This document shows positions 1 to 64,000 of a DNA stretch of 64,000 nucleotides, in pieces. The stretch's first letter is position 1, and every line of letters starts with the position of its first letter. The notes beneath the pieces were generated by a model, which saw only the letters and a list, made by a program, of their open reading frames with translations, had not been told where the DNA came from and did not search any database. The DNA lies in assembly GCA_008501765.1 (NCBI GenBank), contig QQUE01000002.1, positions 618,336-682,335 of the forward strand, written 5' to 3'. The stretch comes from Calditrichota bacterium. GTDB lineage: Bacteria > Zhuqueibacterota > Zhuqueibacteria > Zhuqueibacterales > Geothermadaptataceae. Both the position numbers and the translations under genes were made by a program.

Positions 1-449
1 GCAACCGCGAGGTAAGTTTTACCCGTCCCGGCGGGCCCAATTGAAAAAACCAAATCATTATTATTGACCTTCTCAACGTATTCTGTTTGCCCGATAGTTT
101 TCGGTTTGATTGCGGCATCTTTTGTGTAAATAATGGCTGACCAATCTTTCTGCCCTTCGGCTGCATCGACATATGGAGCATCTCGCCGAATGACTGAAAT
201 AACAGCATCGATATCGTTTTCATGCAGTTCATTATGTTTGTTAAAAAGGAGGATCAGCTCAGTAAAAACCTTTTCGACCAAATCCAGTTCGAACTTCTCA
301 CCTTTTAAGATAATATAATGTCCGCGTACTGTAATATTGCATAAAAAATAAGACGAAATTTTTTTGATATTTTTGTCATTGGTACCCAAAAACCGTGTGT
401 AGTCTAAGCCAGAGATTTCAATTCGTCTTTCAGCAAGGGTGTTTGGCAC
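1..449 (-). CDS. phoH: PhoH-like ATPase, 3' end cut by the window
   Basis: The frame leaves the left edge, so only the first 149 codons are seen. PhoH-family proteins are cytoplasmic P-loop ATPases often linked to RNA handling under stress. A Walker A motif, GPAGTGKTYLAVA, lies near residue 137, preceded by a typical PhoH N-terminal part (an ISGLDYTRFLG stretch and a KH-like fold region). The start chosen is GTG at 449, because AAGGAG sits five bases upstream; an ATG overlapping it at 451 is in another frame. The gene follows the lipoprotein/LysM operon, separated from it by a terminator. The Walker B and C-terminal parts lie outside the window. Confidence 0.85.
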   Translation of the reverse strand, partial: MPNTLAERRIEISGLDYTRFLGTNDKNIKKISSYFLCNITVRGHYIILKGEKFELDLVEKVFTELILLFNKHNELHENDIDAVISVIRRDAPYVDAAEGQKDWSAIIYTKDAAIKPKTIGQTEYVEKVNNNDLVFSIGPAGTGKTYLAV

Positions 450-527
450 ATTTACTCCTTAAAAAAAAAAGCTCATTGCCATGAAATTTCTCATGCAAGA
501 GCTTTGGTATTATACTAAAAAAATAGA

Positions 528-559
528 AAACTCGAGCTATCAAAATGCAGCCCGAGTTT
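528..559 (-). terminator. Rho-independent terminator after the LysM gene
   Basis: On the minus strand an 11-bp stem (arms AAACTCGGGCT and AGCTCGAGTTT, one G-U pair) with a 10-base loop is followed by TCTATTTTTTT. It lies 12 bases after the LysM stop codon and should end the lipoprotein/LysM transcript before phoH. Confidence 0.85.
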
Positions 560-570
560 CAATTCAAAAC

Positions 571-1404
571 TTATTCAGGCAGTTTCAAAACCTGGTATGG
601 ATAGATCATATTTGGATCATCACCAACGACATTTTTATTCTGCTCATAAAGCTGTGTCCATTTTGTCGGATCACCAAAAACATCTTCATTACCGGCTATT
701 TTGTAAAGGAAATCGCCTTTTTTCACGAGATATTCACTTGGGCCGACACCACGTTGAATTTTAAAAATCTGCTCAGGGAAAATCATGTCAGGATTTTTAA
801 TTTGATCACGGTTGTATGAATAGATTCTTACCCACTGGAATGGATCGCCATAAATATCCCCTTTTTTGGCAATTTTCCAGAGATAGTCGCCACCAACAAC
901 GGTGTATTCATCATACATGGCTTCAGGCATGCTATCACGCAAACGTGCAATTTTACCTTCAATCGAGGCAACTTTATTTTGTGAGTCAGTTAACGCATAT
1001 ACCTTATTATCTTTCAGGGCATTAAGTGTTTCTTCAGCAGCATCAATTTCTTTCCGGCGCTTGAAGAGTTCCTCTGGTGAAAGAGATGCCAAACCATCAA
1101 CTTCAGCTTCGACAGCCGCGAGTTCTGCATTGTACGCATCGACAGCGTCTTTACCACCAACAAGATTGTATACTTCGTCCCAAAGATTATTAACCTGTCC
1201 GTCAAGACCGGCCATTTCTTCTTTTGTCGTGCTTGTTTCATCTTCGCACTTTGTAATCGCGGCCTTTGCATCCACTTCCCGTTGTTGCCATTCTGCAAGT
1301 TGAGCTTTATACTCATCCATTGTCATTTCTTGATCCTGGGCAACAGCAGAAGTAGCTAATGAAAAGGCGAAGATTCCTGCGAAGAGAATCTTTGTAAATT
1401 TCAT
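571..1404 (-). CDS. exported coiled-coil protein with two LysM-like domains
   Basis: This 277-residue protein has a clear signal peptide (cleavage likely after SAVAQ, residue 23), a charged heptad-rich coiled-coil region of about residues 30-155, and two similar LysM-like modules at about 166-216 and 225-277. Each begins Y-x-V-x-x-G-D and contains a GDP-x-x-W motif and a P-x-Q-x-x-K-(I/L) end. LysM domains bind peptidoglycan, so a periplasmic wall-binding role is likely. AGGAG lies six bases before the ATG. It is 42 bases downstream of a small lipoprotein gene and shares its strong promoter. The pair looks like an envelope-anchoring unit, but the exact role is inferred. Confidence 0.85.
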   Translation of the reverse strand: MKFTKILFAGIFAFSLATSAVAQDQEMTMDEYKAQLAEWQQREVDAKAAITKCEDETSTTKEEMAGLDGQVNNLWDEVYNLVGGKDAVDAYNAELAAVEAEVDGLASLSPEELFKRRKEIDAAEETLNALKDNKVYALTDSQNKVASIEGKIARLRDSMPEAMYDEYTVVGGDYLWKIAKKGDIYGDPFQWVRIYSYNRDQIKNPDMIFPEQIFKIQRGVGPSEYLVKKGDFLYKIAGNEDVFGDPTKWTQLYEQNKNVVGDDPNMIYPYQVLKLPE

Positions 1405-1446
1405 GCCTAGCTCCTTAAACCTTTTTACGCTTTAATTAATCATTAA

Positions 1447-1716
1447 CTACATACCTAACCGACTTTTAACAGTTGCCATCTCATCTTGGGCTTTCTGGAG
1501 ATCGCGCTTTTTCTGCTCCAGTTGGTCGGATGCACTAGCTTTTCCACTTTCACATTGCTGTAATTTTTGCTCCGCTGAAAGAGCTGCTTGCTTAGTTTCT
1601 TCGAGAAGTTGTAGCTGCTCGGCGTTTGGACCGCCTCCACAACCTGCGAGTACCATTGACACAGCAAAACCCGCTGCGAGCACCCATTTTGATACTTTTT
1701 TGGGTGTCATTTGCAT
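1447..1716 (-). CDS. small coiled-coil lipoprotein (Lpp-like)
   Basis: This encodes an 89-residue lipoprotein. The signal peptide ends in the lipobox LAGC at about residues 21-24, followed by GGG, so the mature protein starts at a lipidated Cys. The rest is a highly charged Ala/Leu/Gln/Lys helix that should form a coiled coil, as in Lpp-type murein lipoproteins, though no homology to Lpp is claimed. The frame stays open upstream to 1827, but GGAGG ten bases before the ATG at 1716 and the signal peptide fix the start. It is the first gene after a consensus promoter, which fits high expression, and is followed by the LysM protein gene. Confidence 0.85.
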   Translation of the reverse strand: MQMTPKKVSKWVLAAGFAVSMVLAGCGGGPNAEQLQLLEETKQAALSAEQKLQQCESGKASASDQLEQKKRDLQKAQDEMATVKSRLGM

Positions 1717-1840
1717 AATAGTTACACCTCCTTCCGGTTCTTCTTCACAAAATCTATTATTTTTTTTGTATACAAGGTGAAGATTTTTTTCTAACAGATG
1801 CGGTTGTTTTTTATAGACTAACGTCAAAGAAATTTGCGAT

Positions 1841-1869
1841 ATTATAATGATTAATTAACTCTTTGTCAA
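1841..1869 (-). promoter_or_regulatory. consensus sigma-70 promoter of the lipoprotein/LysM operon
   Basis: On the minus strand TTGACA (1864-1869) is separated by exactly 17 bases from TATAAT (1841-1846), a perfect match to the housekeeping consensus. The predicted start near 1834 gives a leader of about 118 bases. That leader carries an inverted repeat, TCTTCAC and GTGAAGA, spaced by about 27 bases and ending shortly before the GGAGG ribosome site. Confidence 0.88.
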
Positions 1870-1880
1870 GCAAAAACTTA

Positions 1881-3650
1881 TTATCTGGCTAATTTAACTC
1901 CGAGTTCTTTGAGCTGTTTTGAGCCTACAGGGCTCGGCGCACCATCCATTAGTGAAATGGCGCTACTGGTTTTCGGAAAAGCGATTACATCACGAATTGA
2001 CTTTCTACCGGCAAATAACATTGCCATTCGATCAAACCCAAAAGCTATGCCGCCATGTGGGGGCGCTCCATACTCAAAAGCATCCATTAGAAAACCAAAT
2101 TTACTGTATGCTTCTTCGTCTGATATATTTAAAAGCTTGAACATTTTCTGCTGCATATCTTTTTTAAATATCCGAATACTGCCACCGGCAATTTCAGTTC
2201 CGTTGAGAACAAGATCATAGGCCTTGGCACGCACATCGCCTGGTGCAGACTCAAGGAGATGTAAATCCTCGTCGCTTGGGGAAGTAAATGGGTGATGGCG
2301 GGCAACATACCTTTCTTCCTCCGTGTCAAACTCTAAAAGTGGAAAATCCGTGACCCAAAGCAAAGCAAAATTGTCTTCTTTGATCAAGCCTTCATCCTGC
2401 GCAATCTTCAACCGAAGATTTCCCAGCACTTCATTTGTCATCTCACGGTTGTCTGCAACAATTAACAATAAATCACCATTACTGGCCTGCATTCTGTCAA
2501 TGATTTGCTTTCTTGTGTCCTCATCAAAAAACTTGTTGAGATTACTTTGCCAATCATTATCGCCGACTTTAACAGGAACCAACCCTTTAGCTCCCAACTG
2601 CTTCGCCAATTCGATCAAATCATCCTGTTGTTTGCGCGAATATTTTGCTGCCCCTGGCACAGAAATGCCTTTAACGGCTCCACCATTTTTCACACAATCA
2701 ACAAATACCCTGAAATCACAGGATTCAACAAGGTCATTTAATTCAACCATTGCTAAACCAAAGCGTAAATCGGGTTTATCGGACCCATAAAGTTCCATCG
2801 CCTTTGCATAAGTCATGCGCTGAATTGGCAACTCGAGTTTGATTCCCAGAATTTCATCCATGTATCGGACCATCAATTCTTCAACGAGCCTAAAAATGTG
2901 CTCCTGATTCACAAAGCTCATCTCAACATCAATTTGGGTAAATTCCGGTTGACGGTCAGCGCGCAAATCTTCATCACGAAAACACTTTACGATCTGAAAA
3001 TAACGGTCAAACCCCGCTACCATTAATAATTGTTTGTATGTTTGCGGAGATTGAGGAAGTGCATAAAATTTTCCGTGATGAACCCGGCTCGGCACAAGAT
3101 AATCACGTGCACCTTCCGGTGTGCTACGCATCAGCATCGGTGTTTCAATTTCAATGAAGCTGTTCTCATCAAAAAACTGACGGGTAATTTGCGCCATTCT
3201 GTGCCGTAGAATCAAGTTTCGTTGCATGGCTGTTCGTCGCATATCAAGGTAGCGATATTTCAAGCGGATCTCTTCCGAGACATCTACATTATCAGCAATT
3301 TCAAAAGGCGGTGTTTTCGCGACATTCAGAATTTCAACTTCTTCAGCAACTACTTCTATGTGACCTGTGGCCAGGCTATCATTTAACATATCATCCGGAC
3401 GTTTTTCCACAAACCCCTTAACTGCGATCACAAATTCGCCACGCAGTGTTTTGCCTGTCGCATAAACATTTTTAGCCGAGGGGTTAAAAACAACCTGCGT
3501 GATGCCATATCTATCACGTAAATCAATAAATATAATTCCACCGTGGTCACGCTGACGATCAACCCATCCCATTAATATGACTTTTTCACCGTCATTCTCT
3601 TTACGCAACTCCCCGCAGGTATGCGACCGATCTAATAACATAGTGCTCAT
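1881..3650 (-). CDS. aspS: aspartyl-tRNA synthetase
   Basis: This 589-residue class II synthetase charges tRNA-Asp (or tRNA-Asp/Asn) in the cytoplasm. An N-terminal OB-fold anticodon-binding domain begins with CGELR and GWVDRQRDHGG. Class II motif 2 follows (FRDEDLRADRQPEFTQ), then the bacterial GAD insertion in the middle, and motif 3 near the C-terminus (GIAFGFDRMAMLF). The length fits bacterial-type AspRS rather than the short archaeal form. A weak AAGGT precedes the start, and an in-frame ATG three codons later is an alternative. The gene stands apart: 455 bases of non-coding DNA lie upstream and the lipoprotein promoter lies just after its stop. No GatCAB genes are seen, so whether the enzyme is discriminating cannot be told here. 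Confidence 0.95.
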   Translation of the reverse strand: MSTMLLDRSHTCGELRKENDGEKVILMGWVDRQRDHGGIIFIDLRDRYGITQVVFNPSAKNVYATGKTLRGEFVIAVKGFVEKRPDDMLNDSLATGHIEVVAEEVEILNVAKTPPFEIADNVDVSEEIRLKYRYLDMRRTAMQRNLILRHRMAQITRQFFDENSFIEIETPMLMRSTPEGARDYLVPSRVHHGKFYALPQSPQTYKQLLMVAGFDRYFQIVKCFRDEDLRADRQPEFTQIDVEMSFVNQEHIFRLVEELMVRYMDEILGIKLELPIQRMTYAKAMELYGSDKPDLRFGLAMVELNDLVESCDFRVFVDCVKNGGAVKGISVPGAAKYSRKQQDDLIELAKQLGAKGLVPVKVGDNDWQSNLNKFFDEDTRKQIIDRMQASNGDLLLIVADNREMTNEVLGNLRLKIAQDEGLIKEDNFALLWVTDFPLLEFDTEEERYVARHHPFTSPSDEDLHLLESAPGDVRAKAYDLVLNGTEIAGGSIRIFKKDMQQKMFKLLNISDEEAYSKFGFLMDAFEYGAPPHGGIAFGFDRMAMLFAGRKSIRDVIAFPKTSSAISLMDGAPSPVGSKQLKELGVKLAR

Positions 3651-4105
3651 TTATAGTTACCTTGTTCGATTTTTATGAAGCTAAAAAACAGAAAAATTTT
3701 AGCGAACAACTTAACAATTTTTTCAATCAAAAACAATTTTCTTTTTAATTGAAAACATTAGTGCCAAATATGATATTTATCCTGAATAATTCGCACACAA
3801 GGGCACTAAGTCCACAAATAATATTTAAATAATTATAAAACATAACTTTGTGTACCCCGTGGCTTTGTGAGAGCCAATTTTAATAGATAACTTATTTTTT
3901 CTTTTCGTCTTATCTCAAACATCTAATTATCAACAGGTTAAGAATATTTTAAAAAATATTTGTGAATAAAGCAGGTTCTAAACAAGAGAGGTGCTTTGAA
4001 ATTACAGCTTTTGTAGACAAAGAGAACCAACCAGGCTAATGTTCAAACAATCAGCTACTTGATTTCCTTCTAAAAAAACAGAAATCTGCATCCGGTGTAA
4101 TATTC
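3651..4105. other. 455-base AT-rich intergenic region without a gene
   Basis: Between the TonB-like gene and aspS no open frame has a ribosome site or a recognisable product. The region holds a degenerate inverted repeat (3794-3873, listed separately) and a perfect AT-only palindrome at 3943-3960 with arms AATATTTT and AAAATATT. No convincing terminator for the upstream cluster and no consensus aspS promoter was found. Confidence 0.6.
3794..3873. repeat. degenerate intergenic inverted repeat (TTTGTG...CTTTGTG type)
   Basis: The left arm (3794-3818), read on the minus strand, is TTTGTGGACTTAGTGCCCTT followed by GTGTG. The right arm (3846-3873), read on the plus strand, is TTTGTGTACCCCGTGGCTTT followed by GTGAG. 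About 17 of 25 positions agree, with a 27-base AT-rich centre. The wording resembles the TTTGTGnCTTnGTGnCTTTGTG repeats I recall from intergenic regions of other genomes, here decayed. Whether other copies exist in this genome cannot be seen. Confidence 0.5.
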
Positions 4106-4975
4106 TCAGTTTGCGGCGGGATCGAGATTGATCGTAATTTCCAAACGGAATTTTCGTGATTTGGAGCCTGCTCCAGGCTCCCCAATGGGCCCCCCGGTTA
4201 ATAACGCATTGCAAATTGTCTCAACAAGCTGTTGATTTACAACCATTGAATGTGTTGGCAAAATATTTGAGATATGACCAGACATATCAAGCATAATTTC
4301 AAGAATTATTTTTTGGTTAACATCGACATCCATATTCATTGAGTTTGAAAAATGGTGATGTAACCGGGCCATCGTTAATTCCAGCTTTTGTCTTAAATAG
4401 GGTAAATTCTGGATACCTGAGCTTGAAATTAATCTGGATTGGAGCTTAAGTTTGCCCTTTTCGTTTTTGTTAAATTCTTGAATTTCACTGGCCCCGGCGG
4501 AAGGAAAATTAATCGCTGGCAGATGTTTTTTTTCAGGATAAAACATTTGTTCATCAAGCGATTCTTCCTGAAACCCCTGTCCCGAATCGATCTTTTTCAA
4601 TAAATTTTCCGGGTTGCTATCGCGATCGTTTCCAACTACCAAAACACCCAGGACGTGCTGCGACCGTACCTCATGGCGCAATTCATCAGCAAAGCCAGGT
4701 TCATTACGAGTCGGTTTTGTCGCGAGTATTTTTAAACTTGATTCATGTCGAACAGAATCTTTCCTGTTGGCGATTTTCGATCTTTCATGTTTTGCTCCAT
4801 CAAGTCGAAACGGTAGCGGACTCGTACGGACATCGGCCATATTTTCGGCTGTTTCAGATTCATTTTCCGGTTGCACTTCATCATCGCTATTCAACGCCAA
4901 CATCCAATAACCCAAAATAAGCGGAAAGCAGCAGACGAATACTACAAATATAAATTTAAGATGATACAACCGCAT
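4106..4975 (-). CDS. TonB/AgmX-like protein, last gene of the ExbB/ExbD cluster
   Basis: This 289-residue protein has a single N-terminal membrane segment (about residues 7-27), a long polar linker rich in charged residues, and a C-terminal domain of about 180-289. The C-terminal part follows the TonB/AgmX pattern loosely: a helix (LPYLRQKLELTMARLHHHF), then strands with L-E-I-M-L-D-M-S-G, a second helix (QQLVETICNALLTGG) and a final strand RLEITINL. Proteins of this shape couple inner-membrane ExbB/ExbD motors to the outer envelope. It begins 21 bases after the second exbD, supporting that role. Sequence identity to TonB is weak, so the assignment rests on topology and context. Confidence 0.6.
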   Translation of the reverse strand: MRLYHLKFIFVVFVCCFPLILGYWMLALNSDDEVQPENESETAENMADVRTSPLPFRLDGAKHERSKIANRKDSVRHESSLKILATKPTRNEPGFADELRHEVRSQHVLGVLVVGNDRDSNPENLLKKIDSGQGFQEESLDEQMFYPEKKHLPAINFPSAGASEIQEFNKNEKGKLKLQSRLISSSGIQNLPYLRQKLELTMARLHHHFSNSMNMDVDVNQKIILEIMLDMSGHISNILPTHSMVVNQQLVETICNALLTGGPIGEPGAGSKSRKFRLEITINLDPAAN

Positions 4976-4996
4976 ATCAATTTTTTACTCGTGTTT

Positions 4997-5500
4997 TTAT
5001 TTATTATAAGCCGACAGGTGCATATTTGGATAATCTGCATTCCCGCACGTTTGGATAATTTTCACCAAATCTTCATAGTCTAAATTTTTGTCCGCGCTGA
5101 TTGAGATGTCACCCGAAAACTTAATCCCATATTTTTCTTCAAGTTGGCGAGATTTCGTTCCAAAATTTAGCAACACTTTTTTTAAGGGTAAAATTATTCC
5201 GTTTTTCACAACACCGTCGCTATTTTTTATAACATTCTGCATTCGGACAATTGGTTTTTTTTCCACAAAAATCATGTCTTGTGTCACAACCAATTTCAGC
5301 CCGACATCAGATTGATTAACGACGGACGAAACCGGCAAATCCAGTTTGGTTGAATGAAAAATCAAGTGGCCCTGCGCTGAGTACGTTTTCAACAAAAAGA
5401 GGAGAATTATTATAAATATATCCATCATCGAGTTCAGGGTTAATTTCGCCTGTGCCCGGTCGATATTGTGCTTTTTTCTTTTTGAAGGTTTAAATGCCAT
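4997..5500 (-). CDS. exbD: ExbD/TolR-family protein with the membrane Asp
   Basis: This 167-residue protein has a short basic cytoplasmic N-terminus, one membrane segment (about 25-40, MMDIFIIILLFLL) and a periplasmic domain. Asp27 sits where the proton-carrying Asp of ExbD/TolR is found. The usual TP before this segment is replaced by LN-S. The periplasmic part ends with the ExbD-type pattern of a strand, a helix (YEDLVKIIQTCGNA) and a strand. It lies 84 bases after a second, different exbD and 21 bases before the TonB-like gene. Together with ExbB these would form a proton-driven motor in the inner membrane. Confidence 0.82.
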   Translation of the reverse strand: MAFKPSKRKKHNIDRAQAKLTLNSMMDIFIIILLFLLKTYSAQGHLIFHSTKLDLPVSSVVNQSDVGLKLVVTQDMIFVEKKPIVRMQNVIKNSDGVVKNGIILPLKKVLLNFGTKSRQLEEKYGIKFSGDISISADKNLDYEDLVKIIQTCGNADYPNMHLSAYNK

Positions 5501-5584
5501 AATAATTAGCCGGTGAAAAATTTAATACGTACCGCTTTTGTAATCACTTTGAGAAAATGTCCGGTTCCATCCATTGCCGAAAGT

Positions 5585-6115
5585 TCAAATTACGCCTGCA
5601 CTTAATCGCACAACCGGAAACAATTCCATTTCCCGGTCACCTGTTTTGATTGTGCGCGCGGCATCAATTACCTCAATAATTTCCTGATATTTAATCCCGG
5701 CTGAAGCCTGGATTGTTATACTATCTTTATCACGGTAATAACCGGGAGTTTGTGCTTTAATCAGATAAAGCTGATTTTGTAGCGCACGAAGCGGTGCATT
5801 TTTTTCACGTTTTATTTCCACACCAGCCATCTGCTTCCCAGGATTTTCAGGTAATGAATTGGAAACGAAAAATGCATCACGCGTTATTAGCAATGTCAAG
5901 TTCAGCGATTGTGAACCCTCCGTCAATTTCGATTGGTCCGTATGTAATGGCCCCGCCACCGGGGGAAGGTTGAGCTCAATCGCACCAAGTTTTACGTATT
6001 CCGCCGAAGACAACAAGAGTGGAATCAAAACAACCATAAGGTTCATTATCGGGGTTAAGTTTGGCTCGGTCGGTTCCGCTTCAAAACTTCGTCGCTGTGA
6101 TGGTTTATAGGCCAT
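5585..6115 (-). CDS. exbD: ExbD/TolR-family protein lacking the membrane Asp
   Basis: This 176-residue ExbD-like protein has the family start (basic N-terminus, then NLTPIMNLMVVLIPLLL) and a periplasmic domain ending in a helix with YQEIIEVIDAART. The family motif is TP-x-x-D; here the Asp position is Asn25 (codon at 6041-6043). The proton-accepting residue is therefore missing, while the neighbouring paralogue keeps it. The gene starts 13 bases after exbB. The simplest reading is a heteromeric ExbD pair in which only one partner carries protons; a structural or regulatory subunit is the alternative. Confidence 0.82.
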   Translation of the reverse strand: MAYKPSQRRSFEAEPTEPNLTPIMNLMVVLIPLLLSSAEYVKLGAIELNLPPVAGPLHTDQSKLTEGSQSLNLTLLITRDAFFVSNSLPENPGKQMAGVEIKREKNAPLRALQNQLYLIKAQTPGYYRDKDSITIQASAGIKYQEIIEVIDAARTIKTGDREMELFPVVRLSAGVI

Positions 6116-6128
6116 TGGCCGCTAATTC

Positions 6129-6779
6129 CTACTGGTTTCCAGTGATCAGGTTAATCAATTTCACTGTGTGCTCATCAATTTCATCAATGATGCGGATTGT
6201 TTTATTGTGGAGATAAGTATAAATTAAAATGGCAGGAATGGCAATCGCCAGGCCCATCAGCGTCGTGTTCATCGCTGTGCTGATGCCGTCGGCGAGCAAT
6301 CGTGATTTTTCCGCGGCATCAATTCCAATAATCGAAACTGAACGAAAAGCGATGATCAAGCCCCAAATTGTACCCATCAAACCAATCAGGGTCGCAACAT
6401 TGGCAATCATGGCTAAAAACCCGGTTCTCTGCTGTAATTTCGGAATCACCTCGAGCGTTCCTTCATCGACCGAATTTTGGATCGTTCTAAAATCTAATTG
6501 ACCGCCCCGAACCATCGGTCGCAAGCCGGCCGCCACCACGCGTGGCAACGCTTTTTCAGGCGCAGAATCACATAAGTTTAAAGCTTCTTTGAAATTGCCC
6601 TCCTTAACCAGCGAGCGTATTTTAATCATAAACTTTGGCGCATTGATGTTTGAACGAACGATGATATAATACGATCGCTCAATCGCAATGGCCACCATAA
6701 TTGCAGCCACCGCAGCCAATAACCACATGTAAAGAAAGGCGCTTGATTGCACCGAAAATCCAGCAAGAATTTCACTCAT
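6129..6779 (-). CDS. exbB: ExbB/TolQ/MotA-family proton channel protein
   Basis: This 216-residue inner-membrane protein has three predicted membrane segments (about 15-37, 120-145 and 163-187). The conserved ExbB core reads IANVATLIGLMGTIWGLI in segment two and NTTLMGLAIAIPAIL in segment three, including the Thr/Ser positions that line the channel. ATG at 6779 is preferred over the in-frame TTG at 6785, with GGA just upstream. It is followed after 13 bases by the first exbD. The protein would be the stator-like pentamer of the motor built with the two ExbDs. Confidence 0.92.
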   Translation of the reverse strand: MSEILAGFSVQSSAFLYMWLLAAVAAIMVAIAIERSYYIIVRSNINAPKFMIKIRSLVKEGNFKEALNLCDSAPEKALPRVVAAGLRPMVRGGQLDFRTIQNSVDEGTLEVIPKLQQRTGFLAMIANVATLIGLMGTIWGLIIAFRSVSIIGIDAAEKSRLLADGISTAMNTTLMGLAIAIPAILIYTYLHNKTIRIIDEIDEHTVKLINLITGNQ

Positions 6780-6815
6780 TTCCAATCCGATTTCTGTATG
6801 CTGTTAACCTTGATT

Positions 6816-7187
6816 TCACTTTTTATTTGATTTCGCTTTGGGCGCAGGTTTGATTTTAATACTTTTAATGGCGTTGAGCGGTTGGTACTTTCTGTCATCG
6901 AATAGAAAGGGGGCGGACAGCAACCGCATCCCACTGCAAAGCGAATCAAGATTTAAATAATTATCCATTGTGATAAACCCGGGGCGTTCTCCCGGGAAAA
7001 AAGCGGTGCTCTTTTTATCGGTTATCTCCACTTTGATCTCGCCGAGATCAATATCTAACCAGGCCAGGGAATCCGCGTCATTTTTTAGCCCAAATTGCAA
7101 TGAATCTGACTGCGAGAAAACCGGGGGGGCAATCAATAAAAATAGCAAACCAATAGCCAAACGAAGCCGGTTAGTCAAATTTACCAT
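6816..7187 (-). CDS. small exported protein of unknown function
   Basis: This encodes 123 residues with a signal peptide (RLRLAIGLLFLLIAPPVFS, likely cleaved before QSDS) and a short mature part ending in a Lys-rich tail (KIKPAPKAKSNKK). No family is recognised. The start is ATG at 7187 with GAGGTGG upstream; it overlaps the end of the large TPR gene by 17 bases, so the two are probably translationally coupled. It precedes exbB by 36 bases. Its place inside the cluster suggests a periplasmic accessory of the ExbB/ExbD machine, which is inference only. Confidence 0.7.
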   Translation of the reverse strand: MVNLTNRLRLAIGLLFLLIAPPVFSQSDSLQFGLKNDADSLAWLDIDLGEIKVEITDKKSTAFFPGERPGFITMDNYLNLDSLCSGMRLLSAPFLFDDRKYQPLNAIKSIKIKPAPKAKSNKK

Positions 7188-10100
7188 TTCCCACCTCACT
7201 CTGACCGGATCGCAACTTACCGGTGACAAGTTGCATTTTCAAATAAAAAAGAAACCCGGAATTCGCTGTTTGACTCCGTGCGTGGATGCACAAATCGTTG
7301 TCTCCTTTTTTCAGAAAATGTGAAATATCGATGTTTCGTATCAATTCAACATCGGTGAAATTATGCTCAGGCAAGATGGGATTTCCATTTACAAAGATGG
7401 CACACGAATCTTGAGCCTGAAACTGTAAAACGGCCATTACAGGGATTCCGGCTGTGTGAAAGCTTTTTGTAAAATGATAAATTTGTGCAGAATCAGGCAA
7501 AAAAGAAAGAACAAAATTTCCTGCTTTTTCTCTATTCTCTTTTACCACTTTTTCCTGTTTCTGCGGACGCCGATGAATCTTTTTTGCCGCTGTTCCAAAA
7601 TAGTCAATAGATGAATTTTCTGATTCACGAACAGCAACTTTGTTTTGCATCCCGTCAGCACATTTTTTCGTGTTTGTCTGAAATACCTGCCAAGTGCTAT
7701 CACTGACAATCTCCTGTTCAATCAAGTCCAATTTAAATATTTCAGCAAATTTATTCGGGCGTTTATTTAGTAATTTTATTTGGATGTTTTCGGCATATTC
7801 CGGATAAAAATCGGTTCCTGAAATCATCGTATAAAAATCAAATAACGTTTGAACATAAATTTCTTCCAAATTTTCCAACTGCTCTTCCTTTGCCATCGAA
7901 TAATCCGGATAAGCGGCAAGCAACTTGCTGTCGAATAATAATAATTCGAATGAGTGCAAAACTGTTACATAAAAATTCTTCTTTTTTTCGAGAATTACAT
8001 TCTTTTGCAACCCATCATCAACACTGGCCTGAAGCAATAATCCTTTTATTGCCGTCATACAAACTGTCAAATCGACATCTCTTTGGCCAAAATTTTTATC
8101 TGCAGAGTCAACTGTGTCAACAAATTTTGACCATAAAGTTTTGAATTGCAGAACAAATTTATTTAGTTGTTTTTCAATGATTTGGAGCTTGAAAGCATGG
8201 CTCTGAGCAAGCGATCCTCCGATTTGTTCACTTTCAAATTTCTCAATATGCAATGAATCGCTCAAAAATTCTGCACGGCCCTGCAAGCTAATGGCGTTCT
8301 GAACAAGCGGTAAAATAATTTTATTCAACACCTGGTTTTGATATTCCAATGCAGTCATCGCGTCACTGGACAAATCTATGGGTGCCTCCACCATGTGCCT
8401 GGCTGTGTGCATCTCCCGGTCAGCCGCTTTCATCAAACAGGAAATAGCCCCATTCGCAGCTCCACGTCGCAGCTCCACTTGATTATCTGTGGATATTGCT
8501 GCTGATCGCCCGGTAATTCCAGCCATAGTCAGGTACGATGCCGCGGCCCGAATGTATATGTTTTTTGCCACATCGTTTACTTTTTTTAACTCAGCAATTT
8601 TCTCGTTTCCACTGAATCGATCCAAGGTTTGATTTTTCCAATCATCAGCAAATTTCTCATAACAAAATCCGATTTTATGATAGGATTCAAGCATGAGCAC
8701 TGAATTTAATTTAATAATTTTCGTATATCGGGTAACCATTTCCAGCAATAATTTTTGTTTTGTTTGTTTATTTTGGGCTGTATTGTTTTGCACCCGTGTG
8801 AATTTTATTGAGAGAAAATTCTGCAGTAACATTTCATTCAGATGAAAATAGGATTCAGCTCGCTCAGGCAGGAATTGTTGTTCGTCTCTAACGGTAATTC
8901 CAAGTATCTGCCGGTAGATAGTGGCAGCCTGATCCATTTCTAAATTCCACCGCAGTGTGTCTGCTTCAGCAAAAAGAGTTCGTATCCGGTTTTTTGAATG
9001 TGGAAACTTTTTTTTATGAAGATTCTGTGCTCGAGCCGCGCCAAGCAAATCACCTTGTTTTTTATACAAATTTACCAATTCATAAAGTACCCGTTCTGCT
9101 CCGAGGTCATCGGGAAACCGGCTATAAAATTTTTCATAAACTTGCGTCGCTCTTTTAAATTTTTGATCCGCTTCATAAAGTCTCGCTGCTTTGATAAGCA
9201 GCCTTTTTTGCTGAAACCGACCGGATTCAAAATCAGACAGCATTTCAAAACATTGTGCCGCATTTTCCCAGTCTTCTATTTTTATATAAACTATAGCCAA
9301 ATTTTTAAGCGTGCTTTTTTGATACCGCCAACCTGGGAATTTAAATAGCAGATTTTGATAATCCTGCACAGCACGTTCAAATTGATTCTCTTCCGCGTGC
9401 CTTATTCCTGCCTTAAATAATTCCAGTGCGCTATCTGCAACAACGGGGAATTCTTTATCAAATAATGGATTGGATTTCAAGTACCGGCTATCTGTCAAAT
9501 AGTGCTGCGCCTCTTTTCTAATGGCCCTGTCGTTTGAATTTACAATGCGTCCCGCGACAATTTCTACGTTGTGAAAATCATGCAGGCCAAAATAAATTTG
9601 TGCAATTTTGAGTTGTACATCTTCGTTATTCTGAAAATCCGGGAAATGGCGCAAATATGTTTTATAATATTTTAATGCGGATAAATAATTGTCTCGCTGG
9701 AGGCAAAAATCACCAGCTTCAAGCAGCATCCCAGCCGTTTTATCTTCCATAGAAAATAGTAATATATAATTTTCATATGCTTCAAGCAGTATCTCCTCAG
9801 TGGAAGATAAACCTGAATTTTTAATCAATTCTATATCCAATGTGCCCGCCGGTGGCTTCTCGGAAATGCGCTCGAAAAACACAGGTCCTGCTCTATTTTG
9901 CAAAATCCCGGCAAGTGAAATCGCCTTCAGAGCGGCCGCTCTTGTCAAATCAAAACCAGGAGTTTCCTGACAAAGACGCAAGCAGGCAGAAAATGCTTCC
10001 GCATAGCGGCCAAGCTTGGTTTCCAAAACTAGAGCGCGATTCCAATGCACGTGAACTGCTTGCGAATCAGCGGCGAAATAGTCCAAGAATTGCATCGATC

Positions 10101-11253
10101 GATCGACGTATTCCCGGTACAACGCGGGTTCATCTGTGGATTGGGCGATTTGCAGTGATGTGTCGAGATTTTTTAGCCACTGTTTTTTCAGCCTGTTTAA
10201 TACCAAGTTTTTCTGGTGTTTATCTTTGAAATTTATCTCAGCATGCGCAAGAATTTCATTTATTAATTCAAATACAGGTGCTGTTGCTTTGAGTGAAGAA
10301 TAAAGTTGAAGGAGCTGAAACCTGGCTTCACGAGCTTCATAAGAGTTGGGAAAATTTTTCAAAAGCAGCCTGTTTACTTCAATTGCCTCGGACACTGTCT
10401 CCAAATTTTGTTGGTAATATTCCCCGGTTTTTTGCAGTAAAGTTGCCCCCCAGGCAGGCAGATTTTGAGTCCGCAAGAAAGAATCAATCCCGGCTACACT
10501 ATAATTATCCCAGAATGTGGAGGCCAGAAAGGAGATGGCTTTTTTCCTCAAATAGGTCGCAAGTGGAGCTTCCTCGGAATTCAGTTTTGCAGTAGATTGC
10601 AAGGTTTGTGTAAAATATGTGATTGCCAATTCGGTGATATTGAGAGAATAATAGCACATGGCAATTTGTAGATTAGCTTGTACCAGACGTAATCCGGGAA
10701 CGGAAGTTGAGACTTTCTTATAAAAGCGTATTGCCCCTTGAAAGTCGGAGCGATCGAAGGATATATCACCCAACTGCAATTGAACATCAGGTACAAATTC
10801 GCTTTCGGGGTAACCAGCTAAAAAATCCTGACAGAGCTCCTCGAGAAGTTTCTCCTTCCGTCCTGTTTTTAACCAAATTATCAAATAAAATGCATCGTCT
10901 GCAAGGCGACTCTGAGGATATTTCCGGACGATTAAATTCAATAATTCGAGGGCACGGCGGATATCACTGGAGTTATATTTTTTCTCAGCAGACAGGGATT
11001 CGAATTCCGCTTTCTTAATGTAAAAATCCGCTAACTGGAATAATATCAGGTCAACAGACTCGACCTGGGAATAACTTTCAACGATTGTCTCAAGGTCGGT
11101 TATCGCTTTTTTGAGTAGAATTTTTTGCGAAATATTTGACGAATCTACCGCGTCATTTTGCGTAACATCTTGTGCCTTCACGCCCGAACCCCACACAATA
11201 ATGAGGACGCAAATATAAAACACCAATGCAACTGTGCTATTCCTAAATTTCAT
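7171..11253 (-). CDS. giant exported TPR protein (1360 residues)
   Basis: After a signal peptide (cleavage near VKAQ, residue 28) the protein is mostly TPR-like helical repeats. Recognisable units include AELLNLIVRKYPQSRLADDA-type, AIRFYKKVSTSVPG, ALKYYKTYLRHFP, AVQDYQNLLFKFPG, ATQVYEKFYSRFPDD and AATIYRQIL, spread over about residues 50-850. A long helical stretch follows, then a beta-rich C-terminal domain of about 1240-1350 with an INGNPILP-like loop (seen as VNGNPILPEHNF) that resembles the jelly-roll attached to glycosidases. TPR proteins are scaffolds for large complexes. It starts 15 bases after another exported TPR gene and precedes exbB/exbD genes, recalling the giant TPR protein GltI near Agl/Glt motors. 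Function is inferred from context. Confidence 0.8.
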   Translation of the reverse strand: MKFRNSTVALVFYICVLIIVWGSGVKAQDVTQNDAVDSSNISQKILLKKAITDLETIVESYSQVESVDLILFQLADFYIKKAEFESLSAEKKYNSSDIRRALELLNLIVRKYPQSRLADDAFYLIIWLKTGRKEKLLEELCQDFLAGYPESEFVPDVQLQLGDISFDRSDFQGAIRFYKKVSTSVPGLRLVQANLQIAMCYYSLNITELAITYFTQTLQSTAKLNSEEAPLATYLRKKAISFLASTFWDNYSVAGIDSFLRTQNLPAWGATLLQKTGEYYQQNLETVSEAIEVNRLLLKNFPNSYEAREARFQLLQLYSSLKATAPVFELINEILAHAEINFKDKHQKNLVLNRLKKQWLKNLDTSLQIAQSTDEPALYREYVDRSMQFLDYFAADSQAVHVHWNRALVLETKLGRYAEAFSACLRLCQETPGFDLTRAAALKAISLAGILQNRAGPVFFERISEKPPAGTLDIELIKNSGLSSTEEILLEAYENYILLFSMEDKTAGMLLEAGDFCLQRDNYLSALKYYKTYLRHFPDFQNNEDVQLKIAQIYFGLHDFHNVEIVAGRIVNSNDRAIRKEAQHYLTDSRYLKSNPLFDKEFPVVADSALELFKAGIRHAEENQFERAVQDYQNLLFKFPGWRYQKSTLKNLAIVYIKIEDWENAAQCFEMLSDFESGRFQQKRLLIKAARLYEADQKFKRATQVYEKFYSRFPDDLGAERVLYELVNLYKKQGDLLGAARAQNLHKKKFPHSKNRIRTLFAEADTLRWNLEMDQAATIYRQILGITVRDEQQFLPERAESYFHLNEMLLQNFLSIKFTRVQNNTAQNKQTKQKLLLEMVTRYTKIIKLNSVLMLESYHKIGFCYEKFADDWKNQTLDRFSGNEKIAELKKVNDVAKNIYIRAAASYLTMAGITGRSAAISTDNQVELRRGAANGAISCLMKAADREMHTARHMVEAPIDLSSDAMTALEYQNQVLNKIILPLVQNAISLQGRAEFLSDSLHIEKFESEQIGGSLAQSHAFKLQIIEKQLNKFVLQFKTLWSKFVDTVDSADKNFGQRDVDLTVCMTAIKGLLLQASVDDGLQKNVILEKKKNFYVTVLHSFELLLFDSKLLAAYPDYSMAKEEQLENLEEIYVQTLFDFYTMISGTDFYPEYAENIQIKLLNKRPNKFAEIFKLDLIEQEIVSDSTWQVFQTNTKKCADGMQNKVAVRESENSSIDYFGTAAKKIHRRPQKQEKVVKENREKAGNFVLSFLPDSAQIYHFTKSFHTAGIPVMAVLQFQAQDSCAIFVNGNPILPEHNFTDVELIRNIDISHFLKKGDNDLCIHARSQTANSGFLFYLKMQLVTGKLRSGQSEVGNGKFD

Positions 11254-11268
11254 AATCCCGGCATTTCA

Positions 11269-13020
11269 TCAGCGTGATTCTCCCACAGAAGTATCAAAAT
11301 ATTCGAGGTGTTTGGGGGTTGTCTTTGTTAATTTATTGTCCTTTTTACTTTCATCCCCGGGATGGCTGGCTGTGATTAAATTGGGAGCAGTTTCGTTGCC
11401 GGTATTGTTACGTTTATTCGCCTGTTGATTTAGGGTGGTTCGATGTAATGCCGTGACAAGTTTCCCGGCTTGGCCGAGCCAGTACGCCTGATCTGGTTGC
11501 GCTAAAAGCAGGTCTCCCAAAACTTGCTTTTCCTGATTAATTGTGGAAATTTGAGATATTACACCGGCATGTTTTTCTTTGATTTGTTGTATTTGATCAT
11601 CGCTAAACTTTTGTGGAAATCTCTGGGCCATTTGCAATAATAATCCATAATATCGTTGTTGGTCTTCGACCGAAGATGCAGAAATAGAATTAATATCATG
11701 CTGGCTTTTAGTGGGCAGAAGACTTGCTTCATCGAGGTCACGCAATTCATCCAATTTCAGAACCCGGCGTAAATCTTTTAAGGCCTCAGAATGACGACCC
11801 AGTTTTATTTTACATTGCGCTGCCATCACTTTTGATGCCAGGAAACAAACAGTGATATCAGCCTCGATTTGCGTTTTATTACTGGAATATTCGAAACTAT
11901 CGTCCAATTGATACTTCTTTGTGAAGTACATCAATGCTGTCCGAAATTGGGATTGCCGATAGGCGATGAAGCCAAGGTTGAACTGCGCCAATTTATATAA
12001 TAATCCGGAGTTGGTACCTATTTGAGCCTTCTTTGTCTTTCCGATAATTTGCATCAAGCTACTTCGGGCATTTTCCAATTGATTTTGAGCCAACCAGGAT
12101 TTAGCCAACACATATTGTGCGGGTAGAAAGTAAGACGATTTTTGCGATATTTTACCGGTCAACATTTCGATAGAATTGTAATTCCCGGTAGCGAATCCAG
12201 CCAGAGCCGCCAAATAGTTCAAACGATCGGTATATTTTTCAGGGATATCGTTTTCAATCTTTTTAAAAACCACCTCCCCGGTGGCAATTTCTTGCTGCTT
12301 TCCAAGAACCAGGGATAAATTCAAATACCGCTCGAGGGTCAGAAAAAAAACATCTGATTGAGGCGCGTTGTGCAGAATCTGGTGGTAAGCAGCAAGAGCT
12401 GCCTCATAATTTTCAAGATAATCTTTGCAAGCGGCCATCATATATTTTAGATGAATTAAGTTTGAAAAATAAAGCTGGTAGGAATTCTCGAGAGATTGAA
12501 ATTTGAGAAAAGCCAGTGAAAACTCACCACTGTCAAAATCTTGCAGTGCCATTTGCCATTCGGCATCCATCAAGTTCGCCCGATCTTTATCTGAAATAAT
12601 TGTTAACAATTTTTGCTTCAGCACCGCCAGGCTGTGTATTCTTTTTTGGGATCCTTTAGCGCAGTTTTGGATTTTTTTTCTCAGTCGATCACGAACTTCA
12701 CGATTATTTTGTTCATCCAGCAGTTGATGCACAATTGCTTCCATTTTATCAAGTCCATCATTTGCAGCAGAAGCGATCGAGCGTAATTCATTGAGAAAAT
12801 ATTGAGCTTCATTATCGTGTATGTTCAATTGAAGAAATTTACACTGTTCGACCGCATATTTTTCTGTTATAAAACAATCATGCAACAATTTAACGGCATC
12901 GATATCACGATTTTGCGGAATTAATTTAGAGGTTAAAACAGAAAGTGCAAAGCCGGCAGTCGAATTTAAATTAATTGCAACGGCAAATAATAAGAAGCCA
13001 AAAGACTTGTTATATTTCAT
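11269..13020 (-). CDS. exported TPR protein, first gene of the ExbB/ExbD cluster
   Basis: This 583-residue protein has a signal peptide (MKYNKSFGFLLFAVAINL, cleaved near AGFA) and helical repeats, some of clear TPR type (AALAAYHQILHNAPQ, ALMYFTKKYQLDD, ALKDLRRVLKLDE). The open frame extends to 13068, but ATG at 13020 has AGGT upstream and gives the clean signal peptide. It follows the ATP synthase terminator, and no strong promoter is seen in the 170 bases between. It probably opens the seven-gene transcript that ends with the TonB-like gene. No specific family is recognised. Confidence 0.78.
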   Translation of the reverse strand: MKYNKSFGFLLFAVAINLNSTAGFALSVLTSKLIPQNRDIDAVKLLHDCFITEKYAVEQCKFLQLNIHDNEAQYFLNELRSIASAANDGLDKMEAIVHQLLDEQNNREVRDRLRKKIQNCAKGSQKRIHSLAVLKQKLLTIISDKDRANLMDAEWQMALQDFDSGEFSLAFLKFQSLENSYQLYFSNLIHLKYMMAACKDYLENYEAALAAYHQILHNAPQSDVFFLTLERYLNLSLVLGKQQEIATGEVVFKKIENDIPEKYTDRLNYLAALAGFATGNYNSIEMLTGKISQKSSYFLPAQYVLAKSWLAQNQLENARSSLMQIIGKTKKAQIGTNSGLLYKLAQFNLGFIAYRQSQFRTALMYFTKKYQLDDSFEYSSNKTQIEADITVCFLASKVMAAQCKIKLGRHSEALKDLRRVLKLDELRDLDEASLLPTKSQHDINSISASSVEDQQRYYGLLLQMAQRFPQKFSDDQIQQIKEKHAGVISQISTINQEKQVLGDLLLAQPDQAYWLGQAGKLVTALHRTTLNQQANKRNNTGNETAPNLITASHPGDESKKDNKLTKTTPKHLEYFDTSVGESR

Positions 13021-13193
13021 AAATACCTGGGTCGGTTTATAACGGATAAGTGCTGTAAATTGAAACAAAAAATTCCGTGGTTTTGTCAGTACAGCGTTAA
13101 GGTTAGTACGATACCGTGAAGAATGACCGCAATTATATACCTGCAGAAGGAGGTTATTACAGAAGGTTTTGGAGAAAAATCATGGAAAGAAAA

Positions 13194-13217
13194 AAGCCTT
13201 TTGAGTTCAAAAGGCTT
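13194..13217 (-). terminator. Rho-independent terminator of the ATP synthase operon
   Basis: On the minus strand AAGCCTTTT and AAAAGGCTT form a nine-base-pair stem closed by six bases, followed by TTTTTTCTTT. It lies eight bases after the atpC stop codon, a standard operon end. Confidence 0.92.
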
Positions 13218-13225
13218 AAATTAAG

Positions 13226-13636
13226 TCAGATATTCTTTTTAGCGATCGCCATGCGGTTAAAAGCACGCGCCATCGCCAACTCCGCCCTGTCAACATCCCA
13301 TTTCTTTCTTCCCTCTTCGATTCGTGATTGAGCACGGGATACAGCCTTTTCGGCACGTTCGAGGTCAATTGCATCGGCTGGCTCAGCAGCTTCTGCCAGA
13401 ACGGTGATCTTGTGCGGCAGAACTTCAGCAAAACCACCGGTTGTAGCAAAACGAGAAAGTTTGGCATCACTTTGAAGTTTAATTTCGCCAATTTTTAGCG
13501 CGACAACGTAAGGCGCGTGTCCCTGCAAGACGCCGAAGTAACCCTCAAATCCAGGGGCGATAAATGTATCTACATCACCACTGAAAACTTTACCTGTCGG
13601 TGTAATTATCTCTAATTGAATATCTTTATCAGCCAT
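13226..13636 (-). CDS. atpC: F-type ATP synthase subunit epsilon
   Basis: This 136-residue subunit sits at the foot of the F1 central stalk. The N-terminal beta-sandwich (LEIITPTGKVFSGDVD, APGFEGYFGVLQGHAP) is typical, and the C-terminal helical hairpin (about 90-136) carries the Ala/Arg-rich sequence linked to inhibition of ATP hydrolysis. It is the last gene of the ATP synthase operon, 28 bases after atpD, and is followed at once by a terminator. Confidence 0.95.
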   Translation of the reverse strand: MADKDIQLEIITPTGKVFSGDVDTFIAPGFEGYFGVLQGHAPYVVALKIGEIKLQSDAKLSRFATTGGFAEVLPHKITVLAEAAEPADAIDLERAEKAVSRAQSRIEEGRKKWDVDRAELAMARAFNRMAIAKKNI

Positions 13637-13664
13637 AAGTTATTATTCTATTGAGAATGAAAGA

Positions 13665-15068
<1,404 letters not shown>

Positions 15069-15087
15069 TTAGTAAAATCATTCGCTT

Positions 15088-15954
15088 TTATTTTAGCGCT
15101 TCTGCACCACCGACAATTTCGCTGATTTCGCTAGTAATCGCTGCCTGGCGTGCCTTATTATAGTGTAAAGTTAAAGAGTCAATCATATCTTGTGCTGCGT
15201 CGGTTGCAGATTCCATCGCCACCATACGCGCACCTTCTTCAGCAGAATAGGATTCGAGCATTGCTTGCCAAATCTGAATATTCACCGCGCTGGGGCAAAG
15301 ATAATCGAGCATCTCTCCCGGGCTTGGTTCGAACAGATATTCTCCTTCATTCCTGGCGCTCGATTCTTCGGCAGCCAGAATGGGTAAACACTGTTCAAGG
15401 TGAATTTCAGTTTTAATGGCTGAAATAGCGGTCGTGTAAATAATTTTCACAACATCTGTATCAGAAGTTAAAAAGCTGTTTTGAACTGATTTGGAAATCG
15501 CCAAAACCTCTTCAAGCATCAAATTTTTAAATAGTTCTGTGTAACGGGCAACAACCGGATAGTGTCGGCGGGTAAAATAATCCGAACCTTTTTTTCCGGC
15601 GGCAATAATTTTTACGTCCAAACCCGCGGCTAAATCCCGATCGATTGCTTTCTGGGCTTCCTTAAAAATACTGGAATTAAATCCGCCACAAAAACCACGG
15701 TCAGCCGAAACGATTATGTATGTTATACTTTTAATCGTCTCCCGTTCCTGAAAATACGGATTCAGCTCCACATCAACGTTTGCCGAAACGCGAGCTAAAA
15801 CATCAGCCACCCCGCGAGCATACGGCCTGGCCTGCTCCACCCGCTCCTGGGCGCGGCGCAACTTGGCAGCGGCGACCATTTTCATGGCCTTGGTTATCTG
15901 CTGTGTTTTCGCAACCGAAGTTATTCGGCGGCGTATGTCCCTAAGCGTAGCCAC
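15088..15954 (-). CDS. atpG: F-type ATP synthase subunit gamma
   Basis: This 288-residue central-stalk rotor subunit has the conserved N-terminal helix (LRDIRRRITSVAKTQQITKAM), the core SADRGFCGGFNSS and the C-terminal helix (ATDAAQDMIDSLTLHYNKARQAAIT) that together form the coiled coil turning inside alpha3beta3. It follows atpA by two bases and precedes atpD. Nothing unusual is seen. Confidence 0.97.
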   Translation of the reverse strand: MATLRDIRRRITSVAKTQQITKAMKMVAAAKLRRAQERVEQARPYARGVADVLARVSANVDVELNPYFQERETIKSITYIIVSADRGFCGGFNSSIFKEAQKAIDRDLAAGLDVKIIAAGKKGSDYFTRRHYPVVARYTELFKNLMLEEVLAISKSVQNSFLTSDTDVVKIIYTTAISAIKTEIHLEQCLPILAAEESSARNEGEYLFEPSPGEMLDYLCPSAVNIQIWQAMLESYSAEEGARMVAMESATDAAQDMIDSLTLHYNKARQAAITSEISEIVGGAEALK

Positions 15955-15956
15955 TA

Positions 15957-17525
<1,569 letters not shown>

Positions 17526-17564
17526 TTAAAAATCACTTTTAAGAGATTAATTCAAATGATTTTC

Positions 17565-18107
17565 TTATGCCTCAGCCAGCAATCTTTTTTCTAATTGTTT
17601 TAAATGATTTCGCAAACTATTGTCATAAATCTTGCCACCAAGCTGGAGAATGAGCCCTCCAAGCATGGAGGCATCAATTTTATTCTCAAGCTCAAAAGTG
17701 GCATCAAATTGCTTTGATAAAGTAGTTTTGAGATTATTAAGTTCCACTTTATTTATCTCCTGAGCGGATATCGCAACAGCACGAATCCGATTGCAGTGTG
17801 CATCGTAAAGCACTTCGAATTCTACTGCTATTTCCTCAAAAATGTTTTGCCGCCTTTTCTCGAGGAGAAAAATCAAGAAACGAACAAACAAATCTGAACA
17901 TACTTTTGCCAATCCTTTTTCCAATACTTCCACTTTTTTTGCGATCCCGTTTTCAGGGGAAAAAAGAAAGTGGCGAATATCTGGATTTTTGGATAATGAT
18001 TCAGTAAAAGCACTCACATCCGAAGCAACCTGATCTATGACTTTTTTTTCATTGGCAAGTTCGAACAACGCTTTCGCGTAGCGCCTTGCCAGCACAACTG
18101 CTTTCAA
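17565..18107 (-). CDS. atpH: F-type ATP synthase subunit delta
   Basis: This 180-residue peripheral-stalk subunit (OSCP type) joins F1 to the b subunits. The N-terminal helix bundle begins ARRYAKALFELANEK, and the C-terminal part contains the signature D-A-S-M-L-G-G-L-I-L-Q-L-G-G-K-I-Y-D-N-S-L-R. Its start overlaps the end of atpF by four bases (ATGA), so translation is coupled. Confidence 0.95.
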   Translation of the reverse strand: MKAVVLARRYAKALFELANEKKVIDQVASDVSAFTESLSKNPDIRHFLFSPENGIAKKVEVLEKGLAKVCSDLFVRFLIFLLEKRRQNIFEEIAVEFEVLYDAHCNRIRAVAISAQEINKVELNNLKTTLSKQFDATFELENKIDASMLGGLILQLGGKIYDNSLRNHLKQLEKRLLAEA

Positions 18108-18598
18108 TTCAGCTCTCCCAAATCCTCAAAGGATTGGCTAACCAATTGCTGATGCTCTTTTTCGGAAAGCGCTTTACCGATAACCTTTTGTGTTGCGCTA
18201 ATTGAAAGATCGACAGCCAGTTTGCGGATTTCGTCCAAAGCTTTTTCCTGCTCCAGGTTTACCTCTTTACGAGCGCGATCAATTAAAGCAGTTGCTTCAC
18301 TTTTCGCTTCAGCAATGATATCTTCACGAACAGACTCGGCTGTTTTTTTCCCTTTTGCAATCAATTCTTGAACTTCGTTTCGCGCTTCTGTTAGCATCTC
18401 TTTATTTTTTTCCAAAGCAGCTTCAGCACTTTTTTGCGCTTCTTCGGCTTTCTCAAGAGAGGCATTAAGGCGCGCTTCCCGTTCGTCCAGGACTTCACCA
18501 ACCGGTTTCCAGACGAATTTTCCCAGGACAAAATAGAGAAGTGCGAACGTCAACACTGTCCAGAACATCAGTCCTGTATCTGGAGTTAATAGATCCAT
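18104..18598 (-). CDS. atpF: F-type ATP synthase subunit b
   Basis: This 164-residue peripheral-stalk subunit has one N-terminal membrane segment (about residues 9-27, TGLMFWTVLTFALLYFVLG) followed by a long charged Ala/Glu/Lys-rich coiled coil. Only one b-type gene is present, so the stalk is probably a homodimer. It lies 11 bases after atpE and overlaps atpH by four bases. Confidence 0.95.
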   Translation of the reverse strand: MDLLTPDTGLMFWTVLTFALLYFVLGKFVWKPVGEVLDEREARLNASLEKAEEAQKSAEAALEKNKEMLTEARNEVQELIAKGKKTAESVREDIIAEAKSEATALIDRARKEVNLEQEKALDEIRKLAVDLSISATQKVIGKALSEKEHQQLVSQSFEDLGELN

Positions 18599-18609
18599 TT
18601 GGGACGCCG

Positions 18610-18837
18610 TTATTTAATGGTTAACATGAGACAAACAACGAGAGCAATAACAGCAACACCTTCAATAAGCGCGGCTGTAAGAATCATTGCTCCACGAATA
18701 TCATTCGCAGCTTCGGGCTGACGGGCAATACCTTCCATTGCGGCTGCGGCAAGACGACTAATTCCAAGGCCTGCACCTATTACAGCACCCGCTGCACCCA
18801 GTCCAGCTGCCAAATATGCTAATGCGACAGATTCCAT
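18610..18837 (-). CDS. atpE: F-type ATP synthase subunit c
   Basis: This 75-residue hairpin forms the membrane rotor ring. Helix one carries the glycine-rich GLGAAGAVIGAGLG, the polar loop is ARQPEA, and helix two has the ion-binding carboxylate in ALIEGVAVIAL. The residue after the Glu is Gly, not the Ser/Thr usual in sodium-coupled rings, which favours proton coupling; this is an inference from the motif. The gene is on the usual side of atpB and precedes atpF by 11 bases. Confidence 0.96.
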   Translation of the reverse strand: MESVALAYLAAGLGAAGAVIGAGLGISRLAAAAMEGIARQPEAANDIRGAMILTAALIEGVAVIALVVCLMLTIK

Positions 18838-18891
18838 GAATCCTCCTCAATCAGAGTATTTAGAGTTATGATTTGTATATTTTAATACCAA

Positions 18892-19707
18892 TTAATGATC
18901 TTGATGAACAGATGCTCCGATAAACACACCCGAAAGCAGTGTGAAAATATATGCCTGCAAAAAAGCGACTAACACCTCAAGCACGCCAATTGTCGCAGCG
19001 ACAATAACCGGGGCTGGAGCAATAAAATAACTGTTAAAAGTAAAAACCAGGCCAATCAAGGCTAATATTGTAATGTGACCCGCCGTCATATTTGCGAAAA
19101 GTCGCATGGCCAGGGCAAAGTGTTTTGCTAAAATTCCGAGTATCTCAATTGGAAACAAGACAGGAATCAGCCAACCGGGCACACCGCCGGGAATAAGTCC
19201 TTTCCAATATCCAAAAAATCCGTGGTGGGCAATACCAGCACCCAGCACCATTGAAAATGTTAATAATGTCAAAGTCACTGTGACAGAAATATCACTCGTC
19301 GCAGCGGCACCACCGGGGACGAGTCCCATAAGATTATTTGTGAGGATAAAAAAGAAAACCGTGAGCAGGTAATTCTCAAACTTTTTGCCTTCTTTGCCAA
19401 TGTAATTATAGATAATATCCTGGCGTAAAAATTCAACAATGGCTTCAATTGAGTTAGCAAACCGCCCTTTCGGAATGATATTTCTCTTGCGAAACAAGGG
19501 AGTTAAAAAAAACAGCAACAAGGCGGAGGCAATCCACATCATCAGCGTATGGTATGAAATACTTAAATCGACTCCCAAGACCGTCGGCAGGTGCAAAATA
19601 TCATGATCGAGAACATGATGCATAATATCATCACCGCCACCGCTGCTATGCTGTTCAGCCGGATCGGATGGTAAAACACTCGAGAGAAGATTATAAACCA
19701 ATATCAT
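18892..19707 (-). CDS. atpB: F-type ATP synthase subunit a
   Basis: This 271-residue membrane subunit forms the proton half-channels. The essential Arg lies in the conserved LAMRLFANMTAGHI motif near residue 200, and further segments (LVAFLQAYIFTLLSGVFIG) match the family C-terminus. The N-terminal 40 residues hold a His-rich stretch (DHDILHLP) common in this subunit. Its start overlaps the AtpI-like gene by four bases. Confidence 0.97.
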   Translation of the reverse strand: MILVYNLLSSVLPSDPAEQHSSGGGDDIMHHVLDHDILHLPTVLGVDLSISYHTLMMWIASALLLFFLTPLFRKRNIIPKGRFANSIEAIVEFLRQDIIYNYIGKEGKKFENYLLTVFFFILTNNLMGLVPGGAAATSDISVTVTLTLLTFSMVLGAGIAHHGFFGYWKGLIPGGVPGWLIPVLFPIEILGILAKHFALAMRLFANMTAGHITILALIGLVFTFNSYFIAPAPVIVAATIGVLEVLVAFLQAYIFTLLSGVFIGASVHQDH

Positions 19708-20096
19708 TTTTGTTTTCCACTCAATAATATATTTTGTTGTATAAACCGTACTTCAAACCATTGTAGAAAGAAGTAATACATCAATAAAGCGACAAGAAAT
19801 TCTATTATCTTTAGCTCTGTTAGCTTAACGACAATAATTGTTGATGCAGCCACGACTATCAGACGTACTGCCATACCCATAAGCATGGATTTCATGATTT
19901 TATCAGTTGATTTTTCAAGTGCGCGATGATTAAAAATGTGCGCAAGAATAATATTGAATGCACCAACCAGGCTTCCAGACAAAACAGACCACAAGGAAAC
20001 AGTTCCCAGCAAGTGCCATATTGGATATGCTATAATTGCCAGAAATAGACTGCTATAAAGAACGACTTTTACTGAAAATCGATAGAAACCAGACAT
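19704..20096 (-). CDS. AtpI-like membrane protein
   Basis: This 130-residue protein has four predicted membrane segments and a basic loop (NHRALEKSTDKIMKS). Position and topology fit the AtpI/I-subunit group found in front of atpB, which helps assemble the c-ring or carry magnesium. Sequence identity with AtpI is not obvious by eye. It follows the AtpZ-like gene by four bases and overlaps atpB by four. Confidence 0.72.
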   Translation of the reverse strand: MSGFYRFSVKVVLYSSLFLAIIAYPIWHLLGTVSLWSVLSGSLVGAFNIILAHIFNHRALEKSTDKIMKSMLMGMAVRLIVVAASTIIVVKLTELKIIEFLVALLMYYFFLQWFEVRFIQQNILLSGKQK

Positions 20097-20100
20097 CTTT

Positions 20101-20304
20101 CTAATCTTCTTCCTGAAAATCTTTGTCCTTTTGTGGTGGATAAATCGTTCTGTAAAGCATTAAAAAACCACTCACTGATCCATATACAAGCCCAAGGATT
20201 AAAAACAGTGGGGAGAGTGCCAACTTTTGATCGAGCCAATACCCGATCCCCAAGCCAAGTAAAATTGAAAACGCAAAACGCAAACCGAGATCCATATAGG
20301 GCAA
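20101..20304 (-). CDS. AtpZ/AtpI-family small membrane protein, start uncertain
   Basis: A 67-residue (or longer) protein with two membrane hairpin segments (FAFSILLGLGIGYWLDQKL and SPLFLILGLVYGSVSGFLML), matching the AtpZ pattern G-x-G-Y-W-L-D. TTG at 20304 or ATG at 20295 are the only standard starts, yet neither has a ribosome site. The frame stays open further upstream with a basic stretch (RNIQKQRRSS) like the usual AtpZ N-terminus, containing only ATT/ATA as possible starts. It begins the ATP synthase genes, right after bactofilin. Confidence 0.75.
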   Translation of the reverse strand: MPYMDLGLRFAFSILLGLGIGYWLDQKLALSPLFLILGLVYGSVSGFLMLYRTIYPPQKDKDFQEED

Positions 20305-20349
20305 AGAATTCGAACTGCGCCGCTGTTTTTGGATGTTTCGACTAATTAT

Positions 20350-20784
20350 TTAACTCTGCTTTAACGGCTCTTTTGAGGGAGTACCACTTAAAAGAGATTT
20401 TCCACTGGTTACCGTTGACGTTGGTTCGCCCTGGCCCATGGAACAAACACCCTCAAAAACAGCCCCTTCTTCGATTACCAGCTTGGCTGTTTTGAGCTCG
20501 CCCTGGAACAAAGAACGGGCTTCAAGTATGACCTTGCCACTCGAATGAACTTTGCCCTGAACTTTTCCGCCGATGATGGCATTTTTGGCTGTTACTTCAC
20601 CCTCGACTTCGCCTTCTTTCCCAACAGTCAGGGAATCCGCCGTTACGATGCGCCCTTTTACCTTGCCGTCAATACGGATACTGCTCTCAACTTTTAAAGT
20701 ACCTTCAAAAAAAGTACCTTTTCCAACTATAGTGTTTAAACTACCAGGACGTTCCATACTTCCATTTTCCTTTTTCCCCAGCAT
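20350..20784 (-). CDS. bactofilin
   Basis: This 144-residue cytoskeletal protein has the bactofilin beta-helix at about residues 18-115. It is visible as repeating short strands: TIVGKGTFFEGTLKVESS, IDGKVKGRIVTADSLTVG, EGEVEGEVTAKNAIIGG, VQGKVHSSGKVILEA, FQGELKTAKLVIEEGAVFEG. Flanking tails are disordered. Bactofilins polymerise without nucleotide and position cell-wall enzymes or chromosome-segregation proteins. GAGGTG lies before the ATG. The gene follows an M23 peptidase and parAB, a pairing known for this family, and precedes the ATP synthase genes. Confidence 0.93.
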   Translation of the reverse strand: MLGKKENGSMERPGSLNTIVGKGTFFEGTLKVESSIRIDGKVKGRIVTADSLTVGKEGEVEGEVTAKNAIIGGKVQGKVHSSGKVILEARSLFQGELKTAKLVIEEGAVFEGVCSMGQGEPTSTVTSGKSLLSGTPSKEPLKQS

Positions 20785-20831
20785 TTTTCACCTCACTTCT
20801 AAGTCGAATTTTGTCAATGCTGCCAATAGTT

Positions 20832-21725
20832 TTACTCTGTTTGAAGCTCGAGAATAAATTCACGCGGATCAACAGGTTTTCCGTTTTGCCAAATTGCAAA
20901 ATGCAAATGCGGTCCGGTGCTTTGTCCCGAATTACCCAACAATGCAATCGGATCATTTTTTTGCACCTGCATCCTTTCAGATACCAAAATTCGATTATTA
21001 TGACCATAGAATGAAAAAATATCATTACCATGGTTAATAATTATCAAATTTCCTAACACAGAAGTCCAGCCGGCGAAAATCACAATGCCTGAACCCGCAG
21101 CTTTAATGTCGCTTCCAACCTGTCCGGCGATATCGATTCCGAAATGCTGGTTACTAAAAAGCCAGGATCGCATCTGCGGCCTGAACGAATCCGTTATATG
21201 CCCCTTATCAACAGGCAGAGCTGTTGGAATATTGGGAGTATATTTGTGCAGCGGCTTCTTTTTATCTATCCGCCAAGCAGGCCGACTGCTGACAACTTTA
21301 TTATTTCTATCGGGTTCCAGTGTCATTTGATCATCGGGCGAGGCTAAATCGTACGATTCCGGGGGATCAAACTCCGTGTCTCTAAAATTTCTATAGGCGG
21401 CTTGCAGACTGCTCTTACTTACACCGAGAGCATTTAAAAGCCGCTCTTGCATTCGCCGGTGATCCTCGACCTGCTGTTCAATCTGATAAATTCTTCGATT
21501 ATCTTTTAACAAGCGAACGTTGTTTTCAATGAGCTCGTTGTTTTTTTGTGCCACACTAAACCATTTATAATAAGCAAAACCACCAAGTAAAGCGTGTAAA
21601 ACTCCCACAATGGCTAAAACCAAAATAAACTTGATCGTGCCCATGCTCAAACGAAAGGAATAGGGCTCTGAATTGCCTTCAGGTATGAGCAACACGGAGA
21701 TTGTGCGCTTTTCCTTGCTTTTCAA
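20832..21725 (-). CDS. membrane-anchored M23 (LytM) peptidase
   Basis: This 297-residue protein has a membrane anchor (about 28-50), a coiled coil (about 55-95) and a C-terminal peptidase domain (about 190-290). The metal and catalytic residues are present: HFGID (H-x3-D), YGHN and GPHLHFAIW (H-x-H). It should cut peptidoglycan cross-links in the periplasm, probably positioned by the bactofilin encoded 47 bases downstream. The start is TTG at 21725; no ATG or GTG is available in frame. It overlaps the stop of a 14-codon open frame that begins at the predicted transcription start. Confidence 0.92.
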   Translation of the reverse strand: MKSKEKRTISVLLIPEGNSEPYSFRLSMGTIKFILVLAIVGVLHALLGGFAYYKWFSVAQKNNELIENNVRLLKDNRRIYQIEQQVEDHRRMQERLLNALGVSKSSLQAAYRNFRDTEFDPPESYDLASPDDQMTLEPDRNNKVVSSRPAWRIDKKKPLHKYTPNIPTALPVDKGHITDSFRPQMRSWLFSNQHFGIDIAGQVGSDIKAAGSGIVIFAGWTSVLGNLIIINHGNDIFSFYGHNNRILVSERMQVQKNDPIALLGNSGQSTGPHLHFAIWQNGKPVDPREFILELQTE

Positions 21726-21766
21726 ACCAGGCGACCTTTCACGACACTTTGGGGCTGTTTAAACAT
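21722..21766 (-). CDS. possible 14-residue leaderless upstream peptide
   Basis: An ATG lies seven bases after the TATACT box of the promoter below, so transcription would begin at or next to the start codon. The frame reads MFKQPQSVVKGRLV and stops at a TGA overlapping the TTG start of the M23 gene (TTGA). It could be a coupling leader peptide. No experiment or homology supports it. Confidence 0.3.
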   Translation of the reverse strand: MFKQPQSVVKGRLV

Positions 21767-21773
21767 AGTTCAA

Positions 21774-21802
21774 AGTATAAAAACGAAATAGATAAAAGTC
21801 AA
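21774..21802 (-). promoter_or_regulatory. sigma-70-type promoter of the M23/bactofilin genes
   Basis: On the minus strand TTGACT (21797-21802), a 17-base spacer and TATACT (21774-21779) lie in the 106-base gap after parB. It could also feed the ATP synthase genes downstream, since no terminator is seen before them. Confidence 0.75.
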
Positions 21803-21831
21803 TTAAAATTATGAAAACAATATACTATAAC

Positions 21832-22698
21832 TTAACTCGGCTGCAAGAGCAAATCTACAATACGATCAAAATCATTTTCCGAATAAAACTCCACCTGCAC
21901 ACTACCAGTCTGCCCCTTCAGATTTACATGAACCTGAGTTCCAAATTTCTGGCGCAGCTTATCTTCCAACTCCTTAACTTCCGGAGGGACAACGGGCGCC
22001 ATCTTTACCGCACTTGTTTTTTTATTCGGACGAGCTGATTTAACAAACCCCTCGGCTTGACGAACACTCAGTCCATCATTTATAATTTTTTTCCAGAGCT
22101 GTTCTTTTACTGCGTCATCTTCACAGCTCAAAACGGCTCGAGCATGCCCGGCACTCAACTCGCCTCTGGCAACACTCTCCTGAATTGCGGCTGGTAATTT
22201 TAGGAGTCGTAGAAAATTTGCCACTGTCGCGCGCTCTTTCCCCACACTTTTAGCGACCTGCTCTTGTGTCAGCTGACAATCATCGATCAATCGTTGATAA
22301 GCCGCAGCTTCTTCGATAGGATTTAAATTCTCACGCTGGATATTTTCGATGAGTGCTAATTCGAGCATATCCACATCATTGCTTACGTGAATAACGAAAG
22401 CAGGAATCTTATCAAGTCCCAGCTCCTGGACCGCCCGCAACCGTCGTTCCCCGGCGATCAGCTGAAAGGCATCGCCGAAGTGACGGACAGAAATAGGGGT
22501 AATTATTCCTTTTTCACCGATCGAGCGTTTTAACTCTTCAAGCGCTACAAGGTCGAACTCTGTACGTGGTTGAAAAGGATTGGGCGAGATAAGTGAGACA
22601 TTTATTTCTGACAGGCTTTCTCTTTGCTGCTCAGTCGTCGGCTCAGGAATGTCCGGAATTAGAGCTGACAGCCCCTTGCCCAGTCTTTTGGTCGCCAT
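21832..22698 (-). CDS. parB: chromosome partitioning protein ParB
   Basis: This 288-residue CTPase and parS-binding protein has the N-terminal ParB/Srx fold with the GERRLRA box ([16 protein letters not shown]) and the [14 protein letters not shown] motif. The HTH ([24 protein letters not shown]) follows, with a C-terminal dimer domain after a Pro/Val linker. Its start overlaps the end of parA by 56 bases, a tight coupling. It spreads on DNA from parS and works with ParA to segregate origins. No convincing parS site lies in the window. Confidence 0.96.
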
Positions 22699-23452
22699 TC
22701 TTCAAAACCTCTTTTGCTAAACTCATATAATTTTCACATCCTTTGGAAACAGCATCATACAATACTATTGGTTTACCAAAACTCGGGGCTTCACTTAAGC
22801 GGACGTTACGCCCAACGACTGTTTCAAAGACTTTGTCATCAAAAAACTTGCGGATATCCTCGGCAACTTGACGGCTTAAATTTAAACGTGGATCAAACAT
22901 CGTCAACAGTACGCCTTCGATTTCCAGATTTGGATTCAACACTTTCTGAACGCGGCGAATTGTATTTAAAAGTTGACTTAAACCTTCAAGCGCAAAATAT
23001 TCACATTGAATTGGGATCAAGACGGAATCAGCGGCTGTTAATGCATTTAATGTCAACAGACCCAAAGAGGGAGGACAATCGATAAAAATATATTCATACT
23101 CTTTTTTCAGATTTTTCAGTGCAGTTTTAAGAACATGCTCACGCGACATTTCACCAACCAGTTCGATTTCGGCAGCAGCCAGCTGATTGTGTGAAGGGAG
23201 CAAGTCAAGATAGGTCAATTCTGTCGGGATGATGGCTTCATTTATATCCATCTTGTCAATCAGAACTTCGTAGATACTTTTATTACTATCCCGCGAATCG
23301 ATGCCCAGCCCGCTCGTAGCATTCGCTTGCGGATCGATGTCCAGCGCGAGCACAGAATGCTCAGCAACAGCAATGCTCGACGATAAATTTATAGCGGTTG
23401 TCGTTTTGCCAACACCACCTTTTTGATTCGCTATTGCGATAATTTTTGCCAT
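22643..23452 (-). CDS. parA: chromosome partitioning ATPase ParA (Soj)
   Basis: This 269-residue deviant Walker ATPase begins [22 protein letters not shown]; the KGGVGKTT signature and the Walker A' Lys are intact, followed by [13 protein letters not shown] and the Walker [14 protein letters not shown]. The length fits chromosomal Soj rather than plasmid ParA with an extra HTH. The first gene of the parAB-M23-bactofilin run, it has a good promoter 37 bases upstream of the ATG and GGGAG as ribosome site. Confidence 0.97.
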
Positions 23453-23488
23453 ATTTTCTCCCTTAATCCTTCATCTAAAGAGTTGCTA

Positions 23489-23517
23489 AGATAATCTTTC
23501 AACCAGTGAAAATCAAG
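23489..23517 (-). promoter_or_regulatory. sigma-70-type promoter of parAB
   Basis: On the minus strand TTGATT (23512-23517) and TATCTT (23489-23494) are 17 bases apart. The predicted start near 23482 gives a leader of about 30 bases before parA. Confidence 0.72.
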
Positions 23518-23599
23518 CGCTTTTTATGGAGAAAATAGGCCACAAAAACAACTCTGAAGCCCAACCATTATAATCATTTATTGGCCTGTTTTTTTCAGG

Positions 23600-26290
23600 C
23601 TAATAGTACTCACGAGAATTAAACAACGATTGTCCGGATCGACGCTCAAGTTTTATATCTTGCAATGTCTGAGCTTTAATATTGATGCGGAAGTAAAACC
23701 CTTTGGACACACCGGTGGGATACCAATTAAACGAGGCTTCCCAACAATGCAAATCGCGATGAACCGACCAGTTTTGCTGCACCATTTGTTTCTGCTCCAG
23801 GTCAAATTGCCCGGAAAAGGAGACGCGCCAATTTCGCGTGAGCTGCAATTTTGCATTGCTCACCCGAACATAAGTGGTTTTGGTTTTATTCGAGGGATTA
23901 AAATAGTTCAAATTATAGCGCAGAGCAAAACTGGCTCCCCAGGAAAGTTCGCCTTTGGCGCCACCGGCACTGCCGGCGTATTCTCCAAACCCGGGATTCA
24001 GATCATTTTCCTGCTCAACCTCCGGAGAGTTAACCTGAACTCCCTTCCCGCTCAACGAAAATGAGGCGTCCATATTGACACTCGTCAATCGCATCCATTT
24101 GAACACATCTGATTTATTCGAATCATAAAGATATTTGTCGCTTTCAAAATTCGACGCACTGTCAAATTTATATGGGCTGTGACTTAAAGTTGTGCTAAAT
24201 CGAAATTTTTGCGTGGGATTCGCGCTAATCCGGCTTGTAATGGCACTCAATTTTTTTGATTCTGCAGCCATGTTGTAACTGCCGCTGAAGCTGGCATTGA
24301 ACAACCGCACTTTTTTATCTTTTTCTTCACCCTTAATTTTTGCCTGAAAATCATTGTCGATGCCAAAAGTAATACTGCCGCGTTTTTGTGCAGGAGTGCC
24401 GCTAAAACGATCCCGGCGAACTGTTTCGCCTTCACTATCGACTGCTTCGGTATAATAGCCCCACCGTTCTGTCGAAAAATCCGGCGCATAGCTAAATCCA
24501 ATACGAGGCTTCATCACGTGGCGAATCGCGGTTAACGATCCAATGTTTGGCTGAAACATACCATAGAGTTCAGTACTTGCATTGGCGCTATAACTAAATG
24601 TCATCCGGCGGGCAAACTTCTTTTGCTCACTTCGTTCGAGCGTGGAATCTTCATAGACAAACTCACGATCGAACCAGTCTTCCTGAAATCGCATCGACTG
24701 GCTTAATTTTAAAATCCCCAACATTTTTCCGGGATAGCTCATATTCAAACTACCGGAATTTTTAGTGAAACTGCGCTGGTCTTCATCATAAAACCGTGTT
24801 GTATTTACGGCAATCGAATCTTCACCGGGATCCAGGGTGATGGGGTCTAAATAAGTGGTATCAATGCGTGTTTCTTCCAGAGTTTTTGTGTAAGTACTGG
24901 AAAAATTTGTGTTAAAACCGTAGGTGATAGTTTGCCACCATTTTTGTTCATCTTTTTTCGCTGCGCCCGTGCTGGAACTTCGGCCAAGCCCACGACCTTT
25001 TTCTTTTTTATCCTGCCCAAAAAGCGGACGCGTGGCATAATTAAAGGAAATTTGCGGTAGATTTCTTCTTAAGGGTGTCGTGCTGTTGTCATCGAGGTCG
25101 CGCGTTTCCGACAAGGATAAATTAAGACTGTTCCGACCCAGTTTTTTTGAATAATTTGCCCGTGAAATGATTTGCCGGTTTAAGCGTTGGTTCGGATCGG
25201 AGTAAAAATCCTTATAGTAACTGTTGTCACTTTGAAATTGACCACTGACGGTAAAACGACTGGTTTTGTCGAGTGTCTGACTGTGGTCAACATTAAAATT
25301 CCAACGCCTTTCCACCCGGCCAGTGGAAAAATCCTTGCGCGTCATCGACCCTGCAAAACGCCCGTTATAAGAATAGCGTTTATTATAATTTAAGCCACCC
25401 CGAAAAAGCCACCCGGAGCGGTCATAATAATCGGCTGTCGCTTTCGCATCGAGATAATCATTTATTGCCCAATAATACCCCAGTCCTTTTAAATATTTTC
25501 CCTCGGCCGTGCTTTGCCCATATCGTGGGACAACGATGCCGCTTTTGCGCCCGGTTTTCGTGGGGAACATGGCAAAAGGCAGGTAGGCAAGAGGAATTTT
25601 CCCGAGGTATAAAACAATGGGTTTGGCAATGACACGCTCCCCGGCAATCAGCTTCATGCGCCGTGCCCAAAAATGAAAATGAGGATCGGTTTCATTTTCA
25701 CAGGTAGAGTATGTGCCCGAGGTCACATTAAACACTTTTTTATCGACACGTTTGATTTGCGTTCCTGTATTAAATCCACCGTCCATTTCAGCACGGCCTT
25801 TTTTGATAATTCCTTTTTGCGTGTCGAAATTATAAATCATGCTTTCGCCGGTAATTTCCTGCTGGCCATCATTGAAGATCGGGTATTGCGTAATCTTGAC
25901 CGTAAAACTGTCCTTCGGAGCATTTGTTAAGCTGGAGTCGATAGCTACGCGCAAAGTTTCCGGCAAGGCCTCAGCAATGAGAATGCGCTCTTCCTGGTTT
26001 ACCTGAATTTTACCAGCTTTAATTTCCATTTTTTGATATTTTACGACAGCGTGATCGGTGAGGTACAAAATCCCCTTTTTTACATCGTTATCAAAATAGC
26101 GGGCTTCATAGTGAATCGGTGCATCCAAATCCGATTTTTTACTGGCCTTCTTTTTCACAAATTTCGCTTTTGGGACAAGAACCGAGGCTGTGTCCGGTAA
26201 CGCCGGAAATATTTTCGGTAGTTCCTGCGCCCGGATTTGAGAGATCAATATCAAAAAAAATATAATTGAATATCCAGGGAACGCTCGCAT
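23600..26290 (-). CDS. lptD: LptD/OstA-like outer membrane LPS assembly protein
   Basis: This 896-residue protein has a signal peptide (FPGYSIIFFLILISQIRAQ), an OstA jelly-roll of about 40-200 (IHYEARYFDNDVKKGILYLTDHAVVKY and similar beta repeats) and a long beta barrel with alternating aromatic strands ending in ...LFNSREYY. The conserved LPYLPFAMFPT-like segment is seen as IPLAYLPFAMFPTKTGRKSG. LptD inserts lipopolysaccharide in the outer leaflet, so the organism is probably a diderm with LPS. The frame is open to 26431 inside rarA. ATG at 26290 was chosen for AGGA six bases upstream and a clean signal peptide; ATG at 26368, overlapping the rarA end, is the alternative. Confidence 0.88.
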   Translation of the reverse strand: MRAFPGYSIIFFLILISQIRAQELPKIFPALPDTASVLVPKAKFVKKKASKKSDLDAPIHYEARYFDNDVKKGILYLTDHAVVKYQKMEIKAGKIQVNQEERILIAEALPETLRVAIDSSLTNAPKDSFTVKITQYPIFNDGQQEITGESMIYNFDTQKGIIKKGRAEMDGGFNTGTQIKRVDKKVFNVTSGTYSTCENETDPHFHFWARRMKLIAGERVIAKPIVLYLGKIPLAYLPFAMFPTKTGRKSGIVVPRYGQSTAEGKYLKGLGYYWAINDYLDAKATADYYDRSGWLFRGGLNYNKRYSYNGRFAGSMTRKDFSTGRVERRWNFNVDHSQTLDKTSRFTVSGQFQSDNSYYKDFYSDPNQRLNRQIISRANYSKKLGRNSLNLSLSETRDLDDNSTTPLRRNLPQISFNYATRPLFGQDKKEKGRGLGRSSSTGAAKKDEQKWWQTITYGFNTNFSSTYTKTLEETRIDTTYLDPITLDPGEDSIAVNTTRFYDEDQRSFTKNSGSLNMSYPGKMLGILKLSQSMRFQEDWFDREFVYEDSTLERSEQKKFARRMTFSYSANASTELYGMFQPNIGSLTAIRHVMKPRIGFSYAPDFSTERWGYYTEAVDSEGETVRRDRFSGTPAQKRGSITFGIDNDFQAKIKGEEKDKKVRLFNASFSGSYNMAAESKKLSAITSRISANPTQKFRFSTTLSHSPYKFDSASNFESDKYLYDSNKSDVFKWMRLTSVNMDASFSLSGKGVQVNSPEVEQENDLNPGFGEYAGSAGGAKGELSWGASFALRYNLNYFNPSNKTKTTYVRVSNAKLQLTRNWRVSFSGQFDLEQKQMVQQNWSVHRDLHCWEASFNWYPTGVSKGFYFRINIKAQTLQDIKLERRSGQSLFNSREYY

Positions 26291-26348
26291 CAACGTCCTG
26301 TTTCGTCGCATCGAATTTATAAAACGCCGCGCAGAAGCTGGCACTTTT

Positions 26349-27689
26349 TCACTTCTCTTTTGCTTCATCTTCGAATAATTTTTTATAGCGAATCCACCTA
26401 TATTGCAGCCTCTCTTTGATTGTTTGTTCACGGCCGCGGCTGGATGGACGGTAGTATATTTTATCTTTTAATTCATCGGGCAAACAGGAATCTGGAACGA
26501 ATGCGCCGGGATAGTCATGGGGATATTTGTAGCCTTCTCCATAGCCCTTATCCTTCATCAAACCGGTTGGCGCATTGCGTAGTTTTAGCGGAATTTCCGG
26601 TACAATTCCACTTCGAACATCTTTTAGCGCAGCATCGATTGCCAAATAGGATGCATTGCTTTTCGGGGCCGTCGCCAAATAAACCGTTGCCTGTCCGAGA
26701 AGAATCCGTGCTTCCGGCATGCCGATATTATGCACGGCATCAAAAGTCGACGTTGCCAAAACAAGCGCAAACGGATCGGCATTTCCAATATCTTCGCTGG
26801 CGTGGACAATGAGACGCCGGGCAATGAATCGTGGCTCTTCACCCGCATCAATCATACGTGCAAGGTAGTGCAGCGCTGCGTTCGGGTCACTGCCGCGAAT
26901 ACTCTTTATAAAGGCGGAAATCGTATCAAAATGAGCGTCACCACCCTTGTCGTAGCGCTGTGCTTTTTGCTGAAAAGCTGTCGTCACAATTTCCGGTGTA
27001 ATTTTGATCGGCCCGGCATCAGCCGGCGCTGCCAGAAAACACGCTAGCTCGAAACCATTAATTAATTCGCGGGCATCGCCGTTTGCAAATGCCCGCAACA
27101 AAACTCCTGCATCTTCGGTAACATTTACTTTTGTTTTGTTGCGCGTTTGAAAAGCCTCGATTGATTTTAGCAACAGTTCCCGCAAATCAATGTCAGAAAG
27201 CTTGTGCAAAGTCAAAACCCGGCAGCGGGAAAGCAAGGCAGAAATCACTTCAAATGAAGGATTTTCCGTCGTTGCACCTATAAAAAATAGCGTGCCATCT
27301 TCCACGCTATGCAACAGCGCATCCTGCTGCGATTTGTTGAAACGATGAATTTCATCGATAAACAGGATTGTGCTGTGGCCAAGTTTTTTCCTCGACGTTG
27401 CATTCTCGATAACTTTTCGCACATCGGCGACACCACTGGTAACCGCACTCAAAGCTGTAAATGCTGCATTGCAAGATTTTGCGAACAGCCGAGCCAACGT
27501 TGTTTTCCCGGTTCCCGGGGGGCCCCACAAAATCATCGAGATCGGACGCTGGTTTTGCATCAATGTGCTGAGAATTTTTCCAGTGCCCACCAAATGTTTT
27601 TGACCGAAAAAATCATCAAGCACTTTTGGCCGCATAAAATCAGCCAATGGTTTGTCATTTTGATTGTCTGTACTGTTAAACAAATCCAT
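26349..27689 (-). CDS. rarA: replication-associated recombination protein RarA (MgsA)
   Basis: This 446-residue AAA+ ATPase is related to clamp-loader subunits and acts at stalled forks. It has Walker A WGPPGTGKTTLARLFA, Walker B ILFIDEIHRFNKSQQDALL, sensor 1 GATTENPSFEV and the C-terminal MgsA tetramer domain (GSDPNAALHYLARMIDAGE, DIGNADPFAL). An N-terminal PLADFMRPKVLDDFFGQKHL is typical. GAGG precedes the ATG. Upstream lies a terminator of the propeller gene, so a promoter is expected in 27690-27855, but none of good quality was found. Confidence 0.96.
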   Translation of the reverse strand: MDLFNSTDNQNDKPLADFMRPKVLDDFFGQKHLVGTGKILSTLMQNQRPISMILWGPPGTGKTTLARLFAKSCNAAFTALSAVTSGVADVRKVIENATSRKKLGHSTILFIDEIHRFNKSQQDALLHSVEDGTLFFIGATTENPSFEVISALLSRCRVLTLHKLSDIDLRELLLKSIEAFQTRNKTKVNVTEDAGVLLRAFANGDARELINGFELACFLAAPADAGPIKITPEIVTTAFQQKAQRYDKGGDAHFDTISAFIKSIRGSDPNAALHYLARMIDAGEEPRFIARRLIVHASEDIGNADPFALVLATSTFDAVHNIGMPEARILLGQATVYLATAPKSNASYLAIDAALKDVRSGIVPEIPLKLRNAPTGLMKDKGYGEGYKYPHDYPGAFVPDSCLPDELKDKIYYRPSSRGREQTIKERLQYRWIRYKKLFEDEAKEK

Positions 27690-27855
27690 TACTTTGTGAC
27701 CTCAATACAACATAATTTTCCCGTTCAACACCGCCGAACCCAGTGAAAATTTCACACCCGCAAATGCAGTCAAATAAGACTGGTTAACTTAATAAATTTG
27801 AACTAATAAACAAGAGGCCTGTTCCCTTTAAACTGCCTTGTGCAGTATAAAAAAC

Positions 27856-27879
27856 AAAACCCCGGCTGGCCGAGGTTTT
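27856..27879 (-). terminator. Rho-independent terminator after the propeller gene
   Basis: On the minus strand AAAACCTCGG and CCGGGGTTTT (one G-U pair) enclose a four-base loop and are followed by GTTTTTTATA. It lies nine bases after the stop codon of the gene at 27888. Confidence 0.88.
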
Positions 27880-27887
27880 TCATCACT

Positions 27888-29570
27888 CTAATCAACACGA
27901 TTGGGATCATTCCAATAGAATAATGTCAATCCCTCCGGTGTGCCGAACCAGACATAATCACCATCGAGCAGAACGGCGCGCACGGTATTTCCTGACAAGC
28001 CATCCTGCTTTGTGTAGTGCACCCAATTGCGCAAGCGCCGGTTTAATTTATACACGCCTTGATCTGTCGCAGCCCAGATAGAATGTTTATCTGCTGCCAT
28101 CTCATAAATGAGTGCATCGATGGAAAAATTTTTCTCTGGCAAACCGAGCCATTCTTTTTTTTCGATATCATAGGGAAAAATCCCCCGACTTGTTCCGAAC
28201 CACACTTCCGATTTAAAAGCTGTGACAGCGGTAATTCTTTCACCGACCGGGCCGTTGACATCATCGACAAATCCGCCTGTATCCTCTTCAATATTATAAA
28301 CATATATTCCATAATCGGTCGCGGCCCACAGCAAATTTTCGTTGATTTCAATATCGAGTACGCGGGATAATTTCAAATCGTCACCGCCGATTAAATAAAC
28401 CTCGAGTGTATCTGTTCGCAATGCTCGAATTTCAAAAGCGTTTAGTCCGCCCTCGGAAGCCACATAGGCAACGCCATTGTGCACCGCAACATCGAAGATA
28501 TTTTCGTGATTTAAACCATCGAAAGTCGTCAATTTTGTCCATTCATTTTGGCGTTTATTAAAAATACTCAGCCCAAAACGGGTTGCGCAAAAAAGATTGG
28601 AGCCAGCCACAGTCATGCGATTAACTTCATCAGTGATTAAATTCGGGATAAAATCAGACTCATAATAGAGCCACTTCTCTGTGACTTGATTCCAATAAGT
28701 CAAACCTGCCAGGTTTACGTCTTGAATACTGGAGGTGTTACGGTTTTCACCCCCAACCCACAAGCCGTTTTTATCAAGCGCGATCGCCCTGACATCGCGA
28801 CTAAACAAACCATAATTGAGGAAGGAAAGTTGTTGTTCCCGGGTATTTCCAAGCAAAGCCCCCATTCCCCAACTGCCGATCCACGATTTGAACCATTTGT
28901 CATGCAGCCGCACAGTTATCGGCGCTTTGTGCAAGCGGTCATCCTGAATTGTCCCATTCAACAAAAAAAAGTAGCCGGGATCCATGAAATAGTGCGGGTA
29001 TTCCCCCTTGGGCGCCTGATGATAACCTGCCCACTGGATATTTTGACCATCGTAATTTGAATCGTAGGGCCGTAGCCAGCCCCCCGTGTTGCTGCAGCTA
29101 AAAAGATAACCATCGTTGAATTCAAAAGTTGCGCTGCTTTGAGTAAACCCGATAGCGACGATATCGCCATGGGCTGTCACGCCGCGATCTTCGAGAAAAT
29201 AGTTGGCCCACTGTTCGGAAGACGGAGTATACACAGAAATAGCCGTTTCGGTCACGGCCCACAAAAGCGAGGTATTCTCATCAAATGCAATTGTTTTGAT
29301 CGAATTATCTGCCAATCCGCTGCTGATTGTGAATGGAAACTCCCATTCATTTTTCCAGTAATCATAGCGTGTAATGCCGCCGGTAGTACCAAAATAAACG
29401 AACTGCTGCCCCAATGCAATCGAAGTAACAAATCGCGTTTGCCCATAAGTAATCCAGTCGCCTTGCTCATATTTTGTATTCGTTCCACGAATTGGCAGGT
29501 CACTATTTTGACCCCAACTGACACCCATCATAAAAAGCCACAAAACGACGACTCGCGACATTGATTTCAT
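27888..29570 (-). CDS. exported two-component-type beta-propeller protein
   Basis: This 560-residue protein has a signal peptide (RVVVLWLFMMGVSWGQ) and repeated propeller blades of the two-component-regulator type. These are visible as L-W-A-V/A-T-(D/E)-x-G-(I/V)-x-V-Y: LLWAVTETAISVY, GLWVGGENRN, LLWAATDYGIYVYN, SIWAATDQGVYKLN and VWFGTPEGLTLFYW. In other proteins such blades form the periplasmic sensor of hybrid kinases; here no membrane segment or kinase follows. It lies 49 bases after a sigma-54 activator gene and ends with its own terminator. A soluble sensor or carbohydrate-binding role is possible; the function is unknown. Confidence 0.82.
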   Translation of the reverse strand: MKSMSRVVVLWLFMMGVSWGQNSDLPIRGTNTKYEQGDWITYGQTRFVTSIALGQQFVYFGTTGGITRYDYWKNEWEFPFTISSGLADNSIKTIAFDENTSLLWAVTETAISVYTPSSEQWANYFLEDRGVTAHGDIVAIGFTQSSATFEFNDGYLFSCSNTGGWLRPYDSNYDGQNIQWAGYHQAPKGEYPHYFMDPGYFFLLNGTIQDDRLHKAPITVRLHDKWFKSWIGSWGMGALLGNTREQQLSFLNYGLFSRDVRAIALDKNGLWVGGENRNTSSIQDVNLAGLTYWNQVTEKWLYYESDFIPNLITDEVNRMTVAGSNLFCATRFGLSIFNKRQNEWTKLTTFDGLNHENIFDVAVHNGVAYVASEGGLNAFEIRALRTDTLEVYLIGGDDLKLSRVLDIEINENLLWAATDYGIYVYNIEEDTGGFVDDVNGPVGERITAVTAFKSEVWFGTSRGIFPYDIEKKEWLGLPEKNFSIDALIYEMAADKHSIWAATDQGVYKLNRRLRNWVHYTKQDGLSGNTVRAVLLDGDYVWFGTPEGLTLFYWNDPNRVD

Positions 29571-29619
29571 ATTTATCCAGATTTCAGGTGATTTTTTACA
29601 AAATAATCAGACGGCCAAT

Positions 29620-30990
29620 TTAGCCAATATCATATTTTTTTAGCTTCTTGTGCAAGTTTGCTCTGTCGGTAACGAGTGCCCGCGCCATTTTGCTAATATT
29701 GCCATCGCAATCCTCGTAACATTTTTGTAGCAATTCGGCTTCGTAGGCCTCGAGAGATTCGCGCAATGTGCGTTTGTACGTTTTTTGCCGGGGGCTGCCA
29801 TCAAAGGAACCAACGACATGCTTTTCCATTTCAGGCAAAATTTTAAGGAGCGCATCGGCGGATATTTCCGGCTCAACAACCATCGCCGATATTCTTTCAA
29901 CCAGATTGTACAGCTCTCTCACGTTTCCTGGCCAAATGTAGTTCCTCATTAATTTTGCAGCATCAGGTAAAATCAACTTTTCTTTAAAATTATTCACCTT
30001 TACAAAATGGGCAAACAGCGGAAGAATATCTGTTGATCGTTCGCGCAGTGGCGGAACATGCAAGGGAATTACATTGAGCCTAAAATACAAATCTTTACGA
30101 AAATTTCCTTTTACAATTTCCTGACGTAAATTCTTATTGGTGGCTGAAACGATTCGTACGTCAAATGAAATGGGTGTACTACCACCGACGGATATGTACT
30201 GGTTTTCCTGCAAGACTCGCAAAACTTTGACCTGGGTTTCAATAGCCATATCCCCGATTTCATCGAGGAAAAGGGTGCCGGTGTGGGCATGGCCGATGAG
30301 GCCTTTTTTTTGCTCCACCGCGCCGGTAAATGCGCCCTTTTCGTAGCCAAACAGCTCACTTTCGATCAACTCTCTCGGAATGGCGGCGCAATTCACTTTG
30401 ACAAACGGTTTGTCCGCACGGTCGCTGCCTTCGTGAATTGCTTTTGCGACCAATTCTTTGCCCACCCCATTTTCACCGTTGATCAAAACACGGGCATTTG
30501 TTGGGGCTGCTTTTTTGATATCACGCAGCAAGTGTTGCATTCCCGGAGAATCGCCCACCATTTTATGCGCCATTTTCAAATCTGTGGAGGAATGGCCCGG
30601 CTCATCACGCGTTTTAATTTCGCTGGTTAGGTTTTTTATTTCACGCAGAATGGAATTCGGTTGAACTGGCAATGGCAGAATATTCCAGGCACCCTCCCGG
30701 ATAAGTGGAACCATAAAATCATGCGTGAGATCCGTGGAAAACAGGATGGTTTTTATGGGACGATTTTCAGATTTGAACCGCGCAATTATATTTTTTGCCG
30801 TTTGGGCATCACCCCCAATTGCTGCAAAAACAACGTTCCATCCCTCGGCAGCCGCGGATTCTTCAGCCGGAATGATTTCACAATTCGTGTTGCTTCTCAC
30901 AGCTTCGCGAATTTGTGCCGCCTGTTTTGTTTCGAACCCAACAAGCAAAATTTTAACCGGACAAGGTTTCAACAAAGAGTCCTTTAACAC
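29620..30990 (-). CDS. sigma-54-dependent activator with a degenerate receiver domain
   Basis: An NtrC-type protein of 456 residues. Residues about 10-125 have the receiver layout (KILLVGF, VVFAAIGG, KTILFSTD, GAWNILPLPV) but lack the acidic pair and the phospho-accepting Asp. The AAA+ domain (about 145-380) has GENGVGKELVAKAI, the sigma-54 contact loop GAFTGA, and GTLFLDEIGDM. A Fis-type HTH ends the protein (ISKMARALVTDRANLHKKLKK). It should open sigma-54 holoenzyme promoters without classical phosphorylation. The start is GTG at 30990, inside the end of hflX; TTG at 30972 with AAAGGA upstream is an equally good choice. Confidence 0.92.
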   Translation of the reverse strand: MLKDSLLKPCPVKILLVGFETKQAAQIREAVRSNTNCEIIPAEESAAAEGWNVVFAAIGGDAQTAKNIIARFKSENRPIKTILFSTDLTHDFMVPLIREGAWNILPLPVQPNSILREIKNLTSEIKTRDEPGHSSTDLKMAHKMVGDSPGMQHLLRDIKKAAPTNARVLINGENGVGKELVAKAIHEGSDRADKPFVKVNCAAIPRELIESELFGYEKGAFTGAVEQKKGLIGHAHTGTLFLDEIGDMAIETQVKVLRVLQENQYISVGGSTPISFDVRIVSATNKNLRQEIVKGNFRKDLYFRLNVIPLHVPPLRERSTDILPLFAHFVKVNNFKEKLILPDAAKLMRNYIWPGNVRELYNLVERISAMVVEPEISADALLKILPEMEKHVVGSFDGSPRQKTYKRTLRESLEAYEAELLQKCYEDCDGNISKMARALVTDRANLHKKLKKYDIG

Positions 30991-32248
30991 TGGCGTAATG
31001 TTTTAATTTTTCGGCATTTGACAAAGATGCCCGCGACTGGAGTATGACTTTATCTTCGTCATAAAATCTGTCCGTGACAGCCGCGAGCGAATAGACACGT
31101 GCAACAGATTCACCGTCTGCAGCATGAATTGTAAAACGCAAGACCTGCTCATCTTTACGCATATATGTATAGATCATTTCTTTCAAATCATCAAGAAACA
31201 AGTGCCGCGATGCTGAAATAAAAATGCCTGGTTTGTATTTCTCACGCATCGCATTGATCAAGTTTTTATTCTCCAGCGCATCGATTTTATTAAAAACATG
31301 AATCACCGGGGTTTCATCCAATTTGAGATCGTGCAATACTGTGCGAACCGTTTTTATTTGCTCCTCAAAACCGGGATGGGATATGTCGATTTCATGCAAT
31401 AACAAATCGGCTTCGAGTGTTTCTTCCAGCGTGCTGCGAAAACTGGCAACAAGGTGGTGGGGAAGTTTTCGAATAAAACCAACCGTATCGATTAACAACG
31501 CGGATTCGCTATCCGTAAATCGCATTTCCCGAACAGTGGCATCGAGCGTGGCAAACAGCCTGTTTTCAACAAAAACTTCGGCATCAGTCAACGCATTCAG
31601 CAGTGTGGATTTCCCAACATTTGTGTAACCAACAAGCGCAACCTTAAACGCATTGCTGCGGTGTTTACGGCGCAATATGCGCTGTTTTTCAATTTTTTCG
31701 AGATCGCGTTCAAGATTTGTGATTCGTTTGCGAATCAGACGGCGGTCAACTTCGAGCTGGGTTTCACCGGGACCGCGCGTGCCGATGCCGCCAACTTGTC
31801 GTGACAAGTGAGTCCAGGCCCGGGTCAACCGGGGTAAGGAGTAGTGCAATTGTGCCAGTTCTACCTGCGTTCGCGCTTCACGAGTCTGGGCACGGTTTGC
31901 GAAAATATCGAGAATGAGCGCACTGCGATCGATAACTTTTTTATCGAGCAGTTTGCCGAGATTTTTCGTCTGTGCCGGCGTGAGGTCATCATCAAAAATG
32001 ACCACTTCTGCTTTTAATTCCTGGACAACATTGGAAAGATATTCAGCCTTGCCCCGGCCGATATAATAAGCCGAATCCAGTTTTTTTCTATCCTGAATTA
32101 TTGTGTCAACAACATCCGCGCCCGCAGTTTCGGCAAGCTGCGCCAGTTCGTCGAGATGCTCTTCTGCCTCCCAACGATTTGCTTCCACCCCTGAAACACC
32201 GACTAAAATAGCCTTTTCACGTTCGACAGATTTTATTTCTTCTAACAT
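30953..32248 (-). CDS. hflX: GTPase HflX
   Basis: This 431-residue ribosome-associated GTPase rescues or splits stalled ribosomes. It has the HflX N-terminal domain with the helical glycine-rich region (QVGGIGTRGPGETQLEVDRR) and the G domain with GYTNVGKSTLLN (G1), DTVGFIRKLPHHLV (G3) and NKID (G4). ATG at 32248 with AGAGGT upstream is chosen over the longer frame at 32266, which overlaps the previous gene. It sits between the vWA protein and the sigma-54 activator. Confidence 0.95.
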   Translation of the reverse strand: MLEEIKSVEREKAILVGVSGVEANRWEAEEHLDELAQLAETAGADVVDTIIQDRKKLDSAYYIGRGKAEYLSNVVQELKAEVVIFDDDLTPAQTKNLGKLLDKKVIDRSALILDIFANRAQTREARTQVELAQLHYSLPRLTRAWTHLSRQVGGIGTRGPGETQLEVDRRLIRKRITNLERDLEKIEKQRILRRKHRSNAFKVALVGYTNVGKSTLLNALTDAEVFVENRLFATLDATVREMRFTDSESALLIDTVGFIRKLPHHLVASFRSTLEETLEADLLLHEIDISHPGFEEQIKTVRTVLHDLKLDETPVIHVFNKIDALENKNLINAMREKYKPGIFISASRHLFLDDLKEMIYTYMRKDEQVLRFTIHAADGESVARVYSLAAVTDRFYDEDKVILQSRASLSNAEKLKHYASVKGLFVETLSG

Positions 32249-32255
32249 AATACCT

Positions 32256-34346
32256 CTAATTCTCAACTGCTATGGGTTTCGATCGGTAAAGCAGCATTTC
32301 AACAAATAATCCGATCAATGCCGCCAGCAAAAATAAATGCCATATTTCAGTTCCAAACTGCTGCTCAGTGACGGTTTCATTCCCATTTTGTTGCCGGGAA
32401 ACCATGGTAATGTTCGCATCCGGCAAAAAATCCCGCAATTCTTCCTGCGGCACTGGTTTAGATTGCATTTCTTGCACATTAAAATTTGATGCCCAGGTAT
32501 AGCGGATATTTTCATTCTCAAACAATTGATAAAAACCGGAAAAACGGGTGTCCGCTAACTGAAACTTGAATTTCCCATCATCCACAACTGGCTTTAAAAA
32601 CATTGTGATCCCCAACGGATTCTTCAACGAAAACGACGCTGAACTTTCGCCACGCAGTCGCGTCACAGCAGGTTTACCAACTTCCATTGAGGCAAATTCA
32701 TTGCGGCCATGCTGGCCGGCCAGGCGCACCATGCGGTCAATAATTGGCGCAAATATTGGTTTATAACTGAAATCGGACCAGGATTCATCGACTGAGGTCA
32801 GGTTTGTGAAAACGACACCCACCCCCAACTTATTCTCCAAAAGCAAGGGACTGCCATTTGAGTAATTCATCAGCACGCGCGAGTCGGGGTTTGGCAACAT
32901 TTTCGGTGCGAAATGAAAAACCGGGCTATCGATGCGCTGCTGTTTTTCCGGTTCATTGAAAATTCCGGAAAACAAAGGATGATGAAAATCAAAATCACCA
33001 AGCCGGATAATTTCTGTTTTTTCCAGGGTGCTGCCGAAGGTTTCGAGCACCGATCCGATATGAAACCGCTGAAAAATTGTTGTTTCGTAATTCCGAAAAT
33101 CGACATCATCACCGAGAAAAACCACCAATCCACCACCGTCACGGACAAATATCTCCAGGCGGCGTAAATCAATATCGGAAAATGCGGCTACATTACAGGA
33201 AATCAGCACATCAAAATTTGTGAGATCCGTATTAGATAATCCGTCCGGTTTGATTTCTGTTATCTCAAACTGGTTTGCCTTGCCTTTCTTTTCAAGCACA
33301 TATTTTATAAACCGGCTCTGCTTTTTGTTTGAATCAAGAATGAGGACGCGCGTTTTTTCTGAGATGGAAAACAGGCAAAAAGCATTGTTATCGAGCTTTA
33401 GCTGATCATTTTCTACTTCGATATTTAATTGATGCAAGCCTGTTTCAGCAGGTACAAACTTGAAATCTACTGCTTTTTCTGCACCCTGCTCCAAGGTCAG
33501 AGAACTCTGGGCTACACGTTTGTTATTGACCGAAAGAGTAACAATGCGGTTGATTTCATCAAAATCACCCGTATTCACGATGCGCGCCTGCACGCCCACA
33601 ACCCCGCGTAGTTCGAAAATTTGATTTTGCAGCTCTGCTTCAGTTACAGTTAAATTATGTATTTTCTCCAATCCGACATCAAAAAAGAAAAAATGTGTGC
33701 GATCGAATCCAGCAATATTTTCCTCCGGCAAAGCAGGAAATTTTCGATCTGAAAATACAAAAACTGTGCTGTTGAGATTCTTCTTACCCGCGATGAATTC
33801 AAAAGCATTTTGTACTGCCGAAAATAATGAACTGCCACTCGCTGTCTGTTTAATTTCCTGAATCACGCTGGAGAGTCGGGCATCATTTCCATTATAGGTT
33901 GTTGCCAAAACGATACGCGCCGGTTCTGCAAGTTCAATTATCGCGACATCATGGCCTTTTTCAAGCAAAGAAATCGCCGCAATTGCTTTTCGTTTCGCGC
34001 GGGTCAACAAGCTTTCACCCTGCGAAGTGGCTGCCATCGATAACGAGTTGTCGATGATGAAAACTGCCGTCGTTTTGGCTTTTTTACCAAATTCATAACC
34101 GGATGTTTTTACCGTTGGACGCATAAATGCCAGCGCAATAAACAAAACGATCAAAGTCCGCAAGAGTAAAAGCACTATTTGTTTTAGGCGAATCTGGCGG
34201 ATTTTTGCCTTTTGCATTTTCTTCAGAAAAAACAACGTGCTAAAAGCTACTGTTTTCAGTTTTTTTCGAGTGAGCAGATGGATGAGCAGGGGAATTGAGG
34301 CTGCAAGCAGCGCCCAGGCAAAAAAACTATGGAGAAATGTAAACAT
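32256..34346 (-). CDS. BatA-type membrane protein with vWA and glutaminase-like domains
   Basis: This 696-residue protein starts with the BatA N-terminal membrane module (IPLLIHLLTRKKLKTVAFSTLFFLKKM, second segment LLLLRTLIVLFIALAFMRP). Next comes a von Willebrand A domain (about 85-270) with the MIDAS start DNSLSM. A CARDB/Ig-like stretch follows, then a glutamine-amidotransferase-like fold (VLISCNVAAFSDID, RDGGGLVVFLGDD) without an evident catalytic Cys, and a last membrane segment (LFLLAALIGLFVEMLLY). Such proteins are common in Bacteroidota and relatives, often beside MoxR ATPases, but no MoxR gene is in the window. It ends eight bases before hflX. The role is unknown. Confidence 0.85.
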   Translation of the reverse strand: MFTFLHSFFAWALLAASIPLLIHLLTRKKLKTVAFSTLFFLKKMQKAKIRQIRLKQIVLLLLRTLIVLFIALAFMRPTVKTSGYEFGKKAKTTAVFIIDNSLSMAATSQGESLLTRAKRKAIAAISLLEKGHDVAIIELAEPARIVLATTYNGNDARLSSVIQEIKQTASGSSLFSAVQNAFEFIAGKKNLNSTVFVFSDRKFPALPEENIAGFDRTHFFFFDVGLEKIHNLTVTEAELQNQIFELRGVVGVQARIVNTGDFDEINRIVTLSVNNKRVAQSSLTLEQGAEKAVDFKFVPAETGLHQLNIEVENDQLKLDNNAFCLFSISEKTRVLILDSNKKQSRFIKYVLEKKGKANQFEITEIKPDGLSNTDLTNFDVLISCNVAAFSDIDLRRLEIFVRDGGGLVVFLGDDVDFRNYETTIFQRFHIGSVLETFGSTLEKTEIIRLGDFDFHHPLFSGIFNEPEKQQRIDSPVFHFAPKMLPNPDSRVLMNYSNGSPLLLENKLGVGVVFTNLTSVDESWSDFSYKPIFAPIIDRMVRLAGQHGRNEFASMEVGKPAVTRLRGESSASFSLKNPLGITMFLKPVVDDGKFKFQLADTRFSGFYQLFENENIRYTWASNFNVQEMQSKPVPQEELRDFLPDANITMVSRQQNGNETVTEQQFGTEIWHLFLLAALIGLFVEMLLYRSKPIAVEN

Positions 34347-34431
34347 CTATTTGATTTTCATTGGAAATTGATGCTGACGCATTGATTATTAAAACTGTGC
34401 GCGCATGATTAAAGATACGGATAATTTGAAC

Positions 34432-35223
34432 TTAAAACCCTAACTTTTTGAAAAGTCCAAATCCTTTGGTCGATTTCGGCGGTTCAATCGGCAGGGGTTC
34501 AAGTATACGAATTTCAAGGCCTTGCATCGCCTGTGACGGATTCTGATTGAACAGCACATCCGCCATATTCTCGCCACAGCGCTCAACAATCCTGTGATAG
34601 GCTTCTTTCATAACTATGGGTCTGCGCCGCGTATTGTGACCATCACTGCCGACAAAATGAATAAGCCGTGCGTCGAGAAGACTTTCAGCCGTTAACCGTG
34701 CTGCTTCCCCAAACTCACCGGTAAGACTCCCGGCATTCATTTGTAACATGACACCGCGCTGGGCAAACTCGAAGGCCCGCTCGGGTTTATTTATAATGCC
34801 CAAATTGCGTTCCGGATGCGCTAAAATCGGTGTGATTTTATCGATAACAAATTCGAAAAACTTGTCATCGACGTGGCGGGGGATACCTTGCATTGGAAAC
34901 TCCACAAGGAAGTATTTTTTGTTGTTATTGTAGGTAGAAATACGATGATCCAGGCTTATTTCATGATGGTAAAATATTTCCGCCCCTAAATGAAATTTTA
35001 GGCTAATCTGGGCATCTGCGACGCGCTCCTTCAGCTCCTCGAATTTTTCCAAGATTTCATTTTCAAGGTCATAATCCTGATCGCTTAAAATGTGGTGCGT
35101 AATCGCGATGTCTGTGGTCCCATCTTCATAAGCCTGGTAAACCATTTTCATTGTTTCATCCCAATCCGGGGCGCCGTCATCAATTCCGGGCAATAAATGT
35201 GTATGAATATCAAATATCTGCAT
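34432..35223 (-). CDS. CpsB/YwqE-type PHP tyrosine phosphatase
   Basis: This 263-residue protein of the PHP superfamily has metal ligands in IFDIHTHLLPGIDDGAPDW at the start, HHILS near residue 43, HLGAE-type FHLGAEIFYH near 80, AHPERN near 142 and GSDGHN near 200. These match CpsB/CapC/YwqE manganese-dependent phosphatases that remove phosphate from tyrosine kinases controlling polysaccharide export. No kinase or capsule gene is in the window, so its partner must be elsewhere. It is not tightly coupled to either neighbour. Confidence 0.88.
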   Translation of the reverse strand: MQIFDIHTHLLPGIDDGAPDWDETMKMVYQAYEDGTTDIAITHHILSDQDYDLENEILEKFEELKERVADAQISLKFHLGAEIFYHHEISLDHRISTYNNNKKYFLVEFPMQGIPRHVDDKFFEFVIDKITPILAHPERNLGIINKPERAFEFAQRGVMLQMNAGSLTGEFGEAARLTAESLLDARLIHFVGSDGHNTRRRPIVMKEAYHRIVERCGENMADVLFNQNPSQAMQGLEIRILEPLPIEPPKSTKGFGLFKKLGF

Positions 35224-35330
35224 AAAACTGTTAAATCCTGCAAGTGTTTCTGTTCAAAAATGGAGGGCGTACACAGGCCAAATATATCCTGTTTGTGTCC
35301 ACCCAATTGCCAGCGCTGGTTATACAGGTG

Positions 35331-36083
35331 TCATTTTTTGTGCACTGAGTGGATTGCATCGGCAAATTCGCCTATGCGATGGTGGTTATCTTTATTTTCA
35401 AAAAAATTGCCGGTAACAATAAAAGATGCGCCAGCTTCAACCCTCTTTCTGGCTTCTTCCGGCTCGCGAATTCCACCACCCACGATAATTGGAATATCGA
35501 CATAATTCGCCACATTTCGAACCATATTTACAGGAACAGGTTTTTCTGCCCCGCTGCCGGCTTCAATGTACACGAGTTTCATTCCTAAAATTTGGGCTGC
35601 AAGGGCCGTCGCTTTGGCGATATCCGGCTTGTCACACGGGATCGGACTGGTATTGCTCATGTATTCTGCGCTGGTGTAATTGCCTGATTTAATTAACATA
35701 TACCCGGTGCTAATTGCTTCCAAATTAATATGTTTAATTATCGGTGCGGAGCGCACTTGTTGTCCAATGAGATAATCCGGATTTCTTCCGGAAATGAGGG
35801 AAAGAAAAAGGATCGCGTCGGCATAGCGAGATATTTGCATGGCGCTGCCGGGGAAAATTATCACCGGAATTTGCGCCGCTGCTTTAACAGCTTTTATTAA
35901 CTCATCAAATCCGGAATTTATAAGTATACTACTCCCAACAAGAATCGCATCAACACCATTCTCGGCCGCAAGTCCAGCCAGGTTGACCACTTCGGCTAAT
36001 GCCAGCCGGTCCGGGTCGATGAGAAGAAAGTAGCCCGCGCCTTTTTCTTTCTTTATTTTGTTTAAATATGCGCTAACAGTCAC
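35331..36083 (-). CDS. geranylgeranylglyceryl phosphate synthase homologue (PcrB/GGGPS family)
   Basis: This 250-residue TIM barrel has the family motifs: YFLLIDPDRL at strand 1, VGSSIL, IIFPGSAMQISRYADAILFLSLISGRNPDYLIG, the E-A-G-S-G-A loop (LVYIEAGSGAEKPV) and the phosphate site IIVGGGIREPEEA. The family joins a polyprenyl group to sn-glycerol-1-phosphate. Archaea use it for ether lipids, Bacillus PcrB makes heptaprenylglyceryl phosphate, and FCB bacteria carry group II members. Product chain length cannot be told here. It starts 22 bases after alaS. Confidence 0.92.
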   Translation of the reverse strand: MTVSAYLNKIKKEKGAGYFLLIDPDRLALAEVVNLAGLAAENGVDAILVGSSILINSGFDELIKAVKAAAQIPVIIFPGSAMQISRYADAILFLSLISGRNPDYLIGQQVRSAPIIKHINLEAISTGYMLIKSGNYTSAEYMSNTSPIPCDKPDIAKATALAAQILGMKLVYIEAGSGAEKPVPVNMVRNVANYVDIPIIVGGGIREPEEARKRVEAGASFIVTGNFFENKDNHHRIGEFADAIHSVHKK

Positions 36084-36105
36084 GTTGAAATCCGATATAA
36101 GCGAT

Positions 36106-38724
36106 CTATTTTAATAATTTTTCGATGATGGCTGGTACGGCCGTTAGTGCAATGTCAATTTTTTCAACATCTTTGCCGCCAGCTAATGCCATATGTGGGC
36201 GTCCGCCGCCGGATCCACCAACCAGGAGTGCTATTTCTTTTATGATGTCACCTGCACGAAGTTTTTTCGTTTGAATCAAATCGTCGGTCACAATGCAAAC
36301 AATTGATACTTTGCCGTTTATCGCCGCAGCGAGAACACCGACTCCCGAACCCAACGAATCACGCAGGGAATCGCTCATCGTTTTTAGCTCGTTAACATCG
36401 GCGGCTTCAACTTTGCTGGTAACATATTTTATGCCTGCAATTTCGTCAGCCCGGTCGGTGAACTGACTAATTTCTTTCGATGTGGCCTGCTGCCGCAATT
36501 CAGTAATTTGAGCTTCAAGGAATTTTTTCTGTTCAATAAGTTCCAGAACTTTATCTTCAATACCATCACTCTGGCATTGCAATACATTGCGCAGTTTTTC
36601 GTCCAATTCACGGTCAGAGCGCATGCGGCTTTCAACCCCGAAACCGGTGACAGCCTCAATTCGGCGAATACCGGCCGCTGCCGAGCCTTCACTCAAAATA
36701 CGAAACATGCCAGCCTGGCCTGTTTGCGTTAAATGGGTTCCGCCACACAGTTCAAGACTGTAGTCTGCAATTTTGATCACGCGAACGACATCGCCATATT
36801 TTTCAGAAAATATGGCCATCGCCCCTAAATCTCTGGCTTCATCGAAAGAAGTGGAAAAACTTTCAACTGGCAAGTTGTTGCGAATTTGCTCATTGACGAT
36901 GCCTTCTATTTCCTCGAGTTGGGCGGGCTCAATTTTTTGAAAATGTGTGACATCAAAGCGCAGACGCTCCGGATCAACCAAACTTCCGGCCTGAGACACA
37001 TGGTTCCCCAGCACCGAGCGCAATGCCTTGTGCAGCAAATGGGTCGTTGTGTGATTCCGGGCTGTTGCAAGCCGGCTGTCTACATCAACAGTAGCCTGAA
37101 CTTGAGCGGTGCTGATTGTGCCCTGCACCAATTTTCCGATATGCACGATGTGCGAGCCGGCTTTTTGGGTATTCGTGACTTCAATTTCAAATCCCGGGCC
37201 AGAAACTGTTCCAATATCTCCAATTTGACCACCGGATTCGGCATAGAACGGTGTTTCGGAGAGGGTAAAATAAACCAAACCTTCTTCCTGACGCAGTTTG
37301 CGAATCTCCGATCCGGCTTGCAAATTCTCATACCCGATAAAAAGAGAATGCTCTCCTTCGGACAAAGCACCCCACTCTTCGGGATCCTGTTTTATCGAGA
37401 AAGCGAATTTTCCAGCTTGCCGCGCTCTTTCACGCTGCGCTTCCATGGCTGTATTAAATCCGGCAACATCCACCGTCAGGTTATTCTCTTTGGCCATCAA
37501 CTCTGTTAAATCGAGCGGAAAGCCATAGGTATCATACAACTTGAATGCATCATCGCCACCAATTTCCGTAGACTTGGCTTCGGTTAATGTAATACGAATT
37601 TTCTCGAAAATCTCCAGGCCACGGTCGAGCGTATGGTTAAAGCTCTCTTCTTCTGCTTCAATAACACGGGCGATATATTCCGCCTTTTCAACAAGTTCCG
37701 GGAACGCTTCACCCATTGTTTTTACCAATATATCGACCAGTGTATAAATAAATGGGTCTTTCAGCCCGAGATTTCTGCCGAAACGCGCAGCCCGCCTTAA
37801 AATCCGGCGCATTACGTAACCGCGCCCGTCATTTGATGGAATAACACCATCACCGATCGAAAATGTCAGAGTCCGAACATGGTCGGCAATGACCCGGTGC
37901 GCCATGCCGTCATCAGAATAGGCAATGCCGGAGATCTCGGTTATTTTTTCGATGAGTGGTGTAAAGATATCCGTATCATAATTTGATGTTTTGTTTTGAA
38001 TTACGGCTACAATTCGCTCAAATCCCATTCCGGTGTCGACATGTTTGTCTTTAAGTGGTGTCAGCTTGCCATCTTTTTCACGGTTGTACTGGATAAAAAC
38101 GAGATTCCATAATTCGATGAAACGTGCATTCTCGCCATTTACTCCTTCCACCGGATGTTTAAAAAATTCGGCCTGGGTTGTAAGATCACCGGTATCAAAA
38201 TGAATTTCAGAACATGGGCCGCAAGGTCCGGTTTCGCCCATTTCCCAAAAGTTATCTTTCTCGTCAAATCGCATTACACGTTCGGGTTCGATATCGGTGA
38301 CTTGCGTCCACAAATCTGCGGCCTCATCGTCAGTGCGATAAACTGTGACGAATATGCGGTTTTTGGGCAATTTCCAAACTTCAGTTAAAAGCTCCCACGC
38401 AAATTCGATCGCTTCTTTTTTATAGTAATCCCCAAAAGACCAGTTTCCCAGCATTTCAAAAAATGTGTGGTGGTAAGTATCAAATCCAACATCTTCCAGG
38501 TCATTGTGTTTACCGCTGACGCGAATACATTTTTGTGTGTCGGCCACGCGCCGGTTTTGTGGTTCTTCCAATCCAATAAATATATTTTTGAACTGGTTCA
38601 TTCCTGCGTTTGTAAACAAGAGCGTCGGATCATCCACCGGTGCCACACTGGCACTCGGAACTATGGCGTGGCCTTTATTTTTAAAATAATCCAAAAATGA
38701 CTTTCGTACTTCTGATGCTTTCAT
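36106..38724 (-). CDS. alaS: alanyl-tRNA synthetase
   Basis: This 872-residue class II synthetase has all domains. The aminoacylation core starts EVRKSFLDYFKNKGH, with motif 2 RVADTQKCIRVSGKHNDLEDVG. The editing domain has zinc ligands in HTTTHLLHKAL and the later C-GGTHLTQTGQ. The C-terminal DHHA1-like domain ends with GSGGGRPHMALAGG. Length is normal. It follows recX after 176 bases, with a possible promoter between, and precedes the GGGPS homologue. Confidence 0.98.
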   Translation of the reverse strand: MKASEVRKSFLDYFKNKGHAIVPSASVAPVDDPTLLFTNAGMNQFKNIFIGLEEPQNRRVADTQKCIRVSGKHNDLEDVGFDTYHHTFFEMLGNWSFGDYYKKEAIEFAWELLTEVWKLPKNRIFVTVYRTDDEAADLWTQVTDIEPERVMRFDEKDNFWEMGETGPCGPCSEIHFDTGDLTTQAEFFKHPVEGVNGENARFIELWNLVFIQYNREKDGKLTPLKDKHVDTGMGFERIVAVIQNKTSNYDTDIFTPLIEKITEISGIAYSDDGMAHRVIADHVRTLTFSIGDGVIPSNDGRGYVMRRILRRAARFGRNLGLKDPFIYTLVDILVKTMGEAFPELVEKAEYIARVIEAEEESFNHTLDRGLEIFEKIRITLTEAKSTEIGGDDAFKLYDTYGFPLDLTELMAKENNLTVDVAGFNTAMEAQRERARQAGKFAFSIKQDPEEWGALSEGEHSLFIGYENLQAGSEIRKLRQEEGLVYFTLSETPFYAESGGQIGDIGTVSGPGFEIEVTNTQKAGSHIVHIGKLVQGTISTAQVQATVDVDSRLATARNHTTTHLLHKALRSVLGNHVSQAGSLVDPERLRFDVTHFQKIEPAQLEEIEGIVNEQIRNNLPVESFSTSFDEARDLGAMAIFSEKYGDVVRVIKIADYSLELCGGTHLTQTGQAGMFRILSEGSAAAGIRRIEAVTGFGVESRMRSDRELDEKLRNVLQCQSDGIEDKVLELIEQKKFLEAQITELRQQATSKEISQFTDRADEIAGIKYVTSKVEAADVNELKTMSDSLRDSLGSGVGVLAAAINGKVSIVCIVTDDLIQTKKLRAGDIIKEIALLVGGSGGGRPHMALAGGKDVEKIDIALTAVPAIIEKLLK

Positions 38725-38832
38725 ATTAATTATCCAAAATTCTATCTATAAAAAGTAAAAGTATATTCGTTTTGATTTAAAATGTTCTTGCAGGATAAGT
38801 GCGGCAAGTCACTGCGTAATCAGGCAGTGCAA

Positions 38833-38860
38833 AAGATACAAATTGTGATACTTAATACAA
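38833..38860 (-). promoter_or_regulatory. possible promoter of alaS
   Basis: On the minus strand TTGTAT (38855-38860) and TATCTT (38833-38838) are 16 bases apart in the recX-alaS gap. A small hairpin (CACTGC and GCAGTG, eight-base loop) follows about 5 bases later. The -35 match is weak. No T-box features were found. Confidence 0.4.
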
Positions 38861-38900
38861 AGTAATTTTGCGTAACAAAACCGGACAAACTTTCAATAAT

Positions 38901-39542
38901 TCACTGTTGGTCGAGGGCTTCCCGGATTGTATCCCACGAAAATCCCCGGCTTTTCAAAAACTGAATTCTCTTTTTCCTGGCCAATTCCGGTGCAAGGTTT
39001 GTGAAATTTTTGTCCTTTTTTACGAGCGCATTTTTTGCCCATGTGCTTTCTTCGGTGGCCGAGTAAATTTCATCGATAACTTTTTCTGCGATTTCCCGGT
39101 CGATGGAGCGCATTCGCAATTCTTTGAATAACAGCATTTTTCCCATAGGTTTTACACGCAGGCGGGAACGCGAAAATGCCAGAGCAAAGGCATGATCATC
39201 AAGATATTTCTCTGCGATCAACCGGGCGATTACCTTGTCTGAAACAAGCTGGTGAAAGCCCAGTTCCTTAAATTTTTTCTGCACTTCAGCAATGCTTCGA
39301 GCCCGCCGTGCCAACATTTCATAGGCACGAACAAGCGCTTTGCGATATTCTTCCTCCTCCAAAATAAATAAAATTACATCGGTAGTCAGGTAGGAACCAA
39401 CGGAGAGCTGCTGCTGCATAAAAATATCTTTATCAATCCCAAACCGGAACTCGTCATCGATGAAAAGTGAAACTCTGTTCTTCCGTTTCTTTTGATTCTC
39501 GATTTTAGTGAGCACGCCCGGTTTAAGATTTATCTCATCCAT
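38901..39542 (-). CDS. recX: RecA regulator RecX
   Basis: This 213-residue all-helical protein follows recA after 14 bases, the standard arrangement. Family features are the repeated three-helix units with YRKALVRAYEMLARRARSIAEVQKKFKELGF and DHAFALAFSRSRLRVKPMGKMLLFKELRM. An extended N-terminus of about 40 residues (ENQKKRKNRVSLFIDDEFRFG) is typical of the longer RecX type. RecX binds RecA filaments and limits their growth. Confidence 0.93.
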   Translation of the reverse strand: MDEINLKPGVLTKIENQKKRKNRVSLFIDDEFRFGIDKDIFMQQQLSVGSYLTTDVILFILEEEEYRKALVRAYEMLARRARSIAEVQKKFKELGFHQLVSDKVIARLIAEKYLDDHAFALAFSRSRLRVKPMGKMLLFKELRMRSIDREIAEKVIDEIYSATEESTWAKNALVKKDKNFTNLAPELARKKRIQFLKSRGFSWDTIREALDQQ

Positions 39543-39556
39543 GACTCATTTGGCTT

Positions 39557-40591
39557 TTATTTTTTTTCCTGTTTCGGTTTTTCTTGTGCCAACGGTTTCA
39601 AACCAAGAATTTCACGGACTTTGGTTTCTATTTCCAGATTGACGTCCGGATTTTCTTTTAAATATTTTTTCACGTTCTCACGCCCCTGGCCAAGGCGTTC
39701 TTCGCCAAACGAAAACCAGGTGCCACTTTTGTCAACAATATCGTTATTTACAGCCAAATCGAGCAGATCGCCCTCTGATGAAATTCCTTCGCCGTACATG
39801 ATATCAAATTCTGCTTCACGGAATGGTGGCGCTACTTTATTTTTCACAATTTTACACTTTGTCCGGTTGCCAACAATTTGATCCGCCTGTTTTATCGAGG
39901 CTATGCGGCGAATATCAATGCGCACCGAAGCATAAAATTTCAGCGCCCGCCCTCCCGTTGTCGTCTCAGGATTGCCAAACATGACGCCAATATTCATCCG
40001 AATCTGGTTGATAAAAATAACTGTTGTGCGTGATTTACTGATGGCACCGGCCAATTTACGCATTGCCTGACTCATCAAACGGGCCTGTAAACCCATTTGC
40101 GCGTCACCCATATCGCCCTCAATTTCAGCCTTCGGAACTAAAGCCGCCACCGAGTCAATAACGATAACGTCAAGAGCGCCACTTCGAACAAGTGTTTCGG
40201 TAATTTCCAGGGCCTGTTCGCCCGTATCTGGCTGAGAAATCAACAAATTTTCCGTATCCACACCCAGTTTATTGGCATAAACCGCATCAAGTGCATGCTC
40301 GGCATCGATAAAGGCCGCCAATCCACCTTTTTTCTGAGCTTCCGCAATAATATGCAGAGTCAGGGTCGTTTTACCGCTCGACTCCGGGCCATAAATTTCC
40401 ACTACCCGGCCGCGGGGTACGCCACCGATTCCCAGTGCAGCATCCAAAGACAAACTTCCGGTTGAAATAGCCTCAATTGCCACCAAAGGTTTGTCGCTGC
40501 CGAGGCGCATTATTGAGCCTTTGCCAAATTGACGATCAATCTGTGTTACCGCAAGTTCGAGTGATTTTATTCGTTCTTCATTCTTTTCCAT
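39557..40591 (-). CDS. recA: recombinase RecA
   Basis: This 344-residue RecA has Walker [14 protein letters not shown], the MAW-type start [15 protein letters not shown], Walker [11 protein letters not shown], loop L1 ([20 protein letters not shown]) and L2 ([20 protein letters not shown]). The C-terminus is Lys/Glu-rich as usual. GGGAG precedes the ATG, two bases after the thpR stop. No LexA-like operator was recognised nearby. It is cotranscribed with cinA and thpR upstream and recX downstream. Confidence 0.99.
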
Positions 40592-40593
40592 AA

Positions 40594-41184
40594 TTACTCT
40601 CCCACCGTTTTAAATTTTAACGCTATATGTGCTAATGAATTATAAATTGCCCCTGAAGCTTTAAGTTCACTTCTCATTAAAGTAAGATGACGTGCTTTAA
40701 ACGTTATTTTCTGTACGTGAAACCCCGCAAGTTCTTCACGTAACATCTGAAGATTTCCTCCCTTAACACGCCCAAGCGTTAAATGAGGCTGAAATAGTTT
40801 TTTTTCAATACTAAAACCATAAACCGCCAATTGCTGGTTTATTTGTTGCGCTAATTCCGCTAAATTTGCTGGAATAACTGAACAGCCCATCCACAGAATC
40901 CGTGGTTGCCGTAAGTTTGGAAAAGCTCCCAGCTTATCAAAGACCAGCTCGATTGGCCCAATTCCACGGGCGATAACTTGCAGTTCATTTTCGATTTTAT
41001 TAATAAACGATTCTTTTGTATCACCGAGAAACTTTAGAGTCAAATGCAGGTTTTCAACACGCGTCCAGGCCACCTTTACCGGAACGTGACGCAAATTGCT
41101 TTGGCACTCTGCCACCATTTTTTTTACTTGCTGCGGCAACTCAAAACAAATAAACAGCCGCTGTGTCTGCTCAGATTTTGACAT
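40594..41184 (-). CDS. thpR: RNA 2',3'-cyclic phosphodiesterase (2H family)
   Basis: This 196-residue member of the LigT/ThpR family carries the two H-x-T catalytic motifs, HLTLKFLG near residue 44 and HLTLGRVK near 130, and the RLFICFELP start. The open frame extends to 41214, but ATG at 41184 shares one base with the cinA stop (TGATG), which points to coupled translation. The cinA-thpR-recA order is found in several bacterial phyla. Confidence 0.92.
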
Positions 41185-42419
41185 CAGCGTATCATTTCGA
41201 ATAAAAGCTGACAAGCGGTATGCGCGCTTCTTTCCCGGTTTAGCTCTCGCTCACGGCCAAACAAGTTCTTCTTCACCTCCGTTTTGTCTGCGGTAGCAAG
41301 TCCAACATACACAAGGCCAACCGGTTTTTCTTTGGTGCCGCCGCCCGGGCCAGCAATTCCGGTAATTGAAATCCCAAAATCAGCCTGGCAAATTGAACGG
41401 ACGTTTTCCGCCATTTGCGCTGCCACCTGTTCACTCACAGCGCCATATTTATCGATCAATTCCGGTGAAACTTGCAACGCTTTAATTTTTTGTTCATTGC
41501 TGTAAGTAATCATGCCGCCGATAAAATAAGCGGAACTCCCGGCGACATCGGTTAATTTTTTGCCCAGCAGCCCCCCGGTGCAAGATTCGGCGACAGCCAC
41601 CGTTTGATCTCGCTCAATAAGTTTTTTCGCGATTGCTTCTTCAAGGGTTGTGCTGCCAGTTGTAAAAACAAAGCGGCCGGCTTTTCCAAGAATTATTTGC
41701 TCGACCTTCTGTATATTCGATTTTGCTTCTGCCATCGAAGTTGCGTATACCGAAAGCCGGACATCAACCCCGGTAAATTTTGGCAAAAACGCCAGGCTGC
41801 CATATTTTTCGATTTCGCCAATATCGCCAAGCAGCTCAAAAAGTAGCGATTCGCCAATCCCCGTTGTCCGCCACGTGTGGTGCAATATCACACTTCCCTT
41901 GTTTTTCAAACTAAAAACAGGTAAAACAGAATTTTCCATTATGTAACGCATTTCTGCTGGTACGCCGGGCATAACAATACACGCTTTTCCCTTTCTTTCA
42001 AAGAACATCCCCTGTGCGCTGCCAACTTTGTTGGGCAAAATTTTGGTGTCTTTTGGCAGCCATGCCTGGCCGGCATTGCTTTCGGGAAATGTATAACCCC
42101 GAGCTTCAAATCTTTTTTTCAGTTTATCATATAAATCCTGGTGGAACTCCAATTCCGTATTGAAATAATCGGCAATCACACCTTTGGTGATATCGTCGTG
42201 TGTCGGGCCCAAACCTCCTGTTACGAGCACCAAATCTGCAAATGAAAGCGCAGAATCGAGCGCGGAAACTATCGCTTCTTTATTGTCTGAAATTGTCGTT
42301 GTTCGCTTAACTGCCACTCCAATTTCACTTAACTTTTGCCCCATCCAACTGGCGTTCGTGTTGACAGTCTGACCATTAAGCAATTCATCGCCAATCGAAA
42401 TAATTTCACAAATGAGCAT
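41184..42419 (-). CDS. cinA: CinA-family protein (NMN deamidase / ADP-ribose pyrophosphatase)
   Basis: This 411-residue protein has both domains. The N-terminal molybdopterin-binding-like COG1058 domain (ISIGDELLNGQTVNTNASWM, VTGGLGPTHDD, VMPGVPAEMRYIME) is followed by the C-terminal deamidase (AVAESCTGGLLGKKLTDVAGSSAYFIGGMITYSNE, SITGIAGPGGGT). The full form recycles NAD by acting on nicotinamide mononucleotide. It overlaps thpR by one base and follows pgpA by 12 bases. Confidence 0.95.
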   Translation of the reverse strand: MLICEIISIGDELLNGQTVNTNASWMGQKLSEIGVAVKRTTTISDNKEAIVSALDSALSFADLVLVTGGLGPTHDDITKGVIADYFNTELEFHQDLYDKLKKRFEARGYTFPESNAGQAWLPKDTKILPNKVGSAQGMFFERKGKACIVMPGVPAEMRYIMENSVLPVFSLKNKGSVILHHTWRTTGIGESLLFELLGDIGEIEKYGSLAFLPKFTGVDVRLSVYATSMAEAKSNIQKVEQIILGKAGRFVFTTGSTTLEEAIAKKLIERDQTVAVAESCTGGLLGKKLTDVAGSSAYFIGGMITYSNEQKIKALQVSPELIDKYGAVSEQVAAQMAENVRSICQADFGISITGIAGPGGGTKEKPVGLVYVGLATADKTEVKKNLFGRERELNRERSAHTACQLLFEMIR

Positions 42420-42431
42420 CGTTGGACCCTG

Positions 42432-42932
42432 CTAAAAAATATACCGTGTCATGATTTGGAGTGTCAGATTAGCATAAAGGCCAGCGAGAATATCATCGAG
42501 CATAATACCTATGCCACCTTTGTTTTCTGCTATCCATTTACTATCCGGGAATTTTTTAGCGAGCCACACACCCGCTTCTTCAGATTGCCGCACAGGCCAG
42601 GGCTTAAAAATATCAAAGAGCCGGAATAGAACAAATGCTGCCAGAAGTGTAAAACCAGTTGGGGGTAAAAATGAAACGCTTATTAAAATGCCCGCCACTT
42701 CATCGATCACGACTTCCGCGGGATCTTCCTTTTTAAAAATTACTTCAGCCCGACTGGCCGACCAGATGCCAATAAAAACGATTACTCCGGTGACTAACAA
42801 AAAAACAGGCGATGAAAAATCAGATAAAAACAATAAACATACAACAGCGAGGGCACTGCCTGCCGTACCGGGAGCTTTGGGAAAATAACCGGACCCGGCG
42901 CCAGTGGCGATAAATACGACGATTGGATTCAT
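42432..42932 (-). CDS. pgpA: phosphatidylglycerophosphatase A
   Basis: This 166-residue membrane enzyme removes phosphate from phosphatidylglycerophosphate. Family motifs are GSGYFPKAPGTAGS at the start, VIDEVAG near residue 70, FRLFDIFKPWPV and the C-terminal IMLDDILAGLYAN. It overlaps pgsA by four bases, so the two successive steps of phosphatidylglycerol synthesis are encoded as a coupled pair. Confidence 0.94.
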   Translation of the reverse strand: MNPIVVFIATGAGSGYFPKAPGTAGSALAVVCLLFLSDFSSPVFLLVTGVIVFIGIWSASRAEVIFKKEDPAEVVIDEVAGILISVSFLPPTGFTLLAAFVLFRLFDIFKPWPVRQSEEAGVWLAKKFPDSKWIAENKGGIGIMLDDILAGLYANLTLQIMTRYIF

Positions 42933-43561
42933 GACAGGAAAATATTTGGTATCAAAAATCGTGATACTGTATGGGCTAATGCTTTGACATGGTGCCGATT
43001 TTCGACTAAATAATGGATGCCGGTGGTTGCTGTGATGAAAGTAACTAAATACATCAGTTTATCAACAAAGTTCAGCGCTTCAAGCTTGTGAAGCCAGGGC
43101 AGAGAATCGGTGACGGCCAGCATTTTTTGTTTAAGTACCAGATAAATTAAGATAAAATAAATACCCGCCATCTGGCTTGCTGTTTTCCACTTGGCCCACG
43201 AGCTCGTTTTTAGCGGTTTTTTCGAATTCTTTTTAATGGCATAAATACGCAGCGTCGTGATAAATAAATCACGGAAAGCTATGACGATGACCATCCAAAG
43301 CTCGATATAGCCAAGAACTACCAATGAAAAAAATGCGGACAGAACGAGTATTTTATCGGCGAGTGGATCAAGGAACTTCCCCCAGTTGGTTACGGAGCCA
43401 AATTTCCGGGCGACATAACCATCATACCAATCCGTAAGCACAGCAATAAAAAAAATGATGAGCGCTGCAAGACGATAATTGTACTCTTCGACGAACAAGC
43501 ATGCGACAAAAACCGGTGTTAGCAGTATTCGAAGAATTGTAAGTTGGTTTGGGAAGGACAT
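42929..43561 (-). CDS. pgsA: CDP-diacylglycerol-glycerol-3-phosphate 3-phosphatidyltransferase
   Basis: This 210-residue integral membrane enzyme has the CDP-alcohol phosphotransferase signature D-x2-D-G-x2-A-R-x8-G-x3-D-x3-D, read as DWYDGYVARKFGSVTNWGKF followed by LDPLADK at about residues 42-68. It makes phosphatidylglycerophosphate from CDP-diacylglycerol and glycerol-3-phosphate. About five membrane segments are predicted. It follows recR and is coupled with pgpA. Confidence 0.95.
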   Translation of the reverse strand: MSFPNQLTILRILLTPVFVACLFVEEYNYRLAALIIFFIAVLTDWYDGYVARKFGSVTNWGKFLDPLADKILVLSAFFSLVVLGYIELWMVIVIAFRDLFITTLRIYAIKKNSKKPLKTSSWAKWKTASQMAGIYFILIYLVLKQKMLAVTDSLPWLHKLEALNFVDKLMYLVTFITATTGIHYLVENRHHVKALAHTVSRFLIPNIFLS

Positions 43562-43597
43562 ATATAAATTTCTATCTCAGGTCACTTATTAAATATC

Positions 43598-44194
43598 TCA
43601 GAGCCCGACTCTTTCTGACAAAGCCCGTGCAAGGGTTACTTCGTCGGTGTATTCCAAATCGCCACCCATTGGAATTCCTCGGGCAATACGGCTTATTTTT
43701 ATTTCGAGTGGTTTAATGAATTTGCTCAAATAAACGGCTGTTGCTTCACCTTCAGCACTGGCATTTGTTGCCAGAATCACTTCTTCTATTTCATCATTCA
43801 GGCGAATCATCAACTCGCGAATTTTTAAATCATCCGGCCCAATGCCATCCAACGGCGACAAAAAACCGCCCAAAATATGGTAAGTGCCGTGATATTCGTT
43901 GGTTCTCTCAATCGCCAGAACATCATTCGCTTCCTCAACAACACAAATTATTTTATGATTCCGGGATGGACTTGCACAGATGGCACATTGGCTGGAATCA
44001 GCAAAATTAAAGCATGTTTCGCAAAATTGAATTTTTTCTTTTAAATCTAAAAGCGCTGTTGCCAACGATTTGATTTCTTCCTTATCACTCTTTAGTAAAA
44101 AGAAAACCAGTCTTTGGGCACTTTTACGGCCGATTCCCGGCAATTTTGATAACTCTTCAATAGCGACGTTTACTGCATCAGCCGTATATTGCAT
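43598..44194 (-). CDS. recR: recombination mediator RecR
   Basis: This 198-residue protein has the N-terminal HhH (LSKLPGIGRKSAQRLVFFLL), a four-Cys zinc finger (CETCFNFADSSQCAICASP) and a Toprim domain (ICVVEEANDVLAIERTNEYHGTYHILGG) ending in a Walker-like C-terminal region. It loads RecA on gapped DNA with RecO/RecF. The ybaB stop is three bases upstream of its ATG, and the dnaX-ybaB-recR order is widely conserved. Confidence 0.97.
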   Translation of the reverse strand: MQYTADAVNVAIEELSKLPGIGRKSAQRLVFFLLKSDKEEIKSLATALLDLKEKIQFCETCFNFADSSQCAICASPSRNHKIICVVEEANDVLAIERTNEYHGTYHILGGFLSPLDGIGPDDLKIRELMIRLNDEIEEVILATNASAEGEATAVYLSKFIKPLEIKISRIARGIPMGGDLEYTDEVTLARALSERVGL

Positions 44195-44197
44195 TAT

Positions 44198-44536
44198 TTA
44201 CATTCCGAAAGGATTCAGGCCACCGGGCAAGTTGGGTAACATGCCGCCAGCCATTTTGCTCATCTCGGCTTCAGACATTTCCTGCGCTTTTTTTGCAGCC
44301 TGATTTACCGCAGCAACAACCAGATCTTCCAACATTTCAACATCGTCTTTGTCAACAACTTCAGGGTCGATTTTCAATTGTACAAGATCGCCTTTTCCGT
44401 TAGCGATTGCGGTTACCATGCCACCGCCTGAATTTCCCTCAACACGTTTTTCCAGCAATTCTTCCTGGATTTTCTGCATGCGTTCCTGCATTTGCTGAGC
44501 TTGTTTCATTATATTTCCAAAACCTGGTTTAGCCAT
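44198..44536 (-). CDS. ybaB: nucleoid-associated protein YbaB/EbfC
   Basis: This 112-residue DNA-binding protein has a Gln/Met-rich N-terminal helix (IMKQAQQMQERMQKIQEEL), the central conserved EGNSGGGMVTAIANGKGDLVQLKIDPEVV and the end DLVVAAVNQAAKKAQEM, then a Gly/Pro-rich tail. ATG at 44536 with GGAGA upstream is chosen over the long frame to 44629, which would overlap dnaX. It forms the usual trio with dnaX and recR. Confidence 0.95.
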   Translation of the reverse strand: MAKPGFGNIMKQAQQMQERMQKIQEELLEKRVEGNSGGGMVTAIANGKGDLVQLKIDPEVVDKDDVEMLEDLVVAAVNQAAKKAQEMSEAEMSKMAGGMLPNLPGGLNPFGM

Positions 44537-44597
44537 TGTAAATCTCCAAATTAAATAATGATATAAAGGTAAACAATACGGAGCTTTCGGGTTTAAA

Positions 44598-46337
44598 TCA
44601 ATTAATTTCTTCACCGCCGAGTGATTCAATCAATAACTGGGCCACCGGGTATTGTTTTATCCATTCACTGCCATTTGGGGGCGGCACACTGTTGCTCTCT
44701 TTCTTCTCATCATTCTCAACATTTGCAGATAAATCTTCATGCGCGATTCCGGTTTTTTCTGTTTGATTTGCCGAGACGACACACTCAACCAGAATGGGGT
44801 TTTTGAAAAAAGATGAAATTATTTTTTGGACAGCAACCCGGTTTTCATTTAAGGATTTTACGTGAAATTTTTTAGAATGATCGAAAGCTATTTCGAGCTG
44901 ATTTCCTGTTAGATTTTGCAGTTCCCCTTCCTCAAGAAATGAACCGATGGATATTTTTTCTTTTTTGATAATCGCGATGACTTCTTCCCATTTTGCCTTG
45001 ATTTCAACAAGCGTAATGGGTGCATCAAGGGTATCGGCAACACGATCGGGCTCAGGCTTACTCACAGACTCGTTTACCACCTGATTTTTATTTCGTACCC
45101 CGTTTAGGTCGCCAAACAATCCACCCTTTATTTTCTGATGCTGAATCTCCGGAACAATTCGAACAACATCACTCTTTAAGGTTTCAGGTTCGCTCAGTTC
45201 TTTTTTTTTTAAGGTGTCTAATTCAGTAAAAATTTTATTCAACTCAATACTTTTTGTCAATTTTGTCAGGCGCACCAACAACATCTCAACGTGCAACTGA
45301 GGATTGCTGCTCCAGCGCAGATCATTCGAAGCTTCAACCACAGCTTGATACAGTCTTATTAAATCAGTTTCCTCGAACAAATCAGCCTGGGCTTTAAAAG
45401 TTTTGATAAAATCTTCTTTGCCCTCCAACAAACGGACAGCCCGGGTTGTTTTATAAATCAGCACCTTATTGATATATTCAGCCAGCCCATGCAATAATTC
45501 CGGAAATGAATATCCTTTTTCATAAACTGATTGCGAGATGGCAAAGATTTTTGAACTCTCTTTTTCTGCGGCTGCAGCGAGAATATCGATGTATACGTCG
45601 AGCCCAATGACACCAAGTAAACCGGCGACATCATCTTCTTTTATTTTTGATCCGCAAAACGAAATAACCTGATCCAGCAAGCTCTGGCTATCCCGCATAC
45701 AGCCTTCTGATTTTCCAGCGATCAACGCCAGGGATATCTCGTCAATTTCGATTTTCTCATGGGCACAAATATTGGCGAGTTGCTTTGCTATTTTCTCGGC
45801 AGGAATGCGCCGGAAATCAAAACGCTGGCAGCGGGAGAGAATTGTTGCTGGAACCTTGTTTGATTCTGTGGTGGCGAAAATAAAAATGACGTGGGGCGGC
45901 GGTTCTTCCAGCGTTTTCAGGAGTGCGTTAAATGCCTCGGTCGTCAACATGTGCACTTCATCGATGATATATATTTTACTCCGCTGCTGAGCCGAAGTAT
46001 AGCGTGTGCTTTCTCGCAAATTGCGGATTTCATCAATCCCCCGATTTGACGCACCGTCAATCTCGAGGACATCAATGCTGTTGCCGGAAGTGATTTCTTT
46101 GCAGACATCGCATTTATTGCAGGGATCTGTGGTCGGCCCTTTTTCACAATTCAGGGCTTTGGCAAGAATTCTGGCCGTCGTCGTTTTTCCAACACCGCGT
46201 GGACCTGAAAAAATGTAGGCAGAGGCAAGGCGGTCATTTTTGATAGCATTTTTTAATGTCACCGTAACATGCTCCTGACCGATGACTTCAGAAAATGTTA
46301 AGGGTCGCCATTTACGGGCGAGAACAAGGTAAGACAT
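44598..46337 (-). CDS. dnaX: DNA polymerase III subunit tau (with possible gamma by slippage)
   Basis: This 579-residue clamp-loader ATPase has Walker [21 protein letters not shown], a four-Cys zinc module (C-x8-C-x2-C-x2-C, DPCNKCDVCKE), Walker B IYIIDEVHMLT, sensor 1 FATTESNKVPATILSRCQRFDFR, and domain III up to about residue 370. A linker and the C-terminal tau part follow. A run of ten A (plus strand 45201-45210) at codons 376-379 lies right after domain III. Gain or loss of one base leads to a stop within six codons, giving a product of 380-384 residues like gamma. GGAGG precedes the ATG. Confidence 0.97.
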   Translation of the reverse strand: MSYLVLARKWRPLTFSEVIGQEHVTVTLKNAIKNDRLASAYIFSGPRGVGKTTTARILAKALNCEKGPTTDPCNKCDVCKEITSGNSIDVLEIDGASNRGIDEIRNLRESTRYTSAQQRSKIYIIDEVHMLTTEAFNALLKTLEEPPPHVIFIFATTESNKVPATILSRCQRFDFRRIPAEKIAKQLANICAHEKIEIDEISLALIAGKSEGCMRDSQSLLDQVISFCGSKIKEDDVAGLLGVIGLDVYIDILAAAAEKESSKIFAISQSVYEKGYSFPELLHGLAEYINKVLIYKTTRAVRLLEGKEDFIKTFKAQADLFEETDLIRLYQAVVEASNDLRWSSNPQLHVEMLLVRLTKLTKSIELNKIFTELDTLKKKELSEPETLKSDVVRIVPEIQHQKIKGGLFGDLNGVRNKNQVVNESVSKPEPDRVADTLDAPITLVEIKAKWEEVIAIIKKEKISIGSFLEEGELQNLTGNQLEIAFDHSKKFHVKSLNENRVAVQKIISSFFKNPILVECVVSANQTEKTGIAHEDLSANVENDEKKESNSVPPPNGSEWIKQYPVAQLLIESLGGEEIN

Positions 46338-46396
46338 TAAACCTCCGCTGATTATCAGAGATCACGTTGCCAGGAAGCAGGAATAATTAAAAAAAT

Positions 46397-46497
46397 ACGG
46401 AAAAGCAAACCCGCGGCACATAAAGACGCTGCTTACCGCTGCTACCTTCCGGTCCTGACGGGGTTGGGCATGTATTTATTGCGCGGGGCTTTTCCGT
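46397..46497 (-). ncRNA. ffs: signal recognition particle RNA, small bacterial type
   Basis: About 101 bases with the conserved domain IV core GTCAGGACCGGAAGGTAGCA and AGCGGTAAGCAG on the opposite side. The ends pair over nine bases (GGAAAAGC with GCTTTTCC) and are followed by a T-run (ATTTTTTT), so the helix also serves as terminator. No Alu domain is present. It lies between the tRNA cluster and dnaX, as in Bacillus. Confidence 0.95.
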
Positions 46498-46503
46498 TTT
46501 TAA

Positions 46504-46532
46504 TATTTACACAAGCATCTTCAAAAACGCAA
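46504..46532 (-). promoter_or_regulatory. promoter of the SRP RNA
   Basis: On the minus strand TTGCGT (46527-46532), 17 bases and TAAATA (46504-46509), with TG just before the -10. The first base of the SRP RNA lies seven bases downstream, the right distance for a start site. Confidence 0.6.
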
Positions 46533-46587
46533 GGTTATTCTGAAGACAATCCTTAAAACCGGCTCTGTTTTCCAGTTTTAACAAGCG

Positions 46588-46674
46588 CGGAGAGAGAGGG
46601 ATTCGAACCCTCGGTAGGGAAAGCCCTACACACGCTTTCCAAGCGTGCTCCTTAAGCCACTCAGACATCTCTCC
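46588..46674 (-). tRNA. tRNA-Ser(GGA)
   Basis: An 87-base class II tRNA with acceptor GGAGAGA/TCTCTCC, a long variable arm, T-arm GGTTCGAATCC and loop TTGGAAA, giving anticodon GGA (codons UCC/UCU). The 3' CCA is not encoded. Confidence 0.96.
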
Positions 46675-46702
46675 AAAAACAATCAAAAATCAACTATAAA
46701 TG

Positions 46703-46789
46703 CGGAGAGGGAGGGATTCGAACCCCCGGTGATCAAAGACCACAACGGTTTTCGAGACCGCCCCATTAAGCCAGCTCTGGCACCTCTCC
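46703..46789 (-). tRNA. tRNA-Ser(CGA)
   Basis: An 87-base class II tRNA with acceptor GGAGAGG/CCTCTCC, a long variable arm and anticodon loop CTCGAAA, giving anticodon CGA (codon UCG). Discriminator G; CCA not encoded. Confidence 0.96.
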
Positions 46790-46799
46790 AGTACATTTT

Positions 46800-46863
<64 letters not shown>

Positions 46864-46873
<10 letters not shown>

Positions 46874-47331
46874 AATTCATCGCTTCTTTTGCGCAAATCA
46901 CCAAAGAACTCTTTTAAAAGCGCACTCGACGCATCTGCTAATATGCCGCTAATAACTTCAAAAGGCGTTGTCATCGATTGCATGTTTTGCAAATTGATAT
47001 AACTGCCGCACGCGCCAAACCGCGGATCATGCGCTCCAAAAACCAATTTATTTAAGCGGGCTAAATGCAGCGCTCCCATACACATCGGGCACGGTTCAAG
47101 CGTTACATAAAGCGTTGATCCATTCATTCGCCATGATTTCCGGCGGCTGATGGCATCTTTTAACGCGACGATTTCAGCATGCGCAGTGGGATCGGAAGTT
47201 GTCTCCACCAAATTGTGCCCCCGGCCAATAAGCTGGCTATTATGCACAACAACAGCACCAACCGGAACTTCCCCCTCGCGTTTGGCTTTTAGCGCTTCTT
47301 CGAACGCTAACTTCATCCAGCGTTCGTGCAT
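46864..47331 (-). CDS. tadA: tRNA-specific adenosine deaminase
   Basis: This 155-residue zinc enzyme converts A34 of tRNA-Arg(ACG) to inosine, so that it reads CGU, CGC and CGA. The catalytic site is THAEIVAL-type (TAHAEIVALKDAI, His and Glu) and PCPMCMGAL (two Cys). ATG at 47331 has AGGTGG upstream; the longer frame runs into the tRNA-Arg gene and is not coding. The substrate tRNA-Arg(ACG) is encoded 57 bases upstream, with a hairpin terminator between. The stop codon lies inside the tRNA-Ala gene. Confidence 0.96.
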
Positions 47332-47349
47332 CTGACCACCTACATATAA

Positions 47350-47379
47350 AAACAAGGAACCGTTATTGATTCCTTGTTT
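47350..47379 (-). terminator. terminator or attenuator between tRNA-Arg and tadA
   Basis: On the minus strand a perfect 10-bp stem (AAACAAGGAA and TTCCTTGTTT, ten-base loop) runs into a TTTTT tract followed by ATATG. It should end the tRNA transcript or let only part of it continue into tadA, whose ribosome site follows about 10 bases later. Confidence 0.75.
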
Positions 47380-47388
47380 ATTCAAAAG

Positions 47389-47461
47389 TACGCCCGGGAG
47401 GATTCGAACCTCCAACCTCCTGGTCCGTAGCCAGACGCTCTATCCGTTGAGCCACGGGCGC
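47389..47461 (-). tRNA. tRNA-Arg(ACG)
   Basis: A 73-base tRNA with acceptor GCGCCCG/CGGGCGT (first pair G-U), anticodon stem TCTGG/CCAGG and loop CTACGGA. Anticodon ACG is the classical A34 substrate of TadA, whose gene follows directly. Discriminator A; CCA not encoded. Confidence 0.96.
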
Positions 47462-47484
47462 ATTTTAAGGATTTGAAAATTCTG

Positions 47485-47571
47485 CGGAGAGGGAGGGATT
47501 CGAACCCTCGATACCGTTACCAGTATAACACCTTAGCAGGGTGCCGCTTTCAGCCGCTCAGCCACCTCTCC
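47485..47571 (-). tRNA. tRNA-Ser(GCT)
   Basis: An 87-base class II tRNA with acceptor GGAGAGG/CCTCTCC, a long variable arm and anticodon loop CTGCTAA, giving anticodon GCT (codons AGC/AGU). CCA not encoded. Confidence 0.96.
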
Positions 47572-47584
47572 TTTAAAAACCGTG

Positions 47585-47668
47585 CGGAGGGCGAGGGACT
47601 CGAACCCACAAGGGCGTAAACCCGGCGGTTTTCAAGACCGCTGCCTTACCAATTAGGACTAGCCCTCC
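47585..47668 (-). tRNA. tRNA-Ser(TGA)
   Basis: An 84-base class II tRNA with acceptor GGAGGGC/GCCCTCC and anticodon loop CTTGAAA, giving anticodon TGA (codons UCA and wobble). First tRNA after the cluster promoter. CCA not encoded. Confidence 0.95.
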
Positions 47669-47679
47669 AGGAGACGTGG

Positions 47680-47709
47680 AATATACAAAACAAAATCAAC
47701 TAATGTCAA
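47680..47709 (-). promoter_or_regulatory. promoter of the tRNA cluster
   Basis: On the minus strand a perfect TTGACA (47704-47709), 18 bases and TATATT (47680-47685). The first tRNA begins 12 bases after the -10 box, which fits a stable-RNA promoter. Confidence 0.85.
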
Positions 47710-47735
47710 ATTATTTTTCGGCGTCATTCCCATTT

Positions 47736-48857
47736 TTAAAATGTTTTATTAAGCACAAAGATTTTACCCGGCTGCTGTTGAACGACACCTTCTAACTCTA
47801 ATTTTAATAACATGCTCAAAAGCGCCGGAGTGCTTTTGTTTAACACACGACTTAATTTATCGATATGGTGCTCACCGTCTTTAAGCAAATCTATTATTTC
47901 TTTTTCATTGTTTGAAAAACGCATTGCATCCATTTTACCGGAGTTGACAGGGGAAAACAAATCACCCTGCTGTGGCAACTCGTCAAAAATATCGGCCACT
48001 GACGTAACAAGCTTGGCTCCTTCTTTGATTAACTGATTTGGGCCTGCATGATTTTTCGAAAATATGCTCCCGGGAACCGCAAACACCTCCCGATTTTGAT
48101 CCAATGCCTGATAGGCCGTAATTAAAGCGCCACTTTTCTCGCCGGCTTCCGTGACCACGGTGCCGGCTGTCAACCCGCTGATGATGCGGTTTCGTTTGGG
48201 AAAATTTATAGCATCCGGCTTTGTCCCAAATGCAAATTCAGTTACCAATAATCCATTTTTACAAATTTCGGATGCCAGTTTTTTATTTTCTGAAGGATAA
48301 AGCACATCGAGTCCGCTGCCTAATACGGCCATAGTTTGTCCACCATATTTTACGGTCTCGGTATGGGCTATCGTATCAATACCGCGAGCCAAACCACTAA
48401 CAATAGTCACCCCGGACTCCACAAGCTCCCGGGTTAGTTTGATAGTAATATTTTTCCCATAGGCTGTGGGTAATCTGGTTCCAACAATGGCAATTGCGAA
48501 CGAGTTAAAAACAGAAATCTGGCCAGTAGTATATAAAACCAGGGGAGGGTTTGGAATTCTTTTTAATTTTTCAGGGTATCGATTATCAAAACAGGCAAGG
48601 ATTTGACAATTTTGATCGACGGCTTTTTGCAGTTGATCGAGGCCAAAATCTGCGGATTCTGCCGATTGAATTGCGTGTGCGGCACTTTCATTAATTCCAC
48701 CAATTTTTGTCAATTCATCAATCGAAGCTGAAACAATTTTTGATGGTTTCGCAAAGCGATTAAGCAGGGTTCGTATCCGAGCCGGGCCAATGCCATGAAT
48801 TTGGCTTAAATTCAAAAACAAAGCCATTTCATCCGCTACTGCCCACCAGTTTTCCAT
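47736..48857 (-). CDS. dprA: DNA processing protein DprA (Smf)
   Basis: This 373-residue protein loads RecA on incoming single-stranded DNA in transformation. An N-terminal SAM/HhH-like part (INLSQIHGIGPARIRTLL-type, seen as LNLSQIHGIGPARI) is followed by the Rossmann domain with IVGTRLPTAYGK, VSGLARGIDTIAHTETV, TMAVLGSGLDVLYPSEN and EFAFGTKPDAINFPKRNRIISGL. A C-terminal winged helix completes it (INKLSRVLNKSTPALLSMLLKLEL type). It starts 27 bases after obgE with a G-rich ribosome site. Its stop is 26 bases before the -35 box of the tRNA promoter. Confidence 0.95.
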   Translation of the reverse strand: MENWWAVADEMALFLNLSQIHGIGPARIRTLLNRFAKPSKIVSASIDELTKIGGINESAAHAIQSAESADFGLDQLQKAVDQNCQILACFDNRYPEKLKRIPNPPLVLYTTGQISVFNSFAIAIVGTRLPTAYGKNITIKLTRELVESGVTIVSGLARGIDTIAHTETVKYGGQTMAVLGSGLDVLYPSENKKLASEICKNGLLVTEFAFGTKPDAINFPKRNRIISGLTAGTVVTEAGEKSGALITAYQALDQNREVFAVPGSIFSKNHAGPNQLIKEGAKLVTSVADIFDELPQQGDLFSPVNSGKMDAMRFSNNEKEIIDLLKDGEHHIDKLSRVLNKSTPALLSMLLKLELEGVVQQQPGKIFVLNKTF

Positions 48858-48884
48858 ATTCGCCCCAATTAAAAATAATTCATT

Positions 48885-49859
48885 TTATTCAGAGATGTGC
48901 TGCCAGAGCTTATCGATTAGGTTCGTCAATCCGTCCCCGGTGATACTTGAGATCGTTAATACAGGCTCTTCAAATTTTTTCAATAGCTCCGGCGGAATCC
49001 CCTCGGAAAATGTATCAATTTTCGAGATAACGATGATGCGTGATTTTTCGAGCAGTTTTTCTTCGAATGATCCCAACTCATTGAGCAAAATCTTAAAATC
49101 ATCATGCGGATCTTCGGAGTTGGCATCTATCAAAAACATGAGCACCCGGGTCCGTTCGATGTGACGTAAAAATTCGTGCCCCAATCCTTTTCCAGTGTGC
49201 GCACCTTCGATGAGACCTGGAATATCTGCAATAGCAAATGATGCAAAGTCCCGGTAATTAATCACACCAAGATTCGGTTGCAATGTGGTAAACGGATAAT
49301 CGGCAATTTTAGGGCGCGCTGCGGATACTTTTGAGAGAAAAGTTGATTTTCCAGCGTTCGGAAATCCAACCAGACCAACATCTGCAATGACTTTTAATTC
49401 GAGCCGGATATTATACGACTCGCCTAATTCACCAACCTGCCAGTTTCGCGGTGCCTGTTTTGTTGATGTTTTATATCTGGCGTTTCCCTTGCCGCCGCGC
49501 CCACCTTTGGCAATTTCAACTTTTTGCTTTTCCTCGATGATGTCCGCTATCAATTCATCTGTATCAGCATCAAAAACCATAGTTCCGACTGGCACTCTTA
49601 TTTTTATATCTGCCCCTTTTTTACCATGGCAATTGGAACCGCGTCCGTGTTCTCCCCTTTTGGCTCTAAAATGCTTTTTATGTTGAAAATCCAGCAAGCT
49701 GCGCAATGAGCTGTCAGCGGAAATAATAATACTTCCCCCTTTGCCGCCGTCGCCTCCATCCGGGCCACCTTTCGGCACAAATTTCTCCCGCCGAAAACTA
49801 ACACAACCGCTACCACCACGGCCGGATTCAACGAATATTTTTGCGCGATCTATAAACAT
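48885..49859 (-). CDS. obgE: GTPase Obg
   Basis: This 324-residue ribosome-assembly GTPase has the glycine-rich Obg fold at residues 1-157 (FVESGRGGSGCVSFRREKFVPKGGPDGGDGG type) and the G domain with GFPNAGKSTFLSKVSAARPKIADYPFTTL, DIPGLIEGAHTGKGLGHEFL and later SKID. It lacks the extra C-terminal OCT domain of Gram-positive Obg. AGGAAAG lies right before the ATG, 17 bases after the icd terminator, so either readthrough or a short promoter drives it. Confidence 0.97.
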   Translation of the reverse strand: MFIDRAKIFVESGRGGSGCVSFRREKFVPKGGPDGGDGGKGGSIIISADSSLRSLLDFQHKKHFRAKRGEHGRGSNCHGKKGADIKIRVPVGTMVFDADTDELIADIIEEKQKVEIAKGGRGGKGNARYKTSTKQAPRNWQVGELGESYNIRLELKVIADVGLVGFPNAGKSTFLSKVSAARPKIADYPFTTLQPNLGVINYRDFASFAIADIPGLIEGAHTGKGLGHEFLRHIERTRVLMFLIDANSEDPHDDFKILLNELGSFEEKLLEKSRIIVISKIDTFSEGIPPELLKKFEEPVLTISSITGDGLTNLIDKLWQHISE

Positions 49860-49875
49860 CTTTCTTTCCTAAACC

Positions 49876-49900
49876 AAAAAGGCAGGGACTTTGCCCTGCC
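49876..49900 (-). terminator. Rho-independent terminator after icd
   Basis: On the minus strand GGCAGGG and CCCTGCC form a seven-base-pair GC-rich stem with a six-base loop, followed by TTTTTGG. It lies between icd and obgE. Confidence 0.88.
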
Positions 49901-49924
49901 TTCAAATTAACATTTCTACCAAAT

Positions 49925-51322
49925 CTACATGTTGTCAACGATTGCTTTCCCAAATTCAGAACATTTCAACAGCGTCGCGCCTTCCATTTGCCGGTGAAAA
50001 TCATAGGTCACTTTTTTATGCGCAATCGCTTTTTCGATACCATTGTTAATGAGATCCGCTGCTTCCTGCCATCCCATGTGCTCAAGCATCAAGACACCGG
50101 ACAGCACGACTGAGCCGGGATTTACCTTGTCCAAATTGGCGTATTTCGGGGCTGTCCCGTGTGTAGCCTCAAAAATTGCATGCCCCGTGGTATAATTAAT
50201 GTTCGCGCCGGGCGCGATTCCGATTCCGCCAACCTGCGCTGCAAGCGCATCAGAAAGATAATCGCCATTCAAATTCATAGTAGCGACAACATCAAACTCT
50301 TTCGCGCGGGTCAATACTTGCTGCAGCGTAATATCTGCGATCGTATCCTTTATCAACAGTTTTTCTTTGTATTGTCCGTTTCCATGTGTAGGCATCAACT
50401 TCAGTGAGGCTTCGATTTCCGAGCAAATATCTGATTTCTGCGAATCGGTCATCATGCCGTAGCCGGGGTCGATCATCGCTGCATTTTCTTCAACACTCAA
50501 ATTAGAATTGGCATCTTTGTTGCCAATGATCCAGCTCTCACGCTCAGTTACAACTTTATCGCGATAATCAGTAACACCAACCTCGTATCCCCAATTCTTA
50601 AATGCGCCTTCGGTGAATTTCATAATATTGCCTTTGTGGACCAAGGTCACCGATTTACGGTTGTGTTTCAAAGCATATTCGATAGCAGCTTTAGCAAGGC
50701 GAAAAGTACCCTCTTTCGAAATAGGCTTAATTCCAATACCGGAAGTTTCTGGAAAACGAATATTTTTAACACCCATCTCGGACTGAAGGAAGTTTATAAC
50801 CTTTTTTACCTCGGAAGTGCCTTCGGCCCATTCAATGCCAGCGTAAATATCTTCTGTATTCTCACGGAAAATAACCATATCAACGTTTTGAGGATTGGTC
50901 ACCGGAGATGGTACACCTTGAAAATAACGGACAGGCCGCAGACAAACAAAAAGATCAAGAATTTGACGCAAAGCTACATTTAGTGAGCGAAATCCGCCAC
51001 CTATTGGGGTTGTGAGAGGTCCTTTGATTCCTACGAGATATTCACGAAATGCTGCTATTGTATCTTCTGGAAGCCAATCACCAAATTTTTTAAACGCTTT
51101 TTCACCAGCGTAAACTTCAAGCCATTCGATTTTTCTTTTGCCACCATATGCTTTTTCAACAGCTTTATCAAAAACATACTGCGAAGCTTTCCAAATATCA
51201 GGGCCGGTTCCATCACCTTCAATAAATGGAATCACCGGGCTGTCGGGGACGACCAAAACACCATCATCAATTGAGATTTTTTCTCCGTTTTTCGGAGCAA
51301 CAATATCTTTAAAACTCGCCAT
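49925..51322 (-). CDS. icd: isocitrate dehydrogenase, NADP type
   Basis: This 465-residue TCA-cycle enzyme oxidises isocitrate to 2-oxoglutarate. The substrate loop [17 protein letters not shown] keeps the Ser that is phosphorylated in E. coli. The NADP-selecting [17 protein letters not shown] matches the E. coli type, so NADP use is expected. ATG at 51322 has GGAGG six bases upstream; the longer frame to 51352 begins with TTG inside a hairpin and is not used. The leader has two inverted repeats (listed separately). A terminator follows the gene. Confidence 0.97.
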
Positions 51323-51332
51323 TAATCCTCCA

Positions 51333-51353
51333 ATTGGACGCTCGCCGTCCAAT
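51333..51353 (-). promoter_or_regulatory. leader hairpin next to the icd ribosome site
   Basis: On the minus strand ATTGGACG, loop GCGAG, CGTCCAAT: a perfect 8-bp stem ending one base before GGAGG. It could hold or expose the ribosome site of icd. Confidence 0.5.
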
Positions 51354-51371
51354 CAATATATTTAATATATC

Positions 51372-51389
51372 CGTACATTCAAATGTACG
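51372..51389. promoter_or_regulatory. 18-base palindrome upstream of icd, possible operator
   Basis: CGTACATT and AATGTACG flank a two-base centre, a perfect inverted repeat. It lies just downstream of a TATAAT (minus strand, 51393-51398) whose -35 is poor, so a bound dimer would cover the start site. Confidence 0.45.
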
Positions 51390-51441
51390 CTAATTATATT
51401 TACGAAAATTTGATAAAGGCAGGGGGTTGAGAGCAGAATCT

Positions 51442-52116
51442 TTAACTTGGTTTTATATACTCAACTCTTTTGTTCTTTGAATTAAGGTTGTTTTCTTTTA
51501 ATACTTTTCTGAGTTGAAAAAATCCAATTTGTACACTTCCATATTTCGGGCTTCTCAAAATCTTTTTCAATTTTAGAACACCAACCATCGGATTTTCAGT
51601 TGCGGCACGAATTACATAATCATCAGAAGAAAGGGCGCTAGAATGCGGGCTGGAATAAGATTCCTCAGTATAACTCTCTCCCTGAGATATTTCATCTGGA
51701 GCAGAATCACCGTATTCATTTGATGGTTCTGGTGCGTGACTTGGTGCAACGGCAGCAGTTACCCCTTCAAAATTATTGACAGCCTCTTCCAGCGTATCGA
51801 AGGCTTTGATAATATAATGAAATTCCAGCAACTCAAATACTTCAAATACATCGGGGATCATTCGAATAAGTTTTAAATCTCCCCCTCTTTCCCGAATACC
51901 CTTAATTTCACTTATAAAAATTCCCCAACCAGCGCTGCTTATATAATCAACATTACCGAGGTCGATGATAATTTTGTAGGTGTTGGCTTTAATTAAGGTA
52001 TTTAATGAATGTTCCAACTCGGCCGACGTAGTTGTGTCGATGTACCCACCAACCTTTATAACTGCGATATTCCTGTTCGCACCAGTACGTTCAACCGACA
52101 CTTGAATACCTTCCAT
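51442..52116 (-). CDS. STAS anti-sigma antagonist with a C-terminal HTH-like module
   Basis: A 224-residue protein. Residues 1-115 form a STAS domain of the RsbV/SpoIIAA type: IAVIKVGGYIDTTTSAELEH, IIIDLGNVDYISSAGWG, where the phosphorylatable Ser should be in the S60-S61 pair. Residues about 116-170 are an acidic, Ser-rich linker. Residues 175-224 form a basic module aligning without gaps with residues 768-814 of the kinase-phosphatase chimera encoded upstream (15 of 47 identical, including KYG, LN-x-KN-x-R and a final YI). STAS proteins usually end after about 110 residues. It has its own strong promoter, 90 bases after the chimera gene, and is the likely substrate of that protein. Confidence 0.88.
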   Translation of the reverse strand: MEGIQVSVERTGANRNIAVIKVGGYIDTTTSAELEHSLNTLIKANTYKIIIDLGNVDYISSAGWGIFISEIKGIRERGGDLKLIRMIPDVFEVFELLEFHYIIKAFDTLEEAVNNFEGVTAAVAPSHAPEPSNEYGDSAPDEISQGESYTEESYSSPHSSALSSDDYVIRAATENPMVGVLKLKKILRSPKYGSVQIGFFQLRKVLKENNLNSKNKRVEYIKPS

Positions 52117-52158
52117 GGTTATCTCCTAAAGATATTTTCTGCAAATTAAGCATTAAAT

Positions 52159-52187
52159 AATATACAATTCGTGTTAGATAATGTCAA
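52159..52187 (-). promoter_or_regulatory. near-consensus promoter of the STAS gene
   Basis: On the minus strand a perfect TTGACA (52182-52187), 17 bases and TATATT (52159-52164). The start near 52152 gives a leader of about 36 bases with AGGAG before the ATG. Confidence 0.85.
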
Positions 52188-52206
52188 TGGAAACGAATGG
52201 AATGTA

Positions 52207-55200
52207 TTATTTATGCCCGATTAAATCCAACGCTTTATTTATTTTAAGTTTAATATCTGCTCTCGAGGGATCATGCTTAAGAATTTTTTTCCATTGCTCA
52301 ACAGCTTTTGAATAATCACCTTTATTTGCGTAAATGACACCAATATTTTCATGTGCTGTGGCGTCTGTACTGTCCAGTTTTATAACGTCAGAATACGCTC
52401 CGATTGCATCATCGTAGCGGCCCGTGCGAAAGAAAGCATTTCCAAGTATGCTATGTGCCTCTTTAAAATCAGGATATTTTTCAACGGCATCATTAAATTT
52501 TAGAATGGCCTCGTCAAATTCTTTTCGTTTATAATACCGCAATCCTTCGATGAGCAATCCTTCTTTTTCTTTTAACTGATCTCGTCTCGCCTCACCCGTT
52601 ACAATATCTTGCTGTTTCAGGCCATTCCTGCTATTTTTCCGTTTCTTCACAAAAACTTCATGGGGATCCGTGAACATGGGCAGCATGTCCGCACCATCTG
52701 GCTCAGCGTCGTTTGCTGCTGAAAAAAGCTCTATAAAAATTCCTGTATCATCTGTTTTGTCATGAGGAAATTTTTCATCCTCCTTAAAATCGCCCGATTT
52801 ACCATCCGTAACCTCGATAAATGGAGAGGCATTTTCATCATCCGCATCCGAGCTCGTGAGGTCTGTGCTGAGCAATTCCAGAGTCTCATCTTTAAAGCCA
52901 CGCTCCTCTGGCAATTGTTCATCTAAATCACTCTCAGCCTCAGAATCACTATTCTGTGGTAATACCTCATCCGTTGTCGTATTGGCGAGGTTTTTCTTTT
53001 CCTCTATTAAATTACCGTCATCTTCTTCCGAAACTTGACTGATTTCTTCCTGATCAACAAAAATAGATGACGACGAATCATCGGCAAAACTGTTTGAAAT
53101 TTCTTGTTGCAGAAGATCATCCACGGCATCATAAGTTGAGGAATTATTGGAACGATCCGAATTAACATCATAATCATCGCCATGTGCGTCGGCTTCAACT
53201 TCTGTCTCAAATTCATCATCCTCGTCACTAGACTTCTCTCCGCCCTGTAATATATCGAGAAAAGAAAGAGAATCTTCTTCTAACTCTGCTTCATTTGTCG
53301 CTTCGGCATCCTGCAATTCACCTGTTTCGGAGTCGGTTGTTTCCGTTGCAGCCCCGGGCTGGCTTTCATCATCATCCGGCTTTTGCAGTAATTCTTCCAG
53401 AGGTTGAGAAATGGAATCACTTTCCACCTCAGTTGTTTCGACATTTTCTTCTTTTTGCGAGATATCAACTTCAGTGGTTTTTTCCGTTTTAGTTTCTGGC
53501 ACAACCGTTTCTGCTACAGAAATAGGCTCTTCTTCCGGTTCTTCTTTTCGATCAATAAGAATTCGGCCATCCAATGTTAACATTGGGGTGCCCGGTGCTT
53601 TAATTCGTTTTTTGTTGCGTGCACCGCGGGCAATATAAGCTTCGCGCAGATTTTTCGTGTTGAGCCGGCTACGGACAAGCTCGTCATAAATTTTCTTTTC
53701 CGTGATTATTGTAAAACCATACTTTTCCGTGTTTAATTCTTCGCTAATTCTTTTCGCACCATATTCAGGATGGTTTTTTATAATATCGAAAATTTTCGTT
53801 TTGTCTTCGATGCTAAAATGCTTGGCTTCCAGGGACACTTCTTCATCGATTTCATAAGCATCAACACCATGCTCATCAAAGGTCTTTTTATATTTATTGT
53901 AATATGCATAGGTCGTGATTCCTGCCTTTTCGCAGGCTTCCCGGATATTTGTCCCGGACTCAATTTCCTGATGCGCCAATTTTGCACGACGCAATTCCTC
54001 TTTTTCCGAGTTTGATTCTTCTTTTATCGTAACGCAGGTGATATCATCGTATTGGAGGTTTCCTTCGATAAATGTATCAATTTCCAGGCGCAGCTTGTCG
54101 ACAAAATCTTCCGCATTCAGCTTGCCACCCTGGCGGATAATTTGCAGTAACCTTTCTTCGCCGAACAGCTGGCGTCGGCCATTCATCGCCTCCGTAATCC
54201 CATCCGTGTACAGTAAAACAATGTCATCCTCTGTCATCTGAATAGTATCCGATTCGATGGATTGCCGGAACAGGTCTTTTTCTGCCAATTGGATTCCAAT
54301 TGGAAATCCTTTTGGATTTAAATAGTAGGTCTTTTCTGTACTTGGACGATACAAAATCATCGGATTGTGGCCAGCACTGGCAAAGTTTAAACGACGGCGT
54401 TTCGCATCAATTATCACATAAAAAACAGTGACAAACATCCCCTTTTTCATATCGGTCGCGACAAACTCATTCACCCTTGCTAAAACTTCAGCCGCATCAT
54501 GCACGCCGCGCGCTTCGGTTCGCAGGGCCGTTCGAATCATCGTCATTACCAAAGATCCGGGAACACCTTTACCCGAGACATCAGCCACAACGACACCAAG
54601 CGTATCTTTGTCCACCTGAACAAAGTCATAATAATCACCGCCAACTTCTTTCGCGGCTTCATAATAAGATGAGATTTCGCATCCCTCAAGTTTCGGGACT
54701 TCGGAGGGGAGCAAGGTTTGCTGGATCTCTTGAGCAACCTGCATTTCCTTCTGCAAGCGTTCCTGCTCAGCGAGATTTTTTTGCGATTCCCGAAATTTGG
54801 TGGTCATCTCGCTAAATGCTTGCGCTATTTCGCCAATTTCAGTTGAGGCGTCGATATCCATTTCATCGTCAACCTCACCGTGGTCGATGGCTCGAATCCA
54901 GGATGCCAGTTTTTTAAAAGGATTTAGGAGAATGTAAATAAGAACAAAAACACCGACATATGCCAATATCAATATGGACAATGTTAATTGAAAATATGCC
55001 CAACGTAAAGTGGAAATTTCGGAATCAACTTTTTCTTTTAATGCCAAAACATGGATTTTACCGTACTTTTCACCGGTAAACGGGTAATGTACCGGAATAC
55101 TAAAATCATAAACTTCTGCTGTATTTAACCGGTCATTTTCAGCCACCAATTCAAAGTTATATAATTTTACCGAATCGGAAAGCTGCACCACTTCTGCGGG

Positions 55201-56073
55201 TAAACGCGGGTATTCAGTTCCATATTTCGCACCTTGCCAGTTAATATTGATATGCCCGGAAATTAAATTTTCACGGTTATCAACAACAAACAAATCGATG
55301 ATTTGAGCCTTCTTTTCCTCCAAAATAGGCTCAACGGTCAGAGAAATTTCATCATAATACTCATTGCGCAAAATATCTTTTCGTTTCGATTCATCGGCTA
55401 ATTCAAGATTGTTTTTGGCGAGGGATTCCAAATTAAATTTGGCTGTCTGTCCAATACTATTAAACCGGTTGAATGCCTCGCGTGTTTTTTCGGAACCCGC
55501 TTTAAAATACAGATAGCCATAACTTCCCATAACCGCGACAGTAAAAGCCAGCGTTATTCGCCAAAAATATTGGCCTTTTAATGTGAAAGGAATACCTTGA
55601 GCAGATTTTAAAACATCGGGACGGGTGCTGGTTTTTTTCTTGCTTCTGTCCCGGTACTTGGTCATCCGCAGTTCATTGCCTTCTTCCGTCTTGCGATAAT
55701 CAATTTCATCCATCAATTTGCGGATGATGAAGATTCCAAGACCGCCTTTTTTACCAATTTCGACGTACCGGTCCAAATCCGGAGCTTTTACCGTGCGTGG
55801 ATCAAAATACTTTCCGGTATCGATGAGGCTAACCGTGGCACTGTTCTTACGGATGATTACACGCAACAAGATAAAGCCCGGTTCGCTCTGTTCCCGGTAA
55901 GCGTGACGAATGATATTGGTTCCCGCTTCATCGATTCCCAGTTTATAGGCGTTGATGATTTTATTGGAGAGGCCGTATTTATTGCCGACCCGAGTAACAA
56001 AATCACGAAGTTCACCAAGATAATCGATATGAGCAGGGACTTTTAACTGCTCTTTGATAACATCTTTAAACAA
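52207..56073 (-). CDS. chimeric kinase/phosphatase: RsbW-like, HAMP, SpoIIE, transposase-type HTH, TPR
   Basis: A 1288-residue membrane protein. In order: RsbW-like HATPase at about 1-145 (N box DEAGTNIIRHAY, G box GKKGGLGIFIIRKL); membrane segments at about 172-190 and 361-386 around a sensor domain; HAMP (about 386-440) and coiled coil; SpoIIE/PP2C phosphatase at about 455-685 (EVGGDYYDF, VVADVSGKGVPGSLVM, SAGHNPMILYR, DDITCVTI). Next come an HTH near 698-735 (ACEKAGITTYAYYNKYKK) and a second module at 768-814 starting HPEYGAKRISEEL, both like IS3/IS481 integrase N-termini. A very acidic linker (about 830-1130) and TPRs (about 1170-1285) end it. It probably phosphorylates and dephosphorylates the neighbouring STAS protein. 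The start is TTG, the only standard choice after the in-frame stop. It lies 16 bases after the barrel gene. Confidence 0.9.
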   Translation of the reverse strand: MFKDVIKEQLKVPAHIDYLGELRDFVTRVGNKYGLSNKIINAYKLGIDEAGTNIIRHAYREQSEPGFILLRVIIRKNSATVSLIDTGKYFDPRTVKAPDLDRYVEIGKKGGLGIFIIRKLMDEIDYRKTEEGNELRMTKYRDRSKKKTSTRPDVLKSAQGIPFTLKGQYFWRITLAFTVAVMGSYGYLYFKAGSEKTREAFNRFNSIGQTAKFNLESLAKNNLELADESKRKDILRNEYYDEISLTVEPILEEKKAQIIDLFVVDNRENLISGHININWQGAKYGTEYPRLPAEVVQLSDSVKLYNFELVAENDRLNTAEVYDFSIPVHYPFTGEKYGKIHVLALKEKVDSEISTLRWAYFQLTLSILILAYVGVFVLIYILLNPFKKLASWIRAIDHGEVDDEMDIDASTEIGEIAQAFSEMTTKFRESQKNLAEQERLQKEMQVAQEIQQTLLPSEVPKLEGCEISSYYEAAKEVGGDYYDFVQVDKDTLGVVVADVSGKGVPGSLVMTMIRTALRTEARGVHDAAEVLARVNEFVATDMKKGMFVTVFYVIIDAKRRRLNFASAGHNPMILYRPSTEKTYYLNPKGFPIGIQLAEKDLFRQSIESDTIQMTEDDIVLLYTDGITEAMNGRRQLFGEERLLQIIRQGGKLNAEDFVDKLRLEIDTFIEGNLQYDDITCVTIKEESNSEKEELRRAKLAHQEIESGTNIREACEKAGITTYAYYNKYKKTFDEHGVDAYEIDEEVSLEAKHFSIEDKTKIFDIIKNHPEYGAKRISEELNTEKYGFTIITEKKIYDELVRSRLNTKNLREAYIARGARNKKRIKAPGTPMLTLDGRILIDRKEEPEEEPISVAETVVPETKTEKTTEVDISQKEENVETTEVESDSISQPLEELLQKPDDDESQPGAATETTDSETGELQDAEATNEAELEEDSLSFLDILQGGEKSSDEDDEFETEVEADAHGDDYDVNSDRSNNSSTYDAVDDLLQQEISNSFADDSSSSIFVDQEEISQVSEEDDGNLIEEKKNLANTTTDEVLPQNSDSEAESDLDEQLPEERGFKDETLELLSTDLTSSDADDENASPFIEVTDGKSGDFKEDEKFPHDKTDDTGIFIELFSAANDAEPDGADMLPMFTDPHEVFVKKRKNSRNGLKQQDIVTGEARRDQLKEKEGLLIEGLRYYKRKEFDEAILKFNDAVEKYPDFKEAHSILGNAFFRTGRYDDAIGAYSDVIKLDSTDATAHENIGVIYANKGDYSKAVEQWKKILKHDPSRADIKLKINKALDLIGHK

Positions 56074-56089
56074 GGGTATCAGCTCTCAT

Positions 56090-58063
56090 TTATTCGTTTA
56101 ATGCTTTTTCGGCTTTTTCGAGCTCAACCAAAATAGGTGTTTTAAAGGGTTGCAACTCATAAATTCGATTCAATATTTCCAGCGCATCCCGGTACCGCCC
56201 TTGACTATTGTATCGTTTGGCTTGCTGCCAATCTTTCCTGATTTGTGTATTGAGCCAAGGTTCCTGATTCGCATTTAACCAGGAATTTGCAAGCTTCCGC
56301 TTCCGCTTTACTGCTTTATTATTGCTTTCTTCTTTTAACGCCTGATTAAAATAGCGTATCGCTTCTTTCCAGTTGCGCCTTTCGTATTGCACAAGTCCCT
56401 GGCTATATGCAGCATCAAAATTTAAACGGCTATTCCATTGCCCGATTTTACTGTTGATAGTTCGCCGTTGTGACTCACTATCAACACCGACTTGCAACGC
56501 TTCTCGCAGTTTGGTTACAGCATCCGGATACCGGCCCTGGCGCGCGAGGCGATCACCTTCTTTTATCAAATCGTCAATTTTGCGGTCGATCTGAATTTGC
56601 GTCTGTGCTATCCAGTCTTTAATTTCAACATTACCCGGTTCCACTTCAAGTCCACGCTGCCATTCGGCCAGGGCGTCTTTCCATTTTCCCGCATCAAAAT
56701 GTGTTTTGCCACTTTCGAGATAATTCTGAACCTGCTCCCGTTTTCGAACAACATCCTGGCGGGCGAGATTTTCAGCGGCCGCCGCCTCGATGCGTGCTTT
56801 CTGGAGTTGCTTGTATTGCACAAATGACCGCTCACTCCACTGCTTAACGGTTGCATTATCCGGGTCGAGAAGCAATGCTTCATCAAATTGTATTTTCGCA
56901 CCGAGAAAATCTTCCGCTCGATATTTCGATTTTCCGGCTTTCACGTGGCGCTCGATATCGACTCGCTTGTTAATTCTTTCCTGCTGCAATACCCTGGCTT
57001 CAATTTCGCGGTCGCGCTGTTCTTTTGCCGCTTCAACAATTTGTATTTTGGTTTTTCCAAAATTAATCGTCAGCGAAAAATTATGCGCCTTTTCCATTCC
57101 TTGCAGCGTACTGTAATTTGAAACAGTATAATCTAACCTGTAGTTCATGCCTTTGCTATTCAGAGCAACACCGCCGCCAAAAACAACCGAGCTGTCATCC
57201 AGGCCGAATCGCAGCATTCCTGTATCGTGATAATTATATTCACTCCCCAAGTGAAACGAAGCAGGAATATCGCTGTGGGAAGATGTTTCGACATCCATAA
57301 AAATAGTAAATTTATCCGCACCTGAAGAAATGTCGAAAGGAAAAGCAAGGCCAATTTTCGCATTCCTGGGTACTTTTGTCGGTGTACCGGTAAATTTCAA
57401 TCCCGGAGTAACAACATCCTGTATAATAAATCCCAGTGAAGAGTTCTGCAGAAGCTCAGGCATCCAGTCCGGGCGGTAAACAATGCCTAAATCCATGGCA
57501 AAACCCGTCGAACTTTGGCTTTCAAAATCCTGCTGTTCAATTTTTGTACTTACCCCAAATGCGAGGTTGTATTTTAGCTTCTTGCCATAAGACAATATAT
57601 ACAAAGAATGGGAATATCCAAAGTTCCCATTAAAATTGGCAAATTCATCTCGATATTCATTATCATTCGCAGAAACACCAACGCGAATCATGGCAGCGCC
57701 AAATGTACCGATATTGACCGTGGGATGGGCATAAGCCAGGAATTGAGATTGACCGATTAAAAGGTTTGAAACGTAAAGCGAAAGGGATTTTCGTTCCAAA
57801 ATATCTAACGCGCCGGGGTTCCAAAAAATGGCGGTGGCATCATCCGGCGAAGCTGTATAGGCTCCGCCAAGTCCCATTCCGCGTGCTCCAAATGCCTGTT
57901 GAAAAACCGGTTTCAGGCCACCACTTTGTGAATAAACCTGCCCTATAGGCGCGACGAAAAGCAGCCCAAAAATCAATACTTTCAAGCCGGTCATTCCAAC
58001 CTTATTTATCTGCTTACAGAACAATATTTTCATCCTTGATGTGTTTATCTTTTCCTGATTCAT
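56090..58063 (-). CDS. PorV/PorQ-like outer membrane barrel with C-terminal TPRs
   Basis: A 657-residue exported protein. After the signal peptide (LKVLIFGLLFVAPIGQVYSQ) the sequence QAFGARGMGLGGAYTASPDDATAIFWNPGAL is the hallmark of the PorV/PorQ (UPF0164) group, followed by barrel strands to about residue 335. A coiled-coil part and TPR-like repeats (AKIQFDEALLLDPDN, ALAEWQRGLEVEPGN, AVTKLREALQVG, AIRYFNQALKEES, ALEILNRIYELQP) make up the rest. PorV-type barrels carry cargo of type 9 secretion. It starts 12 bases after the giant cargo-like gene. ATG at 57994, with AAGG five bases upstream, gives a more usual signal peptide and may be the real start. Confidence 0.85.
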   Translation of the reverse strand: MNQEKINTSRMKILFCKQINKVGMTGLKVLIFGLLFVAPIGQVYSQSGGLKPVFQQAFGARGMGLGGAYTASPDDATAIFWNPGALDILERKSLSLYVSNLLIGQSQFLAYAHPTVNIGTFGAAMIRVGVSANDNEYRDEFANFNGNFGYSHSLYILSYGKKLKYNLAFGVSTKIEQQDFESQSSTGFAMDLGIVYRPDWMPELLQNSSLGFIIQDVVTPGLKFTGTPTKVPRNAKIGLAFPFDISSGADKFTIFMDVETSSHSDIPASFHLGSEYNYHDTGMLRFGLDDSSVVFGGGVALNSKGMNYRLDYTVSNYSTLQGMEKAHNFSLTINFGKTKIQIVEAAKEQRDREIEARVLQQERINKRVDIERHVKAGKSKYRAEDFLGAKIQFDEALLLDPDNATVKQWSERSFVQYKQLQKARIEAAAAENLARQDVVRKREQVQNYLESGKTHFDAGKWKDALAEWQRGLEVEPGNVEIKDWIAQTQIQIDRKIDDLIKEGDRLARQGRYPDAVTKLREALQVGVDSESQRRTINSKIGQWNSRLNFDAAYSQGLVQYERRNWKEAIRYFNQALKEESNNKAVKRKRKLANSWLNANQEPWLNTQIRKDWQQAKRYNSQGRYRDALEILNRIYELQPFKTPILVELEKAEKALNE

Positions 58064-58075
58064 TTCATTACCTTA

Positions 58076-61000
58076 TCATCGAATCACAGCAACTGTGGTT
58101 TTTGCGATATTGGAACCGGCTTTAATATAAGCCACATAAATGCCACTTAAAACAACCTGATTGGCGCCGTTTCTTCCATTCCAGGTAATCGTTCGTGCCT
58201 CACCACCACCCAATCCCTCCGGCTCCGTTTCGGCAAATTCACGATGATAAACCAGTTCACCAAAAAGGGTGTACACATCAAACGTTACAGTAGAAGGCTC
58301 GAGTAATGTGTAGGAGAAACGTGTCGTTCCGGTATTGGGATTAAATGGATTCGGATAATTGAAAAAATTTGTTGAGAAGTCACTACCGACGATAACCATC
58401 GCCTTGGAAGATATCTGCAAATTATCGCGCGCATTGCCATTTTTATCTACCAATTCGAGCCCAACCAGGGCGCGACTGCCGTGGTCTTGCGCATTTATGT
58501 AGGATTTCTCACTAATCCGCAACGAAAACTTTTTATCTTTAGTCCCACCTTTTATCTTGCCGTAAAGTGAAATGACATAAAGCGAATCAGGGACCAGTTT
58601 CAGGGTGTCGAGAAAAACGGTTTCCATCCAGTTTTCATCAAAATCAACCGGGTTGATCGCGGTATTCAAAATCACGTTCTCCGTATCTTCCAGAATCTGC
58701 CGTGCGGACAAACTTTCGAGTACTTCGTTTGCAATGAGCGATTCTCCGGCTGCGTCGAAAACATCAACTTTTAACGACAGCAAATCGATCAAACTTGCAT
58801 ATTCGTCACCTTTGTTTGTGAAACCGAGGCGAAGTAACTCAACAGCATCCTGGCCTTCTGCGACCACTGAATTCGCCACCACGTCCATCTCCCGCATTTC
58901 GAGCTGGCCACTGTTTGTGCGAATCGGAATTGAGATATTCGTTTGGGTGAAATTAACGGTCAAGCCACTGTTTTCATCCAAAGGCAAGCTGAATAACTCA
59001 ATTTCAATTGTCTCAGTTTCTGTTTTACTTTCCGGAGCAGTAATCACCCAGGAAGCCGTGCCACCGAGAGTACCGACGCTTTGTTCTTTGTTTAGTGAGT
59101 CGGTAACGTAGCCCGGCGGTGGATCCTTTAACCGGACATTTATCGTTGTTCCGTTTTGTAAATTAGCCGTTCCTAATTTAATCAGGTCTGCCTGAATGGT
59201 AAATTTCTGATTTGGCGAGACGATTTTATCCGTGGCGGATGCCGGAGAAACGATTTCTGCGGTGAAGGAATAGGACGGCTTCTTGACTGTCGTAACAACC
59301 ACTTTTCCCGATTCGCCCGGCAACACATCGTCGCCGCTTGTGGCATCTTTGTAGCTCCATACGATTGCGAAAGAATCAACCGACGCATTGGCTGGAGCGG
59401 TCACTTTCCACTCAAATGTTTCACCAACCGAATTAAAATTATCAATCGAAGCCGGTTGACGTGAGGCATTTTCAATACTAAAATCTGTTCCAGCCATTTG
59501 CTTCAACTGCAAATCAACATCTTTAACATCGAGACCGATCAATTTGGCCTTTATTCTAAACTGTTGATCCGTGCTGATGATGTTGTCCGTCGCACCAATG
59601 GGTTCAAATATGGCAAAATCACTGATCAAAATTGACCCGGTTTCACGAACAGCGATATTGACATGCAGTTCATTACCACCCGGGACCAGCGCGGCCGGTT
59701 GGCCGGTATAAATATCGCTCGGTCGCGGATCGATCAAATTTACTTTAATTGATGTTTGCAACGCCTTGTTCGGCATTTGCAAGCGCCAAATATTTATATC
59801 ATCAACTTCAACACCGGTTAAAGTATCTGTCTGCGCAGGCGTCCCGGTAAATGTAATTTGAGAATTACTTGTATCAATAACGATCGTTGCGGTATTTGAT
59901 ACTCCTGCCGAACCGCTGTTTTGTAAAATTACCCGCAGATCATACGCTTGCCCCATGGCTAAACTCAAACTGGTCTCACCACCGTCCAACACTAAATTCA
60001 ACAACGCCTTGGGAACAAGATCCACGTTCAGGGATGTTTGTTTCGTGTGCAGGCCGCCGTTTCCGTCCGTGCCTTGCAGCGTGACATTTAATGATTTTGT
60101 TTCTGTTTCTGTCGCCGAAGCCGGCGCAATGATGTTCCACTCGACGTAGCCCTGTTCATCGTCATTCACTACGGGTAACACGGGCAAATTGCCCGTCTCA
60201 GAACCTGAATAAGCGAAACCTGCCGGCAGAACTAATGTAGCAGACGGATTCAATAATCGACGCCAGCCGCGCAGAAAAAGCCGCAGCGTAAATGTGGATC
60301 CGGAGGATATTTTATTATTCTCTGCCGCACCCTGCGGTGAAACAATTCGAAGTGAATCAATCTCAAAAGCGAGGTCGCCAACGGAGTAAAGCAGGGTATC
60401 GCTGTTGTTAAATTGCTGTGCCGGATTGCCGCTGTTTATATCTAATGGTGTGCCTAAAAACCGGACACTCACCGGATCGCCACCCGGAATTGAGCTGTTT
60501 GCGTCGGGCGAAATTAAACGCCACGTCAAAGACGGCGCGTTCATGTCAAAAGTAACTTCTTTCGTCTGAACAGAATCTGTTGAAAAGCTGTATCCCGCCG
60601 GAAAGTCAATTCTTAGCTGCCCCATGCCTGACAGCCCGGCAAGGCCACGATTTGTGACCGTTGCTGTTACCCTAAACTCCTGATCTTTTTGCAATTGCTG
60701 ATGAATAAAATTTGTTGAAGCTGTAACTTGCAGCTCCGCCGGGACCTGGGTAAAAAAGCGCACTTCATTCTTAACAGGTTCACCGATATTGGCGCCATTT
60801 CCGCTTGAAGTAACCGTTGCCGTGTCGAGAATAGCGGTGACTGTTTCACCAATATCGTTTTGGCTGGGGCCGGCTGTTATCGGAAAATCAATGGTTTTGA
60901 TTTCGTTTGGTTGAATGGTTGCAATTTCACCTGTGAGCTCGGAAAATGCACCACCGACAAATTGATTTTTTAATCGAACACTGGCTTCCTGAACCGCATC

Positions 61001-64000
61001 AACACCGTTGTTTTTAACGGAGACACGAATTGAAAAGGACTGGTCTGTATTTACAATTCCGTCGTTGTTTACCACATTTGGCGCTATTATTTCTGCTTTA
61101 ATTATTAAAACTGAAGAATTTTCTTCGATCAGCTTATTGGTGTTGCCGGCCGCGGAAATGGCCGCGCCGGTATTTACGTCTGTCGCGCCAAGGTTGACCG
61201 AAATCGCGGCATCGCCACTTTGAATACCGGTGCGGTTGATCGTATAAACTATGTCTGATTCCTGCCCATTGCCAGTCAGATCAACCGTTCCGGGTGAGCT
61301 GACTGTATAGTTCTGCGTATCATTCTGTGAATTAACAACGAATCCCAAATCAGCCGCCTGTGGTTTTAATCGGGCTGTTGCTTCACCATTATTTTTTATA
61401 GTGGCTGTTATCGTCCAATCTGAAAGCTGATTGGCAAAAACTGAAGCTGCTGATGGAACAACCTGGACTATTTGTATGGCTGCCGGGGTTTGTAATATGG
61501 CTTGTTCACTTGAATCAATGGCTGCACCTGGTGTAATTTTTACACCCGAGTTCAATCCTTTTGCAGCATAGATTGACGCTGTGAACGTTTCTGAGCCGGA
61601 ACGGTCCGCTGCGGTAATACTAATAGGAATTTCTGTGGTGGATTCGCCAGGAATCGAATAAGCTGAACTCAGTGGTAAAAAACTTGAAGGCGAGGTAATT
61701 TCATCACTCGCCAGCGACACCACAACACTATCCAGCGACTCCTGACCCGTATTTCGAATCTTCACCCGTATCTGAAATTCCTGTAGCCTGTTGACGGAGG
61801 GAGCGTTTAAACTGGAGATATAAGTCGAATCAATAGTTAAGGCTGCCGGTGTTTGAACAACCACCTGTTGCAATTCAACCGCCGTTGTTGAATCTTTGAA
61901 AGTCACACTGGAGTTTTTATCATAACCCCGGATCACGGCCCCGATGTTGAGCGATCCCACACTTGCTCCGGTTGTGTTGACAATAAATGACAACGTATCG
62001 ATGCCGCTATTCGTCAGAAACGTATTTCCACTTGACAATTGTACCGGGCTGGTTATAGAATATCCGGTTTCATCACTAAATAAATAATGCGTTGAATCGG
62101 TGCTAAAATTTATCTCTGCATCCGCTTCACCCAGGTTTTGCAGTACCGTTTTAACATTCCATGGCGTTGTTTGGTTGGCTGTAACTGTTGCAGGTACAAT
62201 TATTTCTTTAATTGAAACAGAAGCTGCTGTCTGCACTGTGAACGAACTGTTGGCGTCTGTCAAATCGATCAGGCTGCCATCCGAGCCAATGAAGTGGGCA
62301 TCTATCGATATTAATCCGGTCGTCGAGCCAGTCGTATCGATTGCAAAATTATAATTTCCCTGACTGTGCGGCCCAATCGCAGTCAATGCGGGTGGAGTAA
62401 TCGTAAATTCATTGGTTTTTTCAACCGCACCTGCGAAGAAGCGCAGGTCCAGACTTGTTACATTAACGGTGCTTGAGCTGCTGTTATCAACCACAACCTG
62501 TATCGTCCACTGTTTTGACATGTTTGCCGTTACTTTTGCCTGACTCGGAATAACGGAGACAATAGTAACCGATTCCGAGCTTTCAACTGTCCACGTTCCG
62601 GTTGCACTGGCGCCATCAAGGTCTGTCGCCTGCAATCCTGAATTTGCGTCATGAGCTGTTAATTCTGCGTCAAGAGTAATGGTTCCTATTTGTGCTTGAG
62701 AAAGAACATCCACCTTATAATCAAGCTGAACATTGCCTCCGGTTCCCGGAATAATTGTCGGGTTGCCCGTCACCGGCGAAACGATATATCCCGTAGAAAC
62801 ATCCGTATTCCCATTTTTAAAAATCAGCTTTATATTATCAATTACTGCATTGGCTGTTTCAGCATCTCCACCGGGTACATTGATGACGACACTAACGATA
62901 TGTCCTGCTGTTCCCTGATCAACCACCGCATCGACTGGTGTTACGGAAACGATGCCAACGGATGGATTTTTTTGAATATTCCACCGTGGAGCTCTGTTTT
63001 CTGCGGCAGAATCACTCACTGCGGTTCCAGATACCGTTCCATTTATTATACCGTCGACAATGACCGAATCAATGGCTGCACCCACTGTGATATCCACATT
63101 GTATGTGAGGGCAACCGATCCACCATTTCCGGGAATCGAGGTCACTTCCGGATTCATCCGGGTGATATTTTCAAATCCGGTCCATTCCGTTATCCCATCC
63201 GAAGCATGCGTAAAAACCGGATTCGCCGAGGTGATCGTAATATCCTGCGAACCATTGTTTTCAACCGTCAGAGTTAATTGGGCATCTTGTTGGCCCCGGG
63301 AAACCGTCGATGACGCAGTGGACACCGAAACGATACTCATACTTGTTAACGTCAGTTCTGTGCTACCGTTGGCTGAACCATTTGTGCTGCTGGCAAATAA
63401 GTTTGTCGTTCCACCCAGCGTCCCGGCCCGAAATGTAAAAACGAGCTTGCTGCTTGCGTCGGTTGCAATCTGGACACCGGCGATAGTTGGATTTATGTCA
63501 TTTAAAATTGTACCCAAATTTGCCTTGCTTAACGAAATAGTAAATTCTTTTGCAGCTCCAACATTATTTCCTTCCGAGTCTTTAATAATACTCGATGTCA
63601 CCGTTGTTTCTGCGACGCCATCAGCCGGTAAAACAGAAGATGCCGGAGTGAGAGTTACGCTCCCTGCTGGCACACCTGGATTAACAGTAACAATCGCTGA
63701 GCTCGGTGTGCCCGCTACTGGCGTGCCCGTCACAGTCACATTTCCTGTGAGACTTGGAGAAAAGACAGTTGTTGAGCCTGAAGATGGTGAAAACGAACCA
63801 CTGGCAGCGGACCATGTGACACTCTCATTGCCGATATAATTATTCTGTGCATCGTAGCCGGCGGCATAAATTGTTACCGATTCATCTGCCGTCATTGTAT
63901 GGGTCGAGAATGCTTCACCACCGCCGTTAATTGCCGTGCGCAGCAAAACGTAATCGATGCTGCCAAGGCTCACGGTGATCGTGCCCGAGTAAGCATCAAT
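58076..64000 (-). CDS. giant repeat surface protein with a C-terminal sorting domain, 5' end outside the window
   Basis: The frame is open through the right edge, so the 1975 visible residues are the C-terminal part; no start should be placed at the GTG at 63973. Visible N-terminal sequence has bacterial Ig-like (Big) features. Then come about ten repeats of roughly 150 residues of CARDB/Ig-like type, each with a V-Q-T-P-A-x-L-x-I start and a W-x-I-x-V-x-x-x-N-x-G core. The last about 95 residues have NYPNPFNPNTGTTRFSYTL, VTFDVYTLFGELVY and WNGRNGANQVVLSGIYVAYI, the FlgD-Ig-like sorting domain seen in type 9 cargo. A cell-surface or secreted role is likely. It is followed by a PorV-like gene after 12 bases. 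Confidence 0.9.
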   Translation of the reverse strand: MDAYSGTITVSLGSIDYVLLRTAINGGGEAFSTHTMTADESVTIYAAGYDAQNNYIGNESVTWSAASGSFSPSSGSTTVFSPSLTGNVTVTGTPVAGTPSSAIVTVNPGVPAGSVTLTPASSVLPADGVAETTVTSSIIKDSEGNNVGAAKEFTISLSKANLGTILNDINPTIAGVQIATDASSKLVFTFRAGTLGGTTNLFASSTNGSANGSTELTLTSMSIVSVSTASSTVSRGQQDAQLTLTVENNGSQDITITSANPVFTHASDGITEWTGFENITRMNPEVTSIPGNGGSVALTYNVDITVGAAIDSVIVDGIINGTVSGTAVSDSAAENRAPRWNIQKNPSVGIVSVTPVDAVVDQGTAGHIVSVVINVPGGDAETANAVIDNIKLIFKNGNTDVSTGYIVSPVTGNPTIIPGTGGNVQLDYKVDVLSQAQIGTITLDAELTAHDANSGLQATDLDGASATGTWTVESSESVTIVSVIPSQAKVTANMSKQWTIQVVVDNSSSSTVNVTSLDLRFFAGAVEKTNEFTITPPALTAIGPHSQGNYNFAIDTTGSTTGLISIDAHFIGSDGSLIDLTDANSSFTVQTAASVSIKEIIVPATVTANQTTPWNVKTVLQNLGEADAEINFSTDSTHYLFSDETGYSITSPVQLSSGNTFLTNSGIDTLSFIVNTTGASVGSLNIGAVIRGYDKNSSVTFKDSTTAVELQQVVVQTPAALTIDSTYISSLNAPSVNRLQEFQIRVKIRNTGQESLDSVVVSLASDEITSPSSFLPLSSAYSIPGESTTEIPISITAADRSGSETFTASIYAAKGLNSGVKITPGAAIDSSEQAILQTPAAIQIVQVVPSAASVFANQLSDWTITATIKNNGEATARLKPQAADLGFVVNSQNDTQNYTVSSPGTVDLTGNGQESDIVYTINRTGIQSGDAAISVNLGATDVNTGAAISAAGNTNKLIEENSSVLIIKAEIIAPNVVNNDGIVNTDQSFSIRVSVKNNGVDAVQEASVRLKNQFVGGAFSELTGEIATIQPNEIKTIDFPITAGPSQNDIGETVTAILDTATVTSSGNGANIGEPVKNEVRFFTQVPAELQVTASTNFIHQQLQKDQEFRVTATVTNRGLAGLSGMGQLRIDFPAGYSFSTDSVQTKEVTFDMNAPSLTWRLISPDANSSIPGGDPVSVRFLGTPLDINSGNPAQQFNNSDTLLYSVGDLAFEIDSLRIVSPQGAAENNKISSGSTFTLRLFLRGWRRLLNPSATLVLPAGFAYSGSETGNLPVLPVVNDDEQGYVEWNIIAPASATETETKSLNVTLQGTDGNGGLHTKQTSLNVDLVPKALLNLVLDGGETSLSLAMGQAYDLRVILQNSGSAGVSNTATIVIDTSNSQITFTGTPAQTDTLTGVEVDDINIWRLQMPNKALQTSIKVNLIDPRPSDIYTGQPAALVPGGNELHVNIAVRETGSILISDFAIFEPIGATDNIISTDQQFRIKAKLIGLDVKDVDLQLKQMAGTDFSIENASRQPASIDNFNSVGETFEWKVTAPANASVDSFAIVWSYKDATSGDDVLPGESGKVVVTTVKKPSYSFTAEIVSPASATDKIVSPNQKFTIQADLIKLGTANLQNGTTINVRLKDPPPGYVTDSLNKEQSVGTLGGTASWVITAPESKTETETIEIELFSLPLDENSGLTVNFTQTNISIPIRTNSGQLEMREMDVVANSVVAEGQDAVELLRLGFTNKGDEYASLIDLLSLKVDVFDAAGESLIANEVLESLSARQILEDTENVILNTAINPVDFDENWMETVFLDTLKLVPDSLYVISLYGKIKGGTKDKKFSLRISEKSYINAQDHGSRALVGLELVDKNGNARDNLQISSKAMVIVGSDFSTNFFNYPNPFNPNTGTTRFSYTLLEPSTVTFDVYTLFGELVYHREFAETEPEGLGGGEARTITWNGRNGANQVVLSGIYVAYIKAGSNIAKTTVAVIR

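Follow-up and report, generated by a model that had tools for sequence, protein, structure and literature searches.

In the window, by which we mean the whole 64,000-nucleotide stretch of DNA analysed, a gene for a STAS-domain protein (STAS1) lies next to one for an RsbW-SpoIIE chimera, and the two products resemble one another in a segment outside the domains from which they take their names. The locus raises the question of whether this segment is a truly homologous module and, if so, what it would do on both an enzyme and its likely substrate. The reading frames on which the question rests could be taken over with confidence, as our ORF check found the coordinates, strands and residue numbers given for both in an earlier, sequence-only reading to be exact.

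The STAS1-chimera pair and its common module

STAS1 (51442..52116, minus strand, as are all parts of the two genes given here) is an ORF of 224 amino acids, comprising a STAS domain, an acidic linker and a C-terminal helix-turn-helix (HTH) module. The STAS domain (residues 14-112; 51781..52077) is matched by Pfam PF01740 at 2.4e-17, and orthologues align over residues 1-222. Ser61 in the motif ISSAGWG (51934..51936) is the predicted phosphoserine; it is invariant in 26 of 26 aligned STAS proteins, and from the known family alignments we take it to be the counterpart of the phosphoserines of RsbV, SpoIIAA and SypA. A linker that varies in the alignment and has a net charge of -8 by residue count (residues 118-163; 51628..51765) leads to the module (residues 164-222; 51451..51627), which matches the chimera by profile at E 1e-15. 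AlphaFold2 models it as one HTH (pLDDT 92.9, pTM 0.80) with helices at residues 164-174, 180-187, 199-208 and 214-221.

The chimera gene (52207..56073, minus strand) is an ORF with a TTG start and encodes a membrane protein of 1288 amino acids. It begins with an RsbW-type HATPase kinase domain (residues 13-139; 55657..56037; Pfam HATPase_c_2 at 6e-27, RsbW profile at 5e-23), in which the residues of the N, G1 and G2 boxes are invariant among orthologues where covered. The membrane-sensor region that follows (residues about 168-427; 54793..55571; recognized from a HAMP match at 7e-7 and from hydropathy) has two predicted transmembrane helices, an extracytoplasmic domain and a HAMP domain at 378-427; hydropathy peaks at 358-386, and the first transmembrane helix was assigned by inspection to about 169-189. 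Next comes a SpoIIE-type PPM phosphatase domain (residues 489-684; 54022..54609; Pfam 8e-50); the metal-binding aspartates 480, 498, 624, 676 and 677 are invariant in 22 of 22 aligned chimeras. The module then appears as two HTH units, HTH1 (residues 691-735; 53869..54003), placed by its AlphaFold2 helices and by the IS481 profile, which matches from position 1, and HTH2 (residues 755-820; 53614..53811), placed by hhalign, HMM and AlphaFold2 helices. A highly acidic, low-complexity linker of 335 residues (residues 836-1170; 52564..53568; net charge -75 by count) stands between the module and a terminal TPR domain (residues 1173-1285; 52219..52557; Pfam TPR families), and the overall length of the chimera differs among orthologues. 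Wherever the alignments reach, the catalytic residues and the STAS serine show no variation, so that by homology the pair would constitute a working kinase-phosphatase-STAS switch.

The sequence-only reading had aligned STAS1 residues 175-221 with chimera residues 768-814, ungapped and with 15 of 47 positions identical, and BLASTP reproduced this alignment exactly, at a single-comparison E of 0.007. The best ungapped score was 58, against a mean of 37 in 60 shuffles (sd 4.3, maximum 55), none of which reached 58; by its E-value and these scores the STAS-chimera pair by itself is therefore modestly significant. Profiles of the two modules, built separately from 22-23 orthologous STAS1/chimera pairs, align in hhalign at E 1.2e-15 (probability 98.6, 57 columns), which identifies HTH2 as the chimera homolog of the STAS module. 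Reciprocal HMM searches covered all ORFs of 25 loci: the STAS-module HMM retrieved the chimeras at 5e-13 to 7e-7, the next ORF scoring 0.34, and the chimera-module HMM retrieved most STAS proteins at 1e-10 to 0.005, with two STAS copies (L001 and L005) near or at background. A fold comparison of the two segments, set beforehand, gave no sign of unrelated folds: AlphaFold2 spaces the four helices alike in the STAS1 module and in HTH2. Chance similarity, considered as an explanation, was rejected on the profile match and the shuffles, and on these profile and fold comparisons the module in STAS1 and in the chimera is homologous.

The association reaches beyond the window. A genome scan returned 24 STAS1 relatives with identity of at least 47%, 22 of them matching over nearly the full length, in records mostly labelled KSB1, Calditrichaeota or similar. 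The chimera lies immediately upstream of STAS1 in nearly all loci with a contig long enough, locus L024 being the exception, and both proteins of all these orthologous pairs carry the module.

Relationship of the module to IS481-type transposases

Chimera residues 690-822 correspond to the whole two-HTH N-terminus of IS481-type transposases, without the DDE domain. Residues 695-824 match positions 1-123 of the NCBIfam IS481 model (NF033577) at E 4e-7, a match under the curated whole-protein cut-off; positions beyond 124 are unmatched in the chimera, where the acidic linker comes next instead. An IS3/IS481-like HTH had been suspected in the sequence-only reading, and this match, below cut-off as it is, relates the module to the N-terminal HTH pair of the IS481 type. 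The same N-terminal match, again under cut-off, is found in nearly all genomes of the window's order and always without the catalytic part, and the module model in turn matches a DDE transposase from that order (L105). Order and sequence of both HTHs are as in IS481 transposases; the difference is that the latter have a DDE catalytic domain, whereas the chimera module has none and sits within a signaling protein. The turn of the chimera-type HTH2 (LNTEKYGF) is also longer than in the transposase of this order that we inspected.

AlphaFold2 builds the chimera module as two HTH units (pLDDT 82). VIA-align superimposes it on the paired domains of Pax6 and Pax5, on Tc3 transposase and on TnsB with Z of 4.9-5.9 over 96-115 residues, at an rmsd of about 11 over the full length, a likeness to paired and transposase domains that we regard as suggestive only. 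Taking the IS481 match, the AlphaFold2 model and VIA-align together, the bipartite HTH of transposase type is thus complete in the chimera, whereas STAS1 has only its second half, the second transposase HTH. Other searches gave less: Pfam on the chimera module reached 17.7 bits for HTH_21 (cut-off 28.1) and 17.4 bits for HTH_28 (cut-off 25), Foldseek of both models against the PDB returned no match under E 0.001, no real relative came out of a sequence search of the PDB, and the plasmid and viral collections contained no relative of the chimera module. Pfam matches of the STAS module alone, to H2TH_5 and DnaB_bind, were set aside as noise.

Among the module-bearing proteins, it is the STAS3 family, described below, whose recognition helix is closest to that of a transposase (VSRSTVYRWLRQAGLN in L087/L088). 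Its match to NF033577 covers positions 35-112, under the curated cut-off, and the STAS3 modules (L041:7290-8450, L087 and L088) may represent a separate capture from a transposase.

DNA binding is the main and a serious rival to a role in pairing. On that reading the module would still bind DNA; STAS1 and its module-bearing relatives STAS2 and STAS3 would sit on DNA as regulators, perhaps of polysaccharide operons, with their binding switched by phosphorylation, and the membrane-bound chimera would touch the same sites. The fold of the module is of a DNA-binding type, and the chimera module shows the weak structural likeness to the bipartite DNA-binding domains of Pax6/Pax5, Tc3 and TnsB noted above; the STAS modules are basic, with a net charge of +4.4 to +9.5 (about +8 in STAS1), and a transposase-like recognition helix is kept in STAS3 (e.g., VSRSTVYRWLRQAGLN). 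The chimera, however, is a membrane protein, and the recognition helix of its HTH2 now reads IYDEL. In its charge the chimera module is much like the homologous part of a genuine transposase from the window's order; this likeness speaks for DNA binding, and because of it charge was dropped as proof that the chimera module could not bind DNA. Together with the genomic evidence given below, these points lead us to consider DNA binding unlikely, while still deserving of attention.

That the module derives from transposase-type sequence also invites the reading that it is a functionless relic of transposon insertion and recombination. Against this, it is kept across the chimera orthologues and in 80+ genomes, some of its positions do not vary, the prediction for it is folded, and it is conserved where the linkers that set it apart are not; we rejected the relic on this conservation and hold it to be highly improbable.

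Distribution of the module across the phylum

The module is present in 81 of the 82 genomes of the window's phylum, including all 49 of high quality (49/49), with three to five copies in most; its co-occurrence in related genomes, an expectation set beforehand, is thus phylum-wide. When 31 genomes were re-searched for all matches, the 105 that were found all fell in chimera- or STAS-sized frames, and in 38 fetched loci each module lies within a chimera, STAS1, STAS2 or STAS3; no other module-bearing protein occurs among these 38 loci or the 105 matches in the 31 genomes. This restriction to an enzyme and its likely substrates is unlike what would be expected of free regulators, and counts against DNA binding. 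More than one chimera, two or three in number, occurs in some genomes of the phylum. Both proteins bear the module in a further 60 chimera-STAS1 pairs, one STAS1 being frameshifted; in this genome (G042, L103:9109 / L212) the frameshift splits STAS1 and leaves the module in a separate frame, possibly through an assembly error.

The window's own 5.9 Mb genome has four copies, in the chimera, STAS1, STAS2 and STAS3. The latter two answer the suggestion, made from the sequence alone, that a profile search might recover further STAS proteins with the module: both families lie in polysaccharide loci. On one side of STAS2 (L034 9637-10353) is a starch-synthase-like glycosyltransferase and on the other Wza/Wzc; the locus also has an epimerase, a sugar transferase and more glycosyltransferases, and it adjoins the RodA/PBP2/MreDCB genes. 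STAS2 holds the same exopolysaccharide-locus position in 20 of 20 examined genomes as well as in the window's own. STAS3 (L041 7290-8450, 386 aa) lies in a second polysaccharide locus, where it separates a Wzc-type protein from a TPR protein, and among the loci seen is restricted to the window's order. The neighbors of STAS2 and STAS3 include Wza, Wzc and sugar transferase genes, and no kinase or phosphatase of the chimera kind adjoins them; both would need an enzyme acting in trans. Matches to SpoIIE number 19 in this genome, and those of RsbW-like and STAS type about ten each; its classical SpoIIE/RsbW/STAS cassettes (e.g., C14:597-599k, C8:219-220k and C8:1067-1068k) are without the module. 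STAS2 and STAS3 are probably substrates of the same enzyme as STAS1.

The same distribution bears on a further alternative, in which the modules of enzyme and substrate both bind a common third partner, such as a scaffolding protein, the machinery of polysaccharide export or nucleoid DNA, and are joined only indirectly. The same module on both sides would suit such an arrangement, as would the additional acidic linker and TPR domain of the enzyme and the placement of two STAS partners within polysaccharide loci; no third gene common to the STAS1, STAS2 and STAS3 neighborhoods was seen, though, and no additional module protein among the fetched loci, and we judge a third partner improbable.

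The single genome with no module match is G006, 77% complete. Its STAS1 orthologue (L024), from the same phylum as the window, has a stop codon just after the STAS domain and has lost the module; no RsbW-SpoIIE fusion of the chimera type was found in this genome, and since it is only 77% complete the absent chimera may be a gap. In its STAS2 gene the contig stops short of the module position, and two genomes of the same family (G004 and G005) have the full set. The pattern is what loss of the enzyme, then of the tag, would look like, in a single incomplete case; the loss of the module from STAS1 in a genome lacking the chimera also speaks against DNA binding.

Some variation was seen among the chimeras themselves. 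Three genomes of one family (G025, G027 and G028) have additional, longer chimeras of 1861-1993 aa (L089:6694-12672, plus strand; L091 from 4761 and L094 from 5433, both minus strand), in which SpoIIE is followed directly by a degenerate HTH2, without HTH1; the one that was scanned (L089) has many TPRs at its end. Genomes G072 and G073 encode a second full chimera with both HTHs (L095:7440-10994 and L096 from 7656, both minus strand), adjoining a PorV-like gene. In the window, a 1965-aa ORF with apparently repeated Ig-like segments (58076-63973, minus strand; by inspection) seems to end in a PNPFNP-type C-terminal sorting signal and lies upstream of a PorV-like gene.

A proposed docking tag for a partner switch

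Co-divergence of the domains was assessed by mirror-tree analysis in 59 genomes, with partial correlations given all other domains. STAS-module distances are best correlated with HTH1 of the chimera (0.73 raw, 0.57 partial), against partial values of -0.17 for SpoIIE and -0.01 for the STAS domain of the same protein, and the STAS domain has a partial correlation of 0.36 with SpoIIE; the signal rests mainly on a small number of deep differences between clades, which makes permutation p-values too optimistic. Within the largest clade (45 genomes) the STAS module correlates with HTH1 (0.61) no more closely than with the sensor (0.66) or the kinase (0.62). The pattern is suggestive of two contacts, one between modules and one between STAS domain and phosphatase, and the chimera unit that it singles out is HTH1, although HTH2 is the homolog.

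The genome distribution, the co-absence and the mirror-tree pattern favor pairing over DNA binding. The sequence-only reading had proposed a domesticated module serving either purpose; that the module is real, homologous and related to transposase HTHs holds, while pairing and DNA binding are both still candidates. The interpretation to which we give slightly better than even weight is that the chimera switches STAS1, STAS2 and STAS3 and that the domesticated transposase module serves as a matched docking tag. The chimera would be a membrane-bound kinase-phosphatase, built of an RsbW-like kinase, sensor, HAMP and SpoIIE phosphatase, that both phosphorylates and dephosphorylates STAS1 at Ser61, as SypE does SypA in Vibrio fischeri. 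Domestication of the N-terminal double HTH of an IS481-type transposase would go back to an ancestor of the phylum; the enzyme would have retained the two HTHs, and every STAS substrate would bear a copy of the second. By binding to the enzyme module, the substrate module would present the STAS domain to the active sites of kinase and phosphatase, and the tag would insulate this system from the remaining STAS proteins, kinases and phosphatases of the cell. The switch would, we infer, control polysaccharide output. A docking tag is the simplest account of the distribution because the module is found on the enzyme and on distant substrates, not in self-contained cassettes. More tentatively, and with rather less than even confidence, we suggest that the single HTH of each STAS protein pairs in trans with the double HTH of the chimera, chiefly with HTH1, so that across the phylum one membrane enzyme would control STAS switches scattered over the genome, including those in exopolysaccharide loci.

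SypE/SypA is the closest worked example of such a switch; neither protein has an HTH module that we know of. In the symbiosis polysaccharide switch of V. fischeri, SypE has opposing serine kinase and phosphatase activities, and SypA, a STAS protein phosphorylated on Ser56 and encoded in a polysaccharide locus, controls biofilm formation (PMC4517449). Like the chimera, SypE is a single polypeptide in which kinase and phosphatase oppose each other, directed at a STAS protein whose serine is conserved; the polysaccharide-locus setting of SypA recurs in STAS2 and STAS3, whereas STAS1 adjoins the enzyme gene instead. SypE is a response regulator under a phosphorelay; the chimera combines a membrane sensor and HAMP domain with TPRs at its tail, and a Pfam scan of it gave no REC match. 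A further difference from SypE and SypA is that two or three STAS proteins are probably served by a single type of enzyme here. The RsbV/RsbW/RsbU and SpoIIAA/SpoIIAB/SpoIIE systems likewise consist of a STAS substrate, a GHKL kinase and a PPM phosphatase with the catalytic residues found here, and the kinase and phosphatase that are separate in RsbW/RsbU and SpoIIAB/SpoIIE are fused in the chimera.

The kinase/phosphatase/STAS switch itself is therefore known, and the new element is the module common to the enzyme and the STAS proteins; in a partial literature search, no paper turned up that describes an HTH or a transposase module in SpoIIE or STAS proteins. Specificity of PPM phosphatases is known from three loops of the catalytic domain, not from an added domain, and how these phosphatases and the opposing kinases choose among many STAS substrates is considered a major outstanding question (PMC11418112). 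Here a whole phylum has apparently added a separate, swappable, transposase-derived tag to an enzyme and its substrates, and the question of substrate choice becomes directly testable by removal or exchange of a 60-residue piece. The module would predict, without annotation, which STAS proteins go with which enzyme, and through it the polysaccharide loci of a poorly studied phylum would be linked to a membrane sensor.
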